From positions 62,001 to 126,000 of the forward strand of contig MU119342.1 in the NCBI GenBank assembly GCA_014904845.1: 64,000 bases of DNA, in the 5' to 3' direction. This DNA comes from Acephala macrosclerotiorum. Taxonomy: Eukaryota; Ascomycota; Leotiomycetes; Helotiales; Mollisiaceae. Below, in pieces: positions 1-64,000 of the stretch. The notes beneath the pieces were generated by a model. The model was given only the letters and a program-made list of their open reading frames with translations. It was not told the origin of the DNA and searched no databases. The translations under genes were made by a program, and so were the position numbers. Each line of letters starts with the position of its first letter. Positions within the stretch are counted from its first letter, which is position 1.

Positions 1-401
1 GCATTCTCTTCGCGCGAGTGTTCAGCGGATCAACCGATACCACTGTCTTTGAAGATTTCGTCGAGCAGCTGCTTCATCATTGCGGCAGGTGGCCGGAGCC
101 AAAGTCTGTCCTGATCATGGATAATGCTTCATTCCACCCTTCAACCAGGATCGAGCAGCTATGCAAGGAGGCTGGAGTAAAGTTACTCTACTTACCGCCT
201 TACTCGCCAGAGTTGAATCCTATTGAAGAGTTCTTCGCAGAATTGAAGATGTTCATCAAACGAAACTGGCAGCGTTACACAGACGATCCCGGACAAGACT
301 TCAAAGCATTCTTGGAATGGTGTGTGGACACGGTTGGGTCAAGAAAGTCAAGCGCCGAGGGCCATTTTCGACATGCTGGGATAGCTATTGAGGAACCGTG
401 A
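1..401 (+). CDS. Tc1/mariner-type DDE transposase, C-terminal part (5' end outside window)
   Basis: The reading frame is open through the left edge, so this is the 3' end of a larger gene; the GTG at 18 is not a real start. The product carries the last part of an RNase H-fold DDE endonuclease (DDE_3): VLIMDNASFHPS holds the second catalytic Asp, and YLPPYSPELNPIEEFF holds the last acidic position. This order and spacing are typical of fungal Tc1/mariner (IS630-related) elements, which cut and paste DNA at TA sites. The catalytic signature in view is intact and no stop interrupts it, so the copy may be complete. Terminal inverted repeats cannot be judged because the left end is missing. It lies 25 bp from the convergent unknown gene that follows. 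Confidence 0.88.
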   Translation, partial: ILFARVFSGSTDTTVFEDFVEQLLHHCGRWPEPKSVLIMDNASFHPSTRIEQLCKEAGVKLLYLPPYSPELNPIEEFFAELKMFIKRNWQRYTDDPGQDFKAFLEWCVDTVGSRKSSAEGHFRHAGIAIEEP

Positions 402-425
402 AGGCAAAACTATGGAAATGTAATC

Positions 426-1583
426 TCAAGAAACCCGCTCTTGCTCCAACTTGTATTGCTTGGCCCATTTCTTGATATCACGAACAAATCGCTGTGCGAT
501 TCCGCTCTTTATACCCTTGTCAATATAGAACTGGGCATTCTGCTCCTCGTAGATCAATTCAAGATCGAGACCTTCATCCAACGTTATGTGATATACCTTT
601 TGGTACTCCATCTTGAGAGACTTGTTTGTCACGCGTGTGCACTGCCATTCACTGTACTTCCTCACAGCAACGTCTAGTTGTCCTGGAATCTCAAGAGGGC
701 TGGAAGGCTTAGATGGTCCTATTTCTGTCGACGAGGTCGAGGTTTGAGAAGGCAGAACATTAGTGATATTGATAGGTGGGAGACCAGTCACAGTTGAAGC
801 TGTACGTTTCCGCTGCCGTTCCACATCTTGCTGCTCTTCAGCATAGAGTTGTTCACGAATATCGTCCGGTACATCATCGTGAGTCTCCAGTGTGCCGCCT
901 TGTTCTACGTGCCGAATGAGGCTTTTCAGGTTGTGTGTCTTGAGCTTGTAGTGTCTCTTGCCGACGTTGTCGCGCCAACAATAAGGTCCCAGATTGCAAG
1001 GTGGCCCCGGGCATCGCATGAGGTTGTAAACGTCCCGCCAGATTGATGGCTGACCAGCAGCATCTTCTTCAGCATCAAGCTGCATGGCTCGCTCAGCGAG
1101 CATGTATTGGGAGTACCCTCTTTTCGTACTCTTCTCCAGGATCTTCCAGTCAATATCGAGGTCATCGAACCGCTTATTAACATCACGCTCTGTACGGTCC
1201 GTGACGGATACCATGACAATCGTTTCGTCCGCGCTGAAACACTTGTTTTGCGGTAACTTTCGAGCTGCAAGCTTGTCGAGTCTCGGTCGCAGGACAGTCG
1301 TCCAGTAAGCACTGGGAGTGAGGACAAGATCCGGTTCTGTCTCCTTCGCGATTAGCTTCTTTTCGACTATCAACTTCCATTCAATAGAGTAATGGATGCA
1401 AGTTGGCGGGTGCTCATCATAAGCATTATCCTCGTTCCAGTCAGCTAGCTGCAGCAGCGGCAGAGCGCCTGGATTATAATGTGGTTGACCTCGACGAGAT
1501 GAGACGACATCGAGGGTATCTGCTCCGTCGAACGACATCTTCTGCAGATGTTCAGAGTTGCTTGTGGTTGCTCGATAAGGCAT
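426..1583 (-). CDS. Hypothetical fungal protein, 385 aa
   Basis: One long open frame with no known enzymatic motif. The middle third is rich in conserved-looking Cys, Trp and aromatic residues (CPGPPCNLGPYCWRD near residue 190, then a basic KRHYKLKTHNLKSLIRHVEQ stretch), which suggests a small metal-binding or nucleic-acid-binding module. The segment after residue 255 is Ser/Thr/Pro-rich, and the last 75 residues are again ordered and charged. The ATG at 1583 may not be the real start: an overlapping minus-strand frame at 1445-1750 has coding-like sequence, so the 5' end may have a frameshift or a missed intron. The neighbouring transposase gene makes an element-associated family possible, but I do not recognise it. 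Confidence 0.6.
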   Translation of the reverse strand: MPYRATTSNSEHLQKMSFDGADTLDVVSSRRGQPHYNPGALPLLQLADWNEDNAYDEHPPTCIHYSIEWKLIVEKKLIAKETEPDLVLTPSAYWTTVLRPRLDKLAARKLPQNKCFSADETIVMVSVTDRTERDVNKRFDDLDIDWKILEKSTKRGYSQYMLAERAMQLDAEEDAAGQPSIWRDVYNLMRCPGPPCNLGPYCWRDNVGKRHYKLKTHNLKSLIRHVEQGGTLETHDDVPDDIREQLYAEEQQDVERQRKRTASTVTGLPPINITNVLPSQTSTSSTEIGPSKPSSPLEIPGQLDVAVRKYSEWQCTRVTNKSLKMEYQKVYHITLDEGLDLELIYEEQNAQFYIDKGIKSGIAQRFVRDIKKWAKQYKLEQERVS

Positions 1584-2812
1584 GCACTCTCGAGGAAGCC
1601 TTCACGATCGCTGGCGGCGGCCACGTATCCGCTCAGCAAGTTTAGCCGAACATTAGCCGCGCCGATGATTTGTGCAGCCCGCACGCGACCCCAATAACGG
1701 ATTTCATTGTGACATATGCATCGAAAGTTGAGTCGCTGCAATGATGCCAAACGAGGCTATATGTCCGTGATTCCTACGCCGTGATGGACTTCAAGTATAG
1801 TATTAGCCCTTGCGTCTGTTCCTGAAAGCCTTCCTGGCAGCTTGGAATCGCAAACCTTGCCCAGAGCCATACCAAGCTCGTTCTGCGTGCGGCATTGAGA
1901 AAAAAAAGCCAACATGATCTTGTCGAGTCCATTTTCGTCTTTGAGCCACCGAAATGGAAAGATTGCCGAATATGATATGTTTTTACTTCGACATACGCTG
2001 AGAAGATGATTGGTGTTTTATAATGGGGTCCTTTGTCTGTGGTTGGGTTGCCTATACTTCCTTGTAGCAAGACAGCGACTGTGTATTTACTATGCAAGAT
2101 GTTGGTATATGCTCTCTACCGTTATTTGATCGATAGTGTTAATATGCTGCGACACGGAAACAAAGACGTGATGATTTTCTGACCCTCTAACTTCAAAGGA
2201 TACGTCTTTTATATCCTTCGAGATTAATCTTGATGTGGTTCGCGCGATGGACTGAATGTACGATAAAAAGGCTATGTAGAATAAACCTTTCGTCGAGTGT
2301 GCAATCGGATACAATGACTGGTTAATTAGGTCCAAGAAGATTCATAGATGTTCAAGAAAGTATCGTCTCCACATTTACTTCGTTCCCCGGTCAATTCCCC
2401 AGATTCTGAGCCTGCTGGACTAGTTGTCAGATTTCATGCAGCAAAACGGAGGCGGCCCGTTCCGACGTCAGCCAAAAGTGGCGCACATGGTCTGTGCTCA
2501 CATTATTTTTAAGCGAGACGACGCGAAGCCGATTTTGCAAGCTACTGTAAAATGAAACCGATTGTGCAAGTGACTGTATAGATATTATAAGTATCCTTGA
2601 AAAAGTCGAATGTGGCTCTAGAGAAGTAGTCCCCTGAAGTGGACGCTCGTGAGTTAGATCCATAACACAATGTCACTTCTAGCAGGTCCTAGGCGGAAAC
2701 GCGACTCAAGATTCCTTGCGTTTGGCTCTTTACATCTACATAACCTACCCTCCCGCCTCAAATACAGTGGTTGACCTTTCCTACTCTACCACGCCTTTAG
2801 TATCTAGTCCAA
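1584..2812. other. No clear gene; possible decayed 5' part of the upstream unknown gene
   Basis: Minus-strand frames between about 1600 and 2000 contain short coding-looking pieces broken by stops. They could be the eroded N-terminal region of the gene at 426-1583. Nothing is recognisable from 2100 to 2800. Confidence 0.3.
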
Positions 2813-3737
2813 ATGTATTGGAATTCAGGTTTATACTTAGCAGTTCTTCCGTACGTCGCCAGTCATCTTTTTGTTGGTGTTCCACCCCCTCTTCTTCGTG
2901 CTCACGACGACATCTCACTCCTCATTGCTCCTCTGAACGGGGACCCCAATTCTGGTATTGGCCAGCTACCATTCCCCTGCAAAGGATTTCAGGTCGATCT
3001 TAGTGGATCAGGAAGTACCCCAGTTGCAAATTGGACGTCTGGCCAAGATGTAACCTTCTCGTATGTCACAAGTGCTTCGATGCATGCCTTCGCTGACCAG
3101 ACCTCAAGTCTCTTTGATAGTACTAATACAACTGGCGCAACTATGCACAACCCAGGCGCAGCTCACTCTGGTGGCTCTTGTCAAGTCGCTTTCTCTTACG
3201 ATCAAGGGAAAACCTGAGTAGTCGTTCATAGCTGGGAAGGCAATTGCCCTCGAGTGAACATCCCGGGTTCAATAACAAATGTCTATGATATCAATCAAAA
3301 CTACACATTTACCGTGCCCGACGGCTTTCCGAGCGGCCAGCGGGTTCTTTTTGGCTGGTGCGTAATTGATCATGGTACATCCACATAAGCTCACCGCATC
3401 TAGGGTCTGGATCAACGCCAGTGGGAATCGTGAGCTCTACATGTCCTGCTCGTCAGTCAACATACAAGAAGTTGGCAGTGCAACCACACAAACTCCAGCC
3501 GGTCCACCGCTCCTGGTTGCAAACCTCAACCCCATCAATGATGACTGCGTGACTAAAGAGAATACTGCAATCATATATCCGTCAAAATTCATCGAGAACA
3601 CGGTGGTCGACGTTGCTCCGGCCCCGGTGGATACTGTCCCTGCTGTCGTGTTGCAGGACTTTTCTGCCACCAACCCCGCTGGTTGTGGCTCCGATAACTC
3701 CACATTGGTAGGACTTCTTAAGGGCCCTTCCAGTTGA
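2813..3737 (+). pseudogene. AA11-like lytic polysaccharide monooxygenase gene, inactivated by a stop codon
   Basis: The first part (2813-3214) encodes a signal peptide ending ...PYVAS followed by His, the position of the copper-binding N-terminal histidine, then PFPCKGFQVDL and a second His in AAHSGGSCQVAFSYD. The frame stops at TGA 3215-3217, where the related copy at 51.2-51.7 kb has TGG (Trp). The same frame then continues through GNCPRV and NYTFTVPDGFPSGQ to an intron (3358-3403, GTGCGT...CTAG), and onward through WINASGNRELYMSC and AGPPLLVANL to a stop at 3735-3737. Apart from the nonsense codon the gene looks complete, so inactivation seems recent. Compared with the intact paralogue at 22.0-23.3 kb it has about 28 extra residues before the second His. 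LPMOs of this type oxidatively cleave chitin outside the cell. A read-through or selenocysteine explanation is unlikely in fungi. Confidence 0.85.
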
Positions 3738-4713
3738 GCAAGTCGGCAGTGAAGGGCAGTGACGCAGAAAGCACGCTGGGAACTACCGGGAGTTTTCGAT
3801 TCGTCCAGAAATAGTACCCAACCTAGTACAATAAAGATGCATTTCATTGGATCTGATCACAAATGTAACTATTCCCAAACAAGTAGAAGAATCACGTTTT
3901 GCCGTGTGGGGTGGGGTGAGGCATTTTCTGTACTATAAAAAGGCGACCACGCCCCTCGAAATCTTTTCCCTTCCTTTAACGTCTGTCCCAGCGTGCCGAA
4001 ACGCACCCTGTAACGAAACAAATCCATAGTTTCCTAATCACAATTTTTTTCTTTGCATGTCTATGAATTTATGCTTACAATGGCATTTTCTTTAATAATT
4101 TCTCCTTAAGGAGACCAGTTAGCAAGAAGAAAATAACTGTGGTTGGTTGTGCTGTCGATCTTTTCAATCACGCCACCGATCGCCGTTTCAGCTGTACCCC
4201 CATGCTTAATCACGACTATAAGAGTCTCTTTAAAATTCGGAGCACTTAGGGAAAGGAGCCATATCAGAAGAATATGGTTCCAATTTTTGAAGGCACTTGA
4301 AGGGGAAATGATGCAACCCGGGAGTTTCTCCGATGTGAGGAGAGGGGTGCATAAACGCCATATGTTTTAGCTCCATTTTGTGCTTATTAATATGCATTAG
4401 CGGGACTACATTATACTGTATAAATCTGGGCTCGCTATATTTTCCTCAGCCACTACTTTAAGCCTGGTCACGCGTGTGGCTTATCATCCGTAACAGCCGT
4501 CGCTATCCGACCTGCATATCGTAAGGAGTGACACGAATTTGGACAACTCACTGTGCATGATCACATGGTTGCTGGTAAAAGAAGTAATATTGAGAAAATG
4601 TAAGGCCTTTAATTAACTTTGATTCACTAATTTACTATATGTATAATTTACGTCTCAAGTTCGCAACGAAATAAAAGTAACCGCAGAGCAATACCCAGCA
4701 TGACCGACCGCAA
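3738..4713. other. Intergenic, with one dispersed repeat copy
   Basis: AT-rich, with no supported gene. The repeat at 3977-4023 (listed separately) is the only structure I can support. Confidence 0.4.
3977..4023 (+). repeat. Dispersed repeat family A, copy 1
   Basis: Carries the core CGTGCCGAAACGCACCC after TAACGTCTGTCCC and followed by GTAACGAAACAAA. Near-identical sequence occurs inverted at 11096-11178, diverged at 26806-26884, and as a weak trace at 52326-52353. The unit looks like the end of a short non-coding transposon. Confidence 0.65.
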
Positions 4714-4986
4714 TTGGAGTGCCAGTACGGGGGAGGCAGAACAGTTCGAAGAAAGTATCAATTAATTGAATCATACATGATTGTGGCTCTAACCGTTTCG
4801 CAGGCAACAGTTGCTGTGAGTGGCAAGGCAAAGGACCTGGCGGCTACGATCTCATCTGGCAAGAGCGCCAAAGATGAGCGGGAAGCAAAACGAAAGGCGA
4901 GAGAGGAGAAAGAAGAGGCAGAGAAGGAGCAGGAATGGAAAGAGCGACAGGACAGAGAAAGAGAGAAAGATGGGCAGAAGACATAG
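4714..4986 (+). CDS. Small charged hypothetical protein or terminal exon
   Basis: The last 60 residues (after ATVAVSGKAKDL) are very rich in Lys, Glu and Arg and would form a single long helix or coiled coil. The first part of the frame contains GTATCA...TTTCGCAG (about 4756-4803), which looks like an intron, so the coding part may be only the region after about 4804, with a short upstream exon I could not place. No domain is recognisable. It lies just upstream of the convergent phosphotransferase gene. The coding-like amino-acid bias supports a real exon, but expression is unproven. Confidence 0.35.
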   Translation: MECQYGGGRTVRRKYQLIESYMIVALTVSQATVAVSGKAKDLAATISSGKSAKDEREAKRKAREEKEEAEKEQEWKERQDREREKDGQKT

Positions 4987-5041
4987 GTTGGAATGGCTAA
5001 CAACATATGTTGACGCTTGTGTCTTCTGTCAAAATGAAAAT

Positions 5042-6655
5042 TTAGCTATGAGTCTCGTCCTTTGTAGAAAAGCCTGCCTTTTCGTCAAAGAGAACTCGTA
5101 ACTGTTTCGCATATTCCTCCCGCTCAGCGATCTTTCTCCCAGCAACCTGAGAAGATCCCTGACACCAATACTGTGAAAATATTCTTTCGGTATCTGTAGA
5201 GATAGGAACAAATCTAGGACCGATATGATCTTCGACCAGAGACCACGCCGCATTTACGGACGTAATACAATGCCAGAACCATACTGCTCCAGATTTCCAG
5301 CCGTCGTGCAGAATTGGTGTTATCGCAGGCGGCTTCGTTAGCGTGATCTTGACTTCCTCCTCCTCAAATAAATTCAGAAACTCCTGATGAACTATTTCGA
5401 ACTCACGAAGCTTCTCGTCTGTCATCCCATCGATGGCGCATCCTGTAAGCCAATACGGAACGGAAAGCATTTCGGTAGGTAGCGCACAAACCCACTCATG
5501 GTCGATGAGACATGTGATATTCCCGTCCTTATCAACGAAAATGTTACTCGCATGGAAATCGGTAAGCTGAAGATGAAACGGTCCATTGCGGGTTTCGCGC
5601 CGAATATAGTGATGTGAAATTGCTCTGAGCAATGTTTTCGAAGCCATTTGTCCAAGGCAGTCTCCCATACTTGAAACAGCGCGTGGATTGCTGAGAAAGA
5701 AGTCGTCATGGAATGTAAGCATATCTGCAACAAAAGGCTCCGTAGAAGTGTATGTCTCATTTTTCGATATCGTTCTCGGGGCGCCATTATTTTCCAATAT
5801 AATAACGGAGCAAGACAGTGGTCGGTTCGTCAGTGTGATAGTGCCGTTGTTATGGAATTCGAATGAGCCTATTCGAGGCTGGGGAACACGAGCCAAAGAC
5901 AGGATCAAGCGCGCCATGCCTCGGAAGAGATTTCGCCTCCGGACTGGGTCTTCTCGCAGCTGTGTCCATGTGTCTGATAGCAGTTCGCCTGTTTCGGGAC
6001 CGATATACTCAAACAGCATATATGCAGTAGGCAGGCGCTCGCCAGTTGGATTGGAAGTATATTGAGACAGAGTTGGGTATCGAAGGTACTTGCGGAGTGA
6101 TCGCTGGAGCCTGCGCCAGAAGCGGATGTAGAAAGGCATTTGTTTCTCGTGTGTAAACTATACAAAGCCATAGTGTCAGCAAGGACTTTGCAAGTAATAT
6201 AAAGAACTTACGTGTCGATTGTCACAGAAGCCAAAGCCGTATAATTGTGGAATGGGGATGTCAGGGCAATACTCCTGCATCCACACGTAGGTTCCCACCT
6301 CGGAACTGAGCTTTTCGTCAATGGTGCCAGGGTATATGGCTTCGGCAAGCTTGTGTGGCATAGGACAGCGAAAGATAAGTTTCTGATTGAAGCCCGCTGA
6401 CCTAACCTCCACAGGTATACACACATTGAAGTTCCCACGAATCCATTGGTCCTCGACAATACAAGCATCTTCACTGCGCAGTCTCAGGTGATGCCGGATA
6501 ATGTTCTGGATGGTTGCACGCTGATCCCATAGCTTCTGAAAGAGCTGTTTCCTTGCTCGAGGGTATGTGGCTTCATTGATGATATTTTCATCTTTCTTGA
6601 TAGCCGACTCGTATGTAATATGCTGCCCGTTATCGAGCTTGAGAGTAGCTGGCAT
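5042..6655 (-). CDS. APH-like phosphotransferase family protein, 519 aa, one intron
   Basis: Two exons (6655-6212 and 6157-5042) join across a 54-nt intron (GTAAGT...GTATAG, 6158-6211) in matching phase to give 519 aa. Members of this large fungal family have an aminoglycoside-phosphotransferase/choline-kinase fold. The catalytic loop reads LTDFHASNIFVD (Asp near 348, Asn near 353) and the metal-binding Asp lies in LIDHEW (near 367). The usual HxD of the loop is replaced by LTD with a His two residues after the Asp, as I remember for fungal members. The N-terminal half carries the segments SFNICIPV-like (here GNFNVCIPVEVRS) and PIPQLYGFGF. The physiological substrate is unknown and the enzyme is presumably cytosolic. 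A relic of the same family lies at 26978-27235. Confidence 0.85.
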
Positions 6656-7123
6656 GGTGGAAGAAGCATTTCTCGCGGCTATTGGGAGCGTGACAAATTT
6701 TCTGCGTTTCAGAGTTGTAGCTGTGCCGGAAGAACGATCACTCGAGTTGGACTTTGCTTCATTATGGGTTGTCGCGGCGTTCGCACTTCGGAAACCCTAC
6801 CAAAGATAACGAGTTAGCTAGACTTCGAAACATAACTGTATTTCGTGTGAATGAAATGAGGTGGGCACTTGCTGATACGGAAACCAGTTGTCCGATCCTT
6901 TCAGTAGGTGTTGGGAGTGTTGTTGGGAGTGTTGTTGACAGAGCTCTGACATGATTGCTTCGAGCTTGTGCTTTCGAGTGCTGCTGACTAATGGTTCCAC
7001 AGGGATATCGGCTATAAATAGCATGTTCTGGAACCTTCCATAGAGGTGCCCTCTAGTACGCCGTTGCCAAACCGCTGCCAGTCAGCCGTCTCGTTCACGA
7101 TACCATCACCACGGTAGGAGAAT
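6656..7123. other. Intergenic between divergent phosphotransferase and transposase genes
   Basis: Holds the promoters of both flanking genes and probably the left end of the pogo-type element. A short direct repeat of GTGTTGTTGGGA type sits near 6905-6945. I could not find terminal inverted repeats by eye. Confidence 0.4.
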
Positions 7124-8959
7124 ATGGACAGAGCCAGTCAGGTACTGGCGCAAGGCGTTCCGCCTAGCGTGCCTAAATCCTACCGTGCTCTTGCAGATCA
7201 TCATGGCAATATCTCCTACTCTACACTCTATCATCGTGCTCGCGGACGACCCTCGAGGGAAGAGAAGGCCCAAGGGCAACAGTATCTCAAACCATATGAG
7301 GAAGAGGTTATCGTTAAGTATCTACTACAAATGGCTGACCTTGGTTATCCAATACGAATGAAGTTCATCCCTTCACTAGCCTATAGTGTCACCCGCCATC
7401 GACCAACTACTGAAAGACCTCCCAAGGCTCCTGGTCGGAACTGGGCAAAGGCTCTAGAAAAACGCCACCCAATACTGCTAGCACGGAGAGTCAAGGCCTT
7501 AGACTGGAACCGTCACGAGAAAAACATTTATGGGAAGATCGTACACTGGTTTGAAGTGATTAGAGAAGTATTACAAGATCCGACTGTCCGTACCGAGAAC
7601 GTGTATAACATGGACGAAACTGGAGTAATGCTGTCCATGCCAAGCTCTGTAAAAGTCCTTATAAGTAAGTATGACAAGCGAGACTATAGAGGTGCGAGAG
7701 TCAAGCGCACATCCGTGACCGCAATCGAATGTATTAGTGGCGATGGTAGGTATCTGAACCCGATGATAATCTGGCCAGCGAGTACCCATCGAAGCAACTG
7801 GACCACGTTTCCTACCCCTGGATGGCAGTATGCATTCTCCGACTCTGGATATACCGACTCTAAGATCAGCTTAGAGTGGCTCAAGCGGATATTTGATCCC
7901 GAAACCAAAGAACGAGCTAACAACAGACCACGCGTCTTGATTTGCGATGGCTTTGGAACGCACGAGACCCTCGAAATCTTAGAGTTCTGTTTTGAGAACA
8001 ATATTCTTCTATGTCGTCTCCCTTCTCATACCTCCCACAAGCTCCAGCCTTGTGATGTAGCACCGTTTGCCCCACTCAAGGCAGCCTATCGTGACCAGGT
8101 TGATCGACTCGAGCAAGGAGGTGTAAATACAATCGGCAAGGAGCACTTCACTGCTCTTTATAGCCCCGCAAGGAAAGTAGCGTTCACGCCCAAGAATATC
8201 AAGGCCGGCTTCGCTGCAAGTGGCCTGTTCCCGTTCAATCCAGACAGGGTGCTCAGAAGTATGCCCGCCCCCCTAGCTGAACCAGCCATTCCAAGAGTCG
8301 ATGAGGTGGAGGTAGGATCTTGTCGGCAAGAGGTAGAAATGTATTATCGGCAAGACGAAGAATTGCGAACGCCTCTAACGCCAGTGTCAGCAGAGGCTTT
8401 TATGTCACTGCAGAACCGGATCATCCAGCACGATGCTCATGCGCTTGATGAAACGAGCAAACAGAACCTAGCAAAGCACTTACAGAAATGTACCAAAGCT
8501 TTCCAGAAATCCTCTGCTCTGAGCGTCCTCCAGGAGGACCGAATACGATTCCTGACCACAATCAACAACGAAGCCAAGGTTCGACGATCGACCAAGTCAT
8601 TAGTACTAGGGAAGGCGAAGGTCATGAGCTATGAGGACCTCGAAGAAGCACGAGCGAAGCGGGTCGTAAAAGAAGCTACTCGAGCAGCTAAAGGCAAGGG
8701 GAAACGTGGTCGGAAGCGGAAGAGTAGTACGCTCGAGGCAGAGGAAGCCACTGCAGAAGAAGACATTGCAGGGTCTGCGAGACCCGGTCGAAAGCGTAAG
8801 AGTGCTGCGCTTGACTTGCCTGCGACGAACAAGAAGGCACGGATAAGGAATGTCCCCAAGTCTGCAAGTACCTTGATGAGGCAGGCCAGCAGGACACAAA
8901 TTGCGGAAGATGAGATTGTACCAGAACCATGGAGAGCCCCAGTGGCGAAGATGTGGTAG
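7124..8959 (+). CDS. pogo/Fot-type transposase (HTH_Tnp_Tc5 + DDE_1), 611 aa
   Basis: An intact intronless transposase. Residues about 45-130 form the CENP-B/Tc5-like helix-turn-helix DNA-binding region (EEEVIVKYLLQMADLGYP, then NWAKALEKRHP). The DDE_1 catalytic core follows with all three acidic residues visible: D164 in YNMDETGVML, D275 in VLICDGFGTHET, and D311 in LQPCDVAPFAPLK. The tail after residue 480 is Lys/Arg-rich (KGKGKRGRKRKSS), probably a nuclear localisation signal. The length fits Fot1/Tigger-like elements, and no stop or frameshift interrupts the frame, so the element may be active or recently active. Its terminal inverted repeats should flank about 6.8-9.1 kb but were not identified by eye. 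It inserts at TA in related elements. Confidence 0.93.
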   Translation: MDRASQVLAQGVPPSVPKSYRALADHHGNISYSTLYHRARGRPSREEKAQGQQYLKPYEEEVIVKYLLQMADLGYPIRMKFIPSLAYSVTRHRPTTERPPKAPGRNWAKALEKRHPILLARRVKALDWNRHEKNIYGKIVHWFEVIREVLQDPTVRTENVYNMDETGVMLSMPSSVKVLISKYDKRDYRGARVKRTSVTAIECISGDGRYLNPMIIWPASTHRSNWTTFPTPGWQYAFSDSGYTDSKISLEWLKRIFDPETKERANNRPRVLICDGFGTHETLEILEFCFENNILLCRLPSHTSHKLQPCDVAPFAPLKAAYRDQVDRLEQGGVNTIGKEHFTALYSPARKVAFTPKNIKAGFAASGLFPFNPDRVLRSMPAPLAEPAIPRVDEVEVGSCRQEVEMYYRQDEELRTPLTPVSAEAFMSLQNRIIQHDAHALDETSKQNLAKHLQKCTKAFQKSSALSVLQEDRIRFLTTINNEAKVRRSTKSLVLGKAKVMSYEDLEEARAKRVVKEATRAAKGKGKRGRKRKSSTLEAEEATAEEDIAGSARPGRKRKSAALDLPATNKKARIRNVPKSASTLMRQASRTQIAEDEIVPEPWRAPVAKMW

Positions 8960-9325
8960 CAGAGGGCAAGATTGGTATCTGAACATGTGATAGAGGATCG
9001 ATCAGTCTGAGGCGACCTGTTGCTGTATAAGTTAGAAACTTAGATTTAATGTGGTCATCGTCGGTTTTTGACACGAGAGAGCTATAACCAGCCTTTGACG
9101 TTCCTCCATCGTGCCTGCCCAACAATTATTTGCATGTACACCGCGCTTTAATGTGCCATCTTCGTGGCTAGGTCATCGCAATTTGGCGTGCTGATACCCT
9201 GCTCCTTTCGATACTCTGGCAGCCATTACGGACACTGTCATCTTTGAGGTCATCATTGAATTCGTCGAGCAATCTTGCAGAGAGCAGATTCCCCTTGGAT
9301 GCTAGGGTTCAATTATTTTTCAATT
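8960..9325. other. Intergenic; probably the right end of the transposon
   Basis: Downstream flank of the transposase gene. No gene is seen, and the boundary of the element is not resolved. Confidence 0.4.
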
Positions 9326-10213
9326 TCACCAATCGCCCTCAATGATTTTCAACATATCATCAGCTGCATTAGCCTCCTCCGCTTCATCATCAGTGTCATA
9401 TTCCAGTTCCTCATCGAAATAACAGGTGATTCCTTCGCTCGATGAATCCGAATCGCCGTAAAAGAAGTGTGTTGGGTCAGAGGGGTCGGAATAGTCATAA
9501 ACTGTTTAAATCAGCTGTGTCCTATGTAATATTCTCAAGATAAACGCACAAGAGAGCTGGTTCATAGCAGCTAGCAAGCCAGAAGTCTCTTCTTCCAGAG
9601 GTCTGGATGTCGCATTTTCTCTAAAAGCGGGCAGGATAATGTCGTTATACCAATCTTCATTCGCAGCAAGATCATTCCATGGCCATTGGCCAATAATCTC
9701 TTGTTCTGGGACCTCCCATAGACAAACATAGTGATTTACATAGTATTGATTCGATTTTCCATATGGATCATTCACCCCATAGTAATCCATCTCGGCACGT
9801 ACGTCAAGGATAGGCAGCCTGTCTGCGATTCGAGTGTTAGGATCAACGACGGTGAGGGTCTGGGGTCCCCTTCGGCCTGCCCTCCAAGGCGCCATCTCTT
9901 GAATAGCTGCTGGAGATGTAGTGAATGATATGTAGGGTGTTGGCTCCCATCTCTTGTGATTGATGTGTATAGCCAAGGAGTCTTTGCGTGATTCACGAGT
10001 ATCGAGGCGTTGACGTGGTGCTCTCGATCTCATGCGGCCCTCGTTGTCTGGCTGACTCCCTGACTTGCTGTCCCATATTCTAAGAAACGGTGCATCAAAT
10101 GGTGACAAACCGTCAACGCTCCACGAATGTTGCAAATTTTCCGTAAATGGATTTCCTGGCTGACATAGAAGGCTTAAAGCCGCATCGCCGTCGAGGACCT
10201 GTTCTTCGGTCAT
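9326..10213 (-). CDS. Uncharacterised fungal protein with possible ADP-ribosyltransferase-like pattern, 279 aa, one intron
   Basis: Exon 1 runs from the ATG at 10213 (MTEEQVLDG) to 9550, and exon 2 from 9501 to 9326. The 48-nt intron (GTGCGT...ACAG, with a CTGAT branch) joins in frame and adds an acidic tail (DEELEYDTDDEAEE). The frame is open upstream to 10300 without an ATG, so a further 5' exon is possible. The core reads FLRIWDSKSGS, then RESRKDSLAIHIN, PYISFTTSP, RRGPQTLTVVD and YYVNHYVCLWEVPE. It resembles a fungal domain of unknown function I remember as the DUF7587 type. The order Arg, then S-x-T-T-S, then an acidic segment recalls the R-S-E layout of some ADP-ribosyltransferases; this is inference only. 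Confidence 0.7.
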
Positions 10214-11215
10214 ACTGTAGCAGGAGTTTCTGCAAGAAGGCTTGAAGCTGTACCACGGTTGAGGACAGACTGTTCGGCCATCCGCAGAAGAAAGAGCCAC
10301 TGTTTAAAGTCTTATAACTTAGCGGTCTGGTTAGGTACCGATGCAAGGTGCTGATAGCAGACACAACCACATACTTAGCCGGGAACCAATTGCAGTGTGA
10401 CACGTTGCGTGCCATGCTACACTTTTTCAGCTTTATCTCAATCTCTTCCTTGAATGTCTTTGGCAGCAATCGAAGCCGCTCGTCGTTTCAACCAGAGCAC
10501 AAACAGTTTGAGGGAAAAACCAGAAGTGAAAAAGTGGAAATGAAAAGCCAGCAATGCAAAGCTGGCAGGCAGCAAGAAGCCGGAAGTGGCTGGCTGCCAC
10601 ATTTTGCCAGTCGGGGGATGTCGGGAAACGGGATCTTCCGGCAAGGTCCGCCCTAACCCAGCCACACGGCTTCGCATTCACAAACTAGCAGCCACAGGTT
10701 TTACGTTATTAATATAATTAATTTTACCGAGATTACTGTAACCACGACGCAGCTAAGTGGGGTCATTGCTCGCTTAATTCCAGGAGGTATCAACCCATGT
10801 GGCGACGTCGTATGACAGGGCACGCCTTGGCTGCCACAAAGTGGCAATAGCATTTCCGTGTTATTAGAGGACCTGGACGTCCATATTTAATCCTTTTATA
10901 TGTTTAGATAGTGAAACTTTTTAATGGTGGGGTTGAAAGTCGAGTGGTCTGATTATAGGGTAAAAGGAGGCTCTCTGTGTATCCAACGGGGCGGCGATGA
11001 CACGATAATATTTTTTGGAACTAGTGGGTTAGGAGTGCTTAGGGGAAGCATGTAATTCACTGGATTCGAAATAAATAGAAATTTTAACGAGTTCACAGAT
11101 TTTAAGTCGCTTGAACTTGAAGTACCTACATTTTGTTTCGTTACGGGGTGCGTTTCGGCACGTAGGGACAGACGTTACCTTATTACTCAAAACTGAGCCC
11201 TTCTGTTGACACATC
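10214..11215. other. Intergenic, with dispersed repeat copy 2 near the right side
   Basis: AT-rich from 10690. Several short hairpins (for example TGCCACAAAGTGGCA near 10838-10852) occur. No supported gene beyond a possible 5' exon of the preceding gene near 10300-10470. Confidence 0.35.
11096..11178 (-). repeat. Dispersed repeat family A, copy 2 (inverted)
   Basis: On the minus strand it reads TAACGTCTGTCCCTACGTGC, continues with the CGAAACGCACCCCGTAACG core, and extends further than copy 1 into TAGGTACTT and CTTAAAATCTGT. The extension is shared with copy 3 at 26.8 kb. Confidence 0.7.
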
Positions 11216-12156
11216 ATGGACCTCCAATCCTTCTCACTATTCAATCAGCTTCCATGTGAGATTCGGATGACGATCTGGTTTTATGCGATGATACCGGCCA
11301 CGGTATATGCGACACCTGTTCCGAACGAAAATCCCAGAAACCTGAGAAACCCATGTTTGTTACGAGTGTGCCGTGAATCACGCACAGCCTGCTTGCAGCG
11401 ATATCGGCTAGCACCCGATATCGACGATAACGGCAAGACCTATATCAATTTCGATCTGGATACTGTCTATCTTGAGTGGTACGCCTCTCACTCTTACTTG
11501 AACTGGTAGTGCGCCCTCCACTCTTACTTTCCCATGCACGAAATAAAAAGCTGGCCTCAGATTCAATACTTCGCTCTCGATCTAGAGTGGCTCTCCAAAT
11601 TTGGACTGGGTCGCCTTTTGTTCAGGCTCGATAGGTGCCTAAAGCTTCGGAAAGTTTCTTTTGTGGTCAAATCTACCACAGTAGACGAGGAGCATGAAGT
11701 CGACATAACAAACACCATCGCGAAATACGAAGACATGAAGCGCACAGATCGACAGCTTTATGTTGAGCAGTTTGGTACGACCGACCTCTACAATTTGGAT
11801 TTTAGTAGACAGAGTGAAGCTATCGCCATCCTTTGGGCAGGTAGCCTCTACAGATCTTCCCTCAAAGTGAGATGTCCCGAGATTTCTGTCATCTCTCGGC
11901 CTATAAAAATACAAGAGTAAGTAACTTTGATCCCAGTAACGACTTATATCTGACTATTTTGAATAATAGAGTCACTTTGGACTTTAGTTTTGAGCCGAGC
12001 GCGTTGGATTTGGCTGTATCTTCTCCCAGCCATTCTTTTTGGCATGCTTTGTGTAGTGCTCAGCAATACGTCTCTTTGAAACCCTGTCAAATCCAGATAA
12101 TGATGGTGGATACGCTTTGTGGGGTGCGGGTGGGATGTGGAGGACTGGGTAAATAG
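11216..12156 (+). CDS. 2EXR domain-containing protein, three exons
   Basis: The N-terminus has the 2EXR signature: FSLFNQLPCEIRMTIW followed by LLRVCRESR, a motif found in large families of fungal hypothetical proteins. Exon 1 (11216-11478) ends at TVYLE. Exon 2 starts near 11551 with WPQIQYFALDLEW and ends at 11910. Exon 3 starts near 11964 after a GTAAGT...AATAG intron and ends at 12156 with VTLDFSFEPSALD. The second junction is phase-consistent. The first is less certain because two donors (11479 and 11506) are possible inside a small local duplication of CACTCTTACTT, and the acceptor (AAAAG at 11550) is weak. If it is not spliced, the gene is broken by the stop at 11507-11509. Function is unknown. 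Confidence 0.72.
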
Positions 12157-12316
12157 GTGGTAAAACGACAACTACTTTTTTGTTCTAGATTCAAGACGTT
12201 CAGCTAAGCCAGGTGATATAGCACATGCTGTTGCTAGTATAATTTGTTAAATTGGAAACAGTTTCGAGGAAATGACACATGAAGATTCCATCTTTGGCAG
12301 CTATGATTAACATTAC

Positions 12317-13245
12317 TCATACAAACTCCGGGTGGTTCTGTACAAGCTGCTGTGTCCAGTGCTGAGTCACGCTGTCCCAAATCCTTTTTTCCCGATCGTC
12401 CCCACCAATAGTTGCCCGCCAATAGCTTAGCCTCTTCAAATATTCCATCCATGTAGGCTCGAATGTAGGTACAGTCTCGTATAGTAAAGCCATCATAGAA
12501 TACGCAAAATATATGAACGAGAGCATGTGTTCAAGCGAATTGGGCAGATGGCTTCGAAGCAGCTGTAGAAAGGAATGTATCCCATGCCGCCACATTCTTT
12601 GGGGCATTGCATACTTTGATGCCAGTTCCCGTAAGTCTGGCGTCGCTGAAGGATGTTGAGACGCTAAGAAAAAGTCGTGGTGCTCGTAAAGCAAGGTTTT
12701 GTGGAGAGCGATGAGAGCTTGCCATTTGCTGTTGTTTAATGTTCCTGGCTCCATCGACTCAACTTGCTTAAGAGCAGCTTGTTTCTTATCGATCTCGATG
12801 CACCCCGCTTCCACTACAATAAGCCCCGCGTAGATCCCTTCCACTTCAGCAACAAGTTGTTCTTGTAATAGCGGCCTCACTCCAGGCTCTGGCAAAAGCG
12901 TGTCGCAGTTCTCGCTGTGAAGCGGGGATGGAGCGTCCGACTTATGAAAGTATGGGGAGAGAGTGTGGACCAAGGCATCTCCTTCAGCCTCAGAACTCTT
13001 CATGGTGATTGGAATCGCTGAGACTGGTGGGGGATCAAAGATAGTGCAATGTGAAATTAGCCTTAGACTGAATCGTTATATGCTATGCTCTCACCTAGAA
13101 AGATCGCCACGTCCAGAAGTGGAATGGTAAATGGTGCTTGGTTGGTGCATGCTCCGAAAGTGACGAGAACTGCGGCACAATCGGCTTCTATGTAAGCCAA
13201 AATTGCCGACTTTTGTCTAGAATCAGTGTAGCATTTGGTCATCAC
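12317..13245 (-). CDS. EST1-like (telomerase-activating-protein type) DNA/RNA-binding domain fragment
   Basis: The segment LPEPGVRPLLQEQLVAEVEG, GIYAGLIVVEAGCIEID, WQALIALHKTLLYEHHDFFL, SKYAMPQRMWRHGIHSFLQL and SLEHMLSFIYFAYSMMALLY matches a common fungal family carrying the EST1-type alpha-helical repeat domain. The solid coding block is 13003-12317. An upstream exon 13245-13095 joins in phase across a 71-nt intron (GTGAGA...CACCAG), giving 285 aa, but I cannot confirm that it belongs. Full members continue well past this point (an HHLAILARP-type helix follows). Here the frame ends soon after VTQHWTQQL, so the gene is 3'-truncated or has a further intron at a GTATGA donor just before the stop. 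It is probably a decayed copy. Confidence 0.68.
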
Positions 13246-13897
13246 GAATCAGAGCTTGTAAAAACGGCCGCTGCTATAATCATGCCAATAGGCAATCACC
13301 CATCCTATTATTCGAGAACTACAAATAACTCAAATTCCTAATAAAGACGTACAATATCGCTCCGAAAGCTCGTGGTCGCGTGAAGCGAGCCCCTGAATTT
13401 AGCGACCCTGCAAGTTCGCCTCCAGTTTATCATTCTATAATGAAATTTAACGGTGCAATTGGATTGGGAACAGCTGAGCGTGTTCATCTGCGGATCTGGG
13501 TTCCTTGGTTACGGCCGGGTACGAGACGCTGGGTGGTACATTATTCTGTTGCCGTACACTGGTTATCGGGCAGCAGCCTCTGAGCCAAAATTTTGCGCCG
13601 CTCGGATTCGTGGAATTAGCCGAGTGGGAGACACTGCTCTCTGTAGAAAGCTATGCTAGAAGTCTTCAGTACACATGTTGCGAGAAGGCGCAAGAGTGAT
13701 ACCTGGATAAAAGGTTCCAGCGAGTCAGAAGATGGTAGCCTCAAAAAATCGAGTGCCTCGCTCGACCATAAGGAGGTACAATCATCTGCCATCATAAATG
13801 CGAGTATCTCCGAAATGAATGCCGAGTTGTTATTTTGGTCCACCCTTAATAGTGCATCCGTTTTGTGGTAGCCAATCTCAGGAACTAACCCAACTGT
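13246..13897. other. Intergenic, nothing recognised
   Basis: Several short open frames on both strands; none shows coding-like composition or a family motif. Confidence 0.4.
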
Positions 13898-14496
13898 TTA
13901 GCAAAGAGATGCTTGGCTCAAGGTAGTCGTACCAAGCTTTATTTGGCCCATTACTGACAATCGGACACTGTCGATTTGAATCTCTTGGGCCGGAAACGTC
14001 TCTAGCAGATAAGACATTGCTTCTAGGACGCATCTAGTTACCGTTGCAATCTCCCACTCTTCCGGGGGGAGTAATTGGAATCCAAGATCTAGCAGAGATA
14101 CATCGAGATACTCGCCGACGACGTACAAACGCTCTCCGAAAAAATAAATCTCATTAATGCTGGCCACATTAGGGTGCTGCACCTGACTGAACAATTCCAG
14201 TACTTGTAGTGGCGCCGTTGAATATGATTCGCGTACAATGCCGAGCTCCCACCGTTTCTTTCGGTGGCATGCGAGGTAGCCCTCATCTGGTTGAATTTGC
14301 TTGATGAAGATATAGTCTGCCTTGGGATCTTTGAAGTGAACCCGCACGAGGCATCTAGTGCTAGGCATCCTGCAATATATCTGTTTCGTGATTTTAACGA
14401 GGATTCCACGGGCTTTTTGATATCCTCAGACAGCATTGAATCAAAATTGTTGCCACAATTGATGTCCGCCACCACTTCCGGCGTTGATAAATCCAA
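13898..14496 (-). CDS. Protein-kinase-like fragment (degenerate), 184 aa, one intron
   Basis: Exon 1 (14496-14399) and exon 2 (14354-13898) join across a 44-nt intron (GTTAAA...CACTAG) in phase. The product resembles the N-lobe and hinge of a group of fungal kinase-like proteins: DYIFIKQIQPDEG, LELFSQVQHPNVASINEIYF, RLYVVGEYLDVSLLDL. There is no glycine loop of the usual form. The HRD and DFG segments are absent, because the frame ends soon after the IDSVRLSVMGQIKLG position that would correspond to a non-catalytic loop. It is therefore either a pseudokinase fragment or a truncated gene. The intron acceptor is plausible but not the only possibility. Confidence 0.55.
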
Positions 14497-14621
14497 TAGG
14501 GGCTATATGGAAAGGAAAACGGGACTACCGAGGCATTGGGTTGTGCCCATAGGGGACTACATCAAGGCTCTCTCTACTGCATCCTGGCTCGACATCGAGT
14601 TGGACAAATTCGGAGAACGTC

Positions 14622-14984
14622 ATGGACCGGAAGCCTCATCCAATCGCAACTCCCAATCCGCGACCAACCTCGAGCGTCTACAGCGATGATGGATCAATCA
14701 TGGCTAGTTTAATGCGCAACGTGGCCGAGGAGATTAGACTTCAAGAGTACCAGACCATCGCGACATATATGAGGGAAAATCAGCAGTTGGCGGAGGAGGC
14801 CGAAAGATATAGAATTGCTTGGAACCAAACGATTAAATTTCTAAATCAAGCCATTTGTTCTATCACGTCGATACATAGGGCTCTTGCAAGTATGGATTCA
14901 AATGTAACAAAGGCAGAAAAGGATTGGCTAGCATTCTGGGGTATCTACAAAGAGCGGCCAGGACAACACCCGGCATTCCTTTAA
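14622..14984 (+). CDS. Small coiled-coil hypothetical protein, 120 aa
   Basis: A single open frame from ATG to TAA. A short Pro/Ser-rich N-terminus precedes a long helical segment (RNVAEEIRLQEYQTIATYMR, ENQQLAEEAERYRIAW) predicted to form a coiled coil, ending before a Trp-rich tail (KDWLAFWGIYKERP). No known family is recognised. The gene is the first of a run of small helical genes reaching to 17.7 kb. It is convergent with the next gene and their stop codons overlap by 4 bp (14981-14984). Confidence 0.6.
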   Translation: MDRKPHPIATPNPRPTSSVYSDDGSIMASLMRNVAEEIRLQEYQTIATYMRENQQLAEEAERYRIAWNQTIKFLNQAICSITSIHRALASMDSNVTKAEKDWLAFWGIYKERPGQHPAFL

Positions 14985-15867
14985 GCACTGCTAGGGAAGA
15001 ATGACTCCATATTGAGGTTATCATAAGAAAATTCTTGGGAGTACGGCTCCCCGGTCTGCGAGGGAGGTATGGCGTAGGAATTTCCCGCCTGTGCGTGTTG
15101 AGGTGGATTTGAGGCCTGATAGCTAGGAAGATTTGGACCGTGGGCGAAGTTAGGCTGTTGGGGAGTACTCGACGGTGGATTCGTCGGCGCTGAACCCTGG
15201 CTGAGAGAGCTGGTAAGGGTCCCGAGTATGTTCTTGCCCCAATCATTGAATCTGCCAAGAGTGTTCTTCATCTCCTGTAAATCCCCAGCGGTTGTCCTAC
15301 ATTTGACCAGTTAGACAAACGTAGTGTAGGAGAATGGTACAATTACTGTTGCATGGCTTCGAATCTGCACAAACGGATTAGACCTCGAAGTCCCAAAAGG
15401 AACATCTTACCGACTAAGGATCTCATCTAGCTTCACGTTGGCGCTTGCTTGTGCCTCCATCCTGTGAAAGATGAGCCGCGTATCGCGTATCTGGCCTAGG
15501 ACTCTCACATCCTGTTCAGCTTCAGATTCATTGCAGAAATTTCCTCTGTAATCTGCTGCGGGTCCAGTAGACGAGAGCTGGGATTCCTGCCCGGTCGAGT
15601 TCGAGCATGACTGTTTTGTCGCTGCTGACTGGCGAATGGAGAATATACTGGCTGGCTAAGCTGAGGTGGGGTCTGAGATTCTGGTGGCACAGGTCTCTGC
15701 AGAGTCTGCGGCTGTGGTGGCTGCGGTTGAGGGCATTCAGTCTGCTCTGGCGTCGGGTAGGGATAAGGATACTCGACTGGACGTTGAGCGTCTGCGGGTT
15801 GGGAGGCCCTCCACGCACGATAGAATGCGACGAGATCAGGGGAGATTGGAGGCGCGGCTCCCGACAT
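14981..15867 (-). CDS. Pro/Gln-rich hypothetical protein, 247 aa, four exons
   Basis: Four exons keep one frame: 15867-15509, 15461-15411, 15364-15347 and 15296-14981. The introns are 47, 46 and 50 nt, each with a good GT donor and an AG acceptor (CACAG, TGCAG, TGTAG), and all junctions are phase 2. The N-terminus (MSGAAPPISPDLVAFYRAW) precedes a Pro/Gln-rich low-complexity stretch, then a short helix (ITEEISAMNLKLNRM, then MEAQASANVKLDEILSR) and another Ser/Pro/Gln-rich tail. The 18-nt third exon is very small. The regular structure argues for a real, expressed gene, although no domain is known. Low-complexity Pro/Gln proteins of this kind are often nuclear or RNA-associated; this is only a guess. 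Confidence 0.7.
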
Positions 15868-16340
15868 GTTGGTGTTAAGATGAAGATGTGCGCTGGATAT
15901 GGACGTGGAAAAGCTGTTGCAGGGCCGCAGATTCCTACGTCTTATACGCTACTTCTGCTCTAACAAGCTGCTCCGGCTCGCATTGGGTTCGCGTCCAGAA
16001 TTCACCCAAACCCCTAAGACCAGATACGGAGTGGTGTAGGGGGGCACAATTTGGCCGTTCTCGCCAGGCAAATAAGGTTAAGCGCTGATTACTCGACCTC
16101 AATTCTGGCTAGGGACCGCTGTGGTTCCAAGACGACAAAGAGAGTCTCCGTGAACCATTTCCCGCGCCTGTCCCGGCTCTAGGACGGCCAGAATTGATTT
16201 CCAGAAGCTCATCTCTTATCATTTTGTATTGCATTTCCCTCGCACATAAATCGCAGCTTGTCCTCTGCGCAAGTGACTATCATATCATACTGCTCGAGCA
16301 AACAGCAAGCAGTATAGACACGACACTCACGCGTTCGAAT
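15868..16340. other. Divergent promoter region
   Basis: Lies between two divergent small genes (14981-15867 minus and 16341-17153 plus). No clear TATA box or other site identified. Confidence 0.4.
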
Positions 16341-17153
16341 ATGGAAGCCCTCGAGACTCCTTTGCTGCATGGCACATACCAGCCGCCACTGCCGCCTCTA
16401 GATGAGGTCAGTCACCCTTGCTTCTTGAGACCAGATTTCTGACGTGCCCAGGTCTCAGTACTGAAGACAAAGTTTCGTGAAACTGCGAGCGAGCTCGAAA
16501 CTGCGAGGCGAATGCTCTATGACTGTCAGATCTACTATCGATCAGAGGTCGAAAGAGGTAGGGCGTTCCAAAGCGGCCTGAACTTGCAGCGACAGCTTGT
16601 CAACGATCTTCGCAGCCGCTACCATAACTTGTATGCCGAACAAGATCGCGTTAATGCTAAGCTCAGGCACCAACTTCGGATTGCTGAGCAGGCCATCGAG
16701 AGCCAGCAACAAGAGCTTGCACGATACGCTACCCTTCCTCAGATGGAGCAGCCGGAGATCTCACGCCCCGACCGACCTCAGTACATGTCTCGCGGTGTCG
16801 ACTTCGTCATGGAAGGAGGCGACATTCAACATGGGATTGGCCCCGCTTCGGAGACACAGCTCAACTACAGTGCTGGGGACGGGCAGACGTCAGCCAACAT
16901 CCAAAATGCACCATTCCTGGCGACTGAACTCTCAACATCGGCTGCGAGGGAATTCACACCATTCCCAGCGACTGAATTTCCAACATCGGTTGTGGGGGGA
17001 AGCACACCATTCCCAGCAACTGAATTTCCAACATCGGCTGTGAGGGATGAGCCGTTATCTGGAGCGCCTGTTTCCGAAGGCCAGGGTCAAAAGAGGGGTT
17101 CAGACGGCCAAGGAAATCCCCCAGCAAAGAAGCAGCGGAGATCAAAGCAATAG
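16341..17153 (+). CDS. Coiled-coil protein with tandem C-terminal repeats and basic tail, 255 aa, one intron
   Basis: Exon 1 (16341-16406) and exon 2 (16452-17153) join in frame across a 45-nt intron (GTCAGT...CCCAG). Residues about 25-120 form a long coiled coil (KFRETASELETARRMLYD and LRSRYHNLYAEQDRVNAKL). Three tandem repeats of about 16 residues based on TPFPATEFPTS occur near 190-235, encoded by 48-bp DNA repeats at roughly 16905-17045. The C-terminus PPAKKQRRSKQ is a good monopartite nuclear localisation signal. No known family. Together with its neighbours it suggests a local family of small nuclear coiled-coil proteins. Confidence 0.72.
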
Positions 17154-17340
17154 TGAGCGTGATTTTGCGGGCTATGAACCGGATCTGTATTTCGTTCTTG
17201 TCAAGGTAGCCAAATGTAACCCTGTTTTCGTTATGATGGTTCGCTTGGGTGAGCTGTAATTGGCTGCATGCCAGTGCCTGCAGTAACATGAAGCCTTCCC
17301 ACCCTATTTATCTGCCGTGCCAACCTCACATCGTGGGGTG

Positions 17341-17706
17341 ATGACTTCGACAATCTATAATTACAAAGGGAAGATGAGTGAAGATCGAAATCGCCAGCCC
17401 TCAAGCGGGCCTCCTCCACTCTGCCCAGTTGATCTCGTTATCAAGCAACATTGTGGATCATCTTCTGCAATCGAGGCGACTCAAGAAAGGTTACAAGCGT
17501 CGAAGAAGACTCAGATGCCGAGTCTGTCCGAGAGAATAGAGCAATTACAACGGGAGAATAGTGCGTTGAAGTACGAAGTGGCGTACTACAGGGCAATGGA
17601 AAGTCCAAGAATTGAGTTTGTCGACAAGATGAGGAGGGTCGACCGAGACTTTCGAAGGGCGCTAGCCACATTGGGTGAGAGTCAACGACGAGTCGATCGC
17701 GAATAG
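17341..17706 (+). CDS. Small coiled-coil hypothetical protein
   Basis: The frame is open from 17317 (GTG); the first ATGs are at 17341 and, 11 codons on, at the MSEDRN start. After a Pro/Ser-rich N-terminus a leucine-zipper-like helix appears (LSERIEQLQRENSALKYEV), then a basic segment (KMRRVDRDFRRAL). The arrangement recalls the coiled-coil half of bZIP proteins but without a typical basic region in front of it. It is close in size and character to the genes at 14.6 and 16.3 kb. No intron is needed. Confidence 0.6.
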   Translation: MTSTIYNYKGKMSEDRNRQPSSGPPPLCPVDLVIKQHCGSSSAIEATQERLQASKKTQMPSLSERIEQLQRENSALKYEVAYYRAMESPRIEFVDKMRRVDRDFRRALATLGESQRRVDRE

Positions 17707-18560
17707 TGGGAAGGGCAGGAAGCCAAGTTGGGTCTCTGATGGAGCTATCTGTTACTAGAGACGCGCGCGTATCATCTATCCTTAATTCTTCGTGTGCCGA
17801 TTTAACCTGAGTTGTGATAATGTGACCAACGGTGTTCCTGAAATTTAGCCGTAACTTAATGCGTGACCTCGCTTCCCCAGAAGGCCGCGACCAGGGGGAT
17901 CAAAAAACCAACATCTACGGCACAATCCCTTTCACGCAGTGATCTTATCCAGGGGCTTCATTCACGATTAAGCTCTTGACTAGTGGTAGTTGCACACCGT
18001 ACACATAGAAAGTTACGTATCCACTTTTTCATGTTGGTAGCGTTCCTTGAAGTGATGCTTCGCAGAGACGCAAGAATGGTGACGTCGAGTGTCACAGTCA
18101 GATCAGGGTGGGCAACATCTGGCTCCTCGGATGGCGGAGAGTGACGTCGGGTGTGGCGGTTAAATTAAGAGGTGCATGGGGCAGGGAGAGCAATATCTAG
18201 CTCTTCTGATGGCGGAGGGTGACGTCGGGTGTGGCAGTTAAATTAAGAGGTGCATGGGGCAGGGAGAGCAATATCTAGCTCTTCTGTGGGTGACATCGAG
18301 TGTGAAAGAGGTGCATGAAGGAAGGTGAGCAATTGCTCGCTCCAGATATGGCTACCTCAGTGGCCTGACGAAAATGGAGTTGAGAAGCGGGAATTGGCGC
18401 ATGTCCGTATCCGGCCGCCGCACTCAGTGGTGACGTTCTCAGCACCTCGTAGACGGAGTCTTTACATTCGAAAAATATTGGCTTCTGGATCTTCTCACTC
18501 ACGTCAAAAACATATATGGTTACTTGCCGTCTCTTGCTCGGTAGCCACTTTTGGAGTAAA
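17707..18560. other. Long upstream region of the MADS-like gene, with tandem repeats
   Basis: Contains the tandem array at 18079-18300 described separately. No gene is seen. Confidence 0.5.
18079..18300 (+). repeat. Imperfect tandem repeats with GTGACGTCG boxes upstream of the MADS-like gene
   Basis: Units of 62-78 bp, each beginning GTGACRTCGRGTGT, start near 18079, 18141, 18219 and 18290. The two middle units are almost identical, sharing GGTTAAATTAAGAGGTGC-type sequence and GGGAGAGCAATATCTAGCTC. The repeated TGACGTC core resembles ATF/CREB-type bZIP sites. The array ends about 260 bp before the ATG at 18561. Confidence 0.75.
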
Positions 18561-19506
18561 ATGGCACGAAAAGGACGATACAAACTGACGGCTGACGAGC
18601 GGAAGAAACGGCAAGAGAAGTTTAGGAAGAGGTCAAGAAGCTTGAAGAATAAGGTACGACAACTCGCAGAGCAGACCGACTGCTATGTCGCGTTCATTGC
18701 TATCGACAAGAGTGGGAAGTGCCAAAGCATTCGGTCATCAAACGATCCATCTTGGCCGCCGTCTATCGATGACATGATCGTGAGTGTTTCCCAACGGACC
18801 TCGTCTTGACTGAGAACCTGACGAGCGCTGGCAGGAGCTCTATCCTTCTGGAGATCACGCCTACCTTCCAAAACAGGACTACTCTGCAAAACCTGAAGGT
18901 AGTGTGCACTACTCGAGCGTGATGAATGCTAGTTCAGGCGATGAGACAGAACGGGACACAGTGAATCCTCCGGCTCCAGTGCGGAGGAGAGGCCGACTTC
19001 CACGATGGGATCGTCGCTCAGCGTCCAGGCAGACTCGCCAGCCTGTTACAAGGAAACCTCGGTGCCGGTCCTCGTCGCCAAGTTCTGACGGAAACGAGTC
19101 CGAGTATGAACCACCATCCTCAACCGCACAGCAGAAGTCTGAGGAATGCACCCCAGCAGAAGCCCCAGAGCCAAGACAGACTGAAGACGAGTACTTGCGT
19201 GCTAGCCTGGAAGGGATTCTCACCCTAGAGTCCCTGTCGACGATGCAGGATGGTGAGCGGGAAATATCGGCGACCCTACAGACGGGTGGCGGGGATGAGG
19301 TCATGGGATTGATCGGCGGCGGCGCAGAAGATGTTGAGGTCCTCGGTGGAAATGCAGAAACGATGGACTGGCAAATGGTAGATGTGCTTGATTCGGCGCC
19401 CCATGTCGATGAACCCCCTCCAATTTCTGCCCCTGCCTTCAAGGTGGACCCGATGAGCATCAGGAACATAGTCGAGGGATGGAATCACATTTTTCAGAGT
19501 GGCTGA
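18561..19506 (+). CDS. MADS-box-like regulatory protein, 296 aa, one intron
   Basis: Exon 1 (18561-18779) and exon 2 (18835-19506) join in phase across a 55-nt intron (GTGAGT...GGCAG). Residues about 8-60 match a minimal MADS-box: ERKKRQEKFRKRSRSLKNK corresponds to the basic RQVTFxKRRxGLxKKA helix, and TDCYVAFIAIDKSGKCQ to the beta-sheet part. IRSSNDPSWPPSIDDMIEL follows, resembling the SWPPS segment I recall in short fungal MADS-like proteins. The remaining 220 residues are acidic and Ser/Pro-rich, with one basic patch (RRRGRLPRWDRRSASRQ), and could be an activation region. The DNA-binding residues are more diverged than in SRF or MEF2. The start at 18561 is preferred over the in-frame upstream ATG at 18516 because the MADS region begins directly after it. 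Confidence 0.72.
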
Positions 19507-19873
19507 GGTTTGCTGCGCAGAGTTCTCTATAGTGCGGGCATGTCGGTGTACATATCTGTCGCGGCCTACTGTCTAGCCCCGTAGAAATGATCTGCAGTGC
19601 TAGAATACGCGCCGTTATCGACTTTGTACTAGCAATGTTCCTATTCGTAGCATTACCGCCTATGTGAACACCCGAGCGCTTCTGAGAGGCACAGCACGGA
19701 CCATTCCAACGACACGAAAGTGCAAGGCTCTGCGAACTCTGTTCTCTTAGTCTGCAGGCTATGCTCCAACAAATTTGCTCACTTGAGGATAAACGGTTCT
19801 GTGTTTTCCCAGGTATTTAAAGATTCAAAGTGCCGTGTAATGTAGTACTGTGACTCTCAGACTATAAATCAAA
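19507..19873. other. Intergenic
   Basis: No gene seen; presumably the promoter of the following membrane-protein gene. Confidence 0.4.
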
Positions 19874-20984
19874 ATGAAAGCGATAAATTTCCTTTATGTA
19901 TTCTATCTTGCAAAGGTCGCCATTCAATCCTATGTCTCCTTCGCGTGGCTAGAGAATCGACTGATTGCCACAATCACCTACGCCGCGAGCGTCGCAGTCT
20001 TGTCCGTGGTCCCTCTCTTCCACGTGATCATCCACATGACGAAAAAGGCCCCACTTTCCGACCTCGCAGTCATCATCTACCTCTGCCTCAGGTGAGCACC
20101 CCTTTTCAGAAGATGACACATGAACTAACGCCGCACCCAGCTATATCCTAGCCTTCCTGTGGCACGAGCCTACGAGAGCCGCAAAGCAGCGTGCAAATGG
20201 CATTCTTTCCTTTGCGCTCGTCACGACGAACGACCTGCTCATTCTCATCTTGTTTTGTCTTCACAACCTCGTCCTCTTATTACGGCACAAACAGAACAAA
20301 GACCCAGAGGTAGCAGAAGTACGTCTACCACCGGCGGAGCTGTCCAGGGTGGCAGAGCAGCACTTTCGCCACGAGCCTGCTCCGACGGAGCCCTCTGAAC
20401 GACAAGACGCGACACGATCGCATTCTCTAGGATCGGGGTGTTCATTCAGGACCAATTTCCCACACCCCGGAACGCCGCGAGTTGCAAGCAGTGTAGACAA
20501 TTATGGTGTTGTTGCTGAAGCCTCTATGATGAATGTTCAAAGGATACCTAGAACAGAATCAGAAGATCAAACCTTTCCAACACCAAAAGTCGCCAGTACA
20601 ACTTCGCACGGAATGTCTCATGTCATTCGTCACAGAGATGTTGTAGCCCCACAGCCAGTGCGGCAGATTTTGTTGTCTGACGGACATCCTTTGTTTAAGG
20701 CTCGGCGTGGTGGCGTCAGTTTAGACTCCCCGCTGCTCGTTCACAGTCCTGCGGAGTCTCACACGTCAAAAAGGGCCGTCACATTAGCTGGGGGAGAGGT
20801 TGCAGCGCTACAGCCAGTGCAAATTGCGTTTGATGGCGTACATCCTCTGTATACGGCTCGGAGTGGTAGCATCGTTTGGAGTGGGTCAGATCCCCAGTTG
20901 TCCATTCACAGTCCTGCGGAGTCTCAAGCATCAGAAAGAACCGTCACACTAGGGAGAGAGGCAGCGGTTGGTAACATGTTTTGA
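19874..20984 (+). CDS. Multi-pass membrane protein with repeated cytosolic tail, 353 aa, one intron
   Basis: Exon 1 (19874-20091) and exon 2 (20141-20984) join across a 49-nt intron (GTGAGC...CCCAG) in phase. The first 135 residues contain about four hydrophobic segments (FLYVFYLAKVAIQSYVSF, IATITYAASVAVLSVVPLF, LAVIIYLCLSYILAFLW, LLILILFCLHNLVLLL). The rest is hydrophilic and contains two imperfect repeats of about 55 residues, recognisable by QPV, the D-G-x-H-P-L stretch and VHSPAESHTSKRAVTL versus IHSPAESQASERTVTL. No family is recognised. The next gene on the same strand also encodes a small four-helix membrane protein. Confidence 0.7.
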
Positions 20985-21403
20985 TTTGTGCATTCAAAAA
21001 AAAAAATTTTCATGTATTGTCTGCGAGAAAGATTATTGTCCAATATACCTATTTCACCTTTTACATATGATCGGCTTTGTCCAATATCTCACTGGCGGTG
21101 GCCTCTCTTCAGGCAATATGCAAGTATGATTTTTTCGGCAGCTCTTCAGGCAGCTCTGCGCATGTGGATGGTGGTGATCCAGGAAGCTCTACCGGTCTGG
21201 CGGCACGAGGTGGCACGCTGCTGTAGTAATGGTGATGGATCTCGTAGACTATAACTGTTGGAGCACGATCAGGGCTTCCTTCGACGTATCCCCTCCGCCT
21301 GTTTTGACTGTTAGGAACTTGTGTGTATATAAAAACCCCCCATCGCTCCTCTCCTCTCCTCTCCTCGAGAAAAACCTTACTATCATCCACGTTGCTTGCG
21401 ACC
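20985..21403. other. Intergenic promoter region
   Basis: Separates two membrane-protein genes. The TATA-like site listed below lies inside it. Confidence 0.5.
21326..21335 (+). promoter_or_regulatory. TATA box with CT-rich tract
   Basis: TATATAAAAA sits 69-78 bp before the ATG at 21404 and is followed by a pyrimidine-rich run of TCCTCTCCTC type (about 21345-21365). This is a typical fungal core-promoter arrangement. Confidence 0.55.
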
Positions 21404-21890
21404 ATGACGCAACCATTGGGCCGATTGAAACTACCTTTGCCAGTCCACCCTTCCAACATAATTGGATTCTGGGAGTTTCCAGCTGCCATCATCTCTTCCT
21501 TCGTACTTTCATACGCCCAGTACGCTAGCCATGTCGTAAGCCACCCCTACTCCTGCAGCCTGAATATGTTGAAACTGATGACCCAAGTGCCATGTGGACC
21601 ATTCTACGCAAAGCAGACTAGGACCAGCCTCTCTGGTCTGGATCGATCCAGCATCCGTACTGATGACACAAGCGTCAATACTTCTTGCTGCTTCCGTCGT
21701 CTCGTTCGCTGTTCGACGGCAAGAGCAGGATAAATTTCAGAGTTTATTATTCTTGCTAGCTGTTACAGCAGTCGTTGTGGTTGGCCTCCAACTCGATGTC
21801 TCACCCAATAACATTCTTCTCGGCCTGATGCCATGGTCTCTTTCCATCGCTATTGGGCTGAGCAGCATTACACACTGGCTAATAAGTTAA
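21404..21890 (+). CDS. Small multi-pass membrane protein, 144 aa, one intron
   Basis: Exon 1 (21404-21535) and exon 2 (21588-21890) join in phase 0 across a 52-nt intron (GTAAGC...CCAAG, with an ACTGATG branch 11 nt before the AG). The product has about four hydrophobic helices (IIGFWEFPAAIISSFVLSYA, LMTQASILLAASVVSFAV, LLFLLAVTAVVVVGLQL, NILLGLMPWSLSIAIGL). No known domain. Its closeness in character to the preceding gene, and the same strand, suggest a related membrane function, but no sequence similarity is visible. Confidence 0.68.
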
Positions 21891-22040
21891 CCATGACGAG
21901 ACTACGCGGATGAGTGAGAAGAGCTCAGGAAGTAACACGAGAAAGGTTAGGCCATGAGGATAGGTTCTCTTAGTATAATTGAGGCGATGTTGGCAGATTT
22001 AATACCAATTAGATTCTATTTAAAAGGCACGGAACTACAT

Positions 22041-23291
22041 TTAATAACAAGGCGCTTGAGTACAGGTTGAAATATAGACAGAAGTTGAAAGAATTGTTGG
22101 TCGAGTTGAATAAATTGTCGAAATAACAGACCCAATTGAATTAGTAAAATCGATTTGATCAATCGTCACAGTCGCCAATAATACAGTGATTGATCGCGTG
22201 TAGGGTAGTTTCAAAGCCGATGAAGAGCTCGTAGTCGAAGCGAGGGAAGATGAGGTAACGTTTGGATATTTCAAGCTAGGCAGCACTGAAAGCGATGAGT
22301 TTGATAAGAATGTAGCAGAATTGTTGGAAAGAGAGACTGATGTTGATGTGGTGACTGTGGCACGCGTGGCATTGGAGTACGTAGCTGAGGGAGAAGACTG
22401 CGAGACCGAGGTTGATGCTGTGGCAAGCGCAGTATCGGAGCATGTGGCTGAGGTAGACAGCTCCGAAATGGAGGTGGGTGACGTTGAGATTACTGTAGTT
22501 ACCGAGCTTGCTGTAGGCTGGGCAGAAGACCCGAGGAGATAGCTTGTATTTGACGTAGCAGCTGTACTTGTGAAGCTTGCCGTGGGCGTGACCGAGTCGG
22601 CATCACCACCAATACCGTTGACTGGTGCACAAATCCCACTGACTGCCAATTGCTTAGCGGTGCCTGAAATTGTAACATTAGGACCTGGATGTGGGATAAG
22701 AACGTCGCTACCTTCGACTGTCGTACAGCCATTCTTCAGGTTAGCAACGAAGAGATCGGGTCTTGTGGTAAATGGGACTTTTGAAGCGGATCCAGAACCA
22801 GCTGCAATAGTGATGCTAGCACAGTTCATGTAGATCTCCCGATTTCCAAGATTATTGTACCAAAGCCACGCGAAGACAGCTGAGCCAGTAGGAGTATCTG
22901 AAGGAACGTCGAAGAAGTACTGCTGGCTAGGTGAAAGTGGGCATCCGCCTTGATAAGTTTGGATTACTTGCCATGATTTGGCACCGTCCACACTAAGAGC
23001 CGCCTGGCACGAACCTCCTCCGTGGGTTGCCGAACCGACAAGTGTAAAATTGCGAGTGCTACCGGCGGTCCAAGTAACCACAGAAGCTCCTGCTGCTGTG
23101 CCAAGGTCCGATTGATAGCCTTTGCATGGAAATTGGGCAGGGCCAGAAAGCGGCGATGTCATATTGCAGTTCATATTTGCGGATACAAGTGGGTTGTACT
23201 TGGAGCGAAACGGTGGAGGATAGAGTAACTGCATGTGGGACATTGCTGTCGTGAATAGAATAAGACCACAGAGTAGGAATTCAGAACTCAT
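22041..23291 (-). CDS. Secreted AA11-like lytic polysaccharide monooxygenase, 416 aa
   Basis: An intact intronless gene. A signal peptide of 18 residues ends ...FTTAMS, so the mature protein starts with His19 (HMQLLYPPPFRSKYNP), the N-terminal half of the copper histidine brace. The second brace His is H90 in GSATHGGGSCQAAL. The family pattern continues with AQFPCKGYQSDL, GGCPLSPSQQYFFDVPSD, FAWLWYNNLGNREIYMNC and LFVANLKNGC. LPMOs of the AA11 group oxidise chitin using copper and a reductant or peroxide. Residues about 235-400 form a Ser/Thr-rich, probably O-glycosylated extension with no carbohydrate-binding module, suggesting cell-wall association. Two decayed relatives lie at 2.8-3.7 and 51.2-51.7 kb. 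The exact AA family should be confirmed; AA11 is the best fit from memory. Confidence 0.85.
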   Translation of the reverse strand: MSSEFLLCGLILFTTAMSHMQLLYPPPFRSKYNPLVSANMNCNMTSPLSGPAQFPCKGYQSDLGTAAGASVVTWTAGSTRNFTLVGSATHGGGSCQAALSVDGAKSWQVIQTYQGGCPLSPSQQYFFDVPSDTPTGSAVFAWLWYNNLGNREIYMNCASITIAAGSGSASKVPFTTRPDLFVANLKNGCTTVEGSDVLIPHPGPNVTISGTAKQLAVSGICAPVNGIGGDADSVTPTASFTSTAATSNTSYLLGSSAQPTASSVTTVISTSPTSISELSTSATCSDTALATASTSVSQSSPSATYSNATRATVTTSTSVSLSNNSATFLSNSSLSVLPSLKYPNVTSSSLASTTSSSSALKLPYTRSITVLLATVTIDQIDFTNSIGSVISTIYSTRPTILSTSVYISTCTQAPCY

Positions 23292-23586
23292 ACTAGCGTG
23301 TGGCAGGATGTACTTTTCAAGGGGTGATTTAGAATATGAGCGGGAGCTGCTTAGTTCGCAGGGAAGGAAGGGAAAAAAGAGGTTAAGTAACAGAAATATT
23401 CAAGCCTATCATCAGACACTGCTCGGGTCCAGGAAGGTATAGGATGAAAGACGCCACTTTCGGCGCCCAAGCTAGAGCAAGGCTATAATTGGAGAGGCTT
23501 AAGCTCCTCCCAAAAAACGCCGCCATGTCATGATTGAGATTTATTAATCTTGCAACCCGTTTAGAGGTCCTGATGAAGGGTCGACG
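23292..23586. other. Divergent intergenic region
   Basis: Between the LPMO gene (minus) and the first tandem paralogue (plus). No specific site recognised. Confidence 0.4.
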
Positions 23587-24744
23587 ATGGCAAGCCACTG
23601 CAACGAGCACACGATGGTCTTTCACTTGGAAATGCCTAGCGAAGCAGAGAATTGGTCCGACACATCAATCTTACCAGCTATTGGTGGCGAGAGCGGCTAC
23701 GCCCACCTCTTCCGCGTCATGGATCTCTTGAACCCTTGCGCACCGGACAGGGTTGGGACGGATGTCGTTATCAAAGATGCCCTTATGACCGTACTACAAT
23801 GTGCTGCAAGGATGTGGGAGCAGTCTGGAGATTCCGAAGCAGCAGTACGTCTTGTCATGTCCAAAGACTTTCGTTTACTTTTGAGGCTTGGAGTCCAAGA
23901 CAAACTATGCCACTTATTTTCCCAGAAGTGCTCGAATATGAACTCCCTCGACGCAACTACGATTTCCACGCAGCTCGAAAATGCTAGCCTCTTCACATCA
24001 ATAGCCCGGAATGACGCTCGCCAGTTAAATATCAGGGCCTTGGTCGTCGAGCACGTCGCCTCGCTGTGCATGAAACACTATGCAGCATTGCAGTTTCCTT
24101 GCGACAGAGTAGAGACGGGTGAGTTGATCATATTTCGGAGTTATTCGGCGCTTGTCAGTAGCCTTGGTGTATTTGATAAATCACTACTTGCGACTCAACT
24201 CGAGGAGACTTTTCAGTGGACAGATCATACCACCGAGGCTGATGGGACCAACTCGCACTTCTCACCAAAACCACTTGCCATTAGCAAGGAAGCCAGACTC
24301 CGTATCTCAGCGGTGATCAACCATGGACTTCAGCAAGCCATCACCTCGGCTGCACCCCAACTAAAATCCCCTCAGATTACGGAGCATGACGTCTCTGACT
24401 GGCTAGGGGACTTCTGCACTAATGAGCGGGGTTTGAGGAAGGTGTTACACCTGGCCAGAAAATGGAACTCGGAGCCTCTTAAGCGAGCAGAGGATATGGT
24501 GTTCCTCGATGATGAATCCTCGCCAAATTTTAGACCTCCAGAATGGTCAATGCTGCTTGATGGGATATCGGAGGGGTCTAGCAGGCTTACAATACAGCCT
24601 TCGTCTCTTCAAAGCGGCCCTTGTCTTAGCAAGAAAGGGATGAGCACCCGCGAGAAAATAGGGGCACTTCCAACTATTGAAGAGGAAACCTTAGATCAGG
24701 TGTACGATCATACTACTCCATTCAGAAAGAGAGTGGTAAAATAG
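23587..24744 (+). CDS. Hypothetical protein, tandem paralogue 1, 385 aa
   Basis: A single intact open frame. It is paralogous to the gene at 25588-26490: HLFRVMDLLNPCAPDRVGT matches SRVIELMNPARPGMITTESV, ALMTVLQCAARMWEQSG matches IILTLLQCAGRLYGCG, and LLRLGVQDKLCHLF matches ILRYGVQDKLNRVI. The shared region (about residues 35-220) is helical and rich in Leu and Ala, with no catalytic motif. The C-terminal 160 residues (beyond the paralogue's similarity) include ITEHDVSDWLGDFCTNERGL and a charged tail. Function is unknown. The duplication and intact frames suggest both copies are or recently were expressed. Confidence 0.72.
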   Translation: MASHCNEHTMVFHLEMPSEAENWSDTSILPAIGGESGYAHLFRVMDLLNPCAPDRVGTDVVIKDALMTVLQCAARMWEQSGDSEAAVRLVMSKDFRLLLRLGVQDKLCHLFSQKCSNMNSLDATTISTQLENASLFTSIARNDARQLNIRALVVEHVASLCMKHYAALQFPCDRVETGELIIFRSYSALVSSLGVFDKSLLATQLEETFQWTDHTTEADGTNSHFSPKPLAISKEARLRISAVINHGLQQAITSAAPQLKSPQITEHDVSDWLGDFCTNERGLRKVLHLARKWNSEPLKRAEDMVFLDDESSPNFRPPEWSMLLDGISEGSSRLTIQPSSLQSGPCLSKKGMSTREKIGALPTIEEETLDQVYDHTTPFRKRVVK

Positions 24745-24886
24745 ATTTTAACAACAATATCGATTTAATTTTTGTTATATTTAAAAAAAAAATTTAAATA
24801 CAAGATAAAGCCTTTGTACTTAAAAAAGGTTCTCGAGCCCTGGATTGTAGATTTGCTTAGGAGTAGAAGCGCGATCATGAGTTTAC

Positions 24887-25180
24887 TCAAAAAATTCCGA
24901 TCGGTTGCAAATGAACCTGACGGTGCTCGAGAGCAAGCGCCTCCGTGAGATATTCCGGCTGGTGACACATTGCACACCTATAAACAATATCTCCATTTTT
25001 ATCTTTTCTCCATTGTATATAATGGTCCGGAGTATGAAAATTCCATTTGAATCTTCTTTTTTGGGCAGGCCTTGTATTTGATCTCGGTATATATTTTAAT
25101 TCAATTTCCTCGTTAATATAAAGGATTCTTTTAAACCAATCAAGACATTTACAAGAGAGTATTTGAATAGAATAAGCCAT
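24887..25180 (-). CDS. Hypothetical 97-aa protein with zinc-finger-like end
   Basis: The frame has coding-like content despite the AT-rich surroundings: RSNTRPAQKRRFKWNFHTPD, then DIVYRCAMCHQPEYLTE and ALALEHRQVHL. The C-x2-C-x13-H-x3-H spacing is close to a C2H2 zinc finger. The first 35 residues are less convincing. It may be the remains of an element-encoded DNA-binding protein. No intron or partner exon could be placed, so it may equally be a decayed fragment. Confidence 0.3.
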   Translation of the reverse strand: MAYSIQILSCKCLDWFKRILYINEEIELKYIPRSNTRPAQKRRFKWNFHTPDHYIQWRKDKNGDIVYRCAMCHQPEYLTEALALEHRQVHLQPIGIF

Positions 25181-25344
25181 TGCTTGTTTTTGAGTTTAAA
25201 AAATGTTAATAATTTTTTTTAAAAAATATCGATATTTATAAATAATATAAAAGTTAAGGATTTCTGCCTGAGGATTAGCTAATGTCGGCGGATAAGCTTC
25301 CAATTTAATAAATTGAGAACTCGAGCACGTGTCAACAACCCACC

Positions 25345-25396
25345 AATTCGGCTGACCGAAGGCAGATTCTGGCTCTTTGATTGTATCATCCACTTT
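25345..25396 (+). repeat. Dispersed repeat family B, copy 1
   Basis: GGCAGATTCTGGCTC followed by ATCCACTTTGTG recurs at 63498-63546 after TCAGCTGACCAAA. On the minus strand both copies encode an IKEPESAFGQ-type stretch, so this may be a decayed piece of a coding transposon. Confidence 0.6.
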
Positions 25397-25587
25397 GTGG
25401 AAGCTCTTGCCCACGAGCGATAGTTCCTGCTCAAAATGGCCGACTAGGTCGCAGAAATCTGCACCAAGTCGATTTCTGGCTCTAGAACAGCAGCCGTTTT
25501 TGGCTGCCTATTACCAAACGGATTTGGAGACTTTATAATTCAAAGACCGATACATGAGCTGAGGAAGGTGACCCCAGCCTCATAATT

Positions 25588-26490
25588 ATGGCAGATGCCG
25601 TAGGGTCCGCTGCTAGGCCTTCCGCTTTTGATTCCGCCTCGGCGGCTCCCAACAATGGACAGACTCTGTTGCCATACCTCGAAGACGAAACTGCTGAGTC
25701 CCGCTTGTCACGCGTCATCGAATTGATGAACCCCGCACGACCGGGCATGATCACGACCGAGAGTGTTTGTAGAGACATCATCCTAACACTGCTACAATGT
25801 GCTGGGAGACTGTACGGATGTGGCACTTTTCAAAATGAGGCTTCTATGCTCATTCAAAATACAGACTTTTTTTGCATTCTGCGATATGGCGTTCAAGACA
25901 AGCTCAATCGAGTTATTAACGACGGTTGCATGGCCAATGTCACATCGGAAACCACGCACCTTTCAAACCACCTCCAGAGAGCTAGGCTATTTTCGACAAT
26001 TCGGAAGAACGAAGCGCAAATGTCAAACCATCAAGCAATGGTGCTCGAGCACTTGGTGTCTATATTCAAACACAACTATCCAGCACTTTTGGGAAAGTGT
26101 ATCCCTCCCACGACGAACGAATCATGGTTGTTCAAAGGCTGTCTCACGCTGCTCACGTGGCGGAGTAGCTATGAAACAGCTTGGCTTATATCGATGCTCC
26201 CGGACGTATTTATGTGGAATATTACAGGTCCTTCGGTCGGCCTGGATATAGTGCAATGTGAGTCAGACGCACTGGGAGAAGTAGAGCAAGATCGGCCGAG
26301 ATCTGCTTCCGAGATGCAGGAACAAGATGCTGCCCGGGAAGAGTCACCCACCGTTTCAATTTTCGACCTGGGATCAGACTCGGATGCGGGCGAAGGTCAA
26401 GCGGAGTGGGATCTAGTACGCCAGAATATCTTTGGCGAAGGTAGAGGCGGTATTCAGGAGCTGCAAATAGCAAGTCCAAGCACGATTTAG
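25588..26490 (+). CDS. Hypothetical protein, tandem paralogue 2, 300 aa
   Basis: An intact single-exon gene, 844 bp downstream of its paralogue and on the same strand. Residues about 38-215 align with the other copy, and GVQDKL is identical. The C-terminus differs: it is acidic and includes VSIFDLGSDSDAGEGQAEW, and ends with IASPSTI. The N-terminal ASAAPNNGQTLLPYLEDE segment replaces a different lead in copy 1. The pair therefore share a helical domain with divergent ends. No known domain is recognised. Confidence 0.7.
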   Translation: MADAVGSAARPSAFDSASAAPNNGQTLLPYLEDETAESRLSRVIELMNPARPGMITTESVCRDIILTLLQCAGRLYGCGTFQNEASMLIQNTDFFCILRYGVQDKLNRVINDGCMANVTSETTHLSNHLQRARLFSTIRKNEAQMSNHQAMVLEHLVSIFKHNYPALLGKCIPPTTNESWLFKGCLTLLTWRSSYETAWLISMLPDVFMWNITGPSVGLDIVQCESDALGEVEQDRPRSASEMQEQDAAREESPTVSIFDLGSDSDAGEGQAEWDLVRQNIFGEGRGGIQELQIASPSTI

Positions 26491-26977
26491 CGTAATTATC
26501 AATTGTTAAAAATGAAATGTATTTCAAAGGGCTTGTTTTCATTGTATATTGGCAAAAGTTCTCACCGCAGATGGAAAAAATAGATCCGGAGAAGATGAAG
26601 TTTGACTGTCTGCGCTACTTCGACATTCGATAATCCTGAGACAGCATCCAAGATCGAATCGCTGGCCCATGTAGAACACATACTGGATATCATTGTCAAG
26701 ATTTGATGATATTGATGATTATTGTTGTTATTGATGATGATGGTTCTCAGAGAGAGAGAGATCTCTTAAAACCCCGCAGCACTGACTCAGCACTAAATCA
26801 CATGATCATCCCTACGTGCCGAAAAACCCTGCGTGCCGGAAAAAATAATAGGTACTTTGACTTTAAGTATCTTAAAATCTATGTACACTTCAATACCTCC
26901 TATAATGTTTTATAAGTTATATTCTGTAGCCACTCCAGGATACTCTCCCACTAGAAAATTATATTTATATCGTCGCC
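26491..26977. other. Intergenic with microsatellite and repeat copy
   Basis: A TGA/TTG-rich microsatellite at about 26702-26742, an AGAGAG run near 26748-26760, and dispersed repeat family A copy 3 at 26806-26884. Confidence 0.5.
26806..26884 (+). repeat. Dispersed repeat family A, copy 3 (diverged)
   Basis: CATCCCTACGTGCCGAAAAA and, further on, TAGGTACTTTGACTTTAAGT and CTTAAAATCTATGTA match copy 2 in the same order, with substitutions and an apparent internal duplication of the GCGTGCCG core. Confidence 0.6.
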
Positions 26978-27235
26978 CCTCAGCCTCGAATCGGCTCATT
27001 CCAGTTCCATACTGACGGAACGATAACGTTGACAAACCGACCGCTGCTTTGCTCTGTCGTCATCTTGGAAAATGAGAGTGCGCTGAGAACGATAGACAGG
27101 AACGAAACGTATACCTGTACTGAGCCATTCGTTGCAGATATGCTTACACTTAGTAATCCAAACGCAGTTTTTGATGCTAAAGACCTTCACGATAATGCTC
27201 TTGAGCCAAGTCGCAGTTCCAAAAGGCTTAGGGGG
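26978..27235 (+). pseudogene. APH-like phosphotransferase relic (internal fragment)
   Basis: Encodes PQPRIGSFQFHTDGTITLTN, RPLLCSVVILENE, ETYTCTEPFVADMLT and NPNAVFDAKDLHDNA. These match the middle of the phosphotransferase at 5.0-6.7 kb (PQPRIGSFEF, TITLTNRPLSC, TEPFVADMLTF) but are not identical, so the relic derives from another family member. A stretch corresponding to FHDDFFL has been lost, and neither the N-terminal part nor the catalytic loop is present. Confidence 0.85.
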
Positions 27236-27358
27236 ATAACCGAGGATTCTTAGATTGCCCCTTAGGACAAAGGTCTTCCAAATTGTCCAGCCATGCAAAT
27301 TTACTTTGAGATTTATGCACTTATACATACAATCAAACCCAGGCTAGATAAGGAGAGC

Positions 27359-27907
27359 TCACCAACCGCTGGAAGAGGCATCAACCCTGAGGGTCCACTT
27401 CACCCCACGTCGCTTGATGATATTATTCGTGAAGGCAGAAGATGTGAACCTTCTTTTTCTTGTTCGCGAGTCAGCGATTACTCCCTTTAAGCCGGGAGAG
27501 TCTCTACCCTCTTTAGCCATGGCGAGCATCAAAACTGAGCTCAAGTCATCCCACCCTGGAACATACGCTTCCACTTTCTTCCCAACTTCAATCAATGGCC
27601 TAGCCTTTGCCAGGTATACTTTTACCATCTGGTTTGCAATAATGACAATATTGTTTACCTTCAAAATGTCATTCATAGCATCGCTTGGGTCGAATTTTGT
27701 AGAGACTGAAGGCGCCATCGACTCTAACGTGAATGCGCTCGTCATCCCTTGGATTTGCACAAATTTTGATTTAGTTGATGGGTTGAGAACTTGTATTCCT
27801 ATGCAATTTGTACTTCCAACATTGGAACAACATTGAACATTGAACATTGAACATTGAACATACAAGAGAGTAATGAATGTGCAAGACTGGGCTGAAAATA
27901 AATCCAT
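27359..27907 (-). CDS. Hypothetical protein, up to 182 aa
   Basis: The frame starts within a heptanucleotide repeat (ACATTGA units, 27829-27862 on the plus strand), so the first 50 residues are doubtful; the ATG at residue 55 (MTSAFTLESM) is a better start. The rest reads as an ordered protein: KFDPSDAMNDILKVNNIVII, KARPLIEVGKKVEAYVPGWD and LSSVLMLAMAKEGRDSPGL, then a basic end (ADSRTRKRRF). A GTGAGC at the stop (about 27359) looks like a splice donor, so another exon may follow. No known family; the first half vaguely recalls N-terminal regions of fungal NLR-like proteins. Confidence 0.5.
   Translation of the reverse strand: MDLFSAQSCTFITLLYVQCSMFNVQCCSNVGSTNCIGIQVLNPSTKSKFVQIQGMTSAFTLESMAPSVSTKFDPSDAMNDILKVNNIVIIANQMVKVYLAKARPLIEVGKKVEAYVPGWDDLSSVLMLAMAKEGRDSPGLKGVIADSRTRKRRFTSSAFTNNIIKRRGVKWTLRVDASSSGW
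27829..27862 (+). repeat. Heptanucleotide tandem repeat (ACATTGA)n
   Basis: About four and a half copies in direct tandem. They overlap the annotated start of the minus-strand frame above. Confidence 0.85.
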
Positions 27908-27948
27908 TCAATGAAGCCAAAACAAGAAACGTGTACGCGCAGAGTAAT

Positions 27949-29198
27949 TCAGACCTCCTCCTTCTCCTGATCAGCGGCTGGTTGGGTTATGCCCGATTGA
28001 GGGACGACCTGCATGGTTTCCATCGCTAACTTCTGAGCAGCCTCTAGTTGAGGGACGATCTGCATGGCTTCCATCGCTACAGTCTCCAGTTGAGGTTCAA
28101 TCTGCATGGCCCCCTCTCCCTGCTCTTGACTGACTCTTGCCCCAACTAAAACATGAACTCTACACCATCGTTAGAGTCAGATCCAAGCAAACTCTCTCCA
28201 TAAATTGGCTCGACGACGATCTTCAAGCGACGATCGCCTGCCCTGGATAGTGCAAGATGCTCCGCAAACACTTCTTTCATCGTGACCCACTCGACCTCTT
28301 CGTCTTTTTTGACTGAGTATTTAACATCGCCTATAGATGCTTTGAGTTCAAATTTGATCTCCTCGATCCCAGATCTTTGTGTAGCTGTCGAGAGCAGTTC
28401 AGTAAAGGTGGCAAGAGAATTGCTTCCAATATGGCCATTTCTCCAAGGCTCCTGGACAACATGAGGCTGACTAGTCCGAATCCAAAACGGGACTTGGCAT
28501 TTGATGGGCTGGCGTGGGCTAGGGGAAGGATCTGCTTTATCGGTTGAAGCGTGTACTTCAGGCAAATCTCCGTATGTGCTTACGCTATTGTTTGAGGGAA
28601 GACGTGAGTTTGAAGAAGGCTGTTGCGTCAAGTATTGCGGATGCAGTGTTGCGGTCGGCACGCATATCTGTAATGGTGCTGGCAACGATTCCGTGGCAGC
28701 AATCTGAGGTGACTTGTCGAGCCCTGCGGCTCTAGAGGTGGCAAGAGGAGGCTCGGACTCAGCGGGTACGGTGGCAGGAATCTGAGGTGACTTGTCTTGC
28801 CCTTCAGCACTAAAAGCAGAAGAGATCCGAGGCCCTTCGGTTCTGGGCTTTAAGTCCCAAGGATCACCACCTCTTTCGTCATTCGTATCGTGGTTTTGTT
28901 GCATGCTCAACTCTGGCGATAGATTACCTCGCCGTATTCTCTTACTCGGCAAGTCGAAATGCGAGAGCTGCAGTCTCCTCTTTCCGACCCCGAAGATCCT
29001 CCGAAAAGCGCTCAAAATTGTCTTCCGCGATCCTGCGTAGATCGGATGCTTGTTCATAATCCACTTGCATATGTCATCGGGATTCTCCTCCCCCCTTGCA
29101 CGAGCTTGCCTAACGAGGTCGGAAATGGAATCGTGATTGTCGGTCTCTTGGTCGAGGGCCATCTTCCCGGCTGTTTCGAATCGATCGTTTCTTTGCAA
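27949..29198 (-). CDS. Hypothetical protein with a shared C-terminal domain, 401 aa, one intron
   Basis: Exon 1 (29198-28164) and exon 2 (28119-27949) join in phase 0 across a 44-nt intron (GTAGAG...AGCAG). The N-terminus (SISDLVRQARARGEENPDD, WIMNKHPIYAGSRKTILSAF) and a basic patch (GKRRLQL, PSKRIRRG) precede a Ser/Pro-rich middle. The conserved domain (about residues 245-335) reads VPFWIRTSQPHVVQEPWRN, GHIGSNSLATFTELLSTAT, RSGIEEIKFELKAS, then LALSRAGDRRLKI. The same domain appears, decayed, at 48.6-48.8 kb. Exon 2 adds three imperfect repeats around AMQIVPQLE. No known family. If the intron is not used, the protein ends 5 residues after exon 1. Confidence 0.65.
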
Positions 29199-29350
29199 GA
29201 TCTCGGCGACAACCTCTGCTCCCGGAAGTGAACAAATTTCGGAGTGGTCCCTTAAGTAATGCCGAATATATTCAGTTTCCTATAGTATCGTTAGCTGCGT
29301 ATAGCTTTATGGCACTATTTTTATTACCTCTGAATACTTATAAGGACATT

Positions 29351-30409
29351 TTACGCATATATCGGATGCAGGATGAAACTCTTGGATGCAGTGTAGGGTA
29401 TAGCTTTTAGGAGTCTCAAATCTGTACTATGTAAGTATATTCTTATTAGGAGGATTTTCAACATACGATATCGAGCAGATGTTGCAACTAAAGATTCGAT
29501 CAGGCAGGTGAGTTGGAAGGTGACGAAAAAGAAAGTTCGGCCGTTTGAATATTAGGGTACATCCGGGGACGAAACATTCTAATTCCATCATTCCCGTATG
29601 GCTGATGTCGCAGTGAGATTTAAGTTCTTTCGAGCTGGTGAAACTATCTAATATTAGCAAATATCAAGTATTTAGAAAGCAATTACCTTTCTTTGCAATA
29701 CCAGCATTTGTAATTGATGTCCCAGTGCTCATCTCTACAATGCTGAAAATATTCCCCCTCCTATTAAAAATAAGCTTCCTGCAAAGAGATATAGGCATTT
29801 TAAACTCACGTTTTTCGTGGTAGTTGGACAATCACCATAACGACAAGTTATGGTGTTAACAACCTTACCCTGAGTATCCGCCCATTGTACATTTTGAACT
29901 GATCCCCTGATGTGTGGCATTTGCATATGGCCTCGCAATTCTTTTAAAGTGGTGAAACTGTAGGATTGTAAGAATCTTTACTACTAAAATTCTGCTGTAT
30001 TACAAACTTTTGATTATGTGTCTTGCATTCATAGCTCAAGGTTCTAGAATGTCGAAGAAAGTGTTTTTCTATCGCAGCGTACCCTTGGCATCGATAACGA
30101 CAGGAGCAGCACCACCAAAGTAACGATTGCACATAGCGGAGTGTTAAGTAGCCTTGCGTAGTCGTATCAGATGCACAGTCAACGTTTATAGTAAAGTCTT
30201 CGTCGTCCGCAATGGCATTATCTGCAGAATAGAGGCTTTCAGCGTTCTCACTCTCCGAGAACTCATCATCATCTAACGATAATTAGACTCTTGAAATAAT
30301 AAAGGCCACAACTTAACTCACAGTTTGTGGATAACGTAACACTTGGATCGGCATCACGGCCCTGCGATTTATGCTGGTCCTGGCCAGCAGAACGTAGTAG
30401 CATCGCCAT
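29351..30409 (-). CDS. C2H2 zinc-finger protein, 275 aa, six exons
   Basis: Six exons keep one frame: 30409-30322, 30272-30008, 29957-29810, 29760-29687, 29643-29467 and 29426-29351. The introns are 40-50 nt and AT-rich. Splicing restores a series of finger-like units: YECKTHNQNFTTLKELRGHM ending QMPH; ITCRYGDCPTT... ending HCRDEH; YKCWYCKESFTSSKELKSHC ending DISH; LECFVPGCTLIFKRPNFLFR ending HLPTH; and a final FSCNIC. An additional Cys-rich unit (WWCCSCRYRCQ... HFLRH) lies in exon 2. The N-terminal 60 residues are acidic. Zinc-coordinating pairs that were split by introns come back into register, which supports the model; the exon 2 donor (GTTTGT) is the weakest site. It is probably a nuclear DNA- or RNA-binding protein. 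Confidence 0.7.
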
Positions 30410-30412
30410 AAG

Positions 30413-30458
30413 TAACGAATGATGGAGAATGATAGAGAATGATAGAGAATGATAGAGA
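30413..30458 (+). repeat. Minisatellite, 10-bp unit GAGAATGATA
   Basis: About four copies in direct tandem, immediately upstream of the ATG of the zinc-finger gene, so within its 5' untranslated region or promoter. Confidence 0.85.
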
Positions 30459-31807
30459 TGAGGTCGGAATGATAATCGTAACGCTCAGGGAGTACGTCTG
30501 AGAAGTAGGGGAAGCATGGACGCGTCTGCGACTGTGTTCCGGTGATAGGTAGCGTCTCAGCGGTGCGGCGAGCGGCTCAGGCCAGGCTGGTCAACCAGAC
30601 GCCAACTATTATATATGCGAGCGCGTTGTCCACTCGATGTCGAGCTAGGAATAACGACTGGCAACGCATCACTCGATCAGGAGGCTTGGCAAGCCTGGGG
30701 TAGCTAGCTGAAAAAACCCTTAGAGGGATCGACCTCACTTGGCGTAGGGGTTCCATATCGTTTAGAACCTGATGCCGTGTGCAGAACCCTTGTCACGCCA
30801 AAAGTTAAGCGAGACCAGCCACCAAATGTTGTTTTACGATCAAGTTCTTTTCGTTCGCCCTTTTTCAAAGCCATATGGGATGGTTGGCGGTTTGCGGTTG
30901 GCGTTGGCGTTTGGCCATCGTGCAGCCAACTGGGACAAAAGCGTTTCACGTGTAGTCTCAACCCCAATGACTCACCTCACTCCGGCGGCATGAGTGGTGC
31001 ATCGTGTCATTGATTTATCGCCATTGCGCTGGTACACAATGCTAAGCCTCATCCTAGACTTGATGCTCAATCCTGGCGATTCGTGCATCCCAGCTACGGA
31101 ATCTGCGAGGGTTTCTTGGAACGGAGCTCGAGCGGAGGCTGGAAAGCTGAGAGGCGCGCCCGGATACTTGAAACAATACCGGCGGCAGTGATTGAGAAAA
31201 TGGAGATCCCAATTGTACCGTTCATCAGACGTTGTCTCGTCCTTCGATAGGTCATTGTCAGGTCGTGATTGATAGAATGTGAGGCAGGAATATCTCTCCT
31301 TCTTGTGCAGATGCGACACAATCTTGCAGGACGAGACAGTCGTTGAGATGTTTTGACAGCGATACAACGGATTCAATGGAAGTTTCTATTTCTTCTTTAG
31401 ACAATTAAGCTATGTTCCTTGATACTTCAGACAAGATGATTGTGCGTAATACGTCATCCACTCTAGAATTGGAAGTAGAGGTCCGACGATTGCGAAAACG
31501 AATAACCTGAATTGGAGTTGGGCTACCTCACGTGACCCATTCACAATCACGGCAATGAACACTCAGGACACATTCAAGGTTTTATTCATCACTTGTCACA
31601 TGAGTAGTAGATGGGATGCAAAGGTTGAGGTCTCTGTCACGTTGTTAGACTTCTCGGAGTGATCAGGAGACGAGGGTTTTCATTCTTGCCCTTCCACCCT
31701 ACATACTTCGAACTGCTAATGAAAAACATTGACGAGGAGACAAAAAGGCAATACATATTATGAGACATCTGACTTTTTTTATTATGCGCCAAAGCTATAG
31801 CCACAAT
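30459..31807. other. Long intergenic region, no gene recognised
   Basis: Short frames occur on both strands (for example 30972-31376 minus), but none has a family motif or matched exons. GC content is higher around 30490-30620. Confidence 0.4.
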
Positions 31808-32248
31808 TCATGCCGCGCAACAGTTCACACACACGTTGCGATACCGACCCTGAGTAGAAGCTTCCGTGGGAAAACACTTTTCCAACCACATGCAGACAGA
31901 CAAATCGAGCCCGCAGCAGAAACAAATAGACAGTACTGCTTCGATAGGAGCGAGCATCAGAGTTCCTGTCATACATCCAGCTATCTGTGCGCCTGGTGAA
32001 AGGCATCTGCACAGTAAACATTTAGAATCGCAAGTTCCCTCAGGGCATGAGCAAGTTTGGCATTCCAACCATCCGGTCAAAAGTTCTGGTCCAAAGCAAC
32101 ACAACAATGAATGCTGAACACTTGTGGAACTTTCGCTTGGTGAATTTTGGCTCTGGGTCTCTCTTTCCTGGGATTCCAACCATCTGGTCAAAAGTTCTGG
32201 TCCTATGGATGTCGCGAGTGCTTGGACCGCCTCGTCGTAAGTTGGCAT
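31808..32248 (-). CDS. Small Cys-rich hypothetical protein, 146 aa, with an internal duplication
   Basis: Opens with MPTYDEAVQALATSIGPELL and contains GPELLTRWLESQ repeated as GPELLTGWLECQ; the DNA behind the duplication (ATTCCAACCATC and TCAAAAGTTCTGGTCC) occurs at about 32063-32093 and 32172-32203. The second half has about 18 cysteines, including CC and C-x-C pairs, and one hydrophobic stretch (LMLAPIEAVLSICFCCGL). There is no N-terminal signal peptide, so it is not an obvious secreted effector. A further 5' exon on the minus strand near 32345 is possible but its phase could not be matched. Confidence 0.5.
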   Translation of the reverse strand: MPTYDEAVQALATSIGPELLTRWLESQERETQSQNSPSESSTSVQHSLLCCFGPELLTGWLECQTCSCPEGTCDSKCLLCRCLSPGAQIAGCMTGTLMLAPIEAVLSICFCCGLDLSVCMWLEKCFPTEASTQGRYRNVCVNCCAA

Positions 32249-32802
32249 AGGTTTGTATCGTCCCTTACTCGGCTGATCTGTGACTAAATATGCCTAAAGC
32301 TGTATTAGAAATTTTCTCCTCATTTTGTTTGTTGCACTAACGTGTGACATCTTCGAAGAAGGCATGGTAAAATGACAATTTGGAGCTTCGTGCGAGGCTG
32401 AGCTGAGGAGACGAAGAACCCTCCAAGTCGGCCAATGCAAGATCAAATTCGAAAACTATGCACGAAGTTACAGTAGTCACGTAAGATGGAAGAAGCAGAC
32501 AGGTGGATTGGTGCTCAGAACGACACTTATGCAGAATGTTGGCCTGGAGACTCAGCCGCACCTGTGGTCAGCATATGGGCAATCACAAATTCTCGGCAAG
32601 ATGAGCTACATCGAAGAGAGGGCGAGTCGATTGTTTTGCACTAGGCCTTCGAGGGGGAGGCGACAAACCTGAACGTGAGATTCGGTCCCACCGAACGACA
32701 GCCTTCAAACCACAGCAGAGGACAGTCAAGCTGCGAACGATCGTCGATTTACAGTTGAACGAATACTTATAATATTATGACAATCAAGCATATAGAAGCA
32801 CA
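32249..32802. other. Divergent intergenic region
   Basis: Promoter space for the RPN4-like gene and a possible 5' exon of the Cys-rich gene. Nothing else recognised. Confidence 0.4.
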
Positions 32803-34007
32803 ATGCCGAAACTCGATCGAACAATGACGGGCATCTACGCGGATGAGTTGTACAATCCGAGTTTTCAGACCACTTCAGCACCTCCTACTTCGACACCTGC
32901 ACCAACGGTGACGCTTTCCCCTCGAAACGACGTCTTGTCGCAAAGGCTTCAGGCTGCGAATAGTCAGCACCTTAACGCATCGAATACTCAGACACCCTTG
33001 ACGATTCCTTCTCGAGAACGATCACCATTCCGCCAAGGCTCTCCTCTTGCGCCGACATCTCTTGAGCAGACAACACCGAAGACTATTTCCCCAAACGATG
33101 TTGATTTGGTCTATCATGAGAGCAAGGAGGATGCACCGCTGTTCCCACTACAACAGCAAAGTCAACGCCACTCATCACAACACCGGCAACAGCCTTTAAT
33201 ATCGCAAGAGCCTTCAGAGTCTGACGAGAACGCATCGCAGCGGAGTTACGGCAATATGGCCACTGCCAGACGGGAAAGCTCTTCGGCCTACTCAACATCG
33301 TCACAGGCTACACAGCAGGGAGGAAACTTCAAATTCGTACCCCCTGCCGTTGCGAGCAGTTCTCGACAAATTCCTCAACAATATCCCTTTGTTCCTCAGT
33401 CACGCAGACAACCGAGCAATCACTCAAGCGTTACCAAAGACTTCCCCGCTACCTTGACCTCGATGGAATCCAGTAGCAGTGAGTATGTACCCGAAACGCC
33501 AGAGAGCAAGAAGCCTTCTGGGACCTCTGCAGACACCGGAACGTACACATGCACGTACCATAGCTGCACCTTACGATTTGACACACCAGCGAAGCTTCAG
33601 CGACACAAACGTGAGGGTCATCAAAACTCGGCACCGGCGATCAATGGCGGGGATGGGAGCGGTATGACCTCAGGGGCGCAACGAAACTCGCAAGCAGGGC
33701 CACACAAAGTGCGTACAGCTTCAAAGTTTCATTAAGAACCTATGCTAACTTGATACAGTGCGAAAGGATTAACCCTTCGACGGGAAAGCCTTGCAATACC
33801 ACTTTCTCTCGACCCTACGATCTGACTCGGCATGAGAGCACGACCCACAATGCCAAGAAGCAGAAGATATACTGCTCACTATGCACCGAGAAGATGTTCA
33901 GTAGAAATGATGCATTTCTACGACATCTTCGCATAGTGCATCCGGAGCACGACGATCTGTCGAAGCGTCGGCGTCGCGTTCAAGACTTCCAGGTCTCCTA
34001 CCGTTGA
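32803..34007 (+). CDS. RPN4-like C2H2 transcription factor, 384 aa, one intron
   Basis: Exon 1 (32803-33708) and exon 2 (33759-34007) join in phase 0 across a 50-nt intron (GTGCGT...TACAG). The first 240 residues are Ser/Gln/Pro-rich, as in activation regions. Three zinc fingers follow: YTCTYHSCTLRFDTPAKLQR ending HKREGH; CERINPSTGKPCNTTFSRPY continuing DLTRHESTTH; and YCSLCTEKMFSRNDAFLRHL ending RIVH. The INPSTGKPCNTTFSRPYDLT form is the hallmark of RPN4-type factors, which in yeasts activate proteasome genes. The orthologous role here is inferred. Introns inside the finger region are common in this family. An alternative start lies 7 codons on. Confidence 0.83.
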
Positions 34008-34144
34008 AAGATTTTTGATAGTACAGGTCCGGATCAAAGTAGACGAAGCCATTACTTTGCGATGGAGAGGGCATGTTCTGCGAAGGGGTTTGTAGGAGGT
34101 TCGAGAATTGACGGAGGACTATACCCGGTAAGATGAAATGTTGG

Positions 34145-34685
<541 letters not shown>

Positions 34686-34989
34686 GGATCAGGCCAGTCA
34701 CAGTAGGATTTTCGGCGGCAATGCATAGAGATACGTCAAGGTAATTTCCTGTCTTACGAAATGATAGGCTGTCAAAGGTTGTTTACGCCAAGATTCCATC
34801 ACATAACTTGTGAGTCAACATCCGACACGCGTTTCTGTAAAGAACTCGGTCGCATACAGTGACAGGATGAAATCCCCCGCCCCTTTTTTTTGGATATTTT
34901 TTTTTTGGTTCACACCATTAGCCACCAGCGTTTCTTGCTCCCAAATTTCTCGCTTTCTTCCACAATTTTACCTCCGCAATTCGGAGTCA

Positions 34990-35719
34990 ACTCAGCAGGC
35001 ACGACGTCAAAGTTGTGTGGCAACCGTTTCGACGAGCGTGCAATCTTGTGTATCATGAATACCAGATTCTGTACGCGCCTCCTGCTTCAGGGCGGCCAGA
35101 CGTTCGTTCTATCGTTGAGGCTGCCCAGCACATCCATGAGAGACACTTCACGGAGCTAGGCTACAGAGTAAGATTCCACTCATAATGGAGATCATCTACT
35201 GACGTCCCAAGGGTGGAATGCCTCCCTCAAAAGGAGACGCTCTGGAAGAGAAAGGCACCTGAAAACCATCGCGAACTCCTCCGCCAATCATACCAAGATG
35301 CCATCAACTCACGTCGTCTTCAGTGCCTAACTATGCCAAGCTTCTCCACTGATCGGTGGCACCCCTACAACTTTCCAGAAAGACACAGGACGTCGGACGC
35401 TCTACTCAATGCGCAAAAACTTGAACAATTACACAACGAGCTCCAAAACCTTCTTGAATGGGTGCCCAAAGCTTCCGAATGGACTACAACAGCTGAGACA
35501 CAACACTTGACTCCGTCTGTCTGCCGAGCTCGACATCAAACGTATACTTCGAGGTCCCCGAAACCGCACCACGTTCAAGATCTTGTCCTTGCTTTCGAGT
35601 CCTATCGTCTTAAAGAAAGGCCCGAGAGCCTCCAACAACCTTCTATCTACACAATACTCCCGGCCCGGTTGTTGCGCCTCGAACTTGAGGCCGCGCAAGA
35701 CTTTTGCCAGCCCAGATAA
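34990..35719 (+). CDS. Hypothetical protein, 5' end unresolved
   Basis: A coding-like stretch (KVVWQPFRRACNLVYHEYQ, PDVRSIVEAAQHIHERHFTE) ends at an AGA-GTAAGA donor near 35169. Splicing to an AAAAG acceptor at about 35235 keeps frame with ETLWKRKAPENHRELLRQSY, MPSFSTDRWHPYNFPER, LEQLHNELQNLLEWVPKAS and a stop at 35719. The upstream frame contains no ATG before a stop at about 34920, so at least one more 5' exon is missing from the model. The protein is polar, with no known domain. Confidence 0.45.
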
Positions 35720-37206
35720 AATATTGTCGATATCTTGAACGTCTGTTAAGTCCCTGGTTTGAGAAGGACTGATTCGTTATGGGCATTGAGGGTGGTCGAG
35801 TATCATTAGAGGATGGGGGCGCCAGGATCCGATAGAATTGCTGTATCTATTAGATAATGAATAACTTCTTTCCGTGAACACTCACATATTTGTTTTGGCT
35901 TGAAGAGAGTCGAAGGTCCGCAGATGTTGACACAGCAGAAATTGTGTGCGGCCGCAAACGCCCACTGGTCCCACCTGGTGCACGCACCACCAGCCAGCTG
36001 ATTACATAATACTGATCATGTGGGAAAAGGTGCAGCTGCCACCACTGCACTTCTGCGATACAATCGAAACAAAAATTCCCTTTCCGCGATGTGCAACAAA
36101 AGAACTCGCAATGTTGGGGAACTATTGTGATTGGAGGAGCGAAAAGCTCGGTGAGTTTGCGGGAACAAGGCGTACATCAAACTGGTCTGAGTTTGCGAGC
36201 ACTCTTTCGTCCGTTACCCAGTACTTGTGCCCTCCCCACCTCAACCTCTGCGTCTCCTCCCCTAAATGCCGACAAGAAGGAACTTTGTTCTTAGGTCGGT
36301 AGTTTCCGGGAGGAGTCCATGAAGAAAGATGTAGCGTAAGCCGATGCAGATTATAGTTATTCCGTGCCAGTTACTCATCACGTGAATTATAGCCTCAGGA
36401 ACCAGAGCTTAAGATACTTGTGATGGGACACGTCCCATGCACTGCCTTTAACCCTCAGATTGAGAATATCGAAGGCGGCGAGCGGCGAGCAGGGGGCCCT
36501 TCCTCCCACCCATTGGGTTGCCTTGATTCCCAGAAGTAGTTAATGCATCACGTGCAAAAACATCTCATAGCTCATCTTGGCGGGACTGAGAGCAATGCTT
36601 CAGGGACGAGATGACCTGATCTATGCTTGGGATCTTATCTTGGATGAGGTCATCAAGGGGATCAACACCCGTCCATGCGATCTGCTGCTGGGTACTAGAC
36701 AGAGATGTGCCTGTCAAACAGTGGATGAAGATCGAGGATATTCTGCACCGCGGGACATTATACAGAAACTTCTGGCCATTTAGTCTGATGAAGGATAAGT
36801 CTGGGGCGCGGATCATGAATGATGCAAATGTGGCTCGTGTCATGAAAGGATATAACGACAAGTATAAATCAAATGCTACAAATGGAGATGGTGATATTTG
36901 AGGAGATCCAAGCTATATTACATAATACAAGATAGCAGAATGAGCTCTAGCAGGGAATTTTCAAGCAGAAATTGGAAGGTTGCAAAATGTGAGACTACGG
37001 ATTGAAAGACTACGGGAAAGGGTGAGATAGAGCAAGAAGAGAGATAATTGAAGGAGCCGTCCAATATTTCCTCTAAGTGAGATAATGCTATCCGAGACAC
37101 CTATGCCATCAACCCAACTCAACATGTCGCACTGAAACCGTACGTGCCTTTCCGAAGTCTGGTACGGTTAGACCTGATGCAGAGGGTTCAAAGATGAGGC
37201 TTGTCT
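35720..37206. other. Intergenic; one uncertain 98-aa minus-strand frame
   Basis: The minus frame at 36565-36861 (MSLYPFMTRATFASFMIRAP) overlaps an equally plausible plus frame, so neither is supported. No other structure seen. Confidence 0.35.
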
Positions 37207-38133
37207 TCACTCGGCCTTCCTCGAATTGACAAGAGAGGTTGCCTCATCGCAGTTGGCGGCAGAGGAGGTAGAATATGCTGTGGACTTGAGACTTGGTTTT
37301 ATCCCTCTGAGGCCACCTGCAATTGTATTGTATAAGTTCCAAACAAACCTATTCGAATGGTTTCTGATGTCTGGCGGCGGAATAGTTTGTTCGGCCGAGA
37401 TCTCCCTCGCGTACGTGCTGATTGTATATGTGGATGGATCTGAAAGCTCTGAAAAATATTCCCCCTTTATCTCATCGATGCCGTGCAGGATTCTCTGATA
37501 TGTCTTCGCGTCGAATATGTTTGCGTCAGATGATGGTCCTCCGAAGAGCTTGAGCACAAGATGGCGATCGTTCGCAAGAGCTGCGGCCAAATTTGACCAG
37601 TCACGCCTGTCGATTAAAGGCTGGATGTCGCTGCCTGAATGCTCTTGTCTAATAGCTGCTGCGCGGAGCTTGTTCTCAACGTGGTCTCTGCTGAGCATCA
37701 TTTCCTCCAGTGGAAAGACGACATGAACCTGATACATCGTGTCCACAACACTGCCATCTTTCACCCTAGCATGGTCTTCTTGCTCAATTATACGTTTGGC
37801 TTGATTGAGTGCCCACTTGTCGACCGTGTAAGGCTCGTTTGTATAATCCTCGAGTAGCTTCGCGACCAAAAATTGCTGGAACATGATTATATCCTTCAAC
37901 AAATAGGCCCTGGAAATCAAGTCTCCGAAAACTTTGGTCCAGTGTCCCGCAAGCTGTTCATGCAAATCATCGAGATCCTTGAGGTACGGGTCGCCGTTTG
38001 GATGCTGAAGTGCTTCACGGTGCAACGCGATTGCATGGCGTATCTGTTCTCGGAGAAGAGGTGTAAGATGTTCCGATAAAAGAATTTCGAAGTTGATAAT
38101 CCGGCCCTCTATCAACTGGCGGATGTCTGCCAT
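37207..38133 (-). CDS. Helical hypothetical protein, 308 aa
   Basis: A clean intronless frame beginning MADIRQLIEGRIINFEILLS. The composition is that of a soluble, mostly helical protein (REQIRHAIALHREALQHP, LHEQLAGHWTKVFGDLISRA, VENKLRAAAIRQEH, YQRILHGIDEIKGEYF). No signal peptide, membrane helix or catalytic motif is visible, and I do not recognise the family. The last 30 residues are Ser/Ala-rich and may be disordered. The gene is convergent with nothing and stands alone between long non-coding stretches. Confidence 0.7.
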   Translation of the reverse strand: MADIRQLIEGRIINFEILLSEHLTPLLREQIRHAIALHREALQHPNGDPYLKDLDDLHEQLAGHWTKVFGDLISRAYLLKDIIMFQQFLVAKLLEDYTNEPYTVDKWALNQAKRIIEQEDHARVKDGSVVDTMYQVHVVFPLEEMMLSRDHVENKLRAAAIRQEHSGSDIQPLIDRRDWSNLAAALANDRHLVLKLFGGPSSDANIFDAKTYQRILHGIDEIKGEYFSELSDPSTYTISTYAREISAEQTIPPPDIRNHSNRFVWNLYNTIAGGLRGIKPSLKSTAYSTSSAANCDEATSLVNSRKAE

Positions 38134-38433
38134 GATGTTCGAGAGAGGTGAATGTCTGGTGGATGAAGTTCTAAATGAAAGGTGAGGTGAGGTCCAGGGC
38201 CTGTTGATTTTGGCGGGGGACGGCTAAATAAAGAAAATATGGCCTGACCAGCCTCACGTGTTTCTTAATTATGTAAGACTACTGACTAAGCCAAATATCA
38301 CAAAAGACAACACAAAATACAATGTAAAATACGATAAACAGCAGTACATCATTTACTGGGTTTAGGCTTCAAGGTGTTCTTAGCACTGTAGAGCTAGCTC
38401 CAATCCACCCCGTTAACTGCTTTGGAGTGTAAT
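38134..38433. other. Intergenic
   Basis: AT-rich; no gene seen. Confidence 0.4.
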
Positions 38434-38949
38434 TCACGCCGCCACCTGCGCTGGTGATACTGAACGGCTAGCAGCCTGATGTCGCATCTCATTCAACCTC
38501 TGAGCCTCCAGCCGGTGACCATGGTCCTCCAAGACCACGGCAGCACGCCTAGCTGTCTGGTGAAAAGCGCCTCCACCTTGTTGAAATGCCTCCAGCGCGA
38601 CCTCCTCATCAGCACTATTCGCCCGTCCCCGAATTACCTTATGGATCGAATGGATGGCATCGAGTTTGTAGAGGATGGCGCCTAAAGTGCCTGAGAGGCC
38701 GAGAACTTCGAGGGAAAATTCGAAGTATGATTTAAATTCTTCAAACGTCACAGTCATGTTGAAGTTAAAGCCGTAGATTTCCTGGACGTTTTTAGCATTC
38801 CTCAGTCTACCAAGATCGATACTAACCTTGCGGATATCGGGACCAAGGTTTGAGGCTTTCGAGACTGGAGCCGAGGATCTCAAGCTGCGTGAGCAGGGAG
38901 CAACAGAATTAACGTTTGAGGCTTTTGAGACCGGAGTTGAGAATCTCAA
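38434..38949 (-). CDS. Hypothetical protein with duplicated N-terminus, 171 aa
   Basis: The N-terminus repeats a short unit: FSTPVSKASNVNS, then SSAPVSKASNLGP, caused by a tandem DNA duplication of about 69 bp (GAGGCTTTCGAGACTGGAG-type unit near 38850-38960). A helical, partly hydrophobic middle follows (SYFEFSLEVLGLSGTLGAIL, LDAIHSIHKVIRG), then an Ala/Gln/His-rich C-terminal helix (VLEDHGHRLEAQRLNEMRHQ). No domain recognised. The strand and simple structure suggest an expressed lineage-specific gene, but confidence is limited. Confidence 0.55.
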   Translation of the reverse strand: MRFSTPVSKASNVNSVAPCSRSLRSSAPVSKASNLGPDIRKVSIDLGRLRNAKNVQEIYGFNFNMTVTFEEFKSYFEFSLEVLGLSGTLGAILYKLDAIHSIHKVIRGRANSADEEVALEAFQQGGGAFHQTARRAAVVLEDHGHRLEAQRLNEMRHQAASRSVSPAQVAA

Positions 38950-41132
38950 GCTGCGTGAGAAGAAAGAAAAATTGTGCGCTGCCAGCCTCTTATATCAACC
39001 TGTACGACTGACGGCAGCTCTACTCTTATCCAAGGCAACATAAATAGCTAGTGCGCTTTTCAGCCTCATCAGCCGCCCGGTTAGACTCCCGGGCTAGGCT
39101 TTTCCTCTCAAGACTTTAATTCCTTGTACCATAAAGATTCAAACAGCACTAGTAGGAGTACCCCAGATGTAAACAAACCCTTCCCTAATTTAGCAATACT
39201 TGTTGTCGAAGTGAGGGTTTATACTGTCAGATCGGGCAAAGTGTTGTTGATACCAGAGGACCCCCTGCTAGCGCTGTTTGAATCCTTTATGGGCCGTACC
39301 TCCGTACCACATATCCCGCCCTACCAGGCGCCTGCGGCTTGAAGTTGAGTGATTGGGCAATAATACTCTCATGAACCCACAAGTGGATGATTATCCTACC
39401 ATCCCCTTGGTTCCAGGCTGAGACGGCAACCAAATACTCAATCGAGTCGGACCGCAGATAACCCTGGGGCCAACTGTTGGTAATTCTAGCCGGCATATCA
39501 CCTTGAGCTAGGCTATGACAGCCAGCCAGAGAAAGTGAGGCGTATGCACTTGAAGTTGCAGTGCAGCATGCTCCTCTGCCGGAATGACCACTGGGCGAGT
39601 ATACTGGCAGAGATGCCTGGAGGCGTTAATCCCAAGGCCTGCTTCTGCGTTGTCTGTGACAATACTCCGCTTCACTCCAAGACAAATGACCCGTAAGATG
39701 GTGCCTGATCCCTTCCTTCCTTTCCCCGGTCTCAAGAAAGAGCACGCTGGGCACGCCAGTTCATCTTCCCAACCTCGTCTAACATCTCCAACGCCTGCTC
39801 GCGTGCGAGTCTGTAATATCAGGATGTTGACGAGGGCTTCGTGAATGATCGCCTCTCAACTTGTCTGGTGCGCGGCTAGCAATTGGTTTTCCGTATAAGA
39901 TGAGGCTACAGTGTGTCACACACATGCTCGGACATGCAGTAGATCGTAGCAGGAACGGTAGAGCCAGCAAATCGCCTGTCTGCAAGGCGATTAACTTCTG
40001 TGCTCTTACTGCCCTGGATGTGCATACGCCTCGCTTTCTCTGGCCGGGATCTTGATGAATCCATAGCCCGGTCTAAGGAGATATACTGGACTAGCAGGGT
40101 TGTCTGCAGTCCATGAATATTGAAACGGTTTTCGTTGTATGGATGATACTGATACTGCACCCTGCACTACGTTCTCCGTAGCAATAAATAATGATAGGCT
40201 AGCAACTAAGGTCACAGATTAGTCGACATGCGGGGGCCGCTCATCAATCACTTCCCCAGCCAATAGGAACACAAAATTCCGCGTGACCTAAATTTTTGGA
40301 AACGCGCACTTTCAACTCAACTCCAAATCTCCCTACACTACGGAGGCCTGTTTCAAAAGTCTTGGGACTACAGCGCTTGAATCGCTAAAGTGCCCTGAAG
40401 GAGATCTCTAGGCTCTCAATCGCTATATTCCCATGGGTTCAGGCCTTCGTTACTCTGGCAGTAGGGTAGTACTCGCTACACAGCGTACCCTGTGAGGATC
40501 AGCCCAATGCCCTGCAGCCCAGGCACCTTTGAAAGAGTCCTCCGTATCAGCATACGATAGCGTATCATTATAGCTTCCTTTCGAGACACGTCAAGCTTCG
40601 ATCGAATCGCAATGTCGCTGTCGCTGACGGAATTGAGAGAATCTCACCCCCCAATACCTCACATCGGACGCGACCGCTCACAAAATAAACTGCACCGAAC
40701 TGATCGACAATCCACAGAAGGATGTTGGAAGACAATTGCGCTGCTGGCTTCTTGAGCAGTTGGAATGGGCGGACAGATTGTGTGTTTGAATCTGGGCCGT
40801 CTCTTCCCATCCTTTGCGTGAAGTATTTAACCCTGCTGTTTTGACGTTTGGGAGCAAGGCAGGTCTGGTTTGATGTGGCCCACACTTGATCGGAGGGCGA
40901 AGGAGCCTTGCCAAGGAAAGATTCATATCCTCACCATCCGGTCATGCCTCCCAACGAATCGTAGAGGCGCAGGGACGAAGGTCGCCTACATTCAGGGCAG
41001 AAATAACGAGGGAAGAACTTAAAAGGTCCCTCCATCTCCAGCAAACAAAGCCAGCGCAACAATTCCTTCGAAAAAGCTATACCCATATCCCACCCTCCTT
41101 ATATCACTTGATTTGAATCACCAGCGGCACAG
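38950..41132. other. Long region without a gene; contains an inverted repeat
   Basis: Short frames only. An inverted repeat (39522-39549 and 40020-40047) is listed separately. The segment may be a decayed transposon. Confidence 0.4.
39522..40047. repeat. Inverted repeat pair about 470 bp apart
   Basis: GAGAAAGTGAGGCGTATGCA at 39522-39549 (with flanking bases) is matched as reverse complement by TGCATACGCCTCGCTTTCTC at 40020-40047, with about one mismatch in the central 25 bp. Weaker pairing continues outside the arms (TAGGCTATGA versus CATAGCCCG). Spacing and size fit a small non-autonomous element. Confidence 0.6.
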
Positions 41133-42439
41133 ATGGCCTACGTGCATTTGGATAGAGAGAGAATTCGCCAAGGCCCATCGATCGAAGGAGCTGTTGACAA
41201 AGCCTTGTTCGTAAGTGTCCAGCTTGGAGAGGTAGATGAGGAAATGAAGAATCATATCACGTGGAACCTCACGGAAAAAGGAGAAGAGCTCAAGGGTGGA
41301 CTCTCCGCGATAGAAAAGAAAATAGACGATAGGATGGAAGAGCTCAAGAGACAGTTCAAAATGTCCCAGTATGCTGCTGTCGAACCTGTCAACACGAACT
41401 ATGCTGCGACAATACAGGCTGGAATATACTATATCGTGAAGGTATACTATGGAGGTCAGTCGCACAAGAAGAGGAGACGTGGATAGTATGCTAACTTTGT
41501 GCAGGATATTCACAGCCTCAAATCTATCGCTCACCAACACCGACGTATCAGAGAGTCTCATCTTTTGAGTTGCTCAGTATTTTGGATGTTCCGTTTGATG
41601 CCACAAATAACGATCTTGGATACGTTCTCAGACAAAGCAATAGTTTCAAGACAGACATTCTGGGGCATGGCCGTTGGCTCATGACCCTTGGAAGCTTCAA
41701 AAATTGGTTGGGAGGAGGCAGATCAGACGTTCTTCTGGTCGATGGCCACTTCGATCAAGCAAAAATAGGGAAGACTTCTCCAATGTCGATCTTCTGTGCC
41801 ACGTTCATCGCCAGCATCGTCAAGCTTCAATCGACTATTGTACTTCACTTCTTCTGTGGACAGCACGTAACTTTCGACGATCCCCTTCGAGGCCCTTATG
41901 GTTTATTGCGAAGTCTGATCTGCCAACTACTATTGTATCCCAATACGCTAGAACCAAATCTTGAAATTTTAAATCAGCAGCAGTTATACGATCATTTGGG
42001 AAGGCACGAGCTCGATGCTCTACATCACCTTTTTCAACGGCTCGTTCAGCAGATTCCAAGAGGTATACTCATATTCTGTATCATTGATGGCCTTTCCGAG
42101 TACGAAACAAGAATGAATAACTCGACCGAAGACTTGCGATCAGTGATTCATATACTCCAAACGATCGTCGGCGACGAGAGTCAAGTTGGCCCAACTTTCA
42201 AGGTACTAATGACGAGTGCAAACAAAAGCACAGAAATTGTGCATGAGATTCCACCACATCAACGCGTCTCGCTACGCGCAGGGAACGTACACAGTGGTCC
42301 TGTATCCGAGCAGGCGTTCTTTGCAGAGGTTTCGAAGGCCAAGGCATTAATCGAGGCGTCTGCTCCTGGGCTCCCAGGATTGCCATGGATCGAGAGCAAT
42401 ATTCAACCTGCACAGGCCACCGGTATGGATGAATCATGA
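41133..42439 (+). CDS. NTPase-like (NACHT-related type) hypothetical protein, 418 aa, one intron
   Basis: Exon 1 (41133-41454) and exon 2 (41505-42439) join in phase across a 50-nt intron (GTCAGT...GTGCAG, with a GCTAAC branch). Residues 1-105 are helical (a predicted coiled coil with EKKIDDRMEELKRQFKMSQY). The second part matches a common Pezizomycotina family related to NACHT/STAND P-loop proteins: WLMTLGSFKNWLGGG, DVLLVDGHFDQ, STIVLHFFCGQHVTFDDPLR, GPYGLLRSLICQLLL and RGILIFCIIDGLSEYE (Walker B-like). The P-loop place (residues 188-199) reads DQAKIGKTS: GKT is present but the first Gly of GxxxxGK is an Asp, so nucleotide binding is uncertain. No C-terminal repeats follow. It could be a signalling ATPase or an inactive relative. 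Confidence 0.72.
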
Positions 42440-42982
42440 GGAGTCATGTTTGTGGACATGAGTCGAGGGGCCGAAAGCATGTCGCGACCGATGGGAACCG
42501 CGAGTGTGATGAAGGAATAGAAAGATGGAAGGTCTGGTATGAAGAGGGAAGGGAAGGTTACCTTGTTGTTATTGCAGCATTTCTATTCGCGAACGTCTCG
42601 TCTCCAAGCAAATGTCCTGTTTTAGGGTGCATTAGCCGCATCCTGCATTGAAGGTGATACTTCTTGAGCATCGACATTATCGGCCAAGATGGCTGGAGTA
42701 ATGTTTTGTTTGAACATGGAGTCGCATGGAATTGCACGATCTGCATTGATCAAGGGCGCACGTTTGAAAATGGCAACTGAAATGAGAATGCTGGAGTGAA
42801 ACTGATTTTCTGGAATCTTGTGTCCCTTGTACGCCTTGAAGCTGTATAGTCCGAATAGCAACGGCACATAGAAGTGTTCTCCGCCTTTAACCAAAAACGA
42901 CAACTCCACCACAATGTCTTATACGCATACTCCGACAATCACGCGGATCTGAATGTGAAGGCTCCATTGGGTACCTGATCAT
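42440..42982. other. Intergenic, with one doubtful frame
   Basis: A minus frame at 42622-42912 (MVELSFLVKGGEHFYVPLLF) has moderately protein-like content but no motif or partner exon. It is left uncalled. Confidence 0.35.
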
Positions 42983-44524
42983 TCATTTCCCCCTTGCCTT
43001 CACCCGTGCAGTCTTCGCAGGTGGTCTCTTCGATATGCCCTGAGGTTTTGCGGAGCCCTTGGTTGTCGGATTGCTTGCAATATTCCGCTTCGGGTTTGAT
43101 CGGACTACACGTGTGTTCGGATCTGTAGAAGTCGTCCTGGTTGAATCCTTAGCTACGCTAGGGACTGGTCGTGAGATCCGTTGGCTTCTGCGCGGAGTTA
43201 CACGGTCTGGCGAAGGCTGCGATTCTACTGCATCCACGCCGGAAGACAATGGCAAGCCATTAGAGGATACCTTTTTTGAGATGTTCAGTCGGCGTTGAGG
43301 CCCCTTTCTCTTTCCAGCGGCTTTTGAGACCTTTGATGAATGGATTGGGCCAAGAGATGCGTTTGCTGGCTGTCCATCTTTATGGGAGGGATTTCTCTCG
43401 CTTGGCCGTAACGCCTGCCCTGTCGTAGGACGAAGAACCCGTTTACCAGAACTGAGGGGAGGTGAATTCGGCGCTGAAGGAGAGTGTTCGGCGTCGCCAT
43501 TCTCTGATCCGGCTGAATCAATATCTGCAGACGGTCCCTGTTGAGATGAATTCATGGCGCCAGACGCCTGGTGATGATTTGATTCAACGGGAGAAGGAGA
43601 CCCAAAAATACGGATGGCAGATGCTTCTCCCGCTTCATGGCTACCGTTCACAAGTGGGTTCGCTGGAATAGGAGCAGGACCGTCAGCGGCTTCCTCCTCA
43701 AGAGGCTCTTCATGCTTCCACAACATTCCAGGCAGTATACCCCACCTTTTGTTCCAAATCCCTCGCTTGGTCCAAGCGTTCTTGACATTCTCGCAGGCCG
43801 TTGTATTGATGTCTGCAGCGCTAGCGCCTTCCCCATTCTCGGATTCTTGGATTCTTTCACGCTCCTTCGATATCTGGTAGACGAACTGATAATATGGACG
43901 TGAAGCCTCACGTTCACGCTCCCGTATGACTCGCCGCTCTGCAATCCATCGCTTCTCGTCATCGCTCTTCGGCTGTCTCGGTTTCGGCTGCGGCATTGGG
44001 GAAAAGGAAAAAAGAGGAGGTGAGGGTCCTGCTTCCGAGTCCGTCTCCGATTCCGACTCAAGCTCGAGTGGTTCTTCGTGCTTCCACCGCCCATACGCGA
44101 ACTGGTTCCACTTGTTATTCCAGATGCCTTGCTCGACCCAGCGCTTCTTGACGATTTCGCTGGCCTCTTTGATCAAGGTATCTCCGGGAGGCATACTCCT
44201 CCAACTCGTACTCGGATCTGCATTCCAAATCCGCCTCCTCTCTTCTTCTACCTGAGCCGAGAATTGTTCGTGTGGTTTGGAGGCCTCGCGGTCCCCTGCC
44301 AGCTGCATTCGTCGTTGTTGGTGAAGTCGCTGCTCCTCGCTGGGAGGATTTGGACTCTGAGATCGAGTTGTCGTACCCGATCGATCTGATGTATATGGTG
44401 GTGGAGAATCGTCAAACCGTATTCTTTCACGATCGAGTCGCTGGGGATCTCCCTCTAATCCTGCTAGAGCTCTCTGAGCCCTAGCCAACCCATCCCCTCG
44501 AAGAGTACCAGTAAAGGCAGCCAT
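42983..44524 (-). CDS. Hypothetical nuclear-type protein with a duplicated domain, 513 aa
   Basis: An intact intronless gene. Two related units of about 75 residues occupy roughly 80-155 and 210-280. Unit 1 has REASKPHEQFSAQVEEERRR, then VEQGIWNNKWNQFAYGRWKH followed by EEPLELE; unit 2 has REASRPYYQFVYQISKERER, then TKRGIWNKRWGILPGMLWKH followed by EEPLEEE. The GIWNxxW core is the strongest repeated signal. The C-terminal 200 residues are Ser/Pro/Lys/Arg-rich (GKRKGPQRRLNISKK, TPRRSQRISRP) and ends AKTARVKARGK, giving several nuclear localisation signals. No known domain. The protein may bind nucleic acid or chromatin; this is inference from composition only. Confidence 0.7.
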   Translation of the reverse strand: MAAFTGTLRGDGLARAQRALAGLEGDPQRLDRERIRFDDSPPPYTSDRSGTTTRSQSPNPPSEEQRLHQQRRMQLAGDREASKPHEQFSAQVEEERRRIWNADPSTSWRSMPPGDTLIKEASEIVKKRWVEQGIWNNKWNQFAYGRWKHEEPLELESESETDSEAGPSPPLFSFSPMPQPKPRQPKSDDEKRWIAERRVIREREREASRPYYQFVYQISKERERIQESENGEGASAADINTTACENVKNAWTKRGIWNKRWGILPGMLWKHEEPLEEEAADGPAPIPANPLVNGSHEAGEASAIRIFGSPSPVESNHHQASGAMNSSQQGPSADIDSAGSENGDAEHSPSAPNSPPLSSGKRVLRPTTGQALRPSERNPSHKDGQPANASLGPIHSSKVSKAAGKRKGPQRRLNISKKVSSNGLPLSSGVDAVESQPSPDRVTPRRSQRISRPVPSVAKDSTRTTSTDPNTRVVRSNPKRNIASNPTTKGSAKPQGISKRPPAKTARVKARGK

Positions 44525-44998
44525 AGGTTGTTATCGTCTAGCAGTAGTCGCAGGATGGTGATGTGGAGGGAAGGTTGCGTGGAAAGATTTATTGTGGGAG
44601 AAAATGCGAAGGCTGATTGAAGGTTACGATGAAAAAAAGGCTTGGTTTCAAGGAAAGCTGTGGCGGCGATCGCCGTGTTTATTTTAGGGTTAGCGCCGGG
44701 CACCAGAGTGAATGCGAATGACTCACTAGCCTTCGACTCGACGCAAGATTACAGGACTTAATCAGTGGCTGCGCGTCCCTGTACTGTCAATTGGCCTATA
44801 GCATGACCTTCATCAGCGCAACCATTTTATTGGCAAGTGCGGGGTATGTTAAAATTGATAACGCCAGGCAACCCCACCTGCATCGAATCATCCTCCATTA
44901 AACAGCGCGTCTGCAGTTTTTCCCTTCACGCTGGGACTTCATCCTCCTCCATCTTCGTCCCTCATTTTCAGCATTTTTGCTCATTTCATCACTCTAGT
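44525..44998. other. Divergent promoter region
   Basis: Between the duplicated-domain gene (minus) and the FHA-kinase gene (plus). No defined site. Confidence 0.4.
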
Positions 44999-46725
44999 AT
45001 GCCTCGTCCTCCTCATCCTCTTGCCTTGTTCTCCCTCGTTCGTTACCGTGACAATGAGCGAGCCAAACGTGCTATCAACCATCCAGACAATATCCACCAT
45101 GCCTCAACATTATCTGATGGTGTAGAAGCTCTCGATGTCGGTTTTCACATCCGCGGCAAGTCATCCACAACTCTTGCAACAATAGGGCGAGGCGTTGAGG
45201 CCGACATCTACGTGGAAGGATCTACTATCGCAAAGATCCAATGCTCTTTCGAGATAGATTTAGAGACTGGCGTTGTTATGCTCTATGACAGGTCGCACGG
45301 TTGTACGACTCAAGTCTTCGGTGAAAATGCGACGCCGTTCGAGCTTGGACGTATTCGGAAAGTTCTCGTCCAGAAAGGACTCAATACTATAATTGGAATG
45401 GGTGGTGAGCGGCGTGACCTCTTTCAATTCAAATTGGAATGGCATCGAGATCCAATCCAAACGGCAGAGGCCATCAAGGACTATGATTCCCTGCCCTGCG
45501 GTCGAGTGGAGAACCCACGCCTCGCTCGAACTGTGGATGAGGCGCCAACCGACTTGCCATCTCGACGGGAGACCAGAACCCACACGCCAGGACCTCGACA
45601 GCTAAAGATGAGATATGTAACAAGAGGACGTAAGCTCGGATCCGGGACGTTTGGAACCGTACACAAAGCTATCGACGTGGACTCTGGGAAGTTCATGGCC
45701 GTTAAGATACTGGAGCGACCTATGGGGGTATTAAAGCAAGAAGGTTGGAGGCAATCATTGCAATTGAAGCGTGAAGTCGAAACTCTTTCTGAGATAAGCC
45801 ACGTAAGCAGGTCTTCTTCAACCTCTTATATACATAAGACTAACATCTGTGCGAGCCACACATCGTCGATTACATCGCATCACAAGGCTGGGACGAACCG
45901 AAGGTGGAGATATTTATGGGCCTGAAAGAAGGGACCTTGGAATCATTGATCGAGAGCGGAGCTGATGCGTCTGCCATTGCGGACTCCGCCTTCCCGCAAA
46001 TGCTACAGGCGCTTGATTGCATTGCATGGAAGGGCATCGTTCATCGAGATGTGAAGCCAGAGAACATTCTCTACATATCGCAGCCGGACGGTCAATATCA
46101 GTTCCAGCTAGGAGATTTTGGACTCTGCAACCGTATTGCTGATGCTGCAACATTTGCCGGTAGTCAGCTTTACATGCCCCCCGAGATGTTTCAGGGAGGG
46201 GTTCAGACACACAAGGTAGACATTTGGGAACTCTTTGTTACGATGCTGTGGATATTGAATGCAGGAGGGTTTCGTCAGCGGAAGCATCAGTTTAAGACTG
46301 TTACGGAGATCCACCAGGCGGTTTTGTCTGCAGCCTCTAAGGTGGATTCGGTTTCAAAGATTCGCGAAATGGCAATCGTCAACCCGGAAGAACGTGCTTC
46401 TGCAGCACAAATGCTTGTCAAGCACTTCGACGGAGCAGGACTTAGCACTCCACGGAATCAGGTCCCAGCTCTCGCCAGCAGCCCTCCTCCCAAAATCGCC
46501 GCCGCCAGAGCTCCGCCCCCAGCTCCTCCCTCAACAACTCGGACTGCACATGCAAAACCGAGAGGTTTGCAAATGAATGCGAATGTATTTGCAACCCCAG
46601 CCCAGTACCGTGTCGAGAAAGCTCGTGGTTATTTTCAACCACAACCTTTTCGCCGGCTACCAGAGATTCGCCCAAAACCTCTTAGTGAAGAGCCTTCCTT
46701 ACCAGGTGCCTGGCCGAGACCTTAG
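44999..46725 (+). CDS. FHA domain-containing serine/threonine protein kinase, 557 aa, one intron
   Basis: Exon 1 (44999-45802) and exon 2 (45856-46725) join in phase 0 across a 53-nt intron (GTAAGC...GCGAG). An FHA-like phosphopeptide-binding domain lies at about 60-150 (LATIGRGVEADIYVEGSTIA, IQCSFEIDLETGVVMLYDRS). The kinase domain starts near 205: glycine loop GSGTFGTVHKA (214-224), VAIK-type Lys236 in FMAVKIL, HRDVKPEN (331-338), DFG (355-357) and PPE (376-378). All catalytic residues are present. The tail (about 450-557) is Pro/Ala-rich. FHA-kinases of this sort are expanded in Pezizomycotina, related to the Rad53/Cds1 group but usually of unknown role. The start at 44999 was chosen because upstream sequence in frame is not coding-like. 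Confidence 0.85.
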
Positions 46726-47004
46726 CCAAAACACTAACCAAGGGACGCCTTCAATACGAGCCCATCGTGCGAAGAATGCACAGGCTAAAGGTTAAATTAT
46801 GGGCAATAGAGTAACTATGCTTATTCAGAGTTAATAGGCGAAGAATATTGGTGCGGGAACCGCAAAGGCAGGTTGGGAGGGTCAACTGTTTAGAAACCCA
46901 GGAGTTTCATGTCGCGCAGAGTTCAAATGTCAAAGTTCGAATTGCATAGTGTGACACTGAATACTGCAGAGTTGTAGAAGTGATTGTGAGATGATCTTGA
47001 TCTT
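46726..47004. other. 3' flank of kinase gene
   Basis: No gene seen. Its first 85 bases correspond to the 3' flank that is duplicated downstream. Confidence 0.4.
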
Positions 47005-47317
47005 GTGATTGAAGTCTACAGAACTAAGTTACAGAGAGCGAGAGCTCCGGAATTGAAGTGCGCTGCCCTTTCATTTATTCGAGTACCTGACGACGCAACT
47101 CCGGATGACCGCGCGCAGTACATAACATGGGCTCGGCAATATTTCATGGTACGTCCTTCGTTCAGCATCGTCTCTCAGTGCATGAGCAGAGAAGTAACTG
47201 CCTTTCTCTGTGCAGGCTTTCTTCAATGAAGCGTACCGTATCGAGAAAGCTCGTGGTCCTCTTCAAGCACAACCAGTTCGCCGGCTCCAAGTGATCCGCC
47301 CAAAACCACCAGGCTAA
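47005..47317 (+). pseudogene. Partial 3' gene copy ending in a kinase-tail-like sequence
   Basis: Exon 47005-47148 (RARAPELKCAALSFIRVPDD, ATPDDRAQYITWARQYFM) joins in phase 0 across a 67-nt intron (GTACGT...GTGCAG) to a last exon 47216-47317 encoding AFFNEAYRIEKARGPLQAQP, VRRLQVIRPKPPG and a stop. The last exon and its 3' flank resemble the end of the FHA-kinase gene (YRVEKARG...QPFRRLPEIRPKP at 46605-46680 and the AGGCTAA(A/G)GGTTAAA flank). No start codon or kinase domain precedes it, so it is the 3' remnant of a related gene. Confidence 0.55.
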
Positions 47318-48139
47318 GGGTTAAAGTATGGGCGATAGAGCAACTGGAGTTAGATTCTTAAGCTTTTTTTTTTTTTTTTTTGGCGGAGATGTTTCCCCTG
47401 GTTGTATTCTCAAACATGTTTCCCTTGGGCCCTCTCTTTTATTTGCATTGCTGCGTTGACCTTTGGCTGTGTGACCTTGTCTTTACTTTGCAAGGCGTTT
47501 ACGACGAATTAAGTCGTATGTTTGTGGTGACTGCAGTTATCACTGCTCACGGCTTTCTGGCCTGCTTCTCACTTCGCGGTATCCATAACGGAGCTTTCGA
47601 TTACGGCACATATATTGCTGGGATGCTGCATTCTCTACTTCAATTTAGCTTCATTGACCGCTTCCATACTGGTCTCGTTGTGCTCAAGTATTACTACATT
47701 CTTGCTAGTGGTATCACAGTCGCTCTCCATGGAAAATTGCTAACGTGTCCAGGCGGAAACCTCACTCTCCTTTACCTCCAATGTCCTCTGGGTTTCCCTG
47801 GAGCTGCAAATGTTTCTGGACATGGTGCAGAGATCCAGAGGCTGGCAATATTATGGCTGGGATGAAGAAAAAGACGGATTTTGAAGTTGTGTTGAACGAT
47901 CATCGAGGTCACTGGAGATGATACCAGGGAAACCACTTGGTTCCGTCGTTCTTCTCATGAGATTCCTTCCTCTATAACCATGGCAGGACCTTGGTTTCAA
48001 TAAAATATCCGTCGCGTGTACATTTATGCTCCCGGGAAGTCTGTGAAAATCACCGCTGCTGTGCCAAAGTCCCCGAACATGGGCTAGTAGAAGGGCCTGT
48101 GTTGCCGCTTACAAAGTCACCCTGTCAGATAATCAGCAT

Positions 48140-48141
<2 letters not shown>
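47318..48141. other. No supported gene
   Basis: A poly-T run at about 47366-47383, then an open frame 47380-47865 that is hydrophobic but has no motif or conservation signal; I do not call it. Confidence 0.35.

Positions 48142-48203
<62 letters not shown>
48142..48203 (+). repeat. 62-base uninterrupted G homopolymer
   Basis: A single run of 62 G residues flanked by CATTT and AAGCACC. It may be real, or a sequencing or assembly artefact; a true run this long would be a potent quadruplex-forming tract. Confidence 0.95.
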
Positions 48204-48204
<1 letters not shown>

Positions 48205-48562
48205 AGCACCTGTGGTACCATGGTGACCAAGTCAGCCAACAGTTCCATACCTGTTATTTTTGGATCTGCCGGGACATTCGCGAGTCACATCTGCCCATTT
48301 CTCCCCTTCAGCAAGATGACAGATTAGAAGCATCTCCATTAAGCATTCCTCCATCTGCCAACTCAAGGATGAGTGAGCCTGAGATAACTCCTGTTCCCAC
48401 CTCTAGTAGTCTTGGACTACTGCCGTCTGATTCCGTTCAGCAAGGAAGCCATGAACATACGAGATGTGGAATTGAACCTCTTGGAGCAACAAGCAGAGGT
48501 GAGGACCCCGAAGAGCATCGGAAGGATACAGAAGCTAAATGGGAAAAGCATAAAGTAGATTC

Positions 48563-48835
48563 ACCCCCTAAAATTTGCCCACAACAGTTCATCAACGACG
48601 CCAAGTCCCGCTGTGGATTGTGGCACGTGAGCCTCGTTTTCTCCAGGAGCATTGGAGAGATGGCCATATTGAAGGAAAATCGCTTGCAACTTTTATTGAA
48701 CAGCTCTCGATAGCCACACGAAGATCTGGGATTGAGGAGATCAAACTCGAACTCAGAACACCTAAAGGTGATACTAGATATACAGTTAGGAAAGGGGATT
48801 GGGACGAGGAGAAAGCAGAATTTGTGGAGAGATGA
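48563..48835 (+). pseudogene. Decayed copy of the domain found in the 27.9-29.2 kb gene
   Basis: Encodes VPLWIVAREPRFLQEHWRD, GHIEGKSLATFIEQLSIATR and RSGIEEIKLELRTPKGDTRY, matching VPFWIRTSQPHVVQEPWRN and the following blocks of the intact gene at about 60% identity by eye. The frame stops at TGA 48833-48835, where the intact gene continues with the MKEVFAEHLALSRAG block. A Ser/Pro-rich frame just upstream (48310-48590: PVPTSSSLGLLPSDS) could be its former middle part but lies in another frame. The remnant is 3'-truncated and frame-broken. Confidence 0.75.
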
Positions 48836-49202
48836 CGACTGGAACTATGACACCGACTAGGAGCGTGAAGCATCTGATGATGAGCCGGAGGATGGGGAGG
48901 ATGACAGGTTTTCCTTGGGAAGGGCAACGATGACGGAAATGATAACGAGAGGGACGATAAGACGCGAATCGAAGCTGTGAACGAACATCTCGTAACGGGG
49001 GAGTCGGTTGGAATTGGGAAAGAAAGATGTCAAGGTGCCTAGCACCTCATCTCGCACACTGCAGAGTTTAGCAGAGGACGGAAGGAAGTGGAGGTCGCGG
49101 ACACCATTTAGTACGATCAAAACAGAGCATTGAGAATGGTGCACTACGTTAATACAAGAAACAAACCACTCTTCTCGGGATTTGAGGGCAACAAACAATA
49201 CC
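48836..49202. other. Intergenic
   Basis: Nothing recognised. Confidence 0.4.
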
Positions 49203-49322
49203 ACATCAACCTCCTCCAACATCAACCTCCTCCAACATCAACCTCCTCCAACATCANNNNNNNNNNACATCAACCTCCTCCAACATCAACCTCCTCCAAC
49301 ATCAACCTCCTCCAACATCACC
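49203..49322 (+). repeat. Minisatellite, 16-bp unit ACATCAACCTCCTCCA, with assembly gap
   Basis: At least six direct copies interrupted by ten N (49257-49266). The gap lies inside the array, so the true copy number is unknown and the array was probably collapsed in assembly. Confidence 0.95.
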
Positions 49323-49344
49323 TACGCTGTACCATGGCCAAACG

Positions 49345-49551
49345 CTAGCGTACTGCGCCCGGAGGCCTGCCTGGGAACTTCTTGAAGATCCAGGGCCAAG
49401 ACTTGCCCTCTTTCTCGTATGCTAGCAAGCGCCGCTCGTCTATGTCTAGCCATCGGCTACCCTTAATCGCGCTCGAACCGCCTTGCTCGCCCTCGCTCGA
49501 ACATCCGTCATCGTCGCTGCTAGACTCGGGATCGCTATCACTCAAACCACA
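49345..49551 (-). pseudogene. Myb/SANT-like domain fragment
   Basis: On the minus strand it reads LSDSDPESSSDDDGCSSEGE, then GSRWLDIDERRLLAYEKEGK and SWPWIFKKFPGRPPGAVR, ending at a stop where related fungal proteins continue TRW. The pattern RW...DE.RLLAY.KEGKSW.WIF..FPGR...A.R is a Myb-like helix-turn-helix found, as I recall, in many small Pezizomycotina proteins, often near transposons. The fragment lacks a start and its upstream side is cut off by SET-domain sequence on the other strand. Confidence 0.7.
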
Positions 49552-50079
49552 AGGACGACTCGGTACACGTCTGAACCCGAGGCCACAATCAAAGCACGGA
49601 AGGACATTGAGAAAGGCGAGATCATATACTTGGGCGGAACTCAAACTAGTTTTATTGGAGAAGAGGCACCCGACTTGAGTGACTTCAGCATTACGGAGTC
49701 AAACCGTCGCAAGATCTTGTCTAGAATGCTTGGACCGGCACGTTTCGCGAATCACGACTGCGAGCCCAATGCCCGACTGGAGCCAAGCGAATCATCTGAG
49801 CGGGTCAAAGTGATAGCGTTGAGGAAAATTCGGGCCGGTGAGGAGATCACTATATTTTATGATCACGATGCTTTCGGGATAGGCAATTCACGAAGCAGAT
49901 GGTTCGTACTAATAAGGAGGCGAAGCTTTTTCTGGCGGAAGAGTGAAGCGGGACTAGCGTGTGGTTCCAAGAATTCTGAGATATTTTATTCAAAGGAGGG
50001 CATAAATGCAGTAGTTTTTCTCGAAGCTTTTTTCCTAGCTACTACCCTCAAAGGGGATCCTGTTTTTACTCCATTGTAA
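49552..50079 (+). pseudogene. SET-domain (SET9/H4K20 methyltransferase-like) fragment
   Basis: The frame encodes ATIKARKDIEKGEIIYLGG, TQTSFIGEEAPDLSDFSITE, RRKILSRMLGPARFANHDCE, PNARLEP and VKVIALRKIRAGEEITIFYD. LGPARFANHDCEPNARL matches the SET9/KMT5 signature (GPARFxNHDCxPNA), and GEEITIFYDHDAFG corresponds to the last SET motif. After FGIGN the expected Cys-rich post-SET is missing and the frame runs on into unrelated sequence (SRSRWFVLIRRRSFFW) to 50079. The N-terminal half of the SET domain, including the cofactor-binding start, is also missing. It is therefore a double-truncated remnant, probably inactive. Confidence 0.72.
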
Positions 50080-50368
50080 TGATGGGTTTCACGGAGCCAC
50101 TTTTGGATCCATTCTCGCTTATACGCAACTGCTCCTGAACGTCCGCAGGTGTAAAGTCGTCCGTGAAAAAGTTTCTCGGCCGTTGCTCGCTGGCAACTTC
50201 TACACGTCTGCTGTTTTTGGACCATGCACATCTTTTTGCTTTAGTGAGGGGCCGCACCTGGAAATAAATAGGCTGGGATCCACTTCCATCGAAACACGCC
50301 GACAGCATTTTTTCTTCTTCAGCTCCTCATTTTTGGGTTCTCTTGCCGCACCCCCTAAGATATTCAAT
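50080..50368. promoter_or_regulatory. Promoter region of the BYS1-like gene
   Basis: A TATA-like AAATAAATA at about 50262-50270 lies about 100 bp before the ATG at 50369. No other site is recognised. Confidence 0.4.
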
Positions 50369-51037
50369 ATGCGAAAGACTGAACTTGCAGCATTCTTGTT
50401 CATGGGATTAACTCCCTCCTTCGCCCAGCTTGGGATAGCTCCACAGCAGGAGAACGGAGAAGCTATTGTAGTGAATAAATGCGGCGTTCCTGTCTATTAT
50501 GTATCTATGGGTGACTCTGGCTCGTTCGGAACCCTTTCCCCCGATGCGGTTTATCGGGAACAGTTTAGGTTGAGGTACCTTGGAGCCGACTATCCTGGGG
50601 AGGATAAATATGGTGGCATTAGTATTATGCTTTCACCCAACCAGACCATAACAGCGGCCGTCGATAAGCAACAGGCATTCTTCCAAAGTACAATTACACA
50701 ATTTGAATATACATACCATCCATTGGAACCCCCCGGACTCTGGTACGATATCTCGAATGTTAATGGGTACGTTTACAACACGGACAATGGCTGGAATGGG
50801 ATACGGCCTTGGCCGTTCCAGGAAGATGGTCTGATCGTCGAGGGCACTAGCGAAGAGTGTGCCACTGTGGTCTGTCCCGGCGGCAACCCTAATGGTAATT
50901 CGACTTGCATTCAGGCTTACACACACTCTAAAGATGACTGGGCAACTCATGGCTGTAGAAACAACAATTCTATTGTTTTAACCCTTTGTACTGATTCAGG
51001 AAGGAACAACACTTTTGACAAGCATTCTTGCTATTAG
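50369..51037 (+). CDS. Secreted BYS1-domain (thaumatin-like fold) protein, 222 aa
   Basis: A signal peptide (MRKTELAAFLFMGLTPSFAQ) precedes a mature domain typical of the fungal BYS1 family (first known from the Blastomyces yeast-phase-specific protein): GEAIVVNKCGVPVYYVSMG, then LSPDAVYREQFRL, KYGGISIMLSPNQ, TQFEYTYHPLEPPGLWYDIS and NVNGYVYN. Cysteines in the last 80 residues (CATVVCPGG, STCIQAY, HGCRNN, LTLCTD, HSCY) would form disulphides. The protein is presumably secreted or cell-wall bound; its biochemical function is not known for the family. The gene has no intron. It is convergent with the decayed LPMO copy. Confidence 0.85.
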   Translation: MRKTELAAFLFMGLTPSFAQLGIAPQQENGEAIVVNKCGVPVYYVSMGDSGSFGTLSPDAVYREQFRLRYLGADYPGEDKYGGISIMLSPNQTITAAVDKQQAFFQSTITQFEYTYHPLEPPGLWYDISNVNGYVYNTDNGWNGIRPWPFQEDGLIVEGTSEECATVVCPGGNPNGNSTCIQAYTHSKDDWATHGCRNNNSIVLTLCTDSGRNNTFDKHSCY

Positions 51038-51193
51038 CTAGTTCAGTAATAATTCCAAATTGTAGTGTGAACGAATGTAAGTTATTAAAGTTGTCAGAAA
51101 CAACATAAAGTTGCTGAAACTTCGTCGGTTTACATTGAGCCCTGAGGAATTAGCCCCTGACACATTTATCCACTTTTATTCTCTTCCAAGCAG

Positions 51194-51742
51194 CTAACCA
51201 GAGGGGCTTTTAAGGACGTCTAAAATGGTCAGGTTGTCTGACCCACAGCCGTTGGGATTTGGGCCCGGAAAGCTCTGAAAGCCCAACGCAACAGGTGCCC
51301 GTTCCACAACAGTGTCTCCAACGTGCTTTTGCGAGTATATAATAGAAGTCTCCTGATTAGTATAGCATTCGCTTCGGATAGGGTCGAGGTTTGCAATAAG
51401 TAGTGGTGGACCGGCTGGCGTTGTTGTTGTCCCGCTTCCCGCGCCTGCGATATTGACAAAAGTGCATGACATGTAGTATTCACGGTTGCCCGAAGCGTTG
51501 ATCCAGGCCCTGTTTTATCAGCATCGGTGCAAATTTGTAACATTGGACGCCTACCAAGCAAATATGATTTTCTGACCAGTTGGGAAGTCTTCCGGGATCG
51601 TAAAAGTATAATTCTGATCAAGACTGTAGACATTGGTCACGTCGCCAGGAGTAGCCACGCGGGGACAATTGCCTTCCCAACTATGCACGACAACCCAAGT
51701 TTCCCCTTTATCATAAGAAAATGCTACTTGGCATGAAATTGA
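51194..51742 (-). pseudogene. AA11-like LPMO gene remnant, N-terminally truncated
   Basis: Reading on the minus strand from 51742: ISCQVAFSYDKGETWVVVHS, WEGNCPRVATPGDVTNVYSL, QNYTFTIPEDFPTGQKIIFA, an intron (51510-51554, 45 nt, GTAGGC...AACAG), WINASGNREYYMSC, AGPPLLIANLDPI and a stop at 51194. Exons join in phase. The signal peptide, the N-terminal histidine and the second copper His have been lost; upstream sequence has stops and no similarity. It is much closer to the decayed copy at 2.8-3.7 kb than to the intact gene. Confidence 0.85.
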
Positions 51743-53518
<1,776 letters not shown>

Positions 53519-54562
53519 ATGCCGCTAGTCTCACAATCTCTTGCTTTCAAGCAAACTTTCAGCAATATCGATATAGAAACGAGCGCACGGACTAAGCTAG
53601 ATCAAGCAGCAACGGCATACTACAAACCAGAACTAGCGAAAAGTGCCAAATTATTCCTTGAGAGTTGGCGTATCTTACGAAACGAATATGAAAGCGGTCT
53701 CTATAAGCGGCTTGATTATTCTTTACCAGTAAAAGAACAAATGCAGCAAGAACAATCTGTGGCACGGGAAAATAAAGGAAGAATGCTTTTGAGTTTTGTC
53801 GCTCTTCACGATCTTGCTAGGACTTGTTCTCGCATTAACGAAGAATACAAGGACAAGGCTGGCAAATGCAAACTCGATGTCTATGCTCTCCGGTACGGCT
53901 GGAAAGAGAATACAACTACCGAGGTGCTCGAAATTGAGGAGGACGATGAGGAAAACGATGGGATCAAGCCGTCCTGGCCTGAGGGGTCTGGCATAGCTCA
54001 TGTGCTACCATTGAAGGATCCGCTCGGGCGTTTGCTAGAGGAGGCAGATAGCTTCAAAGAGGCTGCATTTATTATTGCAAACATTTGTTCTCTTCAAGTT
54101 GCTTCTGTTTCCGAGCCATTGAAAGAACAACAGGACGGTTGCGACTTTATTCGCGACAGCCTGCTATGGATGCGCCGCAGAACTTCCTTTGAAATAGCGT
54201 CGGTCAAAGCTGCCAGTGATAGCCACCGCTTCAAGCAGATGCAAGAAAAGACCAAGAAAAATTCGGAGGACGATGAAGATGAGAGAACCCGAAAGAAACT
54301 GGTATTAAAAATGAACGACTGGGAATCTAAGAAAAAGCCGCTAGACAAGAAGAACGAGGAGGAGTTGAGTGATCTCTTTGACCAGCTCCATGTCACAAGC
54401 CTGTCGGAACAATTAATTCGTCAACTCGAGCGGTTCCACGTCACAGACGGAGCAGGTCTTTGGCCATACAAAGGTGAAAGTTTTGAGCATATACAGGAGA
54501 AAAAGAATGATTCGGATGACGAAGATGAGGAGGAGGAGAGAACTCTACTAAGGGGTGGTTAG
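53519..54562 (+). CDS. Hypothetical acidic helical protein, 347 aa
   Basis: A clean single-exon frame beginning MPLVSQSLAFKQTFSNIDIE. The first 240 residues are helical (LAKSAKLFLESWRILRNEY, SFVALHDLARTCSRINEEYK) and interrupted by an acidic stretch (LEIEEDDEENDG). The last 100 residues are very rich in Lys and Glu (KTKKNSEDDEDERTRKKL, KKKPLDKKNEEELSDLFD), ending DSDDEDEEEERTLLRGG. No motif or known family. The composition suggests a nuclear or nucleolar protein; this is inferred only. Confidence 0.62.
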   Translation: MPLVSQSLAFKQTFSNIDIETSARTKLDQAATAYYKPELAKSAKLFLESWRILRNEYESGLYKRLDYSLPVKEQMQQEQSVARENKGRMLLSFVALHDLARTCSRINEEYKDKAGKCKLDVYALRYGWKENTTTEVLEIEEDDEENDGIKPSWPEGSGIAHVLPLKDPLGRLLEEADSFKEAAFIIANICSLQVASVSEPLKEQQDGCDFIRDSLLWMRRRTSFEIASVKAASDSHRFKQMQEKTKKNSEDDEDERTRKKLVLKMNDWESKKKPLDKKNEEELSDLFDQLHVTSLSEQLIRQLERFHVTDGAGLWPYKGESFEHIQEKKNDSDDEDEEEERTLLRGG

Positions 54563-54947
54563 ATATAAAGATTTGAGACACTTGGAGATGTGATCGTATA
54601 CTCAACTATACGAGAGAACAGCATTCCTGTTGAAGATGTGGATTGGCGATATATTCTAGATAGATGCAGAGATAAGTTCCGTTGCTGAATGTTGTTTCTT
54701 TTGTCTCTATCAGATAGCATCTAATGTAATACCTATTTGCCCCATCTTCCCATTTTCCTTCTTATGGACATGAATTGGAAACAAACGTTGAAGTGCGCCG
54801 CAACTTGAGATTGAACGGCTAGAATAGGCTTTGGACTAGGCAGAACCACGAGTGTGTTAATTGTGGATCTCATAGTATTACTGAAGTTTATATGAACTGT
54901 CTGCGCGCTTATTGGAAATAATTTTGCTAAAAGGAGAAACTGCGAAA
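54563..54947. other. Intergenic
   Basis: Nothing recognised. Confidence 0.4.
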
Positions 54948-55214
54948 ATGCTCTGTGGGTGCATTAGATTCGGATCGAAGGCGAAAGCCGCATCTGATGA
55001 CGTTGAATCAGCGAGGCAAGATTCATCCACCTCAGAATGGAGTTTCCATCGGTCCGACGCGCCATCACCGCCCGAGCGCTTAGATATTAGCGCAGATGGC
55101 TCTGGGTCAGTGGTCCTGCCAGAAAGAGAGGTGGTCATGGAACCGAGTGTCAATTCACCCATACAGGCACTGGAGAATATTGATGAGATAATTCTATCTA
55201 ATACTACTATCTAA
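54948..55214 (+). CDS. Small hypothetical protein, 88 aa
   Basis: The frame is open from 54912, but the ATG at 54948 is preferred (MLCGCIRFGSKAKAASDD). The Cys pair near the N-terminus could be palmitoylated. The rest is Ser/Asp/Glu-rich and probably disordered, ending IQALENIDEIILSNTTI. It is convergent with the GPI-anchored protein gene, 9 bp away. There is no family match and expression is unproven. Confidence 0.4.
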   Translation: MLCGCIRFGSKAKAASDDVESARQDSSTSEWSFHRSDAPSPPERLDISADGSGSVVLPEREVVMEPSVNSPIQALENIDEIILSNTTI

Positions 55215-55223
55215 ATGCTCAAT

Positions 55224-55763
55224 TCAGAGAAAACCGGTTACAAGCTCCGTCACTACCGCCCAAAAGACCACGTGAGACCAAGAGACATCAGGACGAGTAC
55301 CTGGCCCAGCGACAACGCTTTGGGAGGTCGAAGAAGTACTGTGCTCTGGTAGACTTTGATTAGCTGTGGCACCAGTCACCATTTGGGAAGACCCTATAGT
55401 CGTTGGGAAGCGGTGTTGGCCAGTGGATGTAGCATTGATCATCTGCGTTCGACTAACCCCAAATGATGGCGGAGTATTGAACGGGGTGGCCGAGGTCAAG
55501 GACGTCTTACTCGATGTCGTCGTCGGTAACGTTGAGATTGTAGTGATTGAATTTGAAAGAGTGCCACTCGAATTTGAGGAAACGAGGTTGGCACAAGACG
55601 TGGGATTGCTTGTCATCAGAATGATTCCAGAGCCAACTTGACCATCGTATTGGATTTCTACGGTTGCTTCTGCTTGCAATCTTGTACAGCTCTCAGCAGT
55701 ATCAGATTGAGCAAAGCCGTAACCAAACAAGATGACCAAAAGTAGAGCACAATTTATAGCCAT
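55224..55763 (-). CDS. Probable GPI-anchored Ser/Thr-rich cell-surface protein, 179 aa
   Basis: An N-terminal signal peptide (MAINCALLLVILFGYGFAQS) is followed by a short folded part with two Cys (SCTRLQAEATVEIQYDGQ, NPTSCANLV), then a long Ser/Thr-rich region typical of O-glycosylated wall proteins. The last 20 residues (SWSHVVFWAVVTELVTGFL) are hydrophobic after small residues (VAGPGTRPD), the layout of a GPI-anchor addition signal. No catalytic domain. The function is probably structural or adhesive at the cell surface. Confidence 0.65.
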   Translation of the reverse strand: MAINCALLLVILFGYGFAQSDTAESCTRLQAEATVEIQYDGQVGSGIILMTSNPTSCANLVSSNSSGTLSNSITTISTLPTTTSSKTSLTSATPFNTPPSFGVSRTQMINATSTGQHRFPTTIGSSQMVTGATANQSLPEHSTSSTSQSVVAGPGTRPDVSWSHVVFWAVVTELVTGFL

Positions 55764-55995
55764 TAGACATTGAATTGGACTCTACACGGAGCACTACCCC
55801 CCCTCCTTTTATAGAGAACCAAAACTTGCATACAATAAAGAGCCAAGAACTGCTTATAGTAGAAGCCAAAACTGGCTTATTGCAGCACATATAAGAAGAC
55901 CATCTATCTCCTAAGCTTGGTCCTCAGATTTTACATCAGTTTCTAACGCCCATTGCTCCCTATACCACTCTGAATCGAACCTTCATTCTTACGAG

Positions 55996-57567
55996 ATGGG
56001 ACCACAAAAGAAGAAAGTAAGAATCGTGAATCAGGAAAAGGAGGCTAGGAGACATGAGAAGAAGAAATTGGCCAATGACGGGATTTCTAAGGCGCGTAAG
56101 GCACTCGAAGATACAAGAGAGACAAAGGCACAAAGGGAGGCCAGGCGGAAGCAACTGCAAGATTCTCTCGCAGCTGCATCGGAAGAACAGGCGAAGGCCG
56201 CGAAAATGGAGATTGATACGATCGAGAATGAGCTTCAACAGACTGAGCAAAGGCTAAGAGAGGTAGAAGCGGAAGAGGCAAAGTTCAAGAAGGATGAAGA
56301 AGACGCCGATAATGAGGACGTGCATGAAGAGATGGAGGTTATTTTTGATGATGGTGGGAATGACCCTGATAAACCGAAGCCTTCGACCGAGTCCATGGAT
56401 CCAGCGGAATTCGCAGCGAAGCTTATGACGGGACTGAGCATTTCTGACCGGAAAGAAGGCATTGACCTAACTCAGGATATCCAATTGAGGAACACGCAAG
56501 CGGTGGTCTGCTACAAGAGTGGATTTGGGAAGCCAGTTATTGTTGTCGATTGCGAAATCCCCAATTTTCCAATTTACCGAATTAGGAAGGATATTATGGT
56601 TCCGGATAGGACTCCAAACCTTATGAGGTGGAGACGCGGGGGTAAATGGAAAGATGTAAAGGCCGAAGTCAAGTGGAGGTCGAGAGATATAAAAGATATC
56701 CTAGGCATTGCAATTGAAGTACCACTGGGCTATAATGGAAAGCCAGAAGATCTCGTCCAGCCGATCCGACGTCTGTCGAAAAAGGAAAAGGAGAAATTGA
56801 TCAAAAAAGGGAAACCTATTCCAAAGGAGCCAAAGCAGCCGGATGTACAACTTATCGTCGAATGGTGGCAGGGGGTCATACCAGAAGGTGAAACTGAGAA
56901 GCGTTACACGAGTTTGGAAAGCAGATCATCGTGCCGTGATATTTGGAGGAAAAAGGGCGTCGCTGATGCCTTTTTGTTGGACGTGGCAACGAAGAAGGAA
57001 GCAGGGTACAGGCGGGCTGGTGGGCGGCACTCCTCAGAAGAAAGGAGCTTGTCTCCAATTAGAATACCAAGGGGTACACCGGGAGTTGATGATGACCTAA
57101 ACTCGGACGAGCCAGGAACAGAGGATGAGGAAGAGGAGGAGGAGCAGAAGAAGAAGAAAAAGGAGCGGAAAAAGGGAAAGAAGGAAGAGGAGGGCGAGGA
57201 AGAGGAGGGCGAGGAAGAGGAGGGCGAGGAAGAGGAGGACGAGGAGGAGGAGGACGAGGAGGAGGAGGACGAGGAGGAGAAGAAGGAGCAGAAGAAGAAG
57301 GAGCAGAAGAAGAAGGAGCAGAAGAAGGAGCAGAAGAAGAAGAAGAAGAAGGAAGAAGAGGAGAAAAAGAAGGAAGAAGAGGAGAAAAAGAAAAAGGGGG
57401 AGGAGAAGAAGGATGAAGCTTCGGTATATGAGGCCAGCTTGAAAGCGTTCGAGCCAAAATTCCGCATAATAGAACGCATCGAAGCAGGCGCCAAATTGAC
57501 AGCAGCACAAAAGGGGGAAATGATCGAGGCGTTCGACGCCTATTGGGAGAGGCAGCAAGCAAAGTAA
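55996..57567 (+). CDS. Lys/Glu-rich hypothetical protein, 523 aa
   Basis: An intact frame. An N-terminal coiled coil (ARKALEDTRETKAQREARRK, LRRVEAEEAKFKKDEE-like, about 1-115) precedes a central globular part (about 140-360) with AVVCYKSGFGKPVIVVDCEI, NFPIYRIRKDIMVP, LMRWRRGGKWKDVKAEVKWR and VQLIVEWWQGVIPEG. A pure Lys/Glu tract of about 110 residues follows (57120-57415), encoded by GAG/AAG triplet repeats that are likely to vary in length. The end (YEASLKAFEPKFRIIERIEA) is ordered again. No known family. The central part may bind nucleic acid, judging from its basic aromatic content, but that is speculative. Confidence 0.65.
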   Translation: MGPQKKKVRIVNQEKEARRHEKKKLANDGISKARKALEDTRETKAQREARRKQLQDSLAAASEEQAKAAKMEIDTIENELQQTEQRLREVEAEEAKFKKDEEDADNEDVHEEMEVIFDDGGNDPDKPKPSTESMDPAEFAAKLMTGLSISDRKEGIDLTQDIQLRNTQAVVCYKSGFGKPVIVVDCEIPNFPIYRIRKDIMVPDRTPNLMRWRRGGKWKDVKAEVKWRSRDIKDILGIAIEVPLGYNGKPEDLVQPIRRLSKKEKEKLIKKGKPIPKEPKQPDVQLIVEWWQGVIPEGETEKRYTSLESRSSCRDIWRKKGVADAFLLDVATKKEAGYRRAGGRHSSEERSLSPIRIPRGTPGVDDDLNSDEPGTEDEEEEEEQKKKKKERKKGKKEEEGEEEEGEEEEGEEEEDEEEEDEEEEDEEEKKEQKKKEQKKKEQKKEQKKKKKKEEEEKKKEEEEKKKKGEEKKDEASVYEASLKAFEPKFRIIERIEAGAKLTAAQKGEMIEAFDAYWERQQAK

Positions 57568-58289
57568 TCTTGGTCTATAAGCGTTTAGACTTTTGCTTTT
57601 GATTTTTAGTTTGGTATTTGCGTGGCAATCCTGGTTTTTATTTCATTCCGCCCTAATTACTGGCTATGTCCTTTATTGTTTTTTGGTCTTTATAATTTAT
57701 TTCTAATTTGGTTATTTGAAGAGATTTTGGAATTATGTGCTAAAAGGAGCAGATGTTGAGTTAATACTACAAACAAGAAAGGGACTTGATTTGGGCATTT
57801 GAATTCCTTTGGGCAGAGATGCTAAAGGCAAAGAGAGAGACGAAGATATAATTTATGGTTATTTGCGATTAATAGGCTATTAGGATGACTTTTTTTTTTG
57901 CATCGGGCTTTGTTTGTTTTTTTCCTTGGCTTCTTTACCGTTAATTACTGATTGTCTTTACTTGGGTAAAAGTTACTTTACAACTACTAATTCTTATTAA
58001 CTTTTCTATTGCTTCTACTCAATGCTTAATCGCTTTAAAGTAGCTACTAAATAGAATCTAAGATAAGTTGAGACTCGTGTTCAAATGTGTTTGAAATGTA
58101 ACAGAGATGTTCTACGCGAAGCAAGCCTTGACGCAGACAGCCGGTTTTGGCTTCGTTGTTTCCATTTGCCTACTAATTCATGACGATCCTGCCATCATAG
58201 AGAAGGTGCCAATTTCGGCTCCTACCCAATCTCGACAATTAGATATAAAGCTTTGACCTGCCTACTATTAGTCAATCACCACGCTCATC
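57568..58289. other. Intergenic, AT-rich
   Basis: Very AT-rich with T runs (for example 57891-57899). No gene seen; presumably terminator of the preceding gene and promoter of the ferric reductase gene. Confidence 0.45.
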
Positions 58290-60186
58290 ATGGAAATCAC
58301 CCTAGCATATGCCATCGCCTTGGGTGGCGTCCTTCTCATCCCTCTCCTTATCAATCTCCTTCCTTGGCTTCCGTATCTTACTTTCTCTACACCACTCTTC
58401 CTCCAACAAATTTTAAGATACCTAACATACTCTTACCTTGTTCGCCGTCATCAATTCTTGGGCCCGTGGACATGTGCAGGCCTTATAATTCAGCTTGTGT
58501 ACATTGCCTGCAACTCTTTCTGCGTTGGTTTCCGAGTCTCTGACGTTGCAAAAGCCGGTGTACGAGCCGGGAATCTCTCAGTAATCAACATGATCCCCCT
58601 CTTCCTAGGCCCACACCTGGGATTTCTCGCTGATATTCTTGGTATCTCCTTGAGCACCTTTCGATTAATGCACCGTTCCGCTGGGATGATGTCCTGCAGC
58701 CTGGTACTGTTCCATGTGCTCGCCATGCTCGTCTCCCATACAGCCTTCCCCTTACGTAGTACTGCAAACATTTCTGCGGTCGTAGTAAGTACCCTCGTTA
58801 CTATCATCTTTTTACCACTGACATTTTACAGAGTGGAGCTTCTCTGGGTTTGATAGTTGTACTTTCCTGGTCCTGGTCTCCGCTCCGCAGATGGTTCTAC
58901 GAGATTTTCCTTCGCTCGCACCAATTACTGGCAGCTATTGTTGCCACATCTGCTCTACTCCATATCCCGTCGGCGCTATTCCCTAGATTGTACTTCTACA
59001 TCTCTTTGGGGATCTTTATAGCCACTTCCGCATATGAAGGAGTGCTCTTGCTACACCGCAATGGAGTCGTCGCGCGTGCCAAAGGCAGAAAGTTGCCGAG
59101 AGTTGGAGAGGTCTTCAAGTATCCGGGTGAAGATGACAACAGCCCTGTACAATTAACGATAATTCCGCAAGAACCTTTGAGAATGGACGCTGGACAATAT
59201 GTTAATATGTATATCCCATCACTTGGCGTTCGCTCCTTTATTTTTATGCAGACCCATCCATTTGTCGTCGCCTCCTGGACTGGCAAGCGGCAGACGAAGC
59301 TAGAGCTCGTGATCGAGCCTCGTCGTGGATGGACTAAAATTCTCCAGTCTCGCGCCATAACTGCGAGCGGGCAGAGCGGAGGACTGGGTCGGGTGCTATT
59401 TACTGGACCACACGGCGCTATCGTACCGGTGGGCAACTACGAATATATCTTCATGGTTGCGAGCGGTTACGGTATCGTAGCGCAGTTGCCACTTTTGGAA
59501 CGGCTGGTTCAGGGCACGCTCGCTCGCGAAGTTCGAGCTCGCCGAATCTGTTTAGTCTGGGAGTTTGAAGACATCGGTGAGTATGCTCTCTAAATGTTGC
59601 TTGCCTCCCTTAACGGTTTTACCATAGGGCTTTACAAAGCAGTTTATCCGCTATTTAATTGGGTTTTGGTAGAAGATCGGAAATTAGGAGACAATTGTGT
59701 AAGTTGCAGCGTCAATTCAGATATCTCTTCCTAATACCGCCAGGCCCTTGCAATTTCGCTTTATTCGTCCCAGCTGGCGCCTGATGAGCTTTCAAAACGA
59801 GCCAAGATTTCACCAGAATCGCTCTCTCTCAAGGATGTGTTTAAAGCTGAGATCGCAGAGATTGACAAGAGGAAGACGCAGGAAAATGAAGCCGTACGAA
59901 ACAGGGAGGAAAAGAGGGCAGAGGAAATAGAAAGAGGACGAAGAGAGGTTATTCTAGAACGGTCGAGTGGAGAAGTCATCCATGAGCCTGGGGCCTTGCC
60001 CGTGTGTACAAGTACACCTAGAATGCTTATCACAGGTAAGACTGTCGCATATTGAGGGTTTGCTCTTGTCTAACGATTCAAGTATCTGCATCAACAAAGA
60101 TTCGGGATGAGCTAAGATCCATTCTACGAACTTCTCTCAATAAAGATATTACTTTAAAAGAGCTAGATTATCAGCCTTCACACTAG
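58290..60186 (+). CDS. Ferric reductase (FRE/NOX-type transmembrane flavocytochrome), 568 aa, five exons
   Basis: Exons 58290-58784, 58832-59576, 59628-59698, 59744-60035 and 60083-60186 keep one frame; introns are 45-51 nt. The membrane core has bis-heme histidines at 128, 142, 195 and 209 (LMHRSAG, VLFHVL, RSHQLL, LLHIPS), spaced 14 apart within each pair as in FRE/NOX proteins. The FAD segment is HPFVVASW (307-314). The NAD(P) side shows TGPHGAI and MVASGYGIVAQLPLL, then RRICLVWEFED, and the end VSASTKIRDELRSIL and LDYQPSH. Between them is an unusually charged insert rich in Lys/Glu/Arg (EIDKRKTQENEAV, EEKRAEEIERGRREV). The enzyme would reduce Fe(III) or Cu(II) at the plasma membrane before uptake. 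The complete set of conserved residues argues for a working gene. Confidence 0.88.
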
Positions 60187-60421
60187 CGTTATTCATATAG
60201 AATCAAATAGCCACTTTTTCAAATTGTAAAAGGAAATGTCAGTTCGAGAGCCAATCCCCTCAACAGAGGTGGATTGCTTTGGAAGCAGCCGAAACCTGAC
60301 GTCCAGACGCCAGAACGGGAGGCTTTCAAAAGTGACGCACTCAATTAGCAATAAAAAGGGCCATGCAGAACTCATCTGTAGAAATGTTCAAGAACTTGTC
60401 TATTAAATTTAATCATATAAT
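60187..60421. other. Short promoter region
   Basis: AT-rich spacer upstream of the sirtuin-Ulp1 gene. No defined site. Confidence 0.35.
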
Positions 60422-63234
60422 ATGGTAGAGCGAATTAAACTGGCCTCTTTGCCAGACTATGTCGCGCATTTGGAGCTACGTCCATTAATCAACGCATTAC
60501 GGGAGAAGAAGAAAATCGTTGTTATAGCAGGAGCGGGAATCTCTGCAAAAGCTGACAGTAAGTAGCTCTCTTTACATTATCCCACCTGCTAAGCTGTGAA
60601 GTCCCGACCTTTGACGCTATGCCAATGGCTAGCACAACAATATTCAATATGAGCATGTATAACAACGACAAGGATACAATACTCTTAAACGAAATGTTGT
60701 CTGATATGTATCACCGCGCGCAGGCTGCAAGCCCAACTCAATTTCACCGCGTGCTCGAAGCCATTGCCGACGAAGGTCGCCTGCATCGGCTATATACTCA
60801 AAATATTGATGGGCTTGACACGCAATTAGCACCATTAAAGACTCAAATTCCTTTGCCGTCAAAGGGGCCATGGCCGACGACAATTCAGCTACATGGAGAC
60901 TTAAAGACTGTTAGGTGCCAGAGAAATCCTCAACACTTGTCTCGCTTTGACCCAGCTTTGTTCGCCTCAGATTTGACCGCCAAAAAACCATCCATACCGA
61001 CGTGTACTGAGTGCAAGGCACATATGCGAACAGGGGAAGTTCCTGTCTTGAGACCCAGAGTCTGGCTATATCTTGATGACAACTATCCGGATGAGGATGC
61101 TATCAGCAGGGTCACTCATGCCGATCTGCAAAAAAAGCTCGATGCAGTTATTGTAGTAGGCACTGCGCTCAAGGTCAAAGGAGCAAAAGAGTTAGCAAAG
61201 GCTATGTGCACTGCAGTTCGTCAGCGTGGTGGGATCGCTGTCTGGATCAACCTCAAGGCCCCGACCCAGGATCTCGATTGGTTCGACCTCGTCATCGAAG
61301 GAGACTGCGAAACAGTGGCAATGCACGTGTCGACTTGGTGGCTGAAAGTCCCTCTTGTTTTGAGCGACAGCCAGATACAACAACTACAGCAGAGATGCAA
61401 GCCACTCTTTATTGCAAGGTCGCCCGTAGCCGCACTAAATCGAGTTTTGGCCGAGATGGATACCGACTCTCTCTCCAAAATCATCCAGCAACATGAAAAT
61501 AAGTCAAAGATCCTCAATATCAAAGATAATGGCAGGTTGATCTTTGCCTCCGCAGAGCAACCCCAAGTTACTAGCACAGGCGGTAGTACAGCTAAGCTCG
61601 CTTGGACGGCAGTCAACAAGCCATTGGCGGTACGAAGTGCCGCACCACCTAAGAGCCCGGATATCCTGCCGAAGCTGCCAGACTGTTGGAGAGTTGAAAT
61701 GTCAAAAAGACTGAGCGAAGTTGTTGTCGAAGTCGTTATTCGTAAGACTGGGAAAAACGAGACGGAAAAAGTACGTGCAAGTTCGAGTGTGGTCACTAAA
61801 ATTCTCGACCTTGGATACCGCGCAAAGCCAGAAAAGTCCCTCTGGCGCCTGAAGCCCGGAGAATGGCTTGATGACGAGATTATCAATGCATATCTTGAAC
61901 TCCTTCAGAGGTCTATCGCATCTCCGAGTCATATAATCGCAAATTCCTTCATCATAGAGATGAGACTCGATCAGCAGTACAAGTGGTTTACAAAGCTCCT
62001 TGACACTGGTACATACACAATATATCTACCAGTCAATCAAAAAAACTACCATTGGAGTTTCGCTGTTATGACATCAAAGAGCAAGGAGGATGCTTTGTGT
62101 TGGACCTATTATGACAGTCTTGGCGGTGAAGCTCCAGAGGCTCTATTGAACTGGATTCAACTTTGGTTCGGTAACAAAAGGATAGAGGGGCTGACGGTCT
62201 CATCTAATCCAAAACAGAAGAATGGCAAAGACTGCGGCCTTTTTGTCCTAATAGGCATTCGTCTCTTGACTGCTGGGCGGCCACATCTCACCCAGGCCGA
62301 GAGCAATGCTTTACTTCCATCGTTCAGGGAAAGGGTCTTGGCCGAACTCCTAGCTTCAAGCCTCGACCCTTCGGAAAGCCAATATCGAGAGCTCGAACTG
62401 AAGGAGACAAACGCCAAAGAAACCCCGCCGCAAGCCACTGAGGACAGTGATAGTGACGACAGTGATTGCGTGATTTTACCTGCGAAACCCGACGACCATC
62501 ATCGCAACAATCAGCCAGAGCTATTCGTATCGCAATCCCCGGTTTCTGATTCTAGTGGTTCTGGAGGAGACGAGAAAAAGAGTCCTGAACATATCGCTTC
62601 CGCATTTGCAAGGGAGGCAACGATGCTCAGTACGCTAAGAGAGGCCATAGCAATAGAACGCGCCACACAAAAACAACAGCAGAACTTAGCAACAGAGAAC
62701 CTGGAGCTTGCAGAGTTGTGGCTCATGATCAGAACAGAGAAACGGGCTCTGAAACAACGATACATCCACTACGAGTTTTCTCGCCAATTCTGGGCAGTGA
62801 TGAAGGATTTCAATAGGAGCCCACACGAACGTGGCCCAGTTCCCAAGGCTACTATCTCGAAGGTGATGTACAAACTTGAGATCACCGATCGGGCTACCTG
62901 GAAATACATCTTAAAACGGGCAAGGAGAGGATCAGTCTGGACTGAACTAATTGATATATTCAAGGACGATCTGGAGCACCCTAGTGTTGTGTTGTGCGCC
63001 GTCCCAAACGCGACGTACAAGTTAGAGGCACTAACATTGTCTAATCGTAAAGTATTTTTTGAGACAATTCGTTCGAGATTGAAAGAGCCAGAAAATGGGA
63101 TTCTGGCAAGACTCAAAGCTGCAAGTGCTCTATATTGGGCGGTGATACATAACGGCCTACCCATAGAGGACCTTCCCATAGAGTCCGCCAACGAAGACCT
63201 GCCCTTTGAACAGAAGGTCAGTTCTGGAAAATAA
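60422..63234 (+). CDS. Sirtuin (Sir2) - Ulp1 SUMO-protease fusion protein, 922 aa, one intron
   Basis: Exon 1 (60422-60557) and exon 2 (60602-63234) join across a 44-nt intron (GTAAGT...GTGAAG) that precisely restores the NAD-binding motif VVIAGAGIS...DIPTFD (residues 33-50). Sirtuin residues: YTQNIDGLD (110-118), catalytic His143 in IQLHGDL, Cys151/180/183 for zinc (one of the usual four is not obvious), VVGTALKV and VWINLKAP. A linker leads to a C48 (Ulp1) protease: LKPGEWLDDEIINAYLELL, His529 in NYHWSF, Asp550 in YYDSLG, Gln584 and Cys590 in NPKQKNGKDCGLFV, so the full triad is present. DSDSDDSDCVILPA (residues 661-673) is a canonical acidic SUMO-interaction-like motif. The last 250 residues hold a coiled coil and an unknown basic domain (RATWKYILKRARRGSVW). 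It may act on both acetylated and SUMO-conjugated proteins. Confidence 0.85.
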
Positions 63235-64000
63235 TCAATATATATATTCAACAAGCAGATCATAGCATCATAAGTAGATAGAATCACAAACTACACATAT
63301 AACGCTTGGTTTTCTGTAGCTCCATCATAGTGGCAAAGTACAAACGTGTCTGCCAGTTGAACTCCAAATACTGTTGGCAAAAGGAGTTCTCAATTATCTC
63401 TTCACAATCAAAATACTGAGATCCTTCTATATCAGGCGCAGAACTATAGTAGAAGGCGAATTGGGTGTCGCTAGTTTTTTAGTTAATTATTTTTAACTCA
63501 GCTGACCAAAGGCAGATTCTGGCTCCTTAATCATCCACTTTGTGCTTTGTAACAATATTCGGCTGAGAACACATCCTAGCTTCCTGATTGTGCCATCCAC
63601 TCCCAAAATCAGTGGGGATGGAGGAATGCGAGGGGATTCTAGAGACAACGCAACGGCAAAGTTTTTTTTACGACCCGAACTACTCCGACTACCCGACCAT
63701 CCCCATTGGTTCGCCAACTACGCCAACTACGCTGGCGCACGGGCCAGAACCCTAAAAATCGATTGCAATTTTTTTTTAATAGGATTATAAAGCTGATTAA
63801 TCGTATTCGAATAGTGTTTTCCTTTTGTAAATCCGAGCAGTAGTTATTGTGATGCGGGCAATTAATTAAATTTCGGAGCGGTTTAATTATTCGCCGTTGC
63901 CAAGCTTTGCAGCCGAGCTTTTTCCGAACCGGCGTAATTGCTTCCCGATGCTAAGCCTTTTAACCGAGCCTTTTAACCCCTCAACGAGCCCCCTTTCCTT
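63235..64000. other. AT-rich end region with repeat family B
   Basis: Contains the repeat described at 63498-63605. Nothing else recognised; the last 150 bases contain GAGCC/TTTTAAC-rich sequence resembling transposon remains. Confidence 0.4.
63498..63605 (+). repeat. Dispersed repeat family B, copy 2 (with a partial tandem echo)
   Basis: TCAGCTGACCAAAGGCAGAT and TGGCTCCTTAATCATCCAC match 25345-25396. A diverged echo (TTCGGCTGAG ... GATTGTGCCATCCACTCCC) follows at 63560-63605. Confidence 0.6.

Follow-up and report, generated by a model that had tools for sequence, protein, structure and literature searches.

The closest described relatives of the two enzymes encoded at this locus are the H3K56 deacetylases Hst3/Hst4 and the SENP1/Ulp1 SUMO proteases of the C48 family. 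Silencing and genome repair are fields where sirtuin and SUMO pathways are both studied, and a budding yeast study reportedly counts Hst3/Hst4 and the SUMO protease Wss1, which belongs to another family, among genes needed for recombination between sister chromatids (PMC3554610); this makes a joint chromatin role plausible and is not evidence for the protein described here. For SIRT6, published work describes the R65A mutant as being without deacetylase activity (PMC5115890) and D63Y as reducing catalysis (PMC7051178), and reports that in C2C12 cells Sirt6-R65A was like wild type in an ADP-ribosylation-dependent effect while G60A, S56Y and H133Y were not (PMC11600243). Both enzyme families are well known, and what is new at this locus is the architecture and the changed sirtuin pocket. 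No description of a sirtuin-C48 protease fusion appeared among the papers listed in literature searches.

In the window, by which we mean the whole stretch of 64,000 nucleotides of Acephala macrosclerotiorum DNA that was analysed, a forward-strand gene at 60422-63234 encodes, once spliced, a single protein of 922 aa with both a SIR2 (PF02146) and a Peptidase_C48 (PF02902) domain (Table 1). The coordinates, the intron and the protein length are as the initial annotation gave them, and the domain search that it proposed matched both families over the Pfam cut-offs, at 59.5 bits for SIR2 (cut-off 24, E 5.2e-16) and 40.7 bits for Peptidase_C48 (cut-off 20.7, E 3e-10), while RickCE_cat stayed under its own cut-off in the window protein. 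The intron reads GTAAGT...GTGAAG at its ends; without splicing a TAG is met immediately in frame, and splicing rebuilds the NAD-binding motif, as had been claimed. The frame of exon 2 then remains open for 890 codons, with no stop between the domains, compared with a maximum of 243 codons when the gene stretch was mononucleotide-shuffled 200 times. By itself this frame accounts for the larger part of the SIR2 match (profile positions 54-179 of 180) and for the entire C48 match.

Table 1. Features of the fusion gene and its upstream neighbour, in positions of the window.
Feature	Positions	Strand	Basis
Ferric-reductase-like gene upstream, open frame	58760..59593	+	
Exon 1: N-terminal part with the start codon; includes GAGIS (NAD-binding fold)	60422..60557	+	
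SIR2 domain, residues 37-238, intron-interrupted, Hst4-derived	60530..61179	+	Pfam
Phase-1 intron, 44 nt, within the Ile codon of the GIPDFR-equivalent motif	60558..60601	+	Inferred from sequence
Exon 2: remainder of the protein including the stop codon	60602..63234	+	
Peptidase_C48 domain, residues 466-609; H529, D550, Q584, C590	61861..62292	+	Pfam
Acidic stretch DSDSDDSDCVILPA, SIM-like, kept in close relatives only	62443..62484	+	
C-terminal domain, predicted all-helical, well conserved in the fusion family	62575..63231	+	

A protein search with the spliced sequence returned 169 proteins at E 0.001, and the best 120 were examined. Twenty-nine related proteins (P0001-P0029) can be aligned with the window protein, with identities of 45-93%, so that the architecture, for which a survey of other fungi had been suggested, is conserved between species. 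The second half of the sirtuin is held by 28 of the 30 alignment rows, the exceptions (P0027 and P0029) beginning later, and Pfam at E 0.01 recovered C48 in 29 members and SIR2 in 25. Sirtuin His and protease Cys are both present in 24 rows, 21 of which also carry N113, H529, D550 and Q584. Averaged over columns, conservation is 0.66-0.72 in the domains and lower, 0.46-0.55, in the linkers, and the value for the C-terminal domain is 0.716 against 0.693 and 0.657 for the enzyme domains. In the window protein this C-terminal domain is predicted to be all-helical (pLDDT 85.0, pTM 0.82); it has no Pfam match over cut-off, and fold searches returned no convincing fold match.

The spread of the fusion can be read from those rows which carry an organism name, the remaining rows having none. 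Among P0001-P0029 these are Rhexocercosporidium (P0003), Lachnellula arida (P0005) and Pseudogymnoascus (P0013, P0016, P0020, P0024, P0028), and a C-terminal piece (P0124) comes from a Cadophora sp. By taxonomy look-up Rhexocercosporidium, L. arida and P. destructans are Leotiomycetes, with the orders Helotiales and Thelebolales represented. The Pseudogymnoascus model P0013 has a ferric reductase merged in front of the fusion, which shares 62% identity, over 245 aligned positions, with the gene that directly precedes the fusion in the window, so the neighbourhood is common to both, at least there. P0028 (P. destructans, 624 aa) is a shorter fusion model without parts of the sirtuin and of the C-terminal domain, through either model error or gene loss. 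An open frame of 550 aa at 55915-57567 of the window contains a long low-complexity stretch rich in Glu and Lys and matched nothing in Pfam over cut-off.

The residues of the sirtuin half are given below as counts of rows of the 30-row alignment with a residue at the column concerned. GAGIS occupies residues 37-41 of the window protein; G37-A38-G39 is kept in all eight rows that extend to it, the other 22 of 30 having later-starting gene models and hence no residues at GAG, and Q112, N113, D115 and H143 are invariant (25/25). Compared with Hst4, the surroundings of these residues are altered. The equivalent of GIPDFRS is DIPTFDA in the window protein and TF[D/E/Q] in each of the 13 fusion rows showing the motif, with the Arg gone in all, whereas DFR is present in 91 of 91 non-fusion sequences among the matches listed. 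The cofactor loop which follows is about 13 residues shorter than in Hst4-type proteins (8 in P0020), and GT[S/T] is replaced by GTA in 26 of 28 rows. In place of the four-cysteine zinc site of sirtuins the window protein has three Cys and one His, as C151-x5-H157...C180-x2-C183, with C151 and H157 in 26/26 rows each, C180 in 26/27 and C183 in 27/27. The spacing from C151 to H157 varies from 3 to 6 residues across the fusion rows, with a further Cys between the two in P0007 and P0022, while the first pair is CxxC in 9/9 of the Hst4-type proteins shown. The view of the initial annotation that nearly all catalytic landmarks are present holds for GAGIS, QN.D and the catalytic His, and fails for the GIPDFR Arg (0/13), the GT[S/T] site and one zinc Cys; it had missed the GIPDFR change.

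From the GIPDFR motif we take T48 and D50 of the window protein to correspond to SIRT6 D63 and R65. An Asp-to-Thr exchange at this motif also occurs in SIRT5-type sirtuins, and it is therefore the loss of the Arg which is the telling change. The fusion sirtuin is an Hst4 altered in nature, and the residues that it has lost correspond to those changed in SIRT6 mutants already studied; unlike the changes in SIRT6, which are of laboratory or disease origin, those of the fusion are found in every row showing the motif.

Sequence comparison indicates that the sirtuin half descends from Hst4. The closest unfused proteins among the matches listed in the protein search are Hst4-type sirtuins, which share with it the SIR2 domain, QNID, the catalytic His, the PWPxTIQ.HG and LRPR regions and the position of the intron, while having no protease attached. 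The genome (69.7 Mb in 778 contigs searched) also keeps an ordinary Hst4 beside the fusion, and this paralogue, the one with which introns were compared, has a 51-nt intron, likewise inferred from sequence, at the same position and in the same phase as the intron of the fusion, which supports common descent. A tree of 117 rows included 22 of the 30 fusion rows and united them in a single long-branched clade (support 100, starred); this clade fell within a starred set (99) that also contained 31 non-fusion rows, and it adjoined the genome's own Hst4 (85, unstarred). A second, careful tree of 44 rows, for which 15 fusion rows out of the 30 were used, again recovered the fusion clade (100/100, starred), with its pairing to the genome's own Hst4 at 63/76, unstarred. 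The fusion clade nests among Hst4-type proteins in a setting where both runs warned of long branches, where the genome's own Hst4 is the sole row placeable in the species of the window and where Leotiomycete Hst4 is not distinguishable among the rows without names.

A divergent Hst4-like sirtuin, L028 (G000:C28:371119-371844), is 33% identical to the genome's own Hst4 and has VPTFEDM for GIPDFRS, so that it shares PTFED at the motif with the fusion. It differs in having an in-frame TGA between its parts and in that none of the genome's 7 C48 matches lies on contig C28. A sister relationship to the fusion was neither established nor rejected (AU p 0.557), and since L028 too has PTFED, the PTF-type change may predate the fusion or may have arisen twice. 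A piece similar to L028 (L030) is found on another contig, at G000:C10:3484-3738.

The protease half of the window protein contains the complete His-Asp-Gln-Cys set of a C48 protease, as had been annotated. H529 is found in 29/29 rows and Q584 and C590 in 28/28 each; D550 is found in 26/29, being Cys in P0020 and P0026 and Asn in P0022, which indicates that the protease is not intact in every member. The best solved-structure match of this part is SENP1 (E 3.2e-12), ahead of Ulp1, and with these enzymes it also shares the LNDEIIN motif. Unlike them it has a sirtuin in front and the unmatched helical domain behind, and the position preceding LNDE, a Trp in SENP1, is W in 8 of 29 fusion rows, a point against taking SUMO, the putative substrate, as its specific one. 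With P0123 left out, there was no clear case of the protease and C-terminal half occurring separately from sirtuin sequence, and the gene models without a sirtuin begin inside or just before the protease.

The linker following the protease had been described as containing a textbook SUMO-interaction motif (SIM), a description which the analysis does not support. CVILPA of the window protein fails a strict SIM pattern (a four-residue hydrophobic core, acid-flanked, in the linker), and the sequence DSDCVI occurs in four of the 30 rows, namely the window protein, P0001, P0002 and P0005. Of 28 rows, two further ones being too short, 10 have a strict SIM-like motif in this linker, against 2.48 expected from shuffles, although the 10 rows make up two or three related groups and are hence non-independent. 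One strict match elsewhere in the window protein falls inside the helical C-terminal domain and was given no weight.

We consider the chances about even (roughly 0.5) that this is a SUMO/Ubl-type protease, conserved across the family, to which an altered sirtuin module derived from Hst4 is attached. A copy of the gene for the histone deacetylase Hst4 would have been joined, probably in Leotiomycete fungi, to a Ulp1/SENP1-type protease and the helical domain. The protease half would be the working enzyme in most members and would cleave SUMO or a related Ubl from targets which are presumably nuclear. The sirtuin half keeps its fold and the catalytic His, Asn and Asp but has lost the GIPDFR Arg and part of the cofactor loop, and would serve mainly for targeting or for the sensing of NAD and acyl-lysine, its deacylase activity being altered or weak. 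The invariant catalytic His and Asn, which would be unneeded in a pure reader domain, argue against a dead domain, and the lost Arg, the GTA and the shortened loop argue against a plain deacetylase. Descent from Hst4 would point to replication- or repair-linked chromatin rather than to the silencing or transposon control proposed earlier. That the fusion is natural and conserved suggests that, within one lineage of fungi, sirtuin and SUMO pathways have been of use when joined in a single polypeptide.

In the proposal of the initial annotation each half is an active enzyme, and acyl groups and SUMO are taken off one shared target, here a chromatin or replication-fork target; this is a possible reading which we favour only tentatively. 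It would fit the invariance of the sirtuin Gln, Asn, Asp and His and the largely intact protease residues, and the yeast study (PMC3554610) indicates that Hst3/Hst4 and SUMO-protease activities can meet in one process. The pocket itself speaks against it, with the GIPDFR Arg replaced in every row showing the motif, GTA in nearly all rows, a shorter cofactor loop and one zinc Cys replaced, and the SIRT6 mutant in the matching Arg is the one described as having no deacetylase activity (PMC5115890).

That the SUMO-type protease is gated by NAD metabolism, the sirtuin half having given up classical deacetylation and either binding NAD or its product together with acylated chromatin and so switching or steering deSUMOylation, or ADP-ribosylating the same target, is a more doubtful proposal. 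If true, NAD state and the control of SUMO would be physically and directly linked, in a fungus which also keeps an ordinary Hst4. The fusion makes a coupling of NAD state to deSUMOylation within one protein testable.

It is improbable that the chemistry of the sirtuin has changed such that NAD is used for mono-ADP-ribosylation or is simply cleaved, in place of deacylation, beside a SUMO protease. The behaviour of Sirt6-R65A, like wild type in an ADP-ribosylation-dependent effect (PMC11600243) and described as without deacetylase activity (PMC5115890), would suit a protein that lacks the matching Arg; however, SIRT6 Gly60, which is needed for its ADP-ribosylation (PMC5115890, PMC11600243), falls by motif position on Asp45 of the window protein, a position that is Gly in the five other fusion rows with an unbroken motif.

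Decay of both halves, in a gene without kept function, is very unlikely. The long branch that leads to the fusion clade, at 1.95 changes per column, the loss of D550 in three rows and the shortened P. destructans model would agree with it, but the many related proteins with long open frames, the greater conservation of domains than of linkers and the invariant catalytic His and Cys do not. A chance joining of two genes through a wrong gene model can practically be dismissed: although the fusion gene is known here from DNA and protein models, the complete C48 match shares one frame with the larger part of the SIR2 match, so that the halves could be parted only by processing of the protein, and the second half of SIR2 is joined to protease sequence in 28 of 30 rows (P0018 partially), so that the earlier judgement that the two domains did not come together by accident is borne out by this frame and by the 29 aligning proteins.

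Ubiquitin-like sequences were also seen elsewhere in the genome. There are 26 matches to the Rad60-SLD ubiquitin-like family genome-wide, five of which lie in one 773-aa frame at G000:C149:115153-116910, and the locus at C2:428785-429712 is probably polyubiquitin.
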